64,000 nucleotides of DNA. Origin: Xiphias gladius (lineage: Eukaryota; Chordata; Actinopteri; Istiophoriformes; Xiphiidae). Below are positions 1-64,000 of this stretch, in pieces (positions within the stretch are counted from its first letter, which is position 1; each line of letters begins with the position of its first letter). The stretch lies in contig NC_053414.1 in the NCBI RefSeq assembly GCF_016859285.1, positions 29,188,005 to 29,252,004 on the forward strand. The letters run 5' to 3'. Below the pieces are notes generated by a model. The model was not told the origin of the DNA and searched no databases. It saw only the letters and a list, made by a program, of their open reading frames with translations. Made by a program: the position numbers and the translations under genes.

Positions 1-215
1 AGCTTGTTAGGTCATTTCTGTCATGTTTCACTCAAGTCATCATCATCATCTCTCAGACCAATAATGATGATTCAAAGCATTGTTCTGGTTGAACTTGCCT
101 AGTCACACAACTTATATTGTTTTCCTTTCAAGTTCCAAAGGAACCATGTGTTGTTTACCCCATTTTCTCCGGCATGCTCTGTTTTTTCAAATATGCAGCA
201 ATTCCTTTTTTACAG

Positions 216-3200
216 GTTCCCTTTGAAAGGCAATGTGCAAAAAATGACAACTGTATTGCTGAGCTTGAGGTGGATTTCAACTTCACGTACGTATATCTGA
301 CAACACACAGCACAGCAACTGTAAAATTAACATCACATGACTAAATGTAAGAAGTACTCTTTCTCTTAGGACTCCAACATTATTGGTAGCAGAAGGCAAC
401 TACTTCAACGTGTCTGTAAAACTGTCCAATCATGGTGATGACTCATACAACACCAGCCTTACAATGTACTATCCTGAAGGCCTCTCCTTCACTAGGATGA
501 CTCTTACAGAGGTGACTTAAACATCAAATTTCTATATATCCTAATATATATTTATATCCCAACATTGATGTACACTCAGTAGCCACGTTACTGTATACAA
601 CTGTACGCCTTATTGTTAAAGGGGCAGTCCATGGTTTTACATATCAAAGTCTGTTTACAGTTCTTGGGGAGTACTGCAGCATATGTGAAAGAAGTTGTAT
701 AAAGCCTTTTGTGTCTCCAGAGGGAACTGCAAGAAATCAGATGAATGTCCTCAATTGATTTCAATGGATTTCATCTCTGCTTGAGCCTAGAGGCTCCAAG
801 CTCCATTAGCCGCTCATAGCATAATACACCACAGTCTCCAAACAAACTGTTGGTGGTAAAGTCGCGCTTAGGGTAATCTAGGAAGAAGAAGAATGCATGG
901 AATAAAAAAGACGATATTTTTAATTCTTAATCTGGTTTTGGTTTGCCAATAATGTGACATGATGATTTGAGGGAGGACAAATAAAACCCCTGTTCCTGTT
1001 ACTACATGACTACATGATGGACTGATCTGTATTGTTACAGTTATTTACCTTCACAATGATAATTGAATTGACATGATCATTCACTCTTTTTATACTGGGC
1101 TTGGCTCCCAATTTATTAAAATGACTAATTATAAATTATATTACAAACAACCTTTAACCTCTATCAGAAAAAACCTCCACTGTCAAGTGCATAACTACTG
1201 CAAAGCTTACTTTCACATGTCTGTTCCAGAAGCATAGAACAGAAATGAAACAGAAATTTGTTTGAGGATTTGACAACCCACACAGGATGTATGGGTTGTC
1301 AGAGGGTTTTTAATCACAACATAAGACTCTGAGAACTCAGGCCATTTGAACTCACTCTTTCTTTAAACTTGCCTGAAAGTTTAAACTTAAACTCACCTGC
1401 AGTATATCAAAACAAAGTCAAGGATACGCAAACATCACAGCACTGAATGTAAACGTAAAGCTCTTATTCTAGAGGACCTCGGCTCATACTGGTTTGTGCA
1501 TATTTTTTCTTAAAACAGGCGACAAGACCAACGCTCCACAGCTGCCATGATCTAAACGTAGTTGACAAAACTGTATGCGGTGTCAGCCTTCCTGTGTATC
1601 GTAGCAGATCCACTGTGAGTCATACTGCACCCAGACACTTTCACAAAAGACAGAAGTAAAATGACATAAATGATGAAATGTGAGCAGCTCTCTGGACCTT
1701 TGACATTTACAACCTTGGTGACCTTTCTTATGTAGACTTCTCTTCTGAATCAAATCTAACATCATTGTCTTTTCTTATTGAGAAGGCAACATTTCAAACT
1801 TCTTTCTACACGGTGACTAGTAGGTACGAGTGGAATGACACAATCTCGATGACCATTATTGGAAAAAGGTAGAGGCCTTCTCCTGTAATCCAAAACACAC
1901 AAAAAAACCAAACATTTTCTCTGTATTATTAAAGTATTTTTCACTTTCATTACATATTTCATGTTCAATATTCACAAGAACTGCTTTCTGTATCCTCAGT
2001 GATAATGCAAACACCACCAAGACCAATTCCCTGACCAAAAGCATCCCAGTACAATTTGAAATTAAAATGGCAGTAACAGTGTAAGTATCACTATTCACAG
2101 AAATAGCATTTTATAACTGTACTTCTTATGTTTGCCCAGTAATTTTTATTATTTGTGATTATATTGTGATCATCTTGTATTCTTTTCAGGGGAGAAGGGA
2201 CCACCACCTATCTGAACTTCACAACAGAAGATACTGCAGCTAAAAAAATGAAGACTATATACGAGGTGAGGCAGTAAATTATTATGTAACAAGCAACCAT
2301 CAGGATGACTGATGATCACTGATCTAGTCATTAAGTACTATTTCAATCAAGTTGCAATTTTAAAACTGCATTCATTTATTTATTTATTTGCCACTTGGGG
2401 GACAGCTGACCCAGCTCAAAACAACAGTGACACATTCAGTGTTGCCAACCTAGCAACCTTCTCACTAAATATGATAACTTTTAAGACCCCGTCAGTGACT
2501 TATAATTAGAAAGCACCTAGTGACAGAGTAGTAGCGTGTTCAGGCAACCAATCAACAGCCACCCAGAAACATGTATGAGCTGTGAATGTGCATACCCAAC
2601 AACCAATCACTGATCCCCATCGTTTGGCCAATGGAACTCGTTCTCCTTTGTTATGATGATATGATATGACTTAAGTTTTAATTTTCCTCATAATACACAA
2701 AGTTTAATACCAGGGTCTGGATCCTCTCCACTAACAACACTTCAGTTGCACAGCTGTTACAACAGCCTACATTAAAAGTTTTTTAGATTAAAGGTAGACT
2801 AATTTTCATATTGATGAAGAGCTTCACAAATAAATAGTAAATAAATAAGCTAGTTAGAATGAGTTCAGTTTAGCTTGGCTTTCTTTTTTTTCATTACGTT
2901 CACTTGTTAAAATCTTGTATTTACAGTATGTAAATAGTTACATTATGCCATCACGGATATGTAATATGTAAGACATAATCTAGCCACATCTAGCACATTT
3001 AAGAGCTGGCTGTAGCTACTTTCCATTGAAAATAGCCTGGAATACTGGATACATAATCACCTTATAAAGTAGTTATGGGGAATGTGCTAGAAAACAGTTG
3101 CTTAGTTACACATCCAGCAGAAACAGAGCAACATTATTTATAAATTTGTGTTATTTAACACAAATTTATTTAGAGTGTTGTTTCTGTCTACCTGCCAAAT

Positions 3201-5048
3201 GTTAGTCCAATGTTATTTTTAGTCTGTTTTGCTCTTTACCAACTCCAGGGTGAATTATCTTGGTCTTTAGTTGCTAAAGCCCAACTTTGTTAACTAGCTA
3301 GTCGCTAAATTTAGCTGCCGGCTGCTAGGTGGTGGGCAGCTAGTGTACGGCACAAAATCTATAGTATAACCGCTGTGTTTTTTATGGGTGTTCATATGAA
3401 CTAAAGAAATAAGACATAACGTGCTACTTAGTAAGCTTTAGAGGTTCTTGTAGAAAGATTTTGTTACCTTTGGACAGAGCCAGACTAGCTGTTCCCTCAC
3501 AGACATAATAATGGCATTCATCTTCTCATCTGACTCTTGACAGTAAAGTGAATAAGCATATTTCCCAAAATGTTAAGCTGTTCTTCCCAACTGTCTCTCA
3601 CCATTCACAGATAGCTAATCCTGGTTTGAAGGCTTTTCCTGTCAGTGTGTCCTTGTTCTTCCCATTTAAACTGGAACATAACTTTGAAATGATGAACTAT
3701 GAAATCTCCGTCGCGCAGGTAATTTGGTCACTGCCAGAATACTCCTTACTTACACTGATACTGTGTATAAAATTACAAATTCTTAATACTTACCAATTAT
3801 TTTTTCTCATTTAAGAACAAAACTCAATGCAACATTACTGAGATCAATTCTAAAGTAAGTAAAACATATTCAGTATGAAAATATTCTATCTCAACGTCAT
3901 GAAAGTACAAATCTCTTAAAAAAATGAACTGTTGTTGTATTACAGGAATGCGGTGTGCCAGAAAAATACTGCAAAACCATATTGTGTGACACTTTTATCC
4001 TGGACAGAGAATCAGTCACTGAGTTTATATTGTCAGCAGACTTACAATTTAGGGATCTCAAAAAGTATGCAGAGGTATGTAGCAAACACACATACAGGTA
4101 GAATACACACCCCATATACCACTGAAAGTGGTGATTATCTAATTCATTGACATACACTTTGCTTTGCAGAATATTGCCTTTCTGAAACGATATACTGGAG
4201 ACAGCACGGAGATTAAATTTAAATGCATTATACATGTTAGCTACGACAAGCAACGATATGTGTTGGATTCTCGTAAACAGGAGGTATGCTGAAGTTTGAC
4301 AACAGTAATGCCATTTCAAAGATACTGCTTTTAATGCTTTTCAGTATACCTAATGTATTATATTTATTAACAGAATAAATATGGTTTTACACAGGACAAG
4401 ACTCGTGAAACTGGCTTATGGAGAGACAATGATTCAACGATGAAATCGGTACATTCCGTCGTCACTTGAAAAGCAAAAAGTCCAAGAAATTTCTGATCCT
4501 CACTCATTAAGCTTCGGTCCCACTTGGAAATCTCGTGTTTTTTCTGCCAACAGACAGAAGTTCGGGTTGAGCTCATAATTCCTCCGAATCAGATGCTCAT
4601 TATCTTAACTGGAGCAGGAATGGGATTGTTGCTTCTGATCATAATCACAGCAATCATGTTTAAGGTGAGAGTTGATTGCCAGATCGTAGAGTTTCATACC
4701 AAACCACAATCCTACCGCATAAAATATTGAGAGCTTTTGTGTGAGTGTGAGTAATTGAATTAAAAAGATTTAAAAGAATTTTTTGGCATTTCATCTAATG
4801 ACTTTTCTTCTGTCTGTCACAAGCTGGGTTGCTTCAAGAGGAAAACATATTATCAAGAACAAGAGGAAGAAGTTGCTCTTCAGGCTGACACCCCCACTGA
4901 GTCCACCCCAGCCCCTGATAAAGGGTTAATCATCCAGTCAGAGACTGAAGGCAAATCTGACCAGCCTTCAGAAGAAAAAGTACTTCTTGATGATGGTGAT
5001 ACAAATGGCAGCACCCCACTGACTGATACAGCGGAGGGTCTGGAGTAA
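216..5048 (+). CDS. Integrin alpha chain, leukocyte (I-domain) type, 3' part only
   Basis: This is the carboxy-terminal part of a cell-surface adhesion receptor alpha subunit that would pair with a beta chain (beta-2 type expected). Thirteen exons fit consensus splice sites and sum to 450 codons with no phase conflict: 216-286, 370-511, 1519-1614, 1786-1868, 2000-2080, 2190-2265, 3611-3718, 3816-3854, 3946-4074, 4170-4283, 4374-4448, 4554-4664, 4824-5048. The first begins VPFERQCAKNDNC, the calf-1 start seen in alpha-M/alpha-X chains (PFEKNCGNDN). Calf-2 follows, then a hydrophobic helix (LIILTGAGMGLLLLIIITAI) and a tail of about 70 residues. The membrane-proximal GFFKR motif is GCFKR here. 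The tail is acidic and rich in Pro, Ser and Thr, ending TAEGLE. Ligand-binding exons lie left of the window. The 75-nt exon at 4374 is the least certain. Family assignment is strong; the exact member (alpha-M, -X, -D, -L or -E-like) is not resolved. Confidence 0.85.
605..890. repeat. Dispersed fish-type repeat in integrin intron
   Basis: Intronic stretch beginning TTAAAGGGGCAGTCCA and continuing about 280 bases with no coding signal. It resembles a repeat I recall as widespread in teleost introns. No terminal inverted repeats were identified; class unknown. Confidence 0.4.
2440..2610 (+). repeat. Dispersed repeat, inverted relative to the copy near 9.0 kb
   Basis: The stretch starting GTGTTGCCAACCTAGCAACC is related, on the opposite strand, to 9004-9115 (reverse complement starts GTGTTGCCAACGTAGCACC). 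Both contain the same core of a 'gacttttagc / tagcgactttctag' type. This is an old interspersed repeat of unknown class in the intron between integrin exons ending 2265 and starting 3611. The rest of that intron is AT-rich with no signal seen. Confidence 0.5.
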
Positions 5049-5147
5049 AAAAAAAAACAAATTTACCACCATCAAAGTGGGCTGACATATGCTCAAGTTA
5101 TAAAGCATTCAGCATGGACAGAGGGCCTTTATTAGTGAGCAGCATCG

Positions 5148-5332
5148 CTAAAGGAACGGTCATTTTGGGAAATATGTTTATTTGATTCCCCACAAAGAGT
5201 TACATAAGAAGATTTATACCACTCTCAAATCTGTTTACTGAATATAAAGCTGGAGCCAGGAGACAGCTTGCTTAGCTTAGCATAAAGATGGGAAACAAGG
5301 GGAAGTGCTAGCATGGCTCTGTCCGAAGGTAA
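5148..5332 (+). repeat. Dispersed teleost repeat downstream of integrin gene
   Basis: The stretch has the diagnostic order 'ttgggaaatatg', 'gagttacataagaagatttatacc', 'gcttagcttagcataaag' and 'ctagcatggctctgtccgaagg'. I recall this as a very common teleost repeat, often found near 3' ends. It is non-coding; class not assigned. Confidence 0.6.
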
Positions 5333-5334
5333 CA

Positions 5335-5590
5335 ACATCTGTCAAGTCAGGTCAAATTTTATTCATATAGCCCAAGACCACACATCAAAAATTTGCCTCA
5401 AGGGGTTTTACAATCTGTACAGCATTGTGAAACCCTCTGTCCTTAGACCCATGAAATGGATAAGGAAAAACTCCCCCCAAAAACCCTTTAACGGGACAAA
5501 AAAAGGCAGGAAATCTCATGGAGGAGCAACAGAGGAGGGATCCCTCTTGACGGACAGACGTGCAGTAGATGTCGTGTGTACAGTATAAAT
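5335..5590 (+). repeat. Dispersed repeat ('caaattttattcatatagcccaagaccaca' type)
   Basis: The segment opens with a 'tcaaattttattcatatagc' start, then 'cctcaaggggttttacaatctgtacagc' and 'ccctctgtccttagaccc', a common fish interspersed repeat by recall. The 91-codon reading frame across it is a by-product of the repeat and not a gene. Confidence 0.6.
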
Positions 5591-5861
5591 CAACATAGCA
5601 GACCTACAATATGGAAAATCAGGATGACAACATTATAGACTCTAAACATATGTGAAGAAAATGATAGGACAGCAGATAGGACCTGTGCCACACAACCTCC
5701 TCTCCACCATGTAGACCTGGAAAGAGAACAGACTACACAACCACACAAGAGGCAAAACCAAGCACATCATTCACACATAACCACCATCTTAGAGGTACTC
5801 TAAAGCTCACTGATTAACATGTCATATCTCCTTTGATTAATTCATACAAAAATGGTAAAGG

Positions 5862-6290
5862 GACAGTTTGCTCAGTCATCATGGAGATGGCTAAATATGG
5901 AACTTGGGTCACGTGGTAATTGGTAGTCCTAAAGATAAGGTCCTCCTAGAAAAGAAAATTGGCATGGTCTATTACATCACATGCAATGACCTATGGGGAA
6001 AACTATGTAGGTTGAACAGTAATGACCCTGGACAAGAGACTGAAAGAAGACCGGAAACATCAGATGTCTGTGAACGCGGTCATGGCATTGACTGGGAAAA
6101 CATGAAGGTTCATCCACCAAGAGTCAGTGGATGGCCAGAGATAGATCAAGGAGGCCGTACACATCAAAAATAGAGACTTTAGCAGTTACAGTTGCCCTCC
6201 GTAAATGACAACCTGTTATCATGTTACTGATGTTCCAAACCTATAGTAGGTCATGTGATGACAACTGAGCAAACTCTATTTGCTAAAGAA
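5862..6290 (+). mobile_element. Penelope-like retroelement fragment with GIY-YIG endonuclease remnant
   Basis: A plus-strand frame at 5904-6173 reads SPKDKVLLEKKIGMVYYITC near its start and GHGIDWENMKV further on. This matches the order of motifs in the GIY-YIG endonuclease at the end of Penelope-like reverse-transcriptase elements (SPKDK..., GVVY.I.C..C, ...H.IDW). No reverse-transcriptase portion was seen nearby, so only the end of the element remains. The fragment is bracketed by an imperfect inverted repeat: 'gtttgctcagtcatca' from 5868 and 'tgatgacaactgagcaaac' ending about 6273. Degraded and not functional. Confidence 0.6.
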
Positions 6291-6294
6291 GAAA

Positions 6295-9000
6295 GCAAAA
6301 TCTCCACAAAAAGCTTAGTTAAGGTTTTATTGTCAAATCATAGCATTGTGTTTTTATTCAGAGCCTTGAATTTACATTCCTGTTCAGGCTACCTTAGGGA
6401 AAAAAAATTTTAAATTCAACCATCTAAGTAAAATTCTCCTTCAACACTGCAGAGACCCAAGTCTTAATTCCTTGTAGTATTATATCCGGCTTGGACATGT
6501 GATCCCCTTATCTCAAGTGTTTGTGTTTGTAGATGGAAAGCTGGCAATGATTAACCCCCTTGTCACTTCATTAACATCTCCTAATCTTTTAGTATCCCTG
6601 GCCTGGCGTGCCTTCTCTACCAATGTATGTATTATTTACATTGTAATATACTGTGACATTACGACTAGACAGCTTTTAGCTATTTCTGATCTTCAGCACA
6701 GGTATTTATTGAGCAAGCAGTTCAAGTTCTACTTGTATTATATCTGACTACTTGTTAAAAGGTTTTTTATTTTTGACAATTTGAGGGGATGCAGTGGAAC
6801 ATTAAATGCATTGTTTATTGATTACTGATCTCACAAAACACTGTCTTTTTTAGAAGCAGTCCTGGGTAGGTTATTGGTTCATTAAGGACATGGGACATAA
6901 AATCAGTGAAGTAAGATGAAATTTTAGAGATTTTTAGATCGGGGACAACTTTGATCCAAAGAACTAAGATCATTTTAGATATTTATGAATTCAAGATTAT
7001 GTTGTCAAAAATACAATAACAATAGAAAGTAAAAACCTTAAAATAAAGATACACATTTCAAAAGGTATTTCAAAATTATACTCAAGTCTTCAACAATTAA
7101 ACACAGAAAACATGTATTATTCATATTAAACAAAATGGGAAACAAAGGGCTCTCTCAGCAAATCGCAAATTGGGTCAAAGGAGAAAAGTGGAAAGCAACC
7201 TCTCATCTTTTGGAGAGAATTTATCTGAAGAAAGTAACTTATTTTTGTACTCCTGCCCAAAAGAGGTCTTATTCAAATCAGTCCGTTGGAGATCCTGTGG
7301 GAGTAAGTATTTATGTAAAGCAGCAGGTTGCTTATAACAATGGAACCCAGGTGGGTACATTTGTTGTCCTGGACAAAATGGATTATCATTTTTGTGTTTA
7401 TTTTTGAGATCATATTTGGGTAAGTGTGCATTTTTATAAAAATATGTTCCAGTGTAATGTTTTGGCCTCCTGTTATTTGTGTATGTATTTTTCTTTTGCT
7501 TTTTATATGTTCAATATGTTGTTTGTGCAGTGTTGTGCAGTAATTTTGTTACATGTTTTATGCTCTTTATCAGTAAAAATAAGAACTGAGAAAAAAAAAA
7601 AACAGTCTGGGTGAGTGTTTTCATGGGGGAGCAGGACCATGTCTACAGCCTAGGTGGCAGGAGGTGTATAAACTGAATAGGGAAGCCCTCACAGATACAT
7701 GGGTACGTGGTTGTTTGGGACAGCTAACCATTTAGGTCGGGCTTTATAGCATCCGGGGTGTAGGCATGTAGTTTCACACTCATCACAGGGTATTTAGCTC
7801 AAAACACCCCTGTGCCTAAGTAAAGTCTAACATAGCTGCTAGTTCGACTGCAGACTCTTATCATAAATTTTAATTTCTTTTAATTTTTTTACTTTTTTAA
7901 TACTGTACTGATGTATCAAATAGGATAATATCAAGTCCTAGGATAAAGTCCTAATAATAATAAAGCAGTTTATAATATAATGCGCTATGCATGTATGCGT
8001 ATGTATTTGCTTTTTACTATAATGATTCAGCTTTTTGACAACAGGGAAGATGACCCAATGCATGTGGACAGAGCTGGCTGAACTTACGCAATGGTCGAAA
8101 ACATGTTTGCAGTTCTGCAATTTGAAGTCGTCCTACTAGGCAAACAAATCCAAAAGGACAAGGTACGAAAGCAAGTCAGAGAAAGGCAGCAGGTCTAAAA
8201 TCAGGTACAGACTACAGGCAGAATATGTGGAGCAGAAACAGAGAAACAGGGTATTGGATCAAGGTCAGGGTGGAGTAGGATTGGATAACTTGGAAACTGT
8301 CCACTAAATCAAGGCATCTAGTGGACAGATTATAAATGGAAAGTTCTGGAAAGTATGAAAATGCAACATTTGGCATTGTGAGAGGTTTGAGGTTAAAAGG
8401 GGAAGAAAGAAATATATCAAGGATAGTTAGTTCCTGTTTGATAGTCTAGGGCTAGGCTACCACAAAAATGAAAACAAAATCATCAACAGGTTTTCTTGCA
8501 TGAAAGAGAAAGGGACAGACATTTAAATACTGGACATTAACATGTGTTAAGATTGTTTTTCACAGATTCAGTATTTTGATGCAGCTGAATTCCCAATGAA
8601 GCTTTTCTCATTTACATGTTTTTCTGTTTCTGTTGTCAGACAACGGAACAAGTATGAAATGGTGACTTAAATGCGGCCCATTAAGACTACATGTTAACCA
8701 ACAGTCACTTCCAAGCCATTTCCAAGCTGCTGCTCTGCACTGCTAAAGTCCTGATTTTTTAACCATGGTGTCGTCTGACAGAATCGCCATACACATGAGT
8801 TAAATACAACAGCTGAGCTGTGATTCCAGCTATATTTACTTGTAAAATGATCACTCAGAGAGAAAGTTAGAAGCTCTTTTACATCTATGCAGCTGCCGTG
8901 TGGTCAGTCTAATGAGCAGATAGAGAGGTATGCCTGCAGAGGGAAAATCCCAACCCTGCGCTCGCGGCACAATACTGATGACTCTCTTCTACATAATGTA
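6295..9000. other. Intergenic, no gene seen
   Basis: AT-rich spacer between the two integrin copies. Short frames occur on both strands but none has splice signals, domains or a recognisable product. 8130-8470 ('ccaaaaggacaaggtacgaaa', 'aggtacagactacaggcag') looks repeat-like and is reminiscent of another common fish repeat, but I cannot name it. Confidence 0.5.
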
Positions 9001-9001
9001 G

Positions 9002-9175
9002 CTGAGGTTTGTCTAGAAAGTCGCTAGATTTGTCATTATGTGCTTTTGTGAGGAAAAGTTGCTAAAAGTCAGTAAATCTATCGACAAAGGTGCTACGTTG
9101 GCAACACTGCCTGTAAACACCTGTTTACAGGCAAACACCTGTAAACACCCCCCTGATGACGTAATGCAAACAGTT
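9002..9175 (-). repeat. Dispersed repeat upstream of second integrin copy
   Basis: Reverse complement of the repeat type at 2440-2610, sharing a 'cagtgttgccaac' end and internal blocks. It lies about 230 bases before the signal-peptide exon of the second integrin copy and so may sit inside its promoter region. The 62-codon frame on the plus strand here is not a gene. Confidence 0.45.
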
Positions 9176-9949
9176 TTTCCAATTCATTTTGAACATTTTG
9201 AGCACTCAGTCACGGCATTCAGCTGACCAGTGGTGTAACTACATCACTTAGCCAGACAGTCATGGACATTTGTGTTTACATGGCTGGCCCCTGCTGGTTC
9301 AGTTCAGCCAAAAAGTGACTTCAGCAAACTTACCCCTCCCCTTTTCCAGCCCCTGACCCCTTGTAGTCATTTTCATATAGTCCCTTAGTCTGGAGAAGGC
9401 TGATGGAAAAGATGCATGTAAAGAATCAGATCGTCTGGCTCACCTTATTGGTAGCTGTTGGTAAGATCTACAAAAATATTCATCTACGAAAGTAAATAAA
9501 CAGTATAAGGATACTTTATGTGTGAAGGCTGTAATCTTGAGGAATGATATCCATGTGCCAAGATGTTTTGCAGGTCTTTTGTTGTATCTTTTGTCTTTCA
9601 GTCTGCCATTTTTATCTATTCATTTAACACAATACTTATCACTCACCAATTTTCGTGTAATTTGCTTTGTTAAAATGGAATTTGCTAAGCCTATATAAAA
9701 AACACAAGGTCAAAGTATGATGAGACAGGGCAGTTTAATGAGAGCCCTGACATCTTATGGTTTAGTCCAGATGGCGTTGAGTCTTCCTTGTGCTACTCGG
9801 AGTATTTGCTTCAAGTCACATTATCTAGCATAACATTTTGCAATAACTAAAGGCAAGGTGGATCAATCTACAAAGAAAACAGAGTGTGGGTTTTCAAATT
9901 CTGGTAATGAACAAGGTTGACAAGAGTTCAGCCAAATCTCTGATCCAGG

Positions 9950-11262
9950 GACAGCTGCAACAAACCCTCTCTGCCCAATTAGTTCCTCAAACTAAATAAA
10001 AAACAAATAAGACTCACCTGTGTTAATTTTCAGTGTTCACATGAGCTGAAATAACCAATAAATGAAGATTTTACTGCATAAAAAGGGGCAGATTGTTCCA
10101 AGGGCGAAGACGAGAGCTGTCTGAGAGCATCAGAAATGTTATTAAAAAAACTTAACAATTCCAAAGCTTACAAGGCAATCACCAAAGATCTTGAGTCCCC
10201 TGTTTCAGCAGTTCATAATGTTATCAAGAAGTTTCACAGTCATAAAATTGTTGAGATGCTTCCAAGATGTGGTGCTAAGAAGAAAATCAATGAGAGAAGT
10301 CTGTGAAGGTGGATGCGGAATGTGGAAAAAACCCCACACAAGAAATCTAAAGAGCTTCAGGCTGACCTGGAGCAATCTGGAGTGGTGGTTTCAGCCTGTA
10401 CCATAAGTCACACACTAAACCAAGCAGGGCTCCATGGACGAAGGCCAAGGAGGACAATTCAATTGGAAGAAAGGCAAAAAAAGAAAAGACGCATGTTTTG
10501 ACATTTCATAGATAATTCACAATCTTTCTGGGATAATGGACTATGGACAGATGGAACCAAAGTAGAGCTCTTTGGGAATGCAGTGCATCAGTTTATTCAT
10601 TGGTGATGAAATGAAGCCCATAAGGAAAAGAACACCCTACCTACAGTAAAACATGGTGGAGTTTCTATCATGCTGTGGGGCCGCTTTGTTGCCTCTGGTA
10701 CTGGAGGAACTGAATGTATCAAAGGAATGATTAAATCAGGAGATTACCAAGGCATTTAAGAGCTAAATGTGTTACCGAGTGTCATGAAAACTAGGTTTGA
10801 GGCGAAGGTCTGGGGTCTTTCAGCCGGACAACGACCCAAAGACCACATCCAGCAATGCAAAAGAATGGTTGAAAAGCAAAGGATGGACTGTTTTAAATTG
10901 GCCAGCAATGGGCCCTGACCTAAATCCCATTGAAAACCTTTGGAGGGAGCTGAAATCTGCCATTGCCAAAAATAACTTCTCCAAACTTAAGAGAGCTTGA
11001 ATGCATGGCAATGGAAGAGTAGCAGAAACTACCAGCAGACAGACGCAATAAACTTCTAGATGGCTACAAAATAGACGCTGTAATTTTTGCCAAATATGAA
11101 GTGAAGGCTGCCAATAATTGTGTCTTATGTAGGTTTTGTCTTTTTATTTTATTTTCTTCAGTAACCTTGGACATTTTATTAAAATATTTGGATTATACAA
11201 AAGATAATCTAAATTCTCTACTTAAAATTCAGGGGTGCCAATACTTTCAACCAAGACTGCAA
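9950..11262 (+). mobile_element. Tc1-like DNA transposon, degraded, in intron 1 of integrin copy 2
   Basis: Plus-strand pieces of a Tc1/mariner transposase lie in order. A helix-turn-helix region is at about 10110-10300 (ESIRNVIKKLNNSKAYKAI in translation). Then come HGRRPRRT at 10430, LWTDGTKVELFGN at 10540 (first catalytic Asp), [12 protein letters not shown] at 10650, and the frame at 10797-11000 with DNDPKTTS and LNPIENLW, the second Asp and final Glu of the DD34E triad. Stops and frame changes interrupt it, so it is inactive. The right end shows 'caggggtgccaatactttcaaccaagactg' type sequence at about 11231-11262, as in Tc1 termini. I could not find the matching left terminus, so the left boundary is approximate. 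Confidence 0.8.
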
Positions 11263-11339
11263 AAACTAATGTCAGAATTTATGGGCTGGAATACGGACTG
11301 GAGAGGGTTGATTGAAATTATTAAATGAGTTGATATCTT

Positions 11340-11860
11340 GAACAAAACCGACCCACAACTGGCTTTGCAAATAGACTTAATTATAAGAATATTCAACAAT
11401 GGTACCTTTAGTTAATAGTGAACCTTGAATTTCAGCTATGCACACTCAGTTTCCTTTGCAAATGGATATTGCAACCTATTCATGCACCTTTCACCCTACC
11501 AGTGTCATATTTTTCTGTGGCCCAGAGTGTTCAAGGTGCACTTTCTAAGAAAGGGTGTTGGTCCTCTGTGAGTGCAAACATGGTTGCTGTGTCAAGTGGA
11601 GGAGCTGGAACAGAAGGCATGATTATCCACAGATTTTACTCCCGTCTGGAAGAGATGGGTATGGTGTTCATGGATGGAAATACCTGTGATCGTCTAGCAT
11701 TTATTACCAGTCCTGTACCTGCAACACCAGCGCCAATGGTGACACCCCATCCTCCCAGGGTTTGGAGGGGTGTTTTGAGATAGAAACATGTTATCCTGAA
11801 TAATTGGCTTTAAAATAAGTCAGCTGGGGGTCAGTAAGTTGGACTGATGCAGGAGAGAAC
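11340..11860. other. Unassigned stretch between Tc1 and hAT remnants
   Basis: A 121-codon plus-strand frame (11418-11783) covers most of this stretch, but its translation has no domain I recognise, no splice context and no similarity to integrin exons. It may be the non-coding end of the neighbouring hAT element. Confidence 0.35.
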
Positions 11861-13482
11861 ACAGGGCTCACACAGATGTAGAGAAAAATCTCTCACTGGG
11901 GTTGGAAGAGGCTTGGGGTAGGTTGTTGCAACCGGTGTTAGCAAGGGCAGAGTATTCCTCTTTTCCCACCAATAACACTGCAGGCTCTACTGACATTGGG
12001 ATGGAAGGGACTACTTTGTAGAGTTGTATGTCTTGATCAACAAGCCCACTGAGAGACAACGTAGTCTGCTGCATGGTGACCCTCAGGACTATGTCATTAG
12101 CAAACAACTCAACATGAATATCTCCTTCTCTTTTTTCTCATTCCTTTGGTTCATCTGTGCCACAATGCTTTTCTGACCCATCCTCCTGTGTTCCTGCTGC
12201 TTTGGTTGCTTCATCTGCCTATTTCAAGTGGTATCAGGTGGCACCACTCTCCATCTTTCCTTTGATCCTGTGTTCCAGCGCTTTTGCCTATAGTACAAAG
12301 GTCTGGATTGCATCCTCCTGGTAACAGCTGAAGATATTCTGTCAAACTTTCTCTTTAATGCTTGGATGATGCATCTTCCTGCACCGTAAAATGGCCTTTA
12401 CGTTCGATGAGGATTGGGAAGATTTGACCAGATGAGGTGGTTTACTCAATTGACACACACAAGGTGGATGTGTATATCAGACACATGAGCTGTACTAACT
12501 CTGTCTCAGCCTTTTGAAAGTCCTGACCCTTTAGTCACCCCAGTTTGTCCTTTCCCATATGTCTCCTTAGTCTTGGATCCATCAGTGCTGCGTGGATTGC
12601 CCGGAATTGCTCCAGGGACCTTTGTACCATAAGGAAGAATGAATCCCACATCAAGTATCTGGGTGTGCTCAAGAAGGCCTGGAACCAAACAAGAAAAATA
12701 AAAATAAATTGATCACATCATGATTTAAGTGAACTATAAATATTATCAAAAAGGGAACTGGGAGTTTAATATGTGCTTTAATAGATTAAAAACACTTCTC
12801 ACCTAGGAGCTATGGCTTTTCTTTCAGTATTGATTCATCCTATCCATCTGTAAATGGGATAGGTCTCTTGTGCTGTGATGTTTATTGTATGAGCAAAGCA
12901 TCCAATTTTCAAGAGTTTCTTGATGGCCATATCCATATTTGCAGAATTATCAGTTGAGTCTACTACAATCTTCCCAATCTCTGTACCACAATTGCCAAGA
13001 ATTTTTTTTAAGGACTTTCTGTTTCACACTGCCCTGGCTAAGGTAGTGTGCTGTAACTGTTAGGTGGTGATCCTGGTATAAGCTGGTCCACCCATCACTT
13101 GCTGTAGCTAACTTCGGCACATTTTACAGAGCCGAGATAACATTGCTTTTTCCATTATTATACTTGGAAGGAATTAGAATGTGTGAGAACATTCCTGCAG
13201 GGTGGGGTATATTGAAGATTGACAGCCTTAACCAGCTCCCTAGAATGAAAAATAGGTGATAATAGATTGATAATCATTGTAAATCATACATTATAATAAT
13301 AAACTTTTCTGTAATATGAGGACTAATTGTCAGCAGAGTGGTTCGTCTTGACTCTTTATCTAAACCCCTTAGACTCCACAGTTAGGAAATGCTGCAGGCC
13401 TATAACAATAAACCTCTGTCTTGCTGCGAGCATGCAGGGATTTACTGCTTGGTAGACACCACTGGCAGAGGGATTAGGGACT

Positions 13483-13519
13483 GGCTGGGGAATGGTGGAA
13501 GCCATCTCAGCCTGAAAGT
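13483..13519 (+). repeat. Left copy of 37-bp direct repeat flanking the inserted integrin patchwork
   Basis: Reads ggctggggaatggtggaagc and onwards. The right copy is at 14323-14359 with one difference. It is far longer than a transposon target-site duplication; it looks like a duplicated stretch of the host hAT element made during insertion. Confidence 0.85.
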
Positions 13520-14322
13520 GTAGTGAACTGTAGAAATACAGGTGAGTGATAAATTAAAGGACAAACACTCCCAATTCACTGTAAGAAAATCACAAAGCTC
13601 AATCAGCTGCATTTAATAGGAAATACACTTTCTCTGTGACATTGCTTCAAAATTCTGAACCAAGGTAAAACACATTTAAAGACTGTAAATTTCTCCAACT
13701 CAATGGTTATAATATTTTGTTCTTTATTTGATGGATCAGGAGTATGACGAAAGGCGAGTTCACAAAAATTTGTTGAATTATACAGTATAGAAATCATTTT
13801 ATATAAATACTGTTTTTTCCCCAGTTCGCAGCAGTTCAGTTCTCCTCAAATCACAAGAAGGTTTTTGACTTCAATGACTATCAAATTATGAGCATCTTAT
13901 TTGTTGAAGTAATACGGTAAATGTTCATTTATTCATATTCATAATTAACTTTTGTCATTGGGGTAAGCTGTGATGTGATATAATATGTCTCATTATTCTG
14001 TCTCATTTTCCCAATAGATAACATTTGTTGATTAAATTATTAATCATCAATTCATGGACCTGTTTTAATTTCAAGCAGCATTCTGGTTTCAGGTCAAGTT
14101 GCTACGCTGGATAAATTTATGGCCATTGCCTCACAACCGGCAGACAAATATGTCTTCAAAATCGAGGACTATAACGGACTCACAGGAATACTGGAAAACT
14201 TTCAAAAAAAGATCTTAAAAATGGAAGGTGAAGTTCAATTGTTTCTTTTTCTTTCTTTGTGCAAAACTGTTGTTACAGAAATCAAGAAAAAACATGATTG
14301 TCTCATATTTAGGCTCCAGTTG
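13520..14322 (+). other. Patchwork copy of the I-domain region inserted into the hAT element
   Basis: About 785 bases (13531-14313) copy seven collinear pieces of 16625-18261, in the same orientation and nearly identical within pieces. Donor blocks: 16625-16822, 16936-16982, 17076-17193, 17376-17430, 17619-17723, 17759-17779 and 18012-18261. The six missing parts are about 113, 93, 182, 188, 35 and 232 bases. The pieces carry parts of I-domain exons, including an acceptor plus the start of the exon at 17134 and almost all of the exon at 18038 with both splice sites. One A is lost near 14095, which shifts that exon's frame. The insert is flanked by a direct repeat at 13483-13519 and 14323-14359 (36 of 37 identical). 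Confidence 0.85.
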
Positions 14323-14359
14323 GGCTAGGGAATGGTGGAAGCCATCTCAGCCTGAAAGT
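14323..14359 (+). repeat. Right copy of 37-bp direct repeat flanking the inserted integrin patchwork
   Basis: Reads ggctagggaatggtggaagc and onwards, matching 13483-13519 at 36 of 37 positions. The sequence after it resumes the hAT element. Confidence 0.85.
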
Positions 14360-14464
14360 CTACAAGAACCTGCCAAATCTTTAAGATGTGTGGCAAATTA
14401 GGTTAACCTATTGTATACAGTTAACTTTTGTTTTTAGTTTGCTAAAAGAATGAACTATTGGCCC

Positions 14465-15345
14465 AATTAGCTGCGTATGCTTTATATTGCCTCATATTGC
14501 CTCCTTTACGTACAAGGGTTTTGTTGCACTAATTCTCTGCCATAGCCACTCTGCACTGCTGCTCTGTGTGTTTGGGTAGAGGAGCTCAGCCCTGCCCTTT
14601 GAAAGCAGTGGGAGAGTGTTCCGAGACCAGAGGCGACTGGAAGTTACTGGGTCTCCCACAAGGTACAGCAGGAGGCAGAGAGAGTGGGACCGAGGAGGTT
14701 GGGTAGATGGCAGGTGGGGCCATGATACATGAAGCATCAGCTGGGGGTGTGGGAAGGAATTTTGGATAATGCTATCCTTTTAAATGAAGACAGACAAAGC
14801 TTCATGGAGGTGGGAGGACATCGTGGAGGTTGGATTCCTAAGATTTAATACAGAGGTCTGGAATTTCGAATGGGAAAAGCAGATTTTTCTCCTATGAGAG
14901 GAAGAGAAAGCAGAAAGAGTTTAAGTAGAAGCTTTAGATAGATGTTTAAATAGAAAAGGTCCTCCGCCTCTGTCAAGCTATGCCTGTCGATTTGCAGAGT
15001 CAAATGGCCAAGAGGCAGGGGAGGGCTGGGCAGGCCTGCAGGTGAGTGGACAGAGAAGGTCCAAAGAAGGGAACAGTGTGAAAGATGAATTATGGTGGCA
15101 GTTGCGACAAGAGAGGGAAAGACTCAGGAGAGAGGAGGAATGGAAATGTGTTATCCCTGTACAAGGACATTGTGATTCAAGGTCGGTGCCTAACCTCAAG
15201 GCCAGGGCCTTGCCTGCAAGCGCAGCCTAAAATATGTACTTTTTATTAGTGTTTCCAATGTTCTAGCCAGTTTTTTGGCAAAACTTTACATTAGATTAAA
15301 ATCTTGCTAAATTCATTTAAACATGGTAATTTCTTTTCACAAATT
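14465..15345. other. Intron 1 remainder, no gene seen
   Basis: Purine-rich stretch (14600-15200) between the hAT remnant and integrin exon 2. Several 60-80 codon frames exist on both strands but none has a domain or a splice context. Nothing identified. Confidence 0.4.
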
Positions 15346-18300
15346 TCAGCCTTTGTGTCTTTGGCTTTCAACATTGATACGACAACCCCCAACATCTCTA
15401 CAGATATCTCTAGAGACAAAGTGCTTAATTTCATGTTTTGCAGGAACGAAGGGTAGGTACTGTTTTTTCTGTTCCAAATTAATTACTGGTAATTGCTAGA
15501 CTCCTCTATTATTACTCATATCATTAAACTGTTGTTGTTGATTATTTTGTTAAGTTTAGTAGAAACTAAATTTACCACTAAGTAAGAAAGCAAGCAAAAA
15601 GGTTAAGACAAACCCTTTCTGCAGTAAAGGAAAAATGAAAAGCAAGTAGCTTCGGTTCTCTTGACCTGGGACTCACTTGGTTGTTGTCCATGAGCTGTGA
15701 CTATCTAATTTGCATGTTGACATCCAATCACAATCCAGGCAGAGTCGAAATAACAAGAACACTTACCTATATCAGGCCTAAATGCATAGACCTGTGATCA
15801 GATGTTGTCAGAATACAAATTGCATATTCATACCAGGGGCCAGATGTACTGTAAAAAACTTGCTGTAGATTCACAACTAAAACTCTGTATATGCAAAATG
15901 ACAGAAATATGAACAGCCATCCTCTGTTAGATTTAAAAGGCCATGCATTCAGATGGTTCTTTTTTCAAAATGTCATTTGTTGTGGAACTGGGTACACGTG
16001 CACAAGCCCACTTCCCAATGAATGAATTTAGAAACACTCTTAATCACACACTTGCATATCACTACAGTGTGCGTGCAGTTATACAAATTGTGTTACAATC
16101 AGCAATGTTTTCCAACACCACAGCAGCCATCATTACGTGAGGTTGTGGTTTTTTATAGTGCCTAGGCTACTGACTCATCATATGTACTTGTAAACCATCA
16201 GTGGCAGCGAAAATTGAAATCATTATTAAATCTCAGAAAAATGATCAATTATTAATTTATAGCAGTCATATTGAATTAGACTTTACAATGTGCATCACAA
16301 TTGAGGATAAACTGCAAAGATCATTAACTGCCTCAAAAATGCCATATGCATAGTTTCTCTCTGTTTGCACTGCTTATACATCTGGGCACTTGTATAAATG
16401 GGGCTTTGAAATTACTATTATTATACTGTAGTTATTGACCTCATCCACAGGATACTTGTGACGGAACCCCAGCAGCTCAACAGATCTCAAGAAACATGCC
16501 TGTATGATCTAAACCAAACCCACCAGTGCCACGTTATTCCAGGTACATACATATATTTTTTGAAATAAATATGACACGATTAATCAAAACATTAAAACAA
16601 AAAAAAACTAAAAATTTCCAACAATGTAGAAATTCAGGTGAGTGATAAATTAAAGGACAAACACACTCCCAATTCACTGTATGAAAATCACAAAGATCAA
16701 TCAGCTGCATTTAATAGGAAATACTCTTTCTCTGTGACATTGCTTCAAAATTCTGAACCAAGGTAAAACACATTTAAAGACTGTAAATTTCTCCAACTCA
16801 ATGGTTATAATATTTTGTTCTTTTTGCATTAAAATATTAACCTTAATGTTTTTTTCCTGCAAAATATTTCTTTCTAAAATTTCACTCCATATATTTTTTT
16901 CAGAATGCACAAAAAAGACAGTGGACCTTGTCTTTCTATTTGATGGATCAGGGAGTATGACCGAAGACGAGTTCACAAAAAATAAAGATTTCATAGTGGA
17001 TATAATGAACAGCCTTAAGAACACTTCAATCAAGGTCAGTGCACCACTGAAACATGAAAGCATTCATAGTTTTTATTTGTTGAATTATACAGTATAGAAA
17101 TCATTTTATATAAATACTGTTTTTTTTCCCCAGTTCGCAGCAGTTCAGTTCTCCTCAAATCACAGGAAGGTTTTTGACTTCAATGACTATCAAGCTGGTA
17201 GTGCTCTTGATCGACTCCACAAAGAACCCCACATGAAGTCTCTCACCAACACACACAGAGCCCTCAAATTTGTGTTGTAAGTTTGGCTACATTATACATA
17301 CAGACCTAAAAGTCTTGTACCAGTTGTTTAAGAAATAACTCTCAATAACAAGAATTGACACAGTACCACAGTAAGATTATGAGCATCTTATTTGTTGAAG
17401 TAATACGGTAAATGTTCATTTATTCATATTTATCGATGAAGTTTTGTTTATTCTGAATATGACAAATGCTACTTTTACATTTGTTTCAGGGATAATATCT
17501 TGGAAAACCCAGTTGCAGGCGCCTCTCCTGATGCAACTAAAGTTCTGGTGCTAATCACAGATGGAGATCCCAGTGATACCGACAGAGATGAGATTATTAA
17601 AAGATATGATAAGAAAAACATAATTCGCTTTGTCATTGGGGTAAGCTGTGATGTGATATAATATGTCTCATTATTCTGTCTCATTTTCCCACTAGATAAC
17701 ATTTGTTGATTAAATTATTAATCCAGTTAAAACAATGACATGTGGTATACCTCAGGGATCAATTCATGGACCTGTTTTGTCCACTGCTATGTGGATGATA
17801 GAAAGTCTGATTTCTCAGAAAAAAACATTGGTTCAAACTTTTTTTACCAGCTTGGAAAGAATTTAAATATTTTATCTTTAAGTTGTACTCTAACAATCAT
17901 GGCCAAGCTCAGCCTTAAATTTTGAAACTTTTATTGATTCCAGTTTTGAGTCCAATATTGAGCAAAACTGTGTTGTTTGTCTTTCTGACATCAGACTTGG
18001 AAGTGCTTCATAATTTCAAGCAGCATTCTGGTTTCAGGTCAAAGTTGCTACGCTGGATAAATTTATGGCCATTGCCTCACAACCGGCAGACAAATATGTC
18101 TTCAAAATCGAGGACTATAACGGACTCACAGGAATACTGGAAAACTTTCAAAAAAAGATCTTAAAAATGGAAGGTGAAGTTCAATTGTTTCTTTTTCTTT
18201 CTTTGTGCAAAACTGTTGTTACAGAAATCAAGAAAAAACATGATTGTCTCATATTTAGGCTCAATTTTGGCTCGGGCAGGAGACATAAATAATGAAATGT

Positions 18301-18436
18301 CTCAGAGTGGACACAGAGTAGGCACATTCAAAATCAATCAAAATCTACATCTTTAACCCAGAAAAATACTACATCATCACAGGCCTTTCTAACTATTCAT
18401 ACATATAGGTGCAGATAAACAGTATCTTTAGACAGT

Positions 18437-18838
18437 GTTTGATCACGTTCATAAAAAGTATGAATTAAGTTAGGGTACATAATGCACAACACCTTTGTTG
18501 GGCCATTATGTACTACTTATCTGCCATGGCATGAGTGAAGTATTCACCTATACCGCGCAATATCTCGGAGTCTTAACTGTGTTGAAAACCATGCACCCTG
18601 ACAAACTGCTCAAATGGCACAATCTGTTCACATTGGAACACACTGAAAAAAGTGTGTTATTACAACTCCCGTTGGAAGCTCGAATAGTCTCTGTGCTCTC
18701 ACCAGACTTGAATACTTCTGTTAACAGGATACCTTGATCTTGGGTTCAGTGGGATCAAAAGGCTGGCAGGGCTCTCTCCAAGAGATCAATGAACAAAAAG
18801 ACACACAAATGTTTGATCACGTTCATAAAAAGTATGAA
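18437..18838 (+). repeat. Exact 28-bp direct repeat pair around the broken W3 exon
   Basis: The 28 bases at 18437-18464 (gtttgatcacgttcataaaa plus 8 more) recur exactly at 18811-18838, immediately after the second half of the W3 exon. They bracket the unrelated DNA that separates the two exon halves, pointing to a local rearrangement rather than a normal intron. Confidence 0.85.
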
Positions 18839-19193
18839 CAGTATAACAACATTTTCATTCATTCATTCATTCATTCATTCATTTGTTTTTAGAGTCAAAT
18901 GGAACTAAGAAATCAGTGGGTGGAACCAGTAAAGGGTTAACATGCTAATGCATGTCATATTTAGCACTTTAACATGGTGACAACATGGTTTCTGTTTATT
19001 TGAAGTCTTTGGTTTTTGGATATCTCTCTGCTGCTTCACTGGACCAACCAGCCCCAATCAAAGAAGTCTGACTGCAGAAAGTCAGACTGGGCAGTTGATC
19101 TGTTCACTCCCAGTATAACTACCATTGGTAGCTTCACTCTTCTCCGTGCTCTCACCAGACTTGCATATTTCTGTTAACTGGATACCTTGATCC
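18620..19193 (+). repeat. Diverged direct repeat pair, about 100 bp, around the W3 exon
   Basis: 18620-18740 and 19098-19193 share blocks including gctctcaccagacttg and ataccttgatc at an offset near 453 bases. The first copy runs directly into the second half of the W3 exon (DTLILGSVG). The second copy ends a few bases before the W4 exon acceptor at 19204. Confidence 0.7.
18853..18883 (+). repeat. Microsatellite (ATTC)n
   Basis: About seven perfect attc units in the region between integrin W3 and W4 exons. Confidence 0.95.
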
Positions 19194-19879
19194 TGTCACT
19201 GTAGGATACACTACTGCTATTGGAGAGAAGAATAACGCTCCTCTATACTTCATGGGTGCACCAAGATTTAAGCACACAGGACAGGTCATACTTTTCAAAG
19301 ACAATGGTAAAAACTGGACTGCAGCCCAGAGACTAAATGGAGACCAGGTTGGTAGCTGTCTTGAGAAAGTTTTTAACTGCTTTATTAGGCATATTTTGAA
19401 CATAAATGACTTCATGTACTTGAATGGCTTAGATTGTTTGAAATGCGAAGAACGCCTTTACGAGTAAAGTTAGGATCCTAACTTTACTTGTAAAATTCTT
19501 GAAGATCCTAAATATATGTTTGATTCTTTATTGTTTAATGCAAAAAAAACCAATGAAAAAACTATAAACAAAGAGACCAAGAAAAACACAACAGTAGCAG
19601 ACTAGTACATAGCACTGGTACACACCAGTCCTGCTGGCCCACAATGTCTAAAAAGTAGTGTGCACCGTTTTGGCTCCATTGTGAGAATTTAACAGGTTTA
19701 TTCTGTATTTTAAATTCATTCTTATTTAAACAGGAAAATTTTGAATAACTTTTGTCAACTTTGGTAAAAGTTTGGATATTATATCGTATGGAAAGGAGAT
19801 GATGTATTAGTAAGCCAAATTTCCTCTTAGCTGTTTTCACTGGAATACCCAAAGCCCAAGTTTTCCTTTTTTAAGTCAG

Positions 19880-20015
19880 TTTGAGCAAAACAGGAAATGT
19901 GAGGAGAGAGAAAAGAATGATATGAAACAAATATCCCTGGGCTAGGAGTCAAACCATGGATGTTGTGGTTTGGTGGTATTCACCTTAACCATTTGGCTAC
20001 CAGGGCACCCCCACG
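19880..20015. repeat. SINE-like fragment
   Basis: Blocks 'ggaaatgtgaggagagagaa' and 'aggagtcaaaccatgg' resemble a repeat seen also at 31445-31515. The 'gagtcaaacc' block resembles a decayed B-box of a tRNA-derived SINE. Located in the intron before the W5 exon. Confidence 0.4.
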
Positions 20016-23000
20016 GTGAACTGAGTTTTCTTCATTTTTAAGCCGAGCAACTCTAGAGACTGGATTCAGCCATGTGTGTAATGGGAAAAAGAGAAAGAAA
20101 AAGAAAAATGAAAATAAAAACACCAGGAATACCACTTGATATCTGGCAGATTATTCCTTGAAATCTGAAACTGTGGGGATATTATAGGTGTGGCCACTTT
20201 ATTAATTTAGGAGTATTAATGCTGATTTACACTAGGTAACTTTACACGCTGAAGTACTTAAAAACCTGTCAAATAGTCTTTACAAACGGGGCATCAACTT
20301 GGTGAGATTTTTAAAAAAGAAATTAAAATGGGATGTACTGTGGATGGTGACTGGTTCATGATCTGTGCAAGTGGCTCTAGAGATAACGCATATAGTAAGG
20401 AGGACATAGAGGAACCCTGATGATAAGGCCTGGAGACAGGAAGTCTTGCTGAAGAAATATTGCTTTTCATGACCAATTCAATTGGATGATCAGAGAGCAC
20501 ATTTTTTTCTGTATAAAATATACATTTTGTACATGTAGGATTTTCAACATGATTAGGACAGTGTTTGTTTGGGGTGGGTTTTTTTTCAAAATTAATGATT
20601 TAAGTCTTCATTTGTCCACACATTTTCAGATTGGTTCCTACTTTGGTGCGGAGCTGTGCGCAGTAGATATCAACTCAGATGGTAACACAGACTTCCTGCT
20701 GGTGGGAGCTCCACTGTTTTACCAGCCTCAGGAGAAGAGAGAAGGCCAGATCTATGTCTACACACTGACTGATGAGGTGGGGGACGTGATAAAGCCTCAG
20801 ATTCAGTGTGACACTGCCTAAACTTTCGTGGGGCAACTGGGAGAAAATGAATGCAGTTCTTTTCCTAATCAATTAACTTACGTTCTTAGATGCGACTGGA
20901 AAGTGAACTGAATGTGACAGCGCCATCCATGGGTAGATTTGGCAACACCATATCCAGCCTTGCAGATCTGAACGGAGATGGACTTCGAGACGTTGCTGTT
21001 GGAGCCCCCCTTGAGGATGATAACAGGGGGGCTGTATACATTTACCTTGGTGACAGATACAGAGGGATATGCAGCACTTTCAGCCAGGTGAGGCAGAAAA
21101 AACCTGAAATATTCTATAATTTTTCAGAAAAAAATCAGAACTGCAATTCCACTAGATGAGATTACAGTAGCAGATTTCCTGACTGTTCACCATGCAGCTG
21201 GCAAGCAAAAAAGATACATTTCCTCATCAGGATATGACTATCATCAGAGGTTGCAATCTGTAAAACCTATAGAAGAAACATGAATCTTAGCATGGAAAAG
21301 ATAAAACTAAAATTTATAAATACTAGCATTAAATATTAGCTACAGTTCAGTTTTTTTTCGTTTTAATAATGCTGGTATTTACATTCAAACATATGGCCAT
21401 CCACTCTCTAATGAGTACCCTCAAATATGTTTGCAAATCATTCAACTGCCAACTCTCTGTTATTCCAGAGAATCAGGGGAAAGGAAATTGAACCTTGGCT
21501 GAGATTCTTTGGACAGGCCATCCATGGGGACATCGACCTTGAAGAGGACGGACTCCCAGATATTGTGATTGGATCACAGGGCACGGCTGTTGTCTTAAGG
21601 TATTTCTCAAGTATACTGTATATCAATGTACATAAGTAGCATATGTACAAAACAAACTAAAACAGCATCTGTCTCAGACTAATTCAGCTTTGCTAGAACA
21701 CATCGAGACAACTGAAATTGTGGGCTAGTGTTGGGAAGCTTGTTTACCAACATGCTGTAATCAATTTGTAATCAATTTAATCAATGTCTTTCAGGTCCAG
21801 GCCTGTCTTTAAGGTATTGGCACATCTGTCTTTTCAACCTGAGGAGATAAGCACTGAGAAAATTGACTGCCTAGACAACACAGAAGAAAATGTACCCATG
21901 GTTACCTTAACAACTTGCTTTGAAATGGTTGAAACAACAAAGAGCAAAGCAGGTAGGGACCAGAGCCAATAAGGGACTGTGTTAAGTTAAGGGGAGGGGC
22001 CAAGAAATATATTAAAAAGTAACTCGACACCCTATGAAAATCTTGTTTTTGCTGACCTCCAGCGGTTTAATATGTCACCTTGCTGCAGCAATGTATAGGT
22101 GCACTCAAGCAAACCGTGACATAACAAAGCACACTATGTCGGAAACATCCAACCAACGATTACAGCTAAGCACTGCTTTTCAGCCTGGTGTTAAATTACT
22201 CTTTGATAATGCTGGGTAGGGCCTTGCTTTTTTTTTTAATTATATATATACATATATATATAAAATGAAAGATTCAGCTGCCCCTCCCCACCCCAATAAT
22301 CTTCATACAGACCCCATTTGATTCTTTAACAGCTGCCAATGCTGCTGACCAGATCAGTGTTTGTTTCTGTCTCATTTAATCCATTTGGATACTTTTGCAG
22401 GGACAACAGTACCAGGACTGACCATCTCATATACACTTGATGTGGATCCAACGAGACAAAGAGGTTTCTTCAATCCCAACTATAAGGAAGCTAGGAATCT
22501 CACTTCTACTTACACTCTGAGGGATAAAGACAGCTGCTTCAGCTACTCCATCTACATGCCAGTATGGAGATTATTCAGAAGGCTATATTCACCTTCTCCC
22601 TCGATCTTTTTATCAATACTACACATTGAGAGTGGAAGTAAAGTTCTGTAAAGCATTTTAAGTATCCTTGATGCCAGTCCAACATGTCTGCTTTGGTCAT
22701 ATGACCTAAGGGCTCTTTATACCGCAGACTCATCTTGTTTTTCACTTCAAAATGAAGAAATGTATAGACTTTACTTTGAATTTGGATCTCTTCTTGGCCC
22801 TCAAGTTAATATTTGGGGCAAAAATAATTAAGTGCTGATGATTTCCATTTCGAAAGTATGGCCATCTGCTGTCCTTGGTCTTTTTGAAAAGTACAAATCC
22901 TGACCAACCTACCTGCCCATGTAGCAACAACCTTTCTGTCGCACTAGAAGAGATGTAAAACTAGAATTGTGACCTAAAATTCAGCCTCTTCTTCAAAATA

Positions 23001-23984
23001 CTAAGTATAGGCCTGGTGAAGTTTTCTTGTTAACCAACCAAAGTTGTGTTTATATTCACCGTTACTCACCAAAATTCATTGTGTGTATCCTTGAGGTCAA
23101 ATAAATGTGCTGAATGCATTTTTTCCTTATAAAGCAGGTTTTTAACATTTTAATTTTAAAAAAATATATTGTTTACATCCACGTTTTCTAGTTTGTGATC
23201 CTCTTCCATTCATCTTTTGGTGCATTACAACCATCTGTAGGTCAGTGGAATAGTGTGAAAACATTGGCAGGGCTTTGTATTATGTCATCCACAATTCGCT
23301 TGCATGTGCATCGTCATGTGGGTGTATGAGACAAACAGAATGCTCATAAACAAACACCTCTGTAGCGCTACTAGATGTATAAATTACACAATTACCTTTA
23401 ATTCTGAAACATTTACTCATGTTGAGGCCAAATTTCTAAATTTCATTTTCATAGTCAGCTCTATCTTCCTGTCAAAGACAGGAATAATCAAGTTAATCTT
23501 ACTATCTTAATATTTTTGCTTTTTGAAAGAACATACAAATGATGCTTATTTTTCTTGCAGAAATGTGTGGAAGACATATTATCACCCATCAGCATCAGAC
23601 TAAACTTCTTCCAAGTCGACAGTGAGAACGCGAGTGCCTTCTTGAGTGTGGACAGCAAAAGGCAGGTCGCTGTTGAGGTATGTACGCTGACTACAGCAGC
23701 ATTTGTCTGTACAGTCAGTATTTGCATCTTTGTTAAGTAACCAAAGACACCAACACAAATATATTTCACACTAAGACACTTAACACAAATGGAGAAAAGG
23801 TTCATGTTTATTAATTATGTATTTTTTATTAGTTTAGTATGACCTGTATGGAGAAAACTCATTTTGCTTGTTCTGTCTTTTTTCTGACTTTCTGACTTCC
23901 TCTCTGTTCCCTTAAAGGTTCCCTTTAAAAAGTAATGTTGAGAAAATGACATCTGTATTGATGAACTTGAGATGGACTTCAAGT

Positions 23985-25440
23985 ATGCACATCTGACAAC
24001 AGTAAAAGAGCAGCGTGGAGCCGTTTGGAGGGCAAGAACTGAAATTACTCTGGATAAAACCATAATTATGTTTAAAAATTAACCAACAATTATGAGTATA
24101 TTGCTATTCCTCCATACTAATGTGGGCAACTGCTATATTTCTAAATATACATTACAATTACACTAATTACACTAATGCTCTTGATATAACGTGCTCCAAC
24201 CCCAACTGCACCCTCCTCTCTCTCCTTTCTTACATGTTGAGGCCACTCACTACTTATTACAAGATATTCATGTCAAGAGCTCATTGTAAACAAATATAAT
24301 CAGCATATATCACAAACATACAGACATCGCACATATATCCACGGCATACCAAGTTTGTGGTGTAGTATTGATAAGATGTACTCATGTTTCATTGTCCAAG
24401 ATGTAACTTCTGTAGATGGCATCATAAAGAAAAACCCCTTTAAAGTTGTCACCACTCTTATTTGGCTTGATAAACCAGCATGTAACCTGATTTAAAACCA
24501 GGAACTTGAGTTGTTTATATTGGTGTCTAATATATTTCTGCTAATTTTGAGCCCTGCCTGGGCTAAATTTCGAAAGGTAATATCTGGGAAAATCTTCAAC
24601 TATTAGGGGACCTAATATGTTTTTCCTTATTTTCTGTCATATATATAATGTTACAATGTCAGATGTTCATATTAAACATGGCCAAAATTTCAAATAATGA
24701 GGTAAATGTACGTAAAAGTAATCCCTGTGAGACAAAAGCTCAGGCATCAGACTGTTCTGAGGGCTAGGTTTCCAATGGTTCTTATATTTTATATATCTCT
24801 CTCTATATATCTCTCTCTATCTCTATATCTCTATCTATATCTCTATTATATATATGATATCTATATGATATCTGATATCTATCTCTATCTATATCTATCT
24901 GTCTGTATATAGAAGAAATGTTGCATATATAGAAAAATGTTACAACAAAAAAATAGAAGAATTTGCCATCAATTTTTGTGGTAAAACTACAAAAATTCAG
25001 GATTTTTGCATAAAGTTTATGTATGCTGCAGCACTGTAAAATTATAGAATTGTAGTCGTATAACTACACAGAAATGATGCATAAGAAGCTTCTAGATTTT
25101 AAATTTAACACAACAATTAAATCTGTGCCCCCCTTATGAAATGGTTACCATGACTTACCCCAGAGAAAGCTAAAATACAAACAAATGCATAATACACTCA
25201 GTTGCCCTTTGGGACTTTTGTGTTAGTTTTCAAAAACTAGGTGTATGTAATAAACTAGCAATATATGTACCAACATTCATTACCTTTGTTTGATGCATTG
25301 ATATGATTCAATCAAAGCTTTTTGGCAAAAGGTATGGATGAATGAGCAGGTATCTTAATAACTAAAAAGGGTCGATTTTCACAACAAAACAATCCTAATA
25401 AAACGTAGACACATACAGGTTATAAAGATGAGCATGTAGA
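23985..25440. other. Region downstream of the broken integrin copy, no gene seen
   Basis: AT-rich DNA with a long TATC/CT microsatellite at 24788-24910. No sequence like the calf-2, transmembrane or tail exons of the first integrin copy is found here, so the second copy ends at the calf-1 relic. Confidence 0.5.
24788..24910 (+). repeat. Microsatellite (TATC/CT-rich)
   Basis: Low-complexity run of interleaved atatctctct and ctatctatat units. The frame translating as Tyr/Leu/Ser runs is an artefact. Confidence 0.95.
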
Positions 25441-25790
25441 GCTTTGGTTCACACAATATCTACTTTCATTTTCACAGTTTCAACACTGGCGCAAAAAGAA
25501 CTAGAATGGCACTCAGTAGAGCACATACCTCCGCCAACGCCAAATGTTGACAAAATGGATAAAAATGCCCTGCTTGCAATGTTAAGGGAGGCAGTAAAAA
25601 AATTCCAGGATGCGCACAAAAATTTAATGGGCTCTTCCCTGGACCATGCCCCATGCAAACCGGTTTAGTATTTTTTGCGTAATCCTGCTGACAAAAATAC
25701 AAACCAAAAAAAACAGACATGGGTGAAAAGATAAGCTCCTTGGAGGAGGCAATACTTGGCTTTAATCAAGATTGTTAGTGAGATAAAACA
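25440..25790 (+). repeat. Dispersed repeat, possibly LINE or SINE 3' end ('gcgtaatcctgctgacaaa' type)
   Basis: The stretch carries the blocks tttgcgtaatcctgctgaca and ctccttggaggaggcaata. These match a teleost interspersed repeat whose end I recall as a LINE or SINE tail. Related sequence is present at 35090-35265 (cataatcctgctg, cctccttagcggag), and a short tail piece at 42450-42475. Confidence 0.6.
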
Positions 25791-25799
25791 CACGTAATT

Positions 25800-26610
25800 C
25801 TAACGTTAACGTTCGAAGTGGAAAACATTGGTGTCTAAAGTCTTAAAAAGGTCCTTGAGTGGTGCAACCGCCACGTTCCCGTTTACACACCCCCTTTCCT
25901 CTGAGGTGTTCTTCAGTCTCGGTCGGGTGTGACGCTGCATCAATTGTGTCACTGGTTTGAATGGTAAGTTGTGTGTTCTAGAGTTTTTCACCTGATGTTC
26001 AGTTATAGCTGGACTGCTGAGGGTTGACTCAATTGTTGCATCCAAAGAGATTAGAGAGGCCTGAAAAGAGGGCTGGCGCTCCGTTGAGTGCGCAAATGTT
26101 TTCTCAGTGGACTGCTGTTGGGAATACTGAGTCTGAGGAGCAGATTAAAAACAATAACAGGAAAACAGGAGAAAGAGGAACGACGTTATCAGCTGCCAAA
26201 CACTAGCCAGAGAAAGGCAGAATACAAAACAACTCTGACTACGAAGCTTGACAGGCTCATGTGGCCATGAGGACCCCAATAGCATACAAAGCATGTGTGT
26301 ACATGATAAGGCTGGTAAGATTGTGTATTTTTCTACATTTAATAAATTCCATGAAAAGACCAAAATCAGCAACATATTAATCCAACCAACAACTACTGTT
26401 TATGTATCCAAAGCCCAATATATCTTATTCCTTTGTACCAGAGCTTCATTTTTGTCCAAGGAGTATTAAAAACACATAAATGAGCCAAACTGTTATACGT
26501 GTTTGTGTTAATATGCTGCTGAAAATAGTGCCCCATAGTGCTCCTAATTGAGAAACATTTGCTAAAAACTACAGTGACCCTTAACTAACCACCTTATTTG
26601 ACCAATTAGG
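25800..26610. other. Intergenic, no gene seen
   Basis: Overlapping frames of 60-80 codons on both strands near 25800-26370 show no recognisable domain or exon structure. Confidence 0.4.
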
Positions 26611-26615
26611 ACTTA

Positions 26616-27449
26616 CAGTGGCATGAAAAAGTTTGGGTACCCTCGGTCAAAATTTCTGTTACTTTCAACAGTTAAATTAATAAAAGATAACCTGATTTCC
26701 AAAAGGCATAAAGTTAAAGATGATACATTTCTTTAATATTTTAAGCCAGATCCATTTTTTATTTCCATCTTTTACAGTTTTAAAATGACAAAAAAGGAAA
26801 AGGGCCCGAAATAGTTTGGCCACCCTGCATGGTCAGCACTTAGTAACACCCTCCCTGGCAAGTATCACAGCTTGTAAACACTTTTTGTAGCAGCTAAGAC
26901 TCTTTCAGTTCTTGTTTGGGGGATTTTCGCCCATTCTTCCTTGCAAAAAGACTTCCAAGAATTTGCTGGTATTTAATTGAATCCATTCTTCCCTCTACCA
27001 GTGAAATGTTCCCTGTGCTACCGGTATTGCAACTTCATCAGTCCACAGGTCTTGTTTCCAATATACATAAGGCTTGTCTAGATGTTCCTTTGCAAACTTC
27101 TGACGTTGAATTTTGTGGTGAGGACACAGGAAAGGTTTTCTTCTAATGACTCTTCCATGAAGGTCATATTTGTGCTGGTGTTGCTGCACAGTAGAACAGT
27201 GCACCATCCCTCCAGTATCTGCTAAATCTTCATGAGGGTCTTTGGCAGTCAAACTGGCAGTTTTGATTTGCCTTTCAAAAAATCTTACCAGCTGTTTTCT
27301 CTGAAAGTTTTCTTGGTCTCCAAAACCTCAACTCAAATTTCTTAGGGTGCCCAAACTTCTGTATGGTGCTCCTTTCCTTTTTTTTTTTCCCCCCCCGCTC
27401 TAAAATTGTACCTTTTGACCAGGGGTGCCCAAACCTTTTCATGCCACTG
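26616..27449 (-). mobile_element. Tc1-like element, 834 bp, both inverted ends and TA flanks present
   Basis: Starts CAGTGGCATGAAAAAGTTTG and ends with its inverted match (AAACCTTTTCATGCCACTG), each directly flanked by TA (26614-26615 and 27450-27451), the insertion signature of Tc1/mariner elements. Inside, the minus strand at 26995-27252 encodes a transposase piece (HGRVIRRKPFLCP, FAKEHLDKPYVYW, LWTDEVA). Those are the blocks around the first catalytic Asp. The rest of the transposase, including the DNDP and LNPIENLW blocks, is missing, so this is an internally deleted, non-autonomous copy. Confidence 0.9.
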
Positions 27450-27571
27450 TATAAGGTATGTCAAGAACTGTCATGAGGAATTGTCAGCTGATGGCATTTC
27501 CAGAATTTCATTAATTGCAGCCTCCTACATGACCATAAAGTTGAAAAAACACCTCTCCAAAAACAGTCTCA

Positions 27572-27617
27572 ACACAGACAGACACACAGACACAGACACA
27601 GACACACGCACACACAA
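27572..27617 (+). repeat. Microsatellite (ACAGAC)n
   Basis: Short run of cagaca/cacaga units. Confidence 0.9.
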
Positions 27618-27810
27618 AACATTAGAACCAGCTATCGAATTTAATGTTTTGGCTGAATGGTGTATATCACATATATATGAAAAAAATTAAGTAAAAGGTA
27701 GAGGAATAGCACTTAAGAAATAAAAGTAAACAAAGTGAAAACGAGAGAGTAAAAAATTGTTTCAGGCATTTACTGTCAACTACTGGGTATAAACAGTGGC
27801 CCTGTCCTCC

Positions 27811-30800
27811 TTACAGTAAAATGCCTACCTTGAGCTTATTCCTTCGTCTACTCTTTTTTCTCTTCTGCCGCTGCTTAACAAAGACACACCCCGTGCTGCT
27901 TTTGTCCTGCTTTCCGCTTTCTGAAATGCAGTTAAAACACAACAGACTAGTGTTCAGTTCTACCAGAATGACAGCATTTTATACATGGAAATGAATATAA
28001 ATTACTTTGGCAAGAATGAATACAAAGCATACCTGAAGGTACACTGATCTGAAAACTGTCCTGTTGCTCTCTATCCTGTTGGTATGGGCTCAGGCATAGA
28101 AAGAGCGTCTTCAGAACTGAATCAGCAGTGGCTGCCCCCGCAGATTCTGCAGAATGAACAAGGAATTAACAACATATTTTGGCAGCACAAATCTGCCTTT
28201 CACACTCGGATTCATAAGACATGTGGCACGTTCTTACCTTTGGGGGATGAGATGTTGGGCAGCTGCTCATGGGCCTGGGTTACAGATGGATCTGCACTGC
28301 CACCACAAGGAGTTGGACTGGAGGACATCTCACTGAGAGAATCCGACACAAGGCTACAGACGGGATTCCCCTGCTGCTTTGTAGGCTGATTTACGGGCTC
28401 AGATAAATCTTCTTCATTTTCATTTTTAGGAATAGGGGAGAATTCAGGAGATGTTGGCCTGTGAGAAGTTTGTTTGACACCAGTTTTGACCTGCCGTGAG
28501 AGAGGTGTCTCTAAATTCAAAGCTCTTTGTTTAGAGTCTGATAACTGAGATTTATTATCAGCTGATTGGTTTGACTCTTGAGAACAGGAGGCAGTCGTTG
28601 AATAATCCACCTTAGACTGCACGCATTGGAGAGGAGGAGTAGTGAGAGGGGCCGCAAAAAGACTGAGGAAGGACCTGGCCGAGGCCTGGTCGGGTTCAAC
28701 CGCAGTTTTTACATGTATATTTTTACTTCTGCAGTGTGCAGACTGTGCAATAGGACAGGAAGATTGAATAAAGCCTTGAGGACAATAAGGGGTTGTTAAG
28801 AAATCTGGTGTTGGCTTCAGGCTGTCAGTGATGGGGCTCTCAAAAAGACTATAAAGTGGTCTTTTCTGGGTCTTCTTACATCCAACTAACAAATCACCAC
28901 ATTGTGCCATTTTACTGCACTCTGCTGTGCTTTCATTAGAATAATGTTGTTGTTTTCCAAGTTTCCAAGTCCTAGCTGAACTGGTGACAAGTTCAGCAGG
29001 AACAGGAGCTCTACCTTTAAACTCTGAGAAACTTGAAGAGGGACAAAGAGGCTTTACTGAGGCTTGTGAGTTAGATGTCAGACCAGAGAGATGTGGGTTC
29101 AACTGTATAGGACATTTGGGAGTAAATGTCAGGCTTCTGTGCTTTGTGGGTGCAAAAGGAAGAACACTTTCACTTTTACAGTTCAAAATATCCATAGGTA
29201 GGCATGTGCTTCCTTTCTGATCCCCTTTTCTTTTGGAGGACAAAGACTTCTCTGCCACCGTGGCAGCAGAGTGCAACACCTCCAACTTGACTTCATAGGA
29301 AGCTCTTTGAGCAGGTTTCAGGGATGCTAGCATTTCCCCACCTTGTTTCTTGTGATCCCAAGAGGCCAGAGTAAGATCAGGGCAGGTTTTTGAAATCAGG
29401 TCAGTGTGCACTTGGAAGGATGATAGGCTGCTGAACATTTTTTCCTGGGATTTATTCGCTTCATTTCTGGTATTTGGAGAGTACAAGACATTCTCAGTTT
29501 CTGAGAGCAGAGGATCAGTGAGTTCTCCACACTCATTTTTTGGAGTATAGGTTACAGTTTGTACAGTAGGAGAGGTAGGTATGTGGCCAAAAGTAGAATT
29601 TCCCACTGATTTACAGGAGCTGACAGTATCAGTAGCATCAACAGAGTATTGAACTTTGCTTTGGTGTGCAGAGCCTGAAGTGCAATCAGAAGTAGTCTGT
29701 GGAACATAGAGAGGCGCAGATTCTTGACTTTCAGGACTTTTAAAGAAACCAGGGAATGGTTTGAATAGCTTAGGTCCAAGCACTGCTTCAACGGAATAAC
29801 AAACTGGCTCCTCTTGATTAAGGTTCGTTGACAGCAGGCTGTGAGGTTGGGCACCATCTGATGCCTGTGGTGGGGCAGCTGTCTCCATGATATCAGACAG
29901 TGGTTCAGTCTGACACAACAAGACTTCCTGCTTGGCATTTTTTTCTCCACTGTTGTAAAAGTTAGGCCTGAAAAATAAAATATCAGGTGAATCCCAAATG
30001 ACACAACTTGGCTGGATGAGTAATTATTAGATACATTCCAATGCAAGAATTACACTGATATTTTTAGAGAATCACAATGACAGGTGTGAGTTTGTATGTG
30101 CATACCTGAGTGGCTGCATTAGTATATCAGGGGTCCTATTTGCCTCTGTAATTTTTGACTCGTCTGTGTTTTCTGGCTGCCCTGATGACTCTTGTTTGGC
30201 TTTCTTTGCCAGTTCATAGAGCTCATTTTCCCGTTTTAATGCCTGCAGTCAGGAGTAAACCACACGCCAGCATTTTCAGCATACAGCAATGCATATGAAA
30301 CATTAATAGAAAATTTCACGACAAGACTTTTACATACACACCTCATCCAACAGTCGGTTAGTTGTCTCATTAAGTGGCTCATGGGAAAACTTGCAATCTG
30401 CTCTCTGAGAACACTTTCCTTTTCTGTGGAAGAACTTGCAAGGAAAAGACTGTGCAGCTTAGTAAAGGAAATATCAGATATTAGACAGCCTCCAGTTTCA
30501 AACAATTAGCAGTACAACACTCATCACTGAAATGAGTTTAAGACAGAAATCTTGACTAATTATTGCAGTTGAACCAAAGGATATTGTGCATGTATGGGCA
30601 GCCCTCCCCTTTTGTGCAGAGTCCTTGGATGTAGAATTTACAAACTTCTTTGATGAGATCATTGTAACCCTGAATATGCTCCAGTTGGCAGTTGTCACCC
30701 TGCAAACAGCAAAGGGAAAAAAAAGCAAATTAAGGATGCTGAAGTCTGATAAAATACATTTTTCAAACTAACAAGTAATTTAAGCTTGTCAATTTTGGCG

Positions 30801-33800
30801 TAACCTGCCTTGATGCACCTTCCCCAAAGGAAATGTCGACAAAGTAACTGTCCATCCACTAACAAAGCATTCTGGTCCTTGAACTCTTGTGTCATGGATC
30901 TTGTGGGTTTCACTTGAACATTCTAAGAGAAAAGATTAGCATAAGAATTAGTTTCACAAAAAATACAATTTTTTTTTAAGATGAATGCAACTTCATTGGT
31001 CATTTTTTGACCCTTTGACCAAATTCTTAGGGGCATTTTGATCTTTTGCTAGGAACAGTCATTTAACCACTTAAATTTGTGCAATGTAGGAGTCTGCCAT
31101 ATATGATGTTGCTATGGATGCTGCTCTTAGCCTGTAGGCAAATACTTTTTTAATTTGGAAAATAATGTGTCTGTTCCATCAAATATCTCCACTGACACCA
31201 GCACTCACAGGGACAAAGCTGGACTAAAACTTAAATAGTTCAGGAACTAAAATTCTAGTTATTATTCAGACATGCCTGTAGCTTTCACTGTACAATATCA
31301 ACAATAGATTTCCACAGTTAGTTTCTGATGCAAAAATTAAGTAAAATTTGTTTAACAGACTTGTGTAAAAAGCATTTTAGAACCATGCCTCATCTGACCC
31401 AGCTTTCGGAACATTACTTTTTAAGCATGTTTGTCAGTATACAGTTGAAAGCTACACAGGAAATGTGGGGAGAGAGAGTGGGGGATGACATGCAACATAG
31501 GTCCCAGGCCTGATTTCAAGTCAAGAAAGTCACTCCCATTTGTGGCCCAGTTTTCACTGGACAAACAAAATGACTGATGCTAATATCTCTTCTGCCACAA
31601 CAGCAGGTGGGCATCACGCAAGTGTCCTTACATTCAAACTCCAACAGATACCAGGCTGATGATGGATAAGATCTATCCTGAAAGGCACTGACAAGTGCTT
31701 TCCTTACCTGCTTGCCATCTTTATGTTTACCGTTTCCTCCACCTTTTCTCGAAGTAGGTCTAGTCTGATGGCGTCCACCCCTATTGGTATGTCTTCCCCC
31801 ATCCTTCCTTTGAGCCTGAGATTTCTGTCTCTCCGTCTTCTTTTCCTGCTGTTGTTGCTTCTTCACATTACGGCTACTTTTACCTTTGTAATTATGACTT
31901 TTGTGATACATGTTATTGTGGACAAATTTATGTTCGTTATGTATCACTTCTCTGGCGAAGCCAATACTTGCATGTTCACTACCAGTGTTCTGCATATGGT
32001 AGTGTATGGCTTTGGAATCACCGTCTTTAATGGATTTAGTATCGTCAGTCCTGCCTGTCTGGGCCTGATAGCGTTGTTTCTGTGGGAAGAAAGAAATAGA
32101 AATTAACTGTTGGGGAAATGTAGAAGTCTATCAATATTGTAAGGTTTATTTTAACCTCTTCAAGTTTGACAAGTCCATGAATTCAAATTCATGTTGTACA
32201 GACAAGCGGCACAAGCCCCATATAGCTTCTTTTTCAATTACACTTGAAGGTAGACCAGAATAAAATGAATGCAGTTTAATACAGATGTCTTGCATTAAAG
32301 GTTATAATGTTCCATTTTTATTGAAATACCTTTAGAGAGATACTGAGTAAACTTTATGGTCATCCTGGAGGCTGTAGTTTGTACTAGAGGCGTTTCTGAT
32401 ATATTGTCCAATACATTTAAACCAATGACAGAACTCTAAACAATGTTTGTGTAACATTAGACTATTTACGTAATTTTTCCTTAATAGGAATTGTTTCAAC
32501 AGCCCTCATCTTTATTAGTAAACTTTAGAAACACTGAATTTATGAAATGATTTGTTTTTCTACATGGTTATTAAGATATTTACAGTAGATATAGATGTGA
32601 GACTTGAACTGGTTATTGTCCAAACTGATCCCCCTACCCCCTATTTGAACTTACACTGGACATACATTGTTTGTCTCATTTTAAGGTTTCTTTTGGCGTT
32701 AGTTTAAAGAGGTGACTGTTTCACCTTGTGAATATGATGCCTGACAAAAAGTTCAATGACCACAATGTTGTATCTCTAATAAACACAGTACTGACAGTAA
32801 GTGGGAATTTAACATTTTCTTTTGCATAATTTCATTTTCCTACAAACCTGTCTACTAGGTGTGCAGTAGACAACACTCATTAAAACAAATAAAAACTTTA
32901 ACATCAAAACCTTCCTGAGCCTAGGCTTTATTGCAGGTCTTTTGTATTAGACTGCATTGGTGTTTGCAAGGTGAATCACTTAAACCGGTAACTGAGTGTA
33001 TCTACAAAAGTGTATTTAGCAAAACATGTGGAAGATAGAACATACATCCACCAATTCACAGACATGGAGAGAATTCCCCTGGAAAAATCCAATTCATTTC
33101 TTTATTAAACTGAAGATGCCATTTAAGCAGTTAAATAGACATCAGAAATTCTGGATAGAATTTGGATCAATTGATGCAGATCAGTCACGTTTTTTGAAAA
33201 AGTCAGAAAATATCTGTTGAGAAATTGTGTGTTATGTGCCATAGCAGCTTCTAGGATATAAGGTTCCTATGAGTTGATGGTTACTTTATCTCTGTAATTT
33301 CTCTGAATAAAGTATATAGATATTTGGTTAAAATGCTGTTAATAGCAGGTAAAAACCTATTATGAGGCAATGGAGGAGGTTGCGTCACTGACAAAGGATT
33401 AATGGCTGATAATCATTGAAGAAATCTTCTTAATGGAAAAACAGACACACATCTTGAGATGACAAGAAGCACAAATAGAGGTAATATGGGAATAACGGAC
33501 TTTATACTAGACTCAAAATGGCCCCATCTGAATGGAGCTTCGAAATAAAGCCATCAGCAGAACTGCATAAATCACGGAAAAAATATAAATGAATTTCCCA
33601 GACGGTTTATTAGGAAAAGAAAATGATGCAGAACATACCTACCTAACATCCCCTCTGATGTAATGGTGCAGCCAACAAAATCTTTCACTCAATCTGACAT
33701 GTGACATCAATCTTCAACAAATTGACCCAACAAGGACATACAGATTAAATATGTGATGTTAATTTTAAGATGTTATAAAGTTATCATTTTAGTTCAAGTT

Positions 33801-34070
33801 CAACGCACCTTCTTGTCAGGGCCATTCTGCTCACCCTCGGTTTTTCTCTTTCTGGCATTGCCTCTTTTACCATTGTTACTCTCGTTCCTGTAAACAAAAA
33901 GAATGACTAATGAGAAGGTCGAGGAGGGACATTAAAACAAAACCGCTCCTTTAAACACATCAAAGCTAATGGCTGTGTATCATTAAATACCTGTGTTTAA
34001 AGGTTCGTTGACCAGGACTCTTGACCTCTTCGTTGACAACAAGTCCGGCGAAAAGGTTTGCAAAGGCCAT
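27811..34070 (-). CDS. CCCH-type zinc finger protein, ZC3H6/ZC3H8-like, complete
   Basis: Ten exons sum to 987 codons without phase conflict: 34070-33991, 33887-33809, 32079-31708, 30922-30809, 30699-30585, 30451-30342, 30242-30106, 29967-28238, 28146-28033, 27920-27811. The start MAFANLFAGL resembles ZC3H8 (MDFENLFSKP). A basic region follows, then three fingers in exons 4-6: CRHFLWGRCIKGDNCQLEH, CKFYIQGLCTKGEGCPYMH and CKFFHRKGKCSQRADCKFSH, spaced C-x7/8-C-x5-C-x3-H. A short helix (EALKRENELYELAKKAK) is next. Exon 8 encodes 577 mostly disordered Ser/Pro-rich residues, and the end is strongly basic (KQRQKRKKSRRNK), a likely nuclear signal. Such fingers usually bind RNA; a nuclear role is inferred. 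ZC3H8 is much shorter (about 290 residues), and the ZC3H6 carboxy-terminal repeats are absent, so the orthology is unsettled. Confidence 0.85.
30452..30584 (-). other. AT-AC (U12-type) intron inside the second/third CCCH finger boundary
   Basis: On the minus strand the exon ends ...TACATGCACA and the intron begins ATATCCTTTG, the minor-spliceosome 5' consensus. It ends TTTCCTTTACTAAGCTGCAC, with a branch site one base from the U12 consensus and the A about 11 bases from the AC end. Joining at these points gives His-Lys-Ser-Phe-Pro-Cys, the linker expected between fingers 2 and 3. No GT-AG alternative preserves the frame. Length 133 bases. Confidence 0.9.
30700..30808 (-). other. GC-AG intron inside the first CCCH finger
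   Basis: The exon ends ATCAAG and the intron begins GCAGGT, ending TTTGCAG before GGTGACAAC. Using GC as donor gives C-IKGDN-C, the canonical five-residue finger spacing, in frame. The nearby GT four bases on would put a stop in the next exon. Length 109 bases. Confidence 0.85.
31445..31515 (+). repeat. SINE-like fragment in CCCH gene intron
   Basis: 'ggaaatgtggggagagagag' and 'gatgacatgcaacataggtc' blocks match a common fish repeat; related to 19880-20015. Confidence 0.45.
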
Positions 34071-34540
34071 TTTATTTTTCTCGTCATTTATTATTTGTTG
34101 TTCCTTGTGGAAAGAGACATTAAGTTAAAACAACAAACAAACTGCCTAACCCCACTGAACACACGGGAGATGCTAACCAACACTGCACACTGCCTCGCGC
34201 ACATAAAACTTCAAATGAAAGCCGTCCCAGTCTTCTCCAGGTATCACCTGTCCTAGCCTAGTCCTAGTTTGTCTGTGCAGGCCTTACAAGCCACAACCTC
34301 TTCGAGTTGGACTTAAGGTGCAGTCTATCGCGGCTCACATGGCTACATACATCACTCCATCGTTTATGTCTTCTTCCGTGTTAGAGACAAACGTCACCCC
34401 CTTGGACTCTACCACACAGCTGGCGCCACCTAGTGATAACGTTTTGTATTGCCAGGTATATTTGGTGATGTAGAAACATTAGCACAGTTCCTACAGTAGC
34501 CCAGGACGGACAAACAAACAACTGGCTCTAGAGAGGGTCA
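34071..34540 (-). promoter_or_regulatory. Likely promoter and 5' untranslated region of the CCCH gene
   Basis: This is the sequence immediately upstream (on the minus strand) of the ATG at 34070. It has more CpG than its surroundings (for example 34140-34450) and no coding frame. No TATA box stands out; assignment rests on position only. Confidence 0.4.
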
Positions 34541-34589
34541 TTCGCGTTTTTACGTTACCTGAAGGCCACCGTAGGTTCGCCTACTCGCT

Positions 34590-34670
34590 CGGGGTATTCA
34601 GTTGGTTGCAATCTGCAACATCACCGCTAGATGCCACTAAATCTTATACACTGGTCCTTTAAGCACTGAT
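34590..34670 (+). repeat. Dispersed repeat ('accgctagatgccactaaat' type)
   Basis: Reads 'gcaacatcaccgctagatgc' then 'cactggtcctttaa', the end of a repeat I recall as common in teleosts. Class unknown. Confidence 0.5.
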
Positions 34671-35002
34671 TAAACCAAGTACCCCTCAATGCAGTGTGTA
34701 GTTCTGCGACTTTAAGAAGCTTTTGCTTTCTCCATATCTTCTCCATATCCTTTTTTGTCATAAAGTCAAAGAAACTGACTTTGAGGTTATCACAAGTACT
34801 TACTGTTACTGATTTTACATTACAACAGTACAACATAACTTTTTTTGTCCTTTTGTGATGTAGCTCTGGGTAAGGACTTCTCCTCCTTGTTTTTTTTAAT
34901 GCAGATATTCTTTCTTCTCAAAGATAAATTACAGCTCAAATAATTTCTCTGTTAATATGCCTTCCTCTTCACTGAAGACATTTTGAAATGTCCCAGTAGT
35001 TA

Positions 35003-35270
35003 CTAGAAAATGCGCAGACCTATGTCAAGGCCAATGTCAAACAACATACACCGTACACCAGGCTTCAGAGGAAAAAAACAAATTAAAATTCCTAGTAAAT
35101 GATCTGGATCTGCCCCAAAATTTAATGGGTTCTTCCCTTGCCCCTCCACCAAGTTCACTGCAAATCGGTTCAGTACTTTTTGCATAATCCTGCTGAAAAA
35201 TAAACAAATCAACCAACAAACAGCGACAAGTGAAAATATAACCTCCTTAGCGGAGCTAATAAACCGTATT
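35003..35270 (+). repeat. Dispersed repeat, same family as 25440-25790
   Basis: Blocks 'cagtactttttgcataatcc' and 'cctccttagcggagctaat' match the repeat at 25440-25790. Minus-strand frames here are not genes. Confidence 0.6.
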
Positions 35271-35392
35271 TTCTCATTTACCTTTAGTTGTATCAAGTCA
35301 TGTGGAGAAAATGTGGTTTTATTTCAATGGTTTAGGAAATCTGTCTCTGACAGGTCTGCAACCACCTCAATACAGAAAAAGTGGATTCAATT

Positions 35393-35525
35393 TCATTTGT
35401 GCTGCTCTAAGAATTAAAAACAACAACATTTTCTAAAATCAAAAAGCAACAATGTCCCATTTACTCTGGATAATCCACAGACCTCACTGGGAACAGTTTT
35501 TTCTTTGGTAAAACAGTCAAAATAT
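35393..35525 (+). repeat. Left copy of a direct repeat bracketing the proline-rich locus
   Basis: Contains 'actctggataatccacagac' followed by a ctgggaacagttttt block. The same order of blocks recurs at 42288-42420 in the same orientation with moderate divergence. Confidence 0.8.
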
Positions 35526-35599
35526 AACAGAACAAAACCAATAAAACTCTAAATAAGACAAAAAATTTATTTATTTAAAATTTTACATAATATTTTTAG

Positions 35600-38500
35600 T
35601 GTCTAGTTGTACATGAACCTCTCTCAAACCATAGAGTCGGAGGCTGAGTGTTGAAGGAGCAGGTGGGGTCTGGTAAAGAGGCTGGCTTATATGTGGTTTT
35701 AGATGGTCAGCAGGGGTTTTATCTGACATCTTCGGCAGATGTTTGAGCTTTCAGACAACAGCTGGAGGTGGAGGCTGAGGTTACAGGAAGGCTAATGGAA
35801 GGCTTCAATGGGAGGGTGGGGTTATATCTTGGAAGGCGATATAACCGAGGCTGGAGCCTGAGCTGAGAGCATAAACTTGCATGCCGACTCTTGGGGGGGG
35901 GCTTGTTGGCTACAGCCTCACGTAGACTGTGGCTGTAGATGCTGGCAGACACTACAGGTGGTGCTGGTAGAAGCTGCAGGTTTCAGATGAGGATGGGGCA
36001 ACTGGTTGTCAGACGCTGTAGGCAGATGTTCAAGTTGCAGTTTGCTGCTTGAGGCTGCGGGCGGAGGCGAGAGGCTGGAGATGGAGTTGGCTGTCAGATG
36101 GTAATGGCAGCAAATGAGGCTGTGCCCGACCCTGGAAAACGTTGATGGAAAAGTGGGGCCATTGCCAAATACTTGAGAGTTTGCACATGGCAAAATAGGA
36201 CTGATGGATGTTGAAATGAGAATGTTTGGTTTTGTCTGTTTTCGAGGTCGTGTGCAGCCAGCAAAGGCTGAAGGTGGAGGTAAGAGCGACCAAAACACTG
36301 AGAATTAAGTAATATTTTAAAATGTAGACCCTATCTCAGATCAATTGTTGCACAGCATTCATACGTTCTTATATGAATGTGTTGTTCATCCTGTATTTGC
36401 AAAAAATTGTCCTTGATGCATGATCAGTGTTAACAATTTATTTTACAAAACAGTTAGGAAAATTTTAACATGTTTAAATACTTAATTTGAACAAATAAAG
36501 GAATTTTTCGACAAAACTAAATTCTTCATAAATAATTAACCTGTGAGATTACATAGTGAGTTTATCTTTATTTTTATCTCAGTTGGCTGCTGGCTGTTAG
36601 AGACTGCAAAGGGACGCTGGTCCTGGACTTGGCTTTTTGGATCCTGAAGATGCACATGGAGGCTGTGGCTGAGACTGGTGGCTCTAAATAGTCAGAAAAA
36701 GGATTAGGCTGCAGCTGGATGCCAGAGACCACTGTTCATGTCCTATGCTGCACTGTAGCTACGCTGTAACTTTTATTCTGTTGTTTAATGTGTGTATTCT
36801 ATTTTAGCCTATTTTTATCTTGTTTTATTTGACTCTTTTAAATGCTATTTATATGTGACTTTTTAGGTTGCCTTGTGTTTCTTTTATACTTTGGCTTAAT
36901 ACCTGATACCTTATGTAAACCACGTTGAATTGCCTTGTTTAAATCTAATACACAAATAAACTTGACTCGCCTTGCCTTAAAGGGAAGGGCTTGGGCTGCA
37001 ACTTACAGGCAGTAGCTGCAGGTGGAGGCTGAGGATTGCTGCTGTGGCTGGGGAGGCAGGAAGCTGTGGCTAGAGCTGGCTGGAACAGGTGGAGGTTGCG
37101 GCTGCACTGAAACCGAGTTAAACAAATACAATTGCGTCGTTCAAGGTATTCACCCTCCATTTATGTTTTGACTGTGTTTTAAAGATATTCTTGTTGCTGA
37201 ATGTTAGCTCACATGCAGTAGCTGCAGATGGAAGCTAAGGCTGAATGCCAAAGGCTGTATGCAGTGGCTGCGGGTGCAGCAGTCCTTCAGAGGCCTTAGG
37301 CAGAGGCTGGGGATAAGACTGGCAGGAGGAGGAGGCGGCTGGAGCAGAGACCGGTTTGCAAACGTCTCTTTAGCCGGATGCACGTACTGAGGGCCTGAGA
37401 AAACAAAGTTGTAGTCAGCAAAGATCAGCACATACTATAAATGAAACAAGTAAAACCACATTCCTTACACATCCAAGTTTTCCTGTAAACTGTGGTTTAA
37501 AGAGACACTCGTCACTTAATGTCATCTTACTAATTGTCATACTGCAGGTGGAGGATGAGGCTGTAGTTGGGGGCTGAGGGTTGAAGGAGCAGGTGGGGGT
37601 CTGGTAAAGAGGATGGCTGATGAGTTGCTGCAGATTCTTAGCAGAGGTTTCAGGCTGTGAGTGGAGCTGCACTGGTACTGAGGTACTGTGAAAGGCCAGG
37701 TTAAAAGGTTAAAACACAGTTAAACTGTACAATATGCTTGTTATTAAAAACATCAAAAGTCAAATCATGATATTTCAGCAGATTCATTCAGAGGCTGAGG
37801 CTGCAATCGGCCCTCTGTGAGGCTCTAGTTGGAGGGTGGGGCTTTTGCTGGCTTCATCATATATGAAGCTTCAGGTGGAGGCTGAAGCAGAGGCTGGCTG
37901 ACAAAGACTGAAGTTGGATGCTGGTGCTTTGATCCTGAGAAAAGCAAGGTTGTAAAAAACCAACATCACCATATTAGTACAACAAGTAAAATAGTATATT
38001 CAAGGTATCATATTAAACTGTTATAAAATGTCATCTTACGGCAGTAGCTGCAGGTGGAAGTCGAGTCGAGGCCGGCTGTCAGGGGCTGTAGGCACAGACT
38101 GGTGCTGCAATCGGCCCCTGGAAGTTTTAGGTGGAAGGTGGTGCTGTTGCTTGCTTTCCTAAAACTGCTGAAGCACTCAGGCAAAGACTGGGGTGGAACC
38201 TGATGCTGTATGCTAAATATTGGCGGCAGTAGCTGGAAGAGCACCAGAGACTGGCTAAAGGGGCTTTAGGTGAAAGCTGGATCAAGAGATGGATGCTGGA
38301 TCATGGGCACACTGGGTGGTGCTTGTTAGCTACGGCTTCATGTGTAGACTGTAGATGGCTGGAAGACACTACAGGTGGTGCTGGTATCTGCACAGGCAGA
38401 AGCTGCAGGTTTCAGGTGAGGATGGGGCAACTGGTTTTCAGAAGCTATAGGCTGACATTCAAGTTGCAGTCTGCTGCTGGAGGCTGCGAGTGGAGGCGAG

Positions 38501-38900
38501 AGGCTGGAGACGGAGTTGGCTGTCAGATGGTAATGGCAGCAAATGAGGCTGGGCCCGACCCTGGAAGACGTTGATGGAAAAGTGGGGCCATTCCCAAATA
38601 CTTGAAAGTTTGCACATGGCAAAATCAGGACTGATGCATGTTGAAATGAGAAGGTTTGGTTTTGTCTGTTTCTAAGGTCGTGTGTGCAGGCAGCAAAGGC
38701 GGCAGGTGGAGGATGGTGCTTTCTGAAGGCAGAGGCTAGATGCAGCTGGTAGCTGCTGTAGGTGGAGAGTGAGGGGCAGCTTGGTGGTAGAAGCTGCGGT
38801 TGGGTTCTGGATTGTAGGTGTTTGTAAGATGGAGATGGAGGCTCAGGCTGCGTTCAAGTTCTACTCACTACATTGGACTATTTGTGACACTGAATTGGAT
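35600..38900 (-). repeat. Degenerate repeat field rich in GGAGGCTGAGGCTG units, with a duplicated 2-kb module
   Basis: On the minus strand this DNA is C/T/G-rich, and all frames give Pro, Gln, Ser, Ala and Leu runs (for example LQPPPAAS). Loose units of about 20-25 bases recur throughout. Larger modules are duplicated: 36000-36290 matches 38400-38700 closely, and 35635-35690 matches 37570-37625. Many short frames exist but none runs through, and no conserved domain is seen. It lies directly downstream of the proline-rich gene and may be decayed copies of its repetitive exons. A minus-strand AATAAA at about 35566-35573 could be its polyadenylation site. Confidence 0.7.
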
Positions 38901-39059
38901 TTCTCTGAGAATAATCTGGATTAACTATGATGTAATTTAACAACTGTTTTCGGTTTTTGTTTAAGTAAAGGTATTTGATCAATATGATTTCATATACTTT
39001 ACAGCTATTTCATGCATTAGAATCACTACATTGAGTTTATCTTTGCTTTTTTCCTACAG

Positions 39060-41777
39060 GGCTCCTGAGGGTCTGGTTCGCCTGAGATGTCCACATCTAT
39101 AAGAGGTGGATAGATTCCTTCTTCATGTGATTCAACCACTGTCAGGAGTCCATCGGTTCCCTCTTGTATGGTGACTCGTGGATGGTTCAGTTTCTCCAAC
39201 AGGTGCTGCTTTAGAGACTGTATGGCCGAGGACGCCCAGTTTTGTACCTATGAAGGGTGGAAGACAAAATAAATAAATGAAAAAAAAGATGAATAAATAA
39301 AAAGATGAATGTCATTAAAATCATGTTTTGAAAATCGAGTGCCACGGTTTGATGATGATTTCAATAAAGCTGTGATTCTTGGACAAAAATAAAGCAGAAT
39401 TCATTATCAATCACAATTTACATTCCAAAGGGGGGAACATGTCCACCACTCTTTGCCAAGTCACAGCGATTTAGCAGTTTTGTTAATTTTGCAACATACA
39501 AACATACCTCAGCATCTGATCCACCAGAGAGCGGTAGATCTTCTGATACTCTTCTACCGAGTAACCATGGATCGGCAGAGGAATCTCACTCTGCAGGACA
39601 ACGTGCGCCCAGACACCAGCAGGGCTCAGTTTAGGAGTCGAGGCCTGGGGAGTGGAGATCAAATCCTGGACCTGGGGGAGGTGTGGAGAAGCAGTTGATG
39701 GTTCAGGCTTGAGGGTGACTTCTTGGACCTGTACAAGTTCAGGAGTAGCGGTGGAAGGCTGGGGAGTCAAACCCAGGACCTGGGGGAGGTCAGGAGTAGG
39801 GCTTGAAGTCTACGGCCTGGGGATGAAATCTTGGACCTGTAGGAGGTGAGGTGCATGTGGTTTTTCTTGGAGAGATGTCAGGCTCTGTCAGACTTTTAAC
39901 AATAAATTAGCTTAAACAGTGAATTTAAATCTGATACACCGCAAAAAACTGACTGTCAAATTAAAAGACTCCTCACAGGTTCTGTCCATTTTACAGAGGT
40001 TTACAGGTACAATGACAATGTTTTCACTCAGTGGCCAAAATGAGTATATACAGGTGTAATTCATTTAAGATTAATTTCTATTCATTGAGGTACCGTCATT
40101 ATCAGTGTGCAATGTATCCAAGACACTAAAAGTAAGAGTTTACCTCGTTACAGCAGCCTGCAGGCTTTTCCTGAAGCTGGGTGATCCTCCTCTTCCTGCG
40201 GCGGGTATTCTCCTCCGAGTGAACAGGCTCGCAGCACTGCAACAACACACACACGTTAGAAAAACCTTCCATTAAGGTGAAAGCAACAAGTGATATAGAA
40301 TTAATGGAACTGCATTCAAATTTAACAGTTGACGGAAAAAAGTAACATACAATATTTAGCCATTCACTGCCCCAAAATTTCTCCTATACTCTGAATCTGC
40401 TGGAAATAACTAAGTACAAGTGCGTAAGAAATGTGCTCAAGCTTCACACCTTCACAATATGCCAAAGCACACATAGGGCTGGAAGAGAAAATATTTTCGA
40501 TATATTTGCGTTAATTATGTTAAGATATAAAGGAGGGCATTATTGCCGGTTACGTGGTTATTTCATTGTTCTTTATGTAAATCTTGGTTAATTGGTTCAG
40601 TGGTGGAAGGGGCTGGTAAATGTGTGGCCCATTTTCACTACTTTACATACTATAGTAATACATCATAATTAATTTGCTGAGCATATTCTTTTATCTGAAT
40701 CTGCAAAGTAACTAGTGGCTAAAAGCTTCAAAATAAATGTAGTGCAGTACAAGTAAGAGTAACATAAAATGGAAATTCTCAAGTAAAGTACAAGAACCTC
40801 AGCACTGAACTTAAGAGCCATACTTGATTAAATGTACTTAGTTACTCTCTACCTCTAATCACTTTAATGCATAAATGTAAGGAAGCTGATGAAGCCTCAG
40901 CAGAATGATAAAACTGGCTGGATTACCCACAGTGCATAGCAGGCAACTGCCCCTTAGGCCCCAGAAGGCTCTAGGTTTAACATGCAGCAGTTAGTTTGTG
41001 GTAACTTTGCAAATTAGGTTATTGACATCGAACGTACCACTGAAGCACATTTAAACGGAACTGGCAGGGGCCTCAAGACAACAGCTGCAATGACTGTGAG
41101 GCCCCGTCTTGCAGAGGGGCCCTGAGCTCAAATCTAGCTTCATAGCTTTAATATTTCACTTGATATTGTTTTTACATTGTGCACTTCACTCATGAATTTG
41201 TGTTTAATCAAGTTACCACAAAATACTTGTTAATTATTAACTACTAATACATACACAACACACAGCAGAGCAGGGTTCAATAGAGGCCCATACCTATTTT
41301 TGCCCTTGGCCCTTCTGGTGGGTTAATCCAGCCCTGGTCTGACCAACCCCAGCAAATGGACCTACATTATTACCCTTAATTCAATTAGTCAAATTCTGGT
41401 GATTTTTATTTATTTATTCATTTATTTTTTCAGATTAAAATAATTCATTTTTTACAGACCTAGTATTTAGTTTGGACAAAGCCTATGGTTTTTCTTAAAG
41501 GCTGATTATTCTAAGTAACTATCTATTCATAAAGCCAAAGGAATAACAATACGTGGGAATATTTTTCAGAAATATCTGAGCTTGTTTGTCGCGATTGGGT
41601 TTCTTCACTAAAACTGTGTTCGGACGTTTTTTGCAGGGTTTCCTTTGCTCAGACTTTCTCATATTTCGTTAATATCACCCCACAAACCACTTTTAATTCA
41701 CATTGGCTGCATATTTTAAGGCTTCCGTTAGACTCAATGGCAAAATCTCTAAAAGCCTTAAATCTTACATCTTCCAT
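39060..41777 (-). pseudogene. Proline-rich gene of unknown function, frame broken
   Basis: Minus-strand exons: 41777-41769 (ATGGAAGAT then GTAAGA), 40236-40144 (CCEPVHSEENTRRRKRRITQ), a Pro/Gln/Thr repeat exon reaching back from 39508 (units like QPSTA and LPQVQ; the end reads SVEEYQKIYRSLVDQMLR), and about 39247-39060. In the last exon the expected continuation YKTGRPRPYSL is in one frame, while LKQHLLEKLNHPRV and YPPLIDVDISGEP are in another, so the frame is broken after PYSL. Stops also occur upstream of 39770. I recognise the GRPRPYSL...LNxP...DVDxSGEP order as a conserved vertebrate domain but cannot name the family. It could also be a live gene with a sequencing or assembly error. Confidence 0.5.
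40600..40862 (+). repeat. Dispersed teleost repeat ('caagtaaagtacaagaacctc' type)
   Basis: Starts 'cagtggtggaaggggctgg' and ends with 'aaatgtacttagttactctc'. These blocks match a very common fish repeat. It lies in the first intron of the proline-rich gene. Confidence 0.6.
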
Positions 41778-42287
41778 GCTGAAAGTTGTTTGGTCGGAGG
41801 CAGAAGGTCTTTGGTTGAAGTCACGTGGAAGACAATCGTCGCTGGATATGTTTCTTTGACAGAAATCGTCGCGTGAAAATGTGAAAACTTGGCTTTATTC
41901 ACCGGTCGAGACTTTGTTTCATGTTCAAATGATGCAACCGGACACACAACATAGCAACGTGGAATCTTCCAGGTCCACACAGAGAACATCCTGCTGCAGC
42001 TGCAGCATCTCACCACATCCATCTAATGTTTCATCCAGTCAACCCACGCAATTCACTTACTCTGAAAAGACTTTGTTCCAAATCATCATGAAAAGGGAAA
42101 TCATTTATCTCAGGGTTTCCACAAATTGAGGTGGAGAAAACGCCAGAGGGGCAAACTGTGGCTGAAATAATAAATCACTGAATCCAAATCAACATCCTTT
42201 ATATCTGTTTTATTTTAAATTCACCACCGACGGGAAGCTGCTGTGAATGCACCATACCAGTGTTTTAGCTCCTAAAATGTTTGGTTT

Positions 42288-42420
42288 TTTTGATTTGTGC
42301 TGCTCAAAGGATTAAAAACAACAAGATTTGTAAAATTCAAAAGCAACATTTGTCCCAGTTACTCTGGATAATCCACAGACCTCTCTGGGAACAGTTTTTT
42401 TTTTTTGTAAAATAGGCAAG
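42288..42420 (+). repeat. Right copy of a direct repeat bracketing the proline-rich locus
   Basis: Same orientation and block order as 35393-35525, including 'actctggataatccacagac'. The two copies lie about 6.9 kb apart on either side of the proline-rich gene and its repeat field. Confidence 0.8.
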
Positions 42421-42429
42421 ATATTAGAA

Positions 42430-43700
42430 ATTGCACTCAGAGAGCGAAAACCTCCATCAAGGGCGGAGGTAATAATAATAAAATGAATGATGACTCAATG
42501 TCATTTAGCTGCTTCACTTTCAGGGTCCCACCACAATATTGCGCATGCTGTTACACTGTCATGACTTACTGGAACACTTGACTTGGAATAGAGCCATTGC
42601 TAATGTTATTATTGACACCTGTGCTTTTCCTGCTATGACAGGTCTAAATGTCTGCTGTGAAAGGGGCCTATAATATTAGTTGGTAAATATGACATCCACC
42701 TATGCAAATGGAAGGAGACTCAACCAAACTCTACACAGCTCTCAGTCACTGTTATTTTGATGAGTATGTTAAGTGTTTGTTTTAATCCGTGCCTTCTGCT
42801 TTTGTAGCCTTTTCTTGATTCTCCTGTCTTTGCCTCTCCTGTGTTAAGTGGTTATTTTCTGTTTATTATTGTTGTATTCTCCAATGTGAATTGCGCATGT
42901 TCTTTGTGCATAATGAAAATTATTTCATGCTGAATGAATTTTTTTTTTAAAAATACAAAAAAGCCAGATTGGTGTGACTGTCAGGCTCCAAACCGATGGT
43001 TGTGCATGTGGTGACTGTTGTGTTTTTTTAATGATTTGCTGTTATGTTGCTCTTGAAAAACTCACTCGCTCACTGGTTGAAATTTCTCAAGTTTAGCCCA
43101 AAAAGTGTCAAGTTTACAAAATCAAGTGTTGGGGATTTTTCAAAAAAGTTTTCTGTTGTCCCATGATTGACCACATTACAATTATCTTCATTTGCCAACC
43201 GTTTTTCCCTGTGAATGAATGAAACACCTTAAGATTGGGGGACACTGGCAGAGATTTGGGGACAAAGCCTCCGAGGAAGCCCCCCCCCTTTTGTCCAGAC
43301 TATAATTGACAACATTTCTCCTCCCACAAAGACACTTTTCAGAACCAGACAGCAGGGCACAGGGGCAATGCTTTCTAATGTTATAGCAAATCTGGTTTTT
43401 ACTCAATGCTAATGTCACGAGAGATCATGTCTAAAGTGAATGGGATTAAAATGTAATTGAATCCCTTTGGTTTAACGGTGAACAAACACGCACACACTCA
43501 TCAATCAGCGAGAATGATAAAAGCTCAGACATGTTAAAAAGACAAGATAGAAGCTGGACTTTGTTCCTCCACATATGAGGCCGTCCCTGTGTCTGGCTCA
43601 AAGTTCAGGTCACGCAGACAGTTTCAGTATTGAGTGTGTTTGTGTTCCCCCCTCAGTCTCTCAAGTCTAACTCTGTTCGTACTGAGCTGTCCGAGCTTCA
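42430..43700. other. Intergenic; upstream region of pla2g12b
   Basis: A short tail of the 'cctccatcaagggcggaggt' repeat is at 42450-42475. Otherwise no gene is seen. The stretch 43440-43700 precedes the pla2g12b start codon and should hold its promoter; no clear TATA box was picked out. Confidence 0.4.
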
Positions 43701-43702
43701 GG

Positions 43703-46125
43703 ATGACCCGCTGGGCGCTTCTTGCTCCCCTACTGCTCCTGCTGGGTCTGTTCATCCACAGTAGTGTCTGTCAGGAGGCTGAGGACTCAGCAGCAGCAGC
43801 ACCACCACCACCACCAGGCCAGGCCCCTCATGGCACGCAGGCGGAGGACGAGAATGAAGAGTGGGGACTGAACTCTCTCAGAGGCGGCTTTGAGGCCGTC
43901 GGCGGGTACTTTGACTCGGTGCTAGAATTCATGGGCGGACGTGATGGGGTGTGCCAATACCGCTGTAGATATGGTAAGTCTGTTAGACAGAAAAGTGGCA
44001 TCATGCAGAATGGTCTCAAGTTAAAATTATACTGATATTGACCTTTTATCAGTCAATGTGGTCTGGCACTGATATATCTTTTTGTTTTTTGTTTTTTTGG
44101 AATTTCATCTGAACTGAAAGCCAGAAATGTGTAATATAGTTTCCTCTTGGAAAAATCTTCTGTTCCTGGTTTAACTCACATAAAGCGTTTCACTATGGTC
44201 CAGCTGATGCTGTTTCAAACGATAAAATTCTTGGGGGAAACACAATACTTTATCTTTTTTGGACTGAAAATTGCCACATTTATAGATATTGAATATTAGC
44301 AAAAAACAGTCAACAATCAGCATCTTCTAACCCAAAATTACATGTGCAAAGCATACATGGGTCTAATCCAATGACAGCCTTTTAACTGACAGATTTTTCA
44401 CAATATGAATCTTCATTTGAATGCACTTTAGACCAGAGACTCTCAGCTTTTAACATATGTGTTTCGTACTATAAGGGGAGACATTAAAATCTTATATCAG
44501 AATTGCCAATTTATATATTCTTTTTTTTATGTCCAGTGATTAAGATGTAGAAGTGAAGCATATTCTCATTTAAATTTGGTTTTAAATGTGGTTTAAACAT
44601 TCACATTTTTTTTTGATTTAACCAGACGATAATGTTGATATTAGCTATATTATTAAAATTTAAAAACTACATACATCAATTACATCATTGCTCAGGATAG
44701 GTGATTTATTAAGAGTACATGCAATGGATAATCTGTTTCTACACAAATGCTCCTCTGTTGCTCTTTGATAAATCATTTAGTGAGATAAATAAAAGTATAT
44801 TGTACTTAATAGATAATGCGTTCATATCACCCCATAAACTTAAGTGGTTACTGTCTGGAAATTGCCCATTTAGATTAAAATGCAATAATTTAAACATACT
44901 TTACCATACGCTCATACTTAAAGATACTTAATAGGATTTAGTCAGGCTGATACTGTAACCTCCCACTTATCATCGTTATCATCTGGGAGTGGGTCTGCAA
45001 ATGGACTGTGAACCCAGCATGATAGGAGAGGTTTCATGTGGTGACTAGGGAATGTGTCAAATATCATGCCAGTGGATATTAACCAAATTAGTAACCTTTG
45101 TTTCTCTATGTGCTAACATGGATCTGCTTTGAAACCCACGTGGTTATCAAACAGAATCCAGCACATTTTTCTGGCCTGTTGTGAAACATGAGCTACATCT
45201 GATACTTCGCTTTGCTTCCTCTCTCAGGTAAAGCTCCTCTTCCTCGTGCTGGATACCAGATGCCAGAGCCTAATGGATGTAGCTCTTACTTCTTTGGACT
45301 TCCTGTTCCAGAAGGGGTATGCTTCTTCTGACTATTCAGGGCAAATGCATTTGAAAATGTAATCAATACTGATACAAAAAGCTGAATCTATCTTCCAAAG
45401 GGGCTGTACAAAAATGATTGGGGTGGGGAAGGTGGCTAAAACTTGTTTGACTTTTTAAAAAGCAAGACATGTATTGGAGCTTTATTTTAAAGTCCCCCAC
45501 TCCCCAAAATTATTTTCATACTGCCCCTAAAATGTCCAAATATCCAGAAAAGTCTACATTTGGCTGATATGTATGATCAGTCTTTAGTCGTAAGCAAAAC
45601 TAAGCACCTGTGACCTCCCCACAATTGCATACCCCCCCACCCACCCCCACCACCACCGCCACCACTTGACCACCTTTGTTGTGTGCCAGATGGACATGGG
45701 CATCCCTGCCATGACCAAGTGTTGCAATCAGCTGGATATGTGTTACGACACCTGTGGCTCCAACAAGTACCGCTGCGACTCCAAGTTCCGCTGGTGCCTC
45801 CATGGCATCTGTTCTGACCTCAAGAAGAGCCTCGGTTTTGTGTCAAAGGTTGAAGGTCAGTAACCTCTAACCTTTATTTTATTCGAGGCGAACCCCTTTC
45901 ACATTTCTCAGCACCATTCGGCTTGTCATCTTTAATAATTCACTACAATAAAAATAAAGCATACTGTACTACTTTCATCCTTGTCTCTTTCGCTTTCTCT
46001 CCTCAGCATGTGAAACTGTAGCAGACACCTTGTTCAACACAGTGTGGACCCTTGGCTGCAGACCCTACATGAACAGCCAGAGGGCAGCGTGCTACTGTCA
46101 AGGAGAGGAGAAAGATGAACTTTAA
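43703..46125 (+). CDS. pla2g12b: Group XIIB secretory phospholipase A2-like protein
   Basis: Four exons with consensus splice sites (43703-43973, 45228-45316, 45690-45855, 46007-46125) give 214 residues. A signal peptide ([20 protein letters not shown]) is followed by an Ala/Pro/acidic linker, then the group XII core: [65 protein letters not shown]. The active-site His of PLA2 enzymes (CCNxHD) is Leu here, as in other PLA2G12B proteins, so no phospholipase activity is expected. The family is known to support triglyceride-rich lipoprotein assembly in the endoplasmic reticulum of liver and intestine. The protein ends KDEL, a perfect ER-retrieval signal, which fits that site of action. An earlier in-frame ATG at 43634 exists, but the one at 43703 gives the proper signal peptide. 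Confidence 0.95.
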
Positions 46126-46556
46126 AGATCGATGCTCAAACCACTCTTCTATTTATAAAACAGCATCAACAAGGGCAACATCACAGATGATGGTGCTCCG
46201 ATTTATAGTGCTGCAAAGACTGCGTGACTACTTGAGTAATTTATTCGGAAGGTCTTGTTCTTGTTTTGTTCAAAGCCCTTATTCGACTTTGCAGTTAAAA
46301 TTTGGATGTTATTGTTAAAAGTTTAACTGCACACTGAGTTGCAAGCCAGATCTATATTTGTTTGTTTCTAGCAGTGCATTTATATCTGCTGTAGTGCTGT
46401 TATTAGCAGCTACTCAGCTGCTAATGCGTTTGATTCTAGTAAAAAAGGAAAAATGCTTGTGGCCTGAATTCCACTTTACAATGTAAAAAGACAGCCTAGT
46501 GTGCATCCCACTACGAGTGTGTTACCATGTCACACTGAGGATAGTCCACTGTATGA

Positions 46557-46562
46557 ATAAAT
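46557..46562 (+). promoter_or_regulatory. Polyadenylation signal of pla2g12b
   Basis: AATAAA about 430 bases after the stop codon, in the expected position for the end of the last exon. Confidence 0.7.
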
Positions 46563-46569
46563 GTTATTG

Positions 46570-48160
46570 ACACATACTTGCATGTAATTTTTTCATTTAC
46601 TGGTGTACTACAGGCAGCAGCATTCACTAGCCCTGAGATCAGCACACTGCATTAGCCAATCAACAATAGATACTACTTGGTACTCATAACAGTTTAAAAA
46701 ATATAATAATGATAATTTATGCTATGAAAAAAAAATTGTATGAATGAAAAACTGTTATTACCATCAGTGGACAGGGGCATGGCTACCACTGAGGACAATG
46801 CGGCATGTATTCCTGGAAAGGTGGCAACAGCTTTGATTCAGCAATTAGACCTTCATGTTAAGATATAAAACAGTAATGCCTTATTTTCAGGTACCTAATT
46901 TTGGTGAAACAAAGCTTTGAAGCATTTATTTTAGTTTGAGTTTAGTTAGTTGAGTTGATAACCAGTTCTTGGTTATCAGGGAAAGTTCCTTGAAAGAACT
47001 GCTTGGAACCAAAAAATTACTTTGCAGAAAATATAATTGAACAGCTGACTGTTAAGCAGCCAAATAATTTTTAAAAAATGGATTTTGGTGTGTGTCCAAA
47101 TCAAATCATGGGTAAAAAAAAAAGAGTGGTGGCTAAGAAAAGGCTCTGCTGACCCAAAATGGTTTATAAGAGATTTATCTACTGTACATTTTTCAGCAGC
47201 TCAGGCTTAGCTGTCCTTTATCTTCCAAAGCTCTACTTTGAGCTCAATGCTATATTAGAGCTGAATACAGCTGAAAAGACAGATACTTCCCTCAGGAGCT
47301 GGTAGAGACCAAAAACAGAGCTAAAAGAGAGGGGATTATTGGACAATAAATCCCCAGGTGGACAGAAACACATCTCCGAATGAATACTAGTGTTGCTCTG
47401 TCTTCTAGATTTGTAGATAAACAACTGTTAGTCCAAACAGTCCATAAAAAACAAGATTTCATTTATACAAATAGAAATGACAACAATAAAAAGCATGGAA
47501 CTTAAATTTTGAACTGGAAGGTTCACCACACCAACTTCAAAGCTAATGATATGTCAGTGCTGAGTTCACAGTATATTTAGCATTATGCTAACAAATTCAT
47601 TATTTTTTGAGGTATCTTATGAAATTAAAGTGTCAGACGTGGAAATTCATACCGGTTGGTGGCGCCAGATGAAAAGTAAAAGGATCAACAAAAGTCACTG
47701 GGATCCTCTAATGGGCGATTTTTCATAATTCATAAATGACAAAAATTCAAGCCAACTTTTGTTGAAAAAAATCATGACAGTGTGTGTCAACAGCATACAT
47801 CATCTCCCATTTTTTAAAGACTTCTTTAATCAGTGTGGGAACAGCCATTAGTGGGTGAATGCATTTTACAGGCTTAACACTTGACTAAAAAATATATATA
47901 TTTCCTCATCAAATTAAGACACAGCCAACAAAAAAGATTTTGCTTAATCAAATTTATGCAGTACCAAGAGAACATTAGTGTAACAGAGTTACAAAGTAGT
48001 CAGATACACAGAAATGAAGGGCTGAAGTGAGCAAAACCTTGCTTGCCAATTGGCAATAAATTGCACAAAAATATTCTTTTGAAGAAGATATCCTTTTACT
48101 TGTTGGAGTTCAAGACACATTCAACACAAATCTGGAAATATGACTTAAATTCATAATGTT
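46570..48160. other. Intergenic, convergent 3' ends, no gene seen
   Basis: AT-rich DNA between the 3' end of pla2g12b and the 3' end of the minus-strand ZNF318-like gene. No exon or domain found. 47640-47720 contains a piece ('ggtggcgccagatgaaaagt') resembling a common fish repeat. Confidence 0.5.
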
Positions 48161-48286
48161 CCTGTTAGGCTATGAACTGCATGTGTAAATAATTTTTTGT
48201 GTGTTGAACATCAGGCCCACATGGTCTGTCAGGGATCACGGCAGATTCAGATTTAAGACAGTCTTGACACGCTACAGATCTACAGA
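48160..48286 (-). other. Possible 3' untranslated exon of ZNF318-like gene A
   Basis: The stop codon of gene A is followed one base later by a strong donor (GTAAGT, about 48711-48706). A matching acceptor, a long T-rich tract ending CTGTAG, lies just upstream of 48286 on the minus strand. This suggests an intron directly after the stop. The 69-codon frame over this stretch is unlikely to be a separate gene. Confidence 0.45.
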
Positions 48287-48712
48287 AAAAGAAGAAAAAA
48301 AACTTATGAACACATGAGACCAAATGACACCTAATTTGCAAACAAATTTCCATTTCAATCATCATATAGTTCAAAAAGAGTTCAATTCAAAAACACTATC
48401 CATTTCAGACATTGTAATCTCATTGTTATGGAGATTTAATTCTATATTGCAATAGGATTTCAGTAAGGACGAGGAAGATATTCTCTGATGGCTTTCTTGT
48501 TTTTACCCCTAAAGTGGAGTATAATATTACTATAGTGTACATAATGCATGTTAAATGTGTATTATTATGGATACTGGTAAAATATTACGCCAGTGAAAGC
48601 TAACATTTCATTTGATGAGTACAAAACACAACCAGTCCCAAACAGTATCATTTATCGGTTTCCAGTTCTCTAACGAAGACACACACTGTTCTCACACTTA
48701 GGTTTACTTACT

Positions 48713-51700
48713 TTAACCAGTTTGAGAGGTTAGGGGGTTGGCTGTCTGTGTGACTTGTTTCTTCACCTTCTGGTTAAATGCTTCAAGCTAAAAAAGGAAA
48801 AGAAAATCTTGAATAGAGGGATTTATGATTAAGTTGGTATTAAAACAACCGTAACCAGAGAGGAATCTGAGCACAACGCTGCGCTACGCTTGCATTGGGT
48901 AATAATTCAATATTATCACTTACAGACTGTCACTGGAATTATACTGTGATTATGATCATATTGTTTTTACAAAATTCTGTTGTCCAAATTCATGATTCTG
49001 AGGATATCAGAACAGAGTGAAGCACAGTTCATTGCACTGAACATCAATTTGATTATTTCATGTGAATTTGCATACATTTGTCCTATCATGGGCAAATACA
49101 TTGGCCCTATCAAATTCATAAGGTACGCCTGTACAGTCTAATGCAACCCAATACAACTGTTCTGCCATAAAGTCTACTTTTATGGTGCCTCTAATGTTCA
49201 GGTTTTGTTAGATTATACAGGTGTACCTAATAGAGTGTTCACGGAGTGTATATAGATTGACTGAGTGTCTACAGCCATGACAGCGGCAAAGAGAGGCTGT
49301 AGTCTCAGCGAAATGCTAACATGCTGCACATGCTATACAGAGCATAGCTGATGCTGATGGGAATGATGGTAGTTTGGCAGTTATTTGAAACCAAGGTATG
49401 AGGTTCACCAAAGTCACCAGGATTCATCCTCAGGACACCATGAATGTTTGTACAAAATTCCTTCGCAATCCATCCAATAGTTATGGGGATATTTCAGTCT
49501 GGACCAAAGTGGTGGACAAACCGAAAGTCTGACGCTGCCAGCATGGCTAAAAATAATGATATTTGTTTTTTATCTGCAGGAGGATCTGGATATGTCTCAA
49601 AACACACATTCTCATAAACAATCATGTTAATTTGTGAAGTAGGTGCAGTGCTTTATCAGAAAATAGCAAAAAATGTTTCCCCAGTCTGAAATATTGTGAA
49701 TTCCTTTTAAAAACTCCTGAATCCACAAATTAAATGTATCACTGCATGGCTCATGACCCAACTTTCTAGCAAATTTCAGTGAAATCTGAAATATATCTAT
49801 AAATATATCTGAGATATCCTGCTACAAGACGTATAGATGAACAGGACAAAAACTTCACCTCCTAAATGAAATGGATTAGTCCTCCACTAACCTTTTTCCT
49901 CAGGTTCACCTTTATTTCTTCCTCTGTTGGCTGTATTTTTTCCTCTTTTGACTGCCCGGTTTCTGAGTCATCTTCATCACCCCGTGAAGCCTCCACCTTC
50001 CCTGCAGAGTCTTTACTCTGTTTTGCTCTTTTTGCTGCCAATTTTTGTTGTCTATTTCTCTCTTTTAACTTTTGAAACCATACACGACACTTCCTTATGT
50101 ATTTTCCCTTCCTCTTGTGACCTTTTGTGAGTTCTTTTAGACAGCTCCGAGTGGTTGACTGTTTAGTGCTGATGACCCGCAGGTAGCGACAGCCAGCTGA
50201 TCCAATCTGGCCTTCACTCTTGGACAGGTCTGGATTCACAAGTAAATTAATGTCCTCAAAGGGATCATGATGAGGGTAAACCATGTTAGGTGCCACTACA
50301 GAGCCAGGAAAGTAAAGGTCGCTGTTCTGTGGATAAGGATACTGGCTGGAATCAAGAGGGGGAGGAATGGCACCCTGAGTAAATGCCGAGTAAGAATTTG
50401 TAGCAGCACTGTAAGTGCCAGTGCAGTAGGCAGTGTACTGGGAGTACTGGGACAAACTGTAATCTGGAAATGCCGAAATAGCAGCAGGGTGGGAATAGGA
50501 ATAAGTTTGTTCTTGTGGATATGGATGATGATATGTAGAGATCTGTTTGGAGTCTTTTCTGTCTTTGTCTACATCCCTGGGCCTCTGTGCTTCCTTGCTG
50601 TCCTGGTTACCGTCATGAAGTGTTAGTCCATCTCTGCTTCTGCTTCCTGAGCAGCTGCGTTCAGATGCTCTTCTTCGTTTTGAGTCTCTGCTGTGAGAGC
50701 TGCAAAGGCGAGAGGGGCTGGTACTAAAGCTCCTAGAGGTCGATCTTGAGGTAGAGGAGGAGGAGGAGGAGGAGTAGGCGGAGGAGGAGGAAGAGGAGGA
50801 GGAGGAGTTCCTGTAATGTCTGTGGGTGCCTTTCCGGTGACTCTCGTGCTCCCCTCTGCTTTCAGCCCCCCATCTGCCTTCATGTTTCTTTCCATACAGC
50901 CTCTCCTGAGTCCGGTCTGCTAGTTTGCTCATCTCCTCCACTTCCAGGCTCAACCCCAGAGTTTTAAGAATGTTCTGTAGCTGTTCACGCTGCTCATCCA
51001 CCTTTGGTTTTTCTTCTTCTTTCTGCTTCTTCTTTTTCACTGCTGGAGGAGACTTTGATCGACTACTAGAGCCAAAAGAGTCGTCTCCTCCGTCAGTCTT
51101 CTTTTCCTCATCAGGCAGGGAGAGTCTCTCGTTGTGGGATCTCTCTGTAATCAATGCCTCAGTCTCACTTTCTCCACTGCTGGCCCGACTGGGGTCCAGC
51201 AGGGAAGCTCCACTGTTTGATCGCTGGCTCTCGCCCGGCTCTGGCTTGTTCTCCACAGCAGGTGGCTGAATGTTTAGGAGCTCCTCACCTAAAGCAAGAT
51301 CCTCACTGTCATCATTGACAATCCTGCTGAGCAAGTCGATGTCCACACCTTTGTTCAGCACACTGAGGAAGCGCTGGAAACCTTTGTTGTCGCTGTTCTC
51401 CCCTTTGGTTGGTGAAGCAACACTTTGGCTGGGAGGCGGTGTGACATCAGGGACCTGGGAAAGGTCAGATATACATAGACATCACTTATTGTTAAAATAA
51501 TAATCCCTATGACTAAACCCGAGCAAGCCTTGAGGTGTGGTCTCATTCAAGGTACAAGGTTCAACCGAAGCAGGATTTTATATCCAGGGAGAAAAGTATT
51601 ACGATGTGTTGCAGTTGATCAAAGCAAGCTAATGTAGCACCATTAAATTCAACAATGCGATTACTTTTTTAATTTAGGAGGAGGTCTTATGAACTGTTTG

Positions 51701-54700
51701 TAAAGAAATCTTGACTACACTGTTGGATTACATCACGATATCAAGCACCATTACATCTGCTATTTTGATAATTTTTCTTATCAAAATATTATGATGTAGC
51801 TCAAGTGTTCTTTTCTTTTTTTTGTGTTTAAAATTTTCCTTTTTATTGACAGCCTTGGGATTCACAGGAAAATTACAAATACTACAGTCTCTGTTTAGGC
51901 AGTGAAGCCTGTTTAGTGTCTGGTCACATGACTATCCAGTGTGCAGTCAAGCTCAGTGACACTGAGCAGAAAGAGGTACGATGTAAAATGTCTAGCACCT
52001 TAAACAGCAAAGAGAAAAGTATGTTGAATGCGTGACAGTGAAAGCCCTGACTATTAAAGAGACAGCTGAAAGCCAGCTCAGGATTTCCCCCTGCCATTAT
52101 AAGACTTAGGTGTAGTGCCTAAGCATTTTTGCGCAGAGTCTTAACTGAATGAACAAAAAAAACTATGCTGAGAGTCTACCGCTCTGGAGACAAAGGATGC
52201 CGTATTGGCCCCAATACAAGAAAATCATTTTTTTTCTGAAACTTAGGTTTAAAAAAGTGGGGGCTGTCATGTATATCGTGACCAGACAATTATGTGTTCA
52301 TTCATCACAAAATATATTATTTTTGAATGGAGAGAGTAGCAGTGTAACTACAGTCTTTTGCGGAATGTTGCATTATCGTTTATTTGTAGTCTTATTATAA
52401 TGTTTCCAGTCCATCTATAGCGAGTCTTTCGGAGTTAATCAGCCTTAAAAGCGTTTGGTTATTCCAGTATAACCTGCAAGCGTTTCTGAAGGCCAGTTTA
52501 ACATGTTCTGCTGCCACAGAGGAAATGAATTCATGACCAGTCATGACGTGCACCCCAAATGACAGACACACAGAGATTGCTGATAAAATGACAGACAGGG
52601 CCAGTAAAAAGTTTATAGATCTTTTTACGGTCCACCGGCCCACCAATGCAGGGCCAGTCCAGCTGTCAAAGAGCCAAGAATTACACCTGTCACAGATGAT
52701 GAGCTCAAAAAGACAGGCTGAAAAAACATTAACACCCAATCTATCACAGCGCTTAAGCCCTCCAGAAACCCAGGGAAAACCCTGCAGCCTGTAAGCCAAA
52801 CAGAACACAATAACAGATGTGTTTGAGTGTTACGCCATATGACAAGTCCTCACGGATTTATAAAGAAATCACAGTCTCCATAACCTACTACTTGGCAAGA
52901 GACATGGCGCCCATGTACACTGTTAGCAAAGAGGGATTTCAGACGATGATCCATTTAAGTTTGTACAGAAGTTTGAGTTGAGAAATACACATATCAAAAT
53001 TATCAGTAATCTGTGCATTTTCCTTGATAACCAAGAAAGTAGACTCATGATACCATTTGTTTATTATACAGCAATTGCAAATCGCAATATTGTCCACAGT
53101 AATCGCAAAATGACTTTTTCACCAAATCATGCCATCCTAGAAACAGGTTGAACAATGTTAACTGTACAACCATGTCTGACTGTGAATGAATTTTTCCTTC
53201 TTTAGGTCTTCAGGTAGTATTGGGCAGTGTTTCCACAGGTCACTTATAAGCAAGCCCAATGAGCAGTAGTTCATTGTTCATTCATTGTCACTAGAATAGC
53301 TGTAGAATCCAGATTGCCCAATTCCCAATAGGAGTTGGCACAACATCCAGGGTCATAAAGATATCGTGGACCGAGACTCCTGTCTAGAGAGGGAATGGTC
53401 ATAACACAGGCTCAGGCACAGACTGTATTCCCTCGAAATTCCTTATACCACGTGGCATAGGTGAGCGTAATTCATTGTGTAGGATTTGGTGCCCAGCAGA
53501 ATCTTCAGACATGTATGGGTAAGTGTTGTGGCACATGAAGAACATCCTTATTTGGAGGTGGTAATTGTTATGTGAGTTTAGTCTGGGTTTAAATACACCC
53601 TGATAGGAGGACAGGACCTTCAGAATTGGGTGTGCATTACACAGTGTTAACGGTTATTGCTCATCTCTTTTGTCTTCGATGCATCGAGCTTCAATAAATT
53701 AGGGATGCAATTGGCAAAGGACAAAAAAGCAGGAGAATATAAAAACATGGGTCACATTTTCAGGTCGAAAGATCTGGAATTCCAGATTAATCGGGGAAAA
53801 AAGAAAAAAAAATCTCATCCCTAGTAAATGCTTCCGCTTAAGACATCTGGCTATCCTGAAACTTTTACCAGCAGCTCACAAGATTTCCATCACACTGACT
53901 GTCTACTTTTCTGCCACAGGCACCCTCAGGACCCTTGCCAGAACCTCATACAAAGGCCGACACTCATAAAATAGCAAGATTGATATGCAAGTATTGAGGC
54001 CACTGGCATTGCTTTGGGAGAAGGTTTTCAGGATAATGACTGAACTGAAGCCACAATATAAAATTCCAAGTCGCACCACAATCTCAAGACACACAGTGCA
54101 GTGACACCACACAGTAAAATATATACATATATAGTACATTGAAGGATAGGACACTCTGATGGACTTCGCTGGATAGGGTTTCTACCTCAAACACACATTG
54201 GGGTCCAAATGGGAAAGTGGTCTCAGACTTTTGGACCCCACTGTATCCTTGGGCATTTTCTTACTGACATTTCTTGTTACTTATTGCTAAACATTAACAC
54301 CGATACCAATCTTTCTGCAATAAACCATTTTTGGCAGATATATATCGGCTGATTTATTCATCTAGCTTTATGTAGAAGCACAATGATGGAGTTATGGTAT
54401 TTTTATGTGGTGGGTAATTCTGAAAACAACTAATTATCACAGCATTATCTCAATGTGTATATGTCTGATAATTAAACCCTGTCCAATCTCATAATTTTTC
54501 TTGGTTTTTACTGGGAAAAAAATTCAGTAATTTTCAAAGGAATTTGTGATGTCAACTGTTATAGATCTTACAGTGTAAGCTCGACAGATCTGACAGATTT
54601 TGTAACATATGGCAATATCTGTCCATTTGTATTTTAATTTGAACCAACGTGAAATTAAGTTTAACTAAAAACGGAATTTTTTTCCCCAACAATAAATTTG

Positions 54701-55883
54701 GCTCTTTAAGGGCTAAGCAGGTATAACAACTGATCAATGGATTGATAAATTTGATGATTAATGATTATTAATCCAATTTGAATTATATTCAACAAAACAC
54801 TTGTTTCATATGTCATTTTGTTTTTTCTCTCTTTAGTTCTTGTGTATCTTAAGTTTTATTGATTAAATTATTAAATTTAAAAGTGGTGAAAGTGGTGGCT
54901 ATTTTCTAAAAAGATTTAATAAATTGTCATAACAGTATAATAAAACAAATATAAGTTAAAATAATAATAATAATCGTGATAATTATGATCTATAGGGGCA
55001 CTATAGATGAAAATAAATGCAATTAACTGGAAAGCACAACTATGTAGCTTGTGCTGCACTATACGGTAAGTAGTGAATAGTAGATAAGAGTTGATTTCAT
55101 TACGTAATGGTGTTTATTAAAAAAAACCCACAAACCTCCGTGTTTGTTGGTTGTACACAGGGGTCACAACATCTCTGCTTCATTAGTGCCTTCACTCTCA
55201 GTTTCAGGGGATGCTCTTCAAGCAGCTTACCATCTCTGCTCAGGCTAGATGAGTTTGTTCTCTTTTTGGGTGACCGGACCTGAGCAGACATAGAGGAAGC
55301 AATACAGTGTTTTCTCAACGTAACCTCACGGTCTCAAACAGCTGACTGATTACCTGATCAATCTACGACTATTACTAATCACCTTTGACAGAAAGCTGAG
55401 AGAATGTCGTTGCAGCAAAATTAAATTCACTCTGTCTCGAAGAGTTTCACCTTTGCATGTAGCTGACTGTTCATTACACGAAAGGCCTAGTGGTCTTGTC
55501 TTCTTCATAATTGGTTCAACTTTTTTCAAGGCAATGGCAGCCTTCTTAAGCATTATTTGCTCCTCTATCTCTCTAAGCTCTTTCCGTTTTCTTGCCAGCT
55601 CTGAATCCTCCTCATCTATTTCCAGCAGGTCTCCATCCGGGTCCTCGCCTTCTGACTCCTTATTGTAAAAGTTACTGGAGGGGAGACTGAGTTCCTCCCA
55701 TCCCACATTCACTCCCGTGCTGTTGTGTGGTTCATCAACAGTGTATCTTGAGTGTTCGTAGTAAGTGTCACAGTAATTATTAGTACTGAAGGCATTTCCC
55801 ATGCTGTTGTTAACACCACTGTTTATTGGGTCCAGACATCTCTGCAGTCTTCGAAAAGCATCTTCCCAGTCAGGTGGATTCAT
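48713..55883 (-). CDS. ZNF318-like amino-terminal module protein A (no zinc fingers)
   Basis: Four coding exons (55883-55383, 55279-55136, 51454-49892, 48787-48713) give 760 residues without phase conflict. Order: start MNPPDWEDAFRRLQRC; an acidic then charged helix (ELARKRKELREIEEQ); KGFQRFLSVLNKGVDIDLLS; a Glu/Lys-rich stretch; ILKTLGLSLEVEEMSKLADR ending QERLYGKK; a Ser run (50745-50815) and SR/RS-like residues; a Tyr/Pro/Ser-rich stretch; YLRVISTKQ; a basic Lys/Arg helix; and the end LEAFNQKVKKQ. The TIGL...TQERLxGKK block and RVI motif are as I recall them in ZNF318, a nuclear androgen-receptor cofactor, whose two zinc fingers are absent here. Nuclear location is likely; function unknown. 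Intron 2 is 3.7 kb. Confidence 0.75.
49255..49565 (+). repeat. Dispersed teleost repeat in the last intron of gene A
   Basis: Contains 'aatgctaacatgctgcacat', 'gtttgtacaaaattccttcg', 'ccatccaatagttatgggga' and 'tctggaccaaagtggtggac', a common fish repeat by recall. A related tail is at 63165-63225 ('ctgtacaaaatttcatggaa'). Confidence 0.65.
51460..55130. other. Long intron 2 of ZNF318-like gene A, no gene seen
   Basis: A minus-strand frame of 137 codons at 52395-52808 and overlapping shorter frames on both strands show no domain and no splice context. AT-rich elsewhere. Nothing assigned. Confidence 0.5.
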
Positions 55884-56600
55884 TGTTCAGCCTCGCATAG
55901 TTTGTGAAGTGTGTACACTCTGTAAAGTAGAAACAGTGTGGAGAAATGAATGTGGATTAGCAATGACCTGTTTGCAGACCTGTAGTTCCTGTACTGACCA
56001 TAGAGCAACTACCTTTTTACTCAATAGAAACAAAATGTGGTCACAAAGTGAACAAGCCCTCACCTAGAGACTGTTATCAATAATCTTTCAGTAACCCTGA
56101 CGTTAACTTAGTTGCATGTCGACTACTGTTGAGGAAAGAACGCCAGGGTTTAATAAGCCAAAATGCCTAAATGGCATTATAACATGGTATAATCTCCGTA
56201 GTTTGGCAAATCATGGACCAAACACAGTAAAACTGACTAAATCCTGTTTAGGTAGCATAGCTTGGCTGCTAACTGACTGTTTACCTACTATGGTTGCTCA
56301 CACGACCCCTTCTTCAGTCGCACCGTGGGGAAAAAAAAACATGTTAATTTTAGGCTTGTGTTAGTCAGAAAACGTAGTTCTTGGACAGTGAAATGCCAAA
56401 ACTAGGATTTAATAAGTTTCAGTAGTAGACAAGGACAACCGTTGATGTTAAAAGAATGCTTGAATACTGAAGAACAGAGGGGGCAGGGGAGCTGTCAGTG
56501 CTTCGGTGGAGATGAAAACTAGATAGTAGCAGCGCCGCCTGCTGGACGGAGTACACACTGCGACCAGCTACATCCCATGATTAGAGTTGACTTGTTCTCA
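55884..56600 (-). promoter_or_regulatory. Probable 5' untranslated region and promoter of ZNF318-like gene A
   Basis: Upstream (minus strand) of the ATG at 55883. No coding signal. The start site was not located; assigned by position. Confidence 0.35.
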
Positions 56601-58019
56601 TTTCCACTCACCTCTGACAAAAACCTAATGATGTACATAAACATGTCCTTCTCCTTTGTACGTAGAGAGTTCAATCATTACTTAATGATAAATTAATAAG
56701 AAAATAACAACTATATACTAAAACGACTGAAGCAACTGGAGGCTTAGCACTTGACCCTGTTCAGTGGGATGTAAAATCTGGACCTGCTTAATAGTGTCAA
56801 TGACAGGGCAACTTTGCCTGCAACCAAATGTGATGATTAGATTTTTAAAAAGTCAGCAAAATCTTACAAAGTCGTTCTTTGTAAACTGTCTCCTAAGCAT
56901 TATCAGACGTTGCATCTGGTTACACCTTCACCATCAGTTCTTCTGTTTCTAGCTTGCCAGCAGGGACTATTTGTCTTGCTCGAGGGCACTTCATTCGCAA
57001 GGATTTTAGATGATGCGGTGAAGTGAACCCAGGCCAACTGTTGTAAGGATGGTAGCAATAAATTCTACACGCAGATAATATATGCATTGTGCCATTACCC
57101 TGCTTGAATGGATATATGAAATGAGACACACAACCATTCATTTTCCAAACCATGCTGTGGCGTTTTACACCATTCTTACGTGTCCTTTTCGGATGCTGTA
57201 GATTTCTGTACTGTGTAGTGGTTCATGACAATAACAATGTACTGTGCAGCCTGCCAAGTACCACAAACTGACATTTCGACTTTTGGACATGACAGTCCCA
57301 TCCATTTTTTGCTTCTTTGGAGAAAAAAAAAAAATAAATAAAAAAGGACTATTGGTGCAATTAAATAGCTCTTCACCATTTACTTAGAATCATTGTATTT
57401 ATTATGTAATTCAAATATGTACATAACAGTTTTCTAAGCTGGCAAGTTTAAGTGTAAAGCACATTCTGTACACTGGACTATGGTGCATTCCGTAAGGGTA
57501 ACGGCTGTATCCTACAATAAGACATTTGCAAACAAATGTAATTTCAACAAAAATTATAATGCAGCAAATTATTGTGTTAAACTAATTTTGAATGATAAAA
57601 TTAAGATGACAACAGTTTCAGAAATCAATTAAAAAAAAAAAAAAACATTTTCTGCACACTGTGTTTTTCTTTAGCATGATATTGTGCTATGGGTACAAGG
57701 ACAGACTGGGTAATGGACGCAGCTCCATCACCACCTGAAAGTTTTGTGAACTAACTACTGTTAATAATTTAATTGTTGGTCTTGCTTTCATCATTTTTGG
57801 CATTACTTTATGTTGCTGCAGGACAGGTTGATTGCAAATGTTCGGTGTTGATTTTCTCTGATTGATGTTCAAACATTTGATTTGTAGTTACAACAGGACA
57901 CGCTGAAGGCCCATCTGCTAACTCTATGAATATTGTCTACTATTCTCCAGAGGGAGAAGATATTTGTTCCACTCTATCAGTCAGTTCTAAAGTCAGATTT
58001 TTACCCAATGCAACTGTCG
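56600..58019. other. Spacer and probable 3' untranslated region of ZNF318-like gene B
   Basis: Between gene A's promoter and gene B's stop codon. Short minus-strand frames (57687-57872, 57176-57379, 56920-57153) have no recognisable domain. The part near 57650-58019 is probably gene B's 3' untranslated sequence. Confidence 0.4.
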
Positions 58020-60263
58020 TCATCCAGGTTGTTTGGTTTCAATGACCTGCAAACATCGGGGCCTTGATGGGGTTTTTGATTTTTGTGTTGTGTTCAGCGG
58101 CTGAATTGGGTTTGTATTTGGTAGGTTAATAAAGGTTGACTGAGGATTACTAATGTGTTGTGGGAGTAGATGCCTTGTTTGAGTGAGTACTGCTGGAAAG
58201 ATGTTCAGAGGTGGGATATGTGGGTATGGGAGGAAGGGAGGTAGGCGAGGCAGGAAAAGCCCAGATCCAACACGGGGCAAGTTAGGAGGCAGAGCTGGAG
58301 GCAGAGCTGGGTAGGGCAGCGGTGAACAGTTCACTGGAGAGTACATCGGCATCACATGTGTAAGGGGTGGTTCGGATAAACTGTATGTGGTATTTGGAGA
58401 AAATGTGCGCAATGCAGCAGTGCTTTCCTGGGAGTTAGTTTCACATTTTTCACTGTCCTGTAAAGAACTACTGCTGCCATTCTGGCCATATTCAACAGCT
58501 TGATGTACCTGTAACTGATTTATCTCTGTTACATCCCTCTGAGCACCACATGAGTCTTTTTTCATGTAAGTGTCCTGAGTCAAAGAGCTGAAATTAGATC
58601 TGCTTGATGATGACGATCTACTTCGACGCCTCGGAGAAAATGCTTGCCTTGTGTCCCCTTCCCTACTTCCTCTACAATGGCGGCCCTGGTCACTCTCCTT
58701 TTTTCCGTATAACCGCTCCTGGATTCGATGAGACATTTGGCCCAGTTCCTCAGATCCCAAATCCATGCCAATGGCCTGCAGAACATCTTGCATTTGCCTT
58801 TGCTTGTGCTCATCCTCAGGGGTCAGGGTTATCTTTCCCACCACTGATGGAGACCTGGATCTACTGTTTTGGCTGTCGAAGTTTTGTCCTCCGTCACTCC
58901 TTTGCAGAGACTTTTCATCAGACAGGGAGCATCCCTTTGGGCTGAAGGACCTGTGACGAGGCTGCGGTGAAGCTGGTCTCTGGGATCCTTTGATCTCACT
59001 CCAGTGGCAGTTATTTTGGTGGCTTTCTTGGTGCCTCCCTGCAGAACTGGGAGACCACAGACGATCTGCACCGTTTATGAAAGAAACTGGAGAAATTGGT
59101 TCATCATTGACTTCCGGAGAGGTCTGAGTTACTATCTTGGTGAGCATGGCGACATTGACACCCTTGTTGAGCACATCGAGGAAACGCTGGAAACCCTTGG
59201 TTGACTTCTGCTCAGGAACAGTAGGACTTTGATTGGTGACATCACTCTCAAAAGACTGATAGGAAACACACAGAAGAAAACCATAGTTTATGGAACTATT
59301 ATCTGTGGTCTCTTGTTTGAAAAAGATATATGTAGCATATTAAACAATCTGTGAAACCAACCCACCTGTCCACTAGATTCGTTCAATGGAAACCTTGTTC
59401 TATTTTGATGATGATCCTCATGATCTTTGGAAGGACTGTCATCCCTCTCTCTGGGTTTGCCACAGCTCTGTTGAATATAGGAATTAAAAAAAAAAAAAAA
59501 CGAACAAAAAAACCCAAAGAAAACCACAAAAGAGCTGACAAATAAGATAAAACAGATAAGGATTTGAAAGACAAAACTGCGTTGTCACAATGTTAACGCT
59601 CAGGTTCACAACGTGTCTATTTTGCCTCACCTTTGTAGAGTGCTCTTTTGATCGTGTCCTCTCCTCTGAACGGTCCCAGCTCCTTTCACTACGATCTCTA
59701 TCTTTATAATATCCAGACAATAGTCTGTAATCATCATGCTGTTGCCTGTAGGTAAACTCCTCATGCCGATGCCTTTGTCTGGAGTCTTGAGATGTTTTCC
59801 TGTATTTGAAATCCTCTTCCTGTGGTAGTGTGTGTTTAAAATCCTTGGGTACATGTAAATGTGAAAAACCATCTGGTGACTGACTGTATGTTTTATCCTC
59901 AGGCTCACGCCTGTATCTGTAATCGTCTTCATCATCCTCTGTAAACCTTCCCCTTTTATTTTCAGCAGCATCCCAATCAGGTGAAGACATGTGTTTTCTC
60001 ACTGGGCTCTTTCTGCTCCAGTCTCTGCTCACTGATTCTTTATTGTACGGCCTCTTAGGTGAGTCACTGTACTCTCTACTTCTGTTTGTTCTCTCTGTGC
60101 TGGTGTGTCCATCACCACCATATTTATGATAGGAATCACGTGGTACATCTCTGTGAGGTTCACGCCTTTCTTCCCATCTGTCGTCATAGTCTTCCCACTG
60201 CCTTGAACTTCTGTCACCATACTGTCGCCTGTGACTGTGCTCAGACCTGTTTGAGTACATCAT
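58020..60263 (-). CDS. ZNF318-like amino-terminal module protein B (no zinc fingers)
   Basis: Three coding exons (60263-59631, 59467-59366, 59255-58020) give 656 residues. Exon 1 encodes a highly charged Arg/Asp/Ser/Tyr-rich region (for example RSEHSHRRQYGDRSSRQWED) typical of splicing-associated disordered domains. Exon 3 carries the module shared with gene A: KGFQRFLDVLNKGVNVAMLT, then VLQAIGMDLGSEELGQMSHR ending QERLYGKK, then a Ser/Arg stretch, a Pro/Leu-rich stretch and CLQVIETKQ. The protein stops four codons after that motif, where gene A continues with a basic helix. An upstream non-coding exon is likely: acceptor just before 60300 and a donor at about 61370 (GCGGAAAAG before GTAATG). 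Transcribed in the same direction as gene A, so the pair looks like a tandem duplication. Function unknown. Confidence 0.75.
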
Positions 60264-60529
60264 GTCACAGCAACTCCAGCTGAGTGAATGTCAAATACTG
60301 CAGGAAGAAAGAAAGAAAGTGAGCTTTAAAATCATGAGATTAAGACTTCAGAAAGTCACTTTTCTCACATGTACTTAGGTAGTATTTGGTTTCTTATGAG
60401 CTCTAAATGCATCATGAAAACTTAATGCACTGAATTTGAGTGTAAATGGCATGGGCATGTATAGCTGCTAATGGAACTGGGTCACTGGTGTTTACTGATG
60501 ATGTGACTGCTGATAAAAGTAGCAGGATG

Positions 60530-61150
60530 AATTCTGAAGTGTACAGGGCTATACTCTGCTCAGATTCAGCCAAATGCTGCAAAACTTATAGGACGGTGCT
60601 TCACTGTACAGATAGATGATGACCTAAAACATGCTGCGAAAGCAACTCAAAGAGCTTCTAAAGGCAAAGAACTGGAATACTCTTCAATGGCCTAGTCAGC
60701 CACCTGACCTCAAATCAATTGAGCATGCTTTTCCCTTCCTGAAGACAAACCTGAGGGCAGAAAGACCCACAAAAAAGAAGCAACTGAGGGCAGCTGCAGT
60801 AAAGGCCTGGTGAAGCATCTCAAGGAAGGAAACTCAGCATTTGGTGACGTCAATGGGTTCCAGACTTCAGGGAGTCAATGACTGTGGAGGTTTTTATCCA
60901 AGTATTAAAAATAACCCTTATAGTTGTAACAATGTTGGTTTGACCAATTACTTTTATGAACCTCTGAATGGAGGGACTATGTACAAAAGCGGCTGTAATT
61001 CCTACACAATAAATGCGGTATTTTTATTAAACCTCTTGAATTAAAGCAGAAAGTTACAAATCAAATCTTGATGGCTTCATTTCAAATCCATTGTGGTGGT
61101 GTACAGAGGCACAATTACAAAAATTGTGTTACTGTCCAAATACTTACAAT
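60530..61150 (+). mobile_element. Tc1/mariner-type transposon remnant in 5' intron of gene B
   Basis: Plus-strand translation shows the end of a transposase: DDDLKH near 60620, the catalytic-end block PPDLKSIEHAFPFLK at about 60700, AAAVKAW at 60800, and MGSRLQGVNDCGG at 60850. The sequence 'ttactgtccaaatacttac' at about 61130-61148 looks like the right inverted end. The amino-terminal half and the left end are not seen, so it is truncated and inactive. Confidence 0.75.
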
Positions 61151-61289
61151 TTATATTTACAGTCAGGAACGTATCATTTGATATGTTGAAAGGCACAAAC
61201 GTAAAGTAATGTTGAAACATTTTATCGTCAGCAGGACTCTCAACCCGTGTGTTAACATTAGCCGGGTAACTCTACTAGCGATTTGATAG

Positions 61290-61420
61290 AAGAGCTGCTC
61301 TAACTAGCTAAACTAGCTAGTTAGCAATACTCAACAAAGCGTTAGGTAACAAACTAACGTTACATTACCTTTTCCGCAGGACGACTCCAATTCCTTTAAG
61401 CGGGGTACGATAAAATCCCG
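61290..61420 (-). promoter_or_regulatory. Probable first exon and promoter of ZNF318-like gene B
   Basis: A good minus-strand donor (AAAAG before GTAATG) ends at about 61370, suggesting a non-coding first exon just to its right. 61300-61324 forms a hairpin: ctaactagct, a 5-base loop, then agctagttag. Confidence 0.4.
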
Positions 61421-61554
61421 AAACTAGTTTTGGCAATTTGTAAAATCCATAACAACAACAAACTGTCAAGCAGTTAGCTAGCATTTGCAATCAAATTTTC
61501 ACTTGCAGGCGGCGGTACACCTCACCACCGCGCTGTTTGCTTGCTTTTCTAGCA

Positions 61555-62225
61555 CGAATTCGTCTTCTTCTTTATTGCTGGGGGGGGTGACACACAAGCC
61601 TGTAGGTACATTGCCGCCCCCTTCTGCATTGGAGTGTGTCAGAACGCTTACTGCACTAATACTTAATATTCTCCTAATAATTCCTGTTTTCTAAAATTCT
61701 GAAAATAGCCCTGTAACAAACATCACCCGAGCTCTTCTGTAACATTTCACTAAGACCTAGTGTCACGTGAATCCTTTGGTCTCTTTTGTTGGTATCTAGA
61801 ACAGTATAAAACACACGCTCCACCGTTTTCTGTAGTCCACAGTATTTCACATCTACCCGTAGCATTTATATTCATTATTTTTAATGTACTTTTTAGACCG
61901 CTGTGACCGAACCTTATCCTTGACATAAATTCTTCCTCCTTTCTATTTTTGTTTCCTCTCATTTCTCATATTTCTTTAAATACTATAGTATAGTATAGTA
62001 AACCTAATTCCCTCTGTCCCGCTCTTCCTGCCATTTCTTTTGAATTTCTAACTTGAGTATACTTTTAGTCTTAGCCTTGCCATATTTTTGATATTTATAT
62101 ATATTTTTTAATCTATTCTTTAATCATATCTAGTCTCTTTTCTTCGATGCCCCTTTTGGCTTTTCAGGCTCTCTGTCAGGAACAGGGTGTTTAAACTACT
62201 GCCACCTGCTGGTTGGAGTGTGAGC
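61555..62225 (+). repeat. Dispersed teleost repeat next to gene B promoter
   Basis: Begins 'cgaattcgtcttcttcttta' then 'gtaggtacattgccgccccc', and ends 'actgccacctgctggttgga'. These blocks bracket a repeat I recall as common in fish. The frames inside are not genes. Confidence 0.5.
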
Positions 62226-62229
62226 AACC

Positions 62230-64000
62230 CTTTACTAAAGGGAAAATCCACCCATGAATCGTTGTGCTGATCCACAGATCGTTGACCTGTGTAAACTACA
62301 AATCATATATATATAAAAACAGCTGACTGAAATAGTAACTCAGTGGGTTGATAGGGATTCTTCTAAGTATTCTGTCCAAATGATTTCATTTTCAATGTCA
62401 GCCTTAAAGGATCAGAAACAAATGTCCCCATACACTAAGGCTGCCGTTATCTTGTAACATTCAACAAACAGTAAGTATCACCTTTGGACCAGCAGCTGGA
62501 CTTGTTTTTCTAAATATTTTGGCGTTAGTAGTCACTCAAATACTGTATATTACTCTGCATTTAATTTCAAGGAGGTACTAGTGGGTGTAATCATAATCAT
62601 TGCTTTTTTGGCACACAGACCAGCTATATAATAGTACAATATAATGCTTTCCTTCCCTCCTTGTCTATTGAGTCTTTATGTAAAGAACCAATGCTCCTTC
62701 CATCCTTATTTTAGTGAAATAATAGTAATAATAATAATAATAATAATAATGCATTTTCCACTTCTGAGAAAGCAAGCCTCTTTTTCTATTCTTATCCAAG
62801 CAAGAGAGTGGAATTGTGATAATAAACTGTTGGATACGAAGAGAAGAATTGTTACTTTTAAGGCTGCGCAATGCTGACAAAAATCCAATATCACAACGTT
62901 TTAGACCAAACACCTCAGTATTAATTATGTGAAAGTATTTCTGGAATTACTTTTGATGCTTTCTATCACTGAATTATGTGGAAGTGATCACAAAACAGAC
63001 ACGAGGGTTAACTGTCACTCATCTCAAGTAAAAATGGAGGTTCACAAAGTTGGATGACTTACTTAATCTTTAAAAGACGGGGTAAAGGAATGTAAGTATT
63101 ACTGGTCAGCATTAGTGTATTAGATATTACAAAGCCAAAATCCCACAGCAATCCTCTGAGGAACCTAAATATCTGTACAAAATTTCATGGAAATCCATCT
63201 GACAATAGTTGAGATATTTCCTTTATAAACTAACTCACAGTTTAAGACTACATCTACATTAAGCTGTCCAAATTTGAAAACGCAGTTTGTATGTTTCCAG
63301 GTCGTTTTTGTAGAGACCTCTGTCCACAGGGAAGACCTGAACACCTGAAATCTCTTCCTCCCCACCATCTTTTCAGGTGGCGAACAACCACACTGCTCAG
63401 CGTAGCCAACATCTGGTCAGGACTGGGACAGACAGCCCACCTGACCAAATCCTTATTTCATGAACGTCACCTGACAAAATCAACATAAATCCAGATTAAT
63501 GACAACAGTGTGTATTTGACTATGCTGATATCATGTATGATCACAGGTAAAGTTAGAGGCAACTAAAGGCTGTCTTCGTACATTTACTGGCGCACAGCCT
63601 CTGACCCTACCTTGGCCTGGTGAAGAAAATGCTGTTTCAGTCTGGACAGTGGACGGCGAGATAAAAGGTGAATTTAGAAATTTAACCAGCTCACTGTGGA
63701 CCTACTCTAACATTTCCAGTACCTACAGGTGCACCACTAGGGTGGCCAGAGAGCTCACAAGACACTTAGGACAGACTATGCACATTCTTTATTCGATCTG
63801 TCCCTACGGGAAGCCATCAAACAAATGAGAGCCCATTCATTTTCGACGACAAACAAAATGTTAAACAAATGCCACACTTACAGTATTTGTGCAACGTCAC
63901 ACAGCTCTACATGGGCGCCTGTGTAGTCTACATCACTATGCTAACTAATGAGGTGCAGTCATTGCTCCCTGGGTGAATACAGATGATAAATATGCTCAAA
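62230..64000. other. Right end of window, no gene seen
   Basis: Contains a (TAA)n microsatellite at 62720-62750 and a common repeat tail at 63165-63225. Frames of 60-82 codons on both strands lack domains and splice context. Nothing assigned in 63490-64000. Confidence 0.5.
62720..62750 (+). repeat. Microsatellite (TAA)n
   Basis: About ten near-perfect taa units. Confidence 0.95.

What the first reader, a model, noticed from the sequence alone, without database searches (positions are those of the whole stretch)
13483..14359. Seven-piece templated copy of the integrin I-domain region inserted in a hAT element, with a 37-bp flanking duplication
The insert copies seven blocks of 16625-18261 in their original order and orientation, skipping six stretches of 35 to 232 bases. 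Block junctions sit at short shared sequences (for example ttctt/tatttgatgg, cacaaaaa/tttgttg, gactatcaa/attatg). The ends carry a 37-bp duplication of hAT sequence. Near-identity of the blocks with large clean gaps does not fit slow decay of an old tandem duplicate. It fits one repair or replication event with repeated template switching from a donor 3 kb away. The copied exon pieces keep splice signals, so they could be spliced into transcripts of the gene.
Basis: seen in the sequence. Interest (0 to 1): 0.8.

Follow-up and report, generated by a model that had tools for sequence, protein, structure and literature searches.

The report
Patchwork gene-fragment copy inside integrin intron
A stretch in the first intron of an immune-type integrin gene is a real, recent, shortened copy of seven pieces of that gene's own middle, probably left by one error-prone repair of a broken chromosome; it is an unusual scar rather than a new kind of genetic element.

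Summary
Window 13529-14316 (copy C) is seven same-strand, collinear blocks of 16625-18262, the I-domain region of an integrin alpha-L-like gene (B). It skips 114, 94, 182, 188, 34 and 233 bp and lies between two 37-bp direct repeats, in intron 1 of B. In the assembly the DNA searches found three matching loci: C, B and a tandem upstream paralogue A. Diagnostic sites show B was the template: C=B at 10, C=A at 1; none of the six gaps is in A or B. One claim fails: junctions share 0-1 bp, no more than random skips, so classical microhomology-driven template switching is not supported. C has no private substitution in 399 intronic sites, yet carries six large gaps and five 1-2 bp indels at short repeats. 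That argues against slow decay and for one slippage-prone copying event at a staggered break. How synthesis or ligation skipped forward six times without microhomology is not explained. One copied exon keeps both splice sites and would splice in frame between exons 1 and 2; use is unknown. In 294 kb surveyed, no other such chain was found.

The parts
13483..13519 (+). left copy of the 37-bp flanking direct repeat
   Evidence: self-BLAST, 36 of 37 identical to 14323-14359
13520..13528 (+). untemplated or diverged filler between left repeat and first block
   Evidence: no block of the donor covers it; context
13529..13724 (+). block 1, from 16625-16822
13725..13767 (+). block 2, from 16937-16980 (part of I-domain exon E1), with 1-bp deletion and 3 clustered substitutions
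13768..13884 (+). block 3, from 17075-17193 (intron plus start of E2, acceptor kept)
13885..13939 (+). block 4, from 17376-17430 (intron)
   Evidence: 55 of 55 identical
13940..14045 (+). block 5, from 17619-17723 (end of E3, donor kept, and intron)
   Evidence: 13951-14045 also
14046..14065 (+). block 6, from 17758-17777 (intron)
14066..14316 (+). block 7, from 18011-18262 (intron, whole exon E4 with 1-bp deletion, intron)
14317..14322 (+). filler between last block and right repeat
14323..14359 (+). right copy of the 37-bp flanking direct repeat
14093..14227 (+). potential cassette exon E4' (135 nt) with both splice sites, in frame between exons 1 and 2
13825..13962 (+). hybrid E2/E3 pseudo-exon (138 nt), stops in the frame entered from exon 1
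9403..9460 (+). putative coding exon 1 (signal peptide) of gene B
   Evidence: 69% match over 75 bp to C15:29177231-29177305 upstream of paralogue A (E 0.001)
15350..15452 (+). exon 2 of gene B (start of mature integrin alpha chain)
16625..18262 (+). donor: I-domain region of gene B

Best explanation
A break with ends offset by about 37 bases in intron 1 of integrin gene B was closed in one event by filling in both ends (giving the 37-bp repeats) and putting a patch between them. The patch was copied in one direction from the same gene's I-domain region, starting about 3 kb away, by low-fidelity synthesis that slipped at short repeats and jumped forward six times over 34-233 bases, the pieces being joined with almost no shared sequence. 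SHOWN: the seven collinear blocks, B as template, the repeats, blunt junctions, small indels at runs, absence of the gaps in A and B. INFERRED: the staggered break, fill-in, single event, and direction. NOT EXPLAINED: what made each forward jump. Secondary-structure skipping, splicing and microhomology were tested or inspected and do not fit.
For: B is the template: C=B at 10 of the 11 sites where A and B differ (656 sites compared). DNA searches of the 690-Mb assembly with the insert and with the donor matched A, B and C only (the tool scores only its best candidates). C is young: 0 private substitutions in 399 intronic sites; at 16682, 16725 and 17692 C=A and B is the changed one. Against that, C has six large gaps and five 1-2 bp indels, all at short repeats. 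Between A and B over 1538 sites there are, depending on scoring, two or three 1-2 bp indels in one intron spot near 16859-16866; Fisher for 5 in 788 against 2 in 2x1538 is 0.005, against 3 it is 0.011. Large gaps against substitutions: C 6 to 6; A-B 0 to 38 within the copied span (Fisher 6e-5), or 1 to 42 over the whole tract to 18810, counting a 30-bp difference near 18315-18334 (Fisher 2e-4). Break-induced replication greatly raises frameshifts (PMC3039667, abstract start in the listing). Small duplications arise at staggered breaks filled in and end-joined (PMC8355091, passages).
Against: Junction microhomology is absent (0 of 6 with 2 bp or more), whereas 80% of junctions in a published set of MMBIR insertions have 2-12 bp (PMC8421209, passages). 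All six jumps go forward; re-annealing at random would also go back. Private substitutions are not significantly nearer junctions. The six private substitutions all lie in exon pieces, so some may be an older B sequence rather than copying errors. The small-indel contrast first looked stronger (0.00035) because one alignment hid the A-B indels; one search showed them. One of the five C indels (13564) is not polarised. No population or sister-species data.
Confidence: 0.6

Rival explanations
1. A full copy of about 1.64 kb was inserted and then lost six segments by separate end-joining deletions.
For: Collinear order, single orientation and blunt junctions are exactly what ordinary deletions by end joining would leave.
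Against: Six deletions of 34-233 bp with no private intronic substitution in 399 sites; with an assumed 0.05 large deletions per substitution the chance of six is 3e-4, with 0.1 it is 0.01; no deletion of 30 bp or more in the same span between A and B over 38 substitutions (exons of A and B are constrained, and one 30-bp difference lies just downstream).
Confidence: 0.18
2. C is an old, decayed duplicate whose remaining blocks were made young again by gene conversion from B.
For: Ectopic transfer is clearly active here: A and B are 95% alike over 16758-18810 but 68-89% in 7 of 9 other matched stretches. Clusters of private changes in blocks 2 and 5 could be unconverted relics.
Against: Blocks as short as 20, 43 and 55 bp would have to be converted up to the edge of each gap; all 12 inner block edges are identical to B for at least 7 bp. 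Conversion that erased substitutions should also have erased the 1-2 bp indels (inference from mismatch-repair behaviour, recalled).
Confidence: 0.14
3. The same single event, but joined by classical microhomology: microhomology-mediated break-induced replication or polymerase-theta end joining. (Overlaps the best explanation; odds not meant to add up with it.)
For: Nearby template, multiple pieces, small errors.
Against: Shared bases 1,1,0,0,0,1; probability of 0 of 6 junctions with 2 bp or more is 6e-5 at the published 80%, and of at most 3 of 6 with 1 bp or more is 0.02 at the published 138 of 155.
Confidence: 0.12
4. Assembly artefact.
For: Five indels at runs are typical of long-read consensus errors (recalled).
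Against: Only two or three 1-2 bp indels, in one spot, between A and B over 1538 sites in the same assembly; artefacts do not produce six ordered gaps plus a flanking repeat (inference). No second version of the flank was found in the assembly.
Confidence: 0.06
5. Gene capture by the hAT element (transduplication).
For: hAT-like peptides nearby.
Against: The element is broken and its flank was found only here; no Pfam hit; flanking repeat is 37 bp, whereas hAT target duplications are 8 bp (recalled).
Confidence: 0.02

Closest known systems
Patch-type double-strand break repair with flanking duplication (Vaughn and Bennetzen 2014, not held, seen only as a reference; PMC8355091, passages)
   Same: Target duplicated; in the 2014 paper, by its title, natural insertions form tandem duplications by patch-mediated repair.
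   Different: The patch here is about 790 bp, copied discontinuously from one donor in seven ordered pieces.
Templated sequence insertion polymorphisms of humans (PMC5110952, passages)
   Same: A template elsewhere is copied into a new site; class 1 has a target duplication, class 2 has end-joining features.
   Different: No poly(A), so not class 1; a 37-bp duplication, so not class 2; donor only about 3 kb away; six internal skips.
MMBIR templated insertions (PMC8421209, passages) and chromoanasynthesis (PMC13065848, passages)
   Same: Several templated pieces in one insertion. PMC13065848 reports some blunt junctions (11.4% and 15.8% in two sets).
   Different: No microhomology of 2 bp or more at any of six inner junctions; all pieces forward and collinear.

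Membership tests
MMBIR templated insertion | inserted sequence templated from nearby DNA | tested here: met
MMBIR templated insertion | microhomology (typically 2-12 bp) at switch points | tested here: not met
   0 of 6 junctions with 2 bp or more; total 3 versus 4.7 at random
MMBIR templated insertion | raised mutation near switch points (recalled) | tested here: inconclusive
   5 of 11 substitutions within 20 bp, p 0.16
Class 1 TSIP (LINE-mediated) | target-site duplication of at least 5 bp | tested here: met
   37 bp, one mismatch
Class 1 TSIP (LINE-mediated) | poly(A) tract at one end | tested here: not met
   sequence of both ends
Class 2 TSIP (break patch) | no target duplication | tested here: not met
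   37-bp duplication
Staggered-break patch repair | target repeat on both sides of the added DNA | tested here: met
Staggered-break patch repair | dependence on end-joining and fill-in enzymes | not testable with these tools
   needs experiments
hAT gene capture | fragment lies between element ends and is mobile in several copies | tested here: not met
   flank found only here in the assembly; element ends were not looked for
Retrocopy | introns removed at splice sites, poly(A) | tested here: not met
   introns retained; none of the 6 gaps is bounded by GT..AG; the third reads GC..AG

The most novel reading that the evidence does not exclude
The insert records a repair mode in which successive short fragments, primed along one template strand, are joined end to end without filling the gaps between them. 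This would give an ordered, one-directional, microhomology-free shorthand copy of the donor, at a break whose ends were filled in to leave the 37-bp repeats. Such shorthand copies could then donate ready-made in-frame cassette exons, here E4', to the gene they came from.
Probability: 0.12. Interest if true: 0.75.

Novelty: new variant of a known kind. Interest (0 to 1): 0.42.

Why it matters
Templated insertions are, as far as I recall, known mostly from cancers, cultured cells and short germline events. This is a germline scar long enough, and with a tandem outgroup gene close enough, to separate template, errors and later change. It shows several ordered skips without microhomology, which the usual model does not predict. 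It also keeps a record of the donor: at sites where C=A and B differs it preserves B's earlier state, and its six exonic private sites may preserve B before transfer from A. One copied exon is ready to splice in frame.

Tried and rejected
Microhomology at junctions: no more than random. Hairpin skipping: stems across gaps not unusual in 5 of 6 gaps, one at 0.037; distance in sampled RNA folds of either strand not short (combined p 0.91 and 0.84). Splicing of a pre-mRNA before copying: none of 6 gaps is GT..AG, one is GC..AG. Clustering of small changes at junctions: not significant. Pfam search of the putative hAT region: nothing. Relatives in viral contigs: no exact match of the 32-base repeat core; 38 pattern matches, none confirmed, for the I-domain. 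No relative genomes of this organism are held, so the polymorphism tests could not be run. Another source paralogue: the protein search found 53 matches with E up to 0.001, 10 of them in A, B or C and the other 43 at 23-33% identity. Survey for similar chains: only this one in 294 kb (word 14, 88% identity or more, forward copies within 20 kb); the sample is small and lies around this locus, so no genome-wide rate is given. Papers: eight searches; I noticed no listed title or abstract start describing a collinear, multi-gap, microhomology-free copy, but I saw only passages of five papers. Mended on re-check: the statement that A and B have no 1-2 bp indel was wrong, and the odds of the best explanation went from 0.62 to 0.60 for it.

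Full report
WHAT IS THERE. The window comes from a 690-Mb assembly, contig C15:29188005-29252004. The donor region 16625-18262 holds four I-domain exons whose translation matches integrin alpha-L I domains best among integrins in the PDB (the overall top hit is a collagen VI alpha 3 chain). A putative signal-peptide exon at 9403-9460 joins in frame to exon 2 at 15350-15452; upstream of paralogue A there is a 69% match to exon 1 (E 0.001) and a 72% match to exon 2. The insert therefore most likely lies in intron 1 of the donor gene, in the gene's own orientation.

THE COPY. Local alignment with cheap gap extension gives seven blocks in order: 13529-13724, 13725-13767, 13768-13884, 13885-13939, 13940-14045, 14046-14065 and 14066-14316. 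Over the 793 aligned bases up to 14322 there are 14 mismatches; three (14317, 14319, 14322) lie past the last matching base, leaving 11. The 37-bp repeats bracket it with 9 bases (left) and 6 bases (right) of filler or diverged repeat.

JUNCTIONS. Shared bases at the six inner junctions are 1, 1, 0, 0, 0 and 1. Twenty thousand sets of random skips of the same lengths in the same donor averaged 4.7 in total against 3 here, and 36% of them had 3 or fewer: not fewer than chance to a significant degree, but no excess. In a published set of MMBIR insertions 80% of junctions had 2-12 bp (PMC8421209, passages); 0 of 6 would then have a probability of 6e-5.

THE TEMPLATE. A DNA search of the assembly with the insert returned 14 matches, all within C, gene B, or a tandem paralogue A at C15:29180373-29182180; a search with the donor returned 8, again A, B and C. 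The tool scores only its best candidates. A and B are 95% alike over 16758-18810 but 68-89% in 7 of 9 other matched stretches of the gene (two, within 20567-21603, are 95-97%), so sequence has passed between them. Of 656 sites comparable in all three, C agrees with B against A at 10, with A against B at 1, and is alone at 6. B is the template. None of the six gaps is present in A or B.

TIMING AND ERRORS. The six private substitutions of C are all in exon pieces; 0 fall in the 399 intronic sites. They also lie inside 16958-17657, where A and B differ at only 4 of 700 sites, so some may be the older sequence of B, later overwritten from A (inference). In the left block C agrees with A against B at 13584 and 13627; 13598 depends on the alignment and 13538 is not polarised. 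So C has changed little by substitution since it was made. It does have five 1-2 bp indels at short repeats: four are private against both A and B, the fifth, at 13564, is not polarised. Between A and B over the same 1538 sites there are a 22-bp and a 7-bp indel and two or three 1-2 bp indels near 16859-16866, depending on scoring (the alignment had hidden these, so the 0.00035 is too strong). With them the contrast is 5 in 788 against 2 or 3 in 2x1538, p 0.005 or 0.011. Per substitution it is 5 to 6 against 2 to 42, p 0.002. The pattern, frameshifts and gaps with few substitutions, is what frameshift-prone repair synthesis would leave and not what age would leave. A crude count of 13 C-private against 1 B-private events gave p 0.002; it took B-private as 1, before raised it to at least 3, so it is overstated.

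MECHANISM. The repeats suggest a break with offset ends, filled in on both sides; fill-in at staggered breaks gives small tandem duplications in mouse and human cells (PMC8355091, passages). The patch is a one-way copy of the donor. Forward jumps are not explained by hairpins, splice sites or microhomology. I hold the single-event reading at 0.60 (0.62), with full copy plus later deletions (0.18) and conversion of an old duplicate (0.14) as the main rivals; the classical MMBIR form overlaps the first and fails its junction test.

POSSIBLE USE. The copied exon E4' (14093-14227) is 135 nt because of its 1-bp deletion against B, and keeps both splice sites. Spliced between exons 1 and 2 it stays in frame, in the native I-domain reading frame, adding 45 residues after the signal peptide. 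Chance alone gives such a length fit about one time in three. The hybrid E2/E3 piece (13825-13962) would bring stops. No RNA data were available.

COMPARISON. It works like patch repair of a staggered break. It is not a class 1 or class 2 TSIP by the published definitions (PMC5110952, passages), not a retrocopy and not shown to be hAT capture. I call it a new variant of a known kind. In 294 kb around the locus no other chain of two or more such blocks was found.

Noticed in passing
window 18436-18464 and 18810-18838; 19114-19195: The A-like tract in B (16758-18810; 18640-18810 is 100% identical to A) ends with a 29-bp exact copy of 18436-18464, 1 bp shared at the switch (by eye). B's older version (83%) of 18661-18742 survives at 19114-19195, right before exon 19193-19387; A has a single copy in the 1.3 kb examined. 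The A-to-B transfer seems to have ended by a backward jump and a non-homologous join: a second repair scar in the same gene.
   Followed up: partly
window 16663-16806 versus C15:29180373-29180700: Paralogue A seems to have an exon here (reads like LGLSIAADSTGSQFTV ... CYKLTDHLQQISSFTPAFQ) that is degenerate in B. In B the preceding exon (about 16452-16543) would join E1 in phase without it, so part of the beta-propeller seems to be lost (exon reading by eye).
   Followed up: partly
window 16958-17657: A and B differ at only 4 of 700 sites here, against 21 of 200 just upstream, pointing to a recent transfer over the I-domain exons.
   Followed up: partly
window 18311-18334: A has about 30 bp more than B in a messy indel spot just downstream of the copied span.
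   Followed up: no
window 35395-38712 and 42293-42400: Several local direct repeats of 38-315 bp at 90-95% identity with unequal offsets, in a stretch of proline- and serine-rich minus-strand frames.
   Followed up: no
window 12700-13530 (C15:29200704-29201534): The hAT-like flank of the insert was found only here in the assembly, and no second haplotype of the site came up.
   Followed up: yes
window 10000-11320: Remnant that looks like a Tc1/mariner transposon in intron 1 of gene B (recognised by eye).
   Followed up: no
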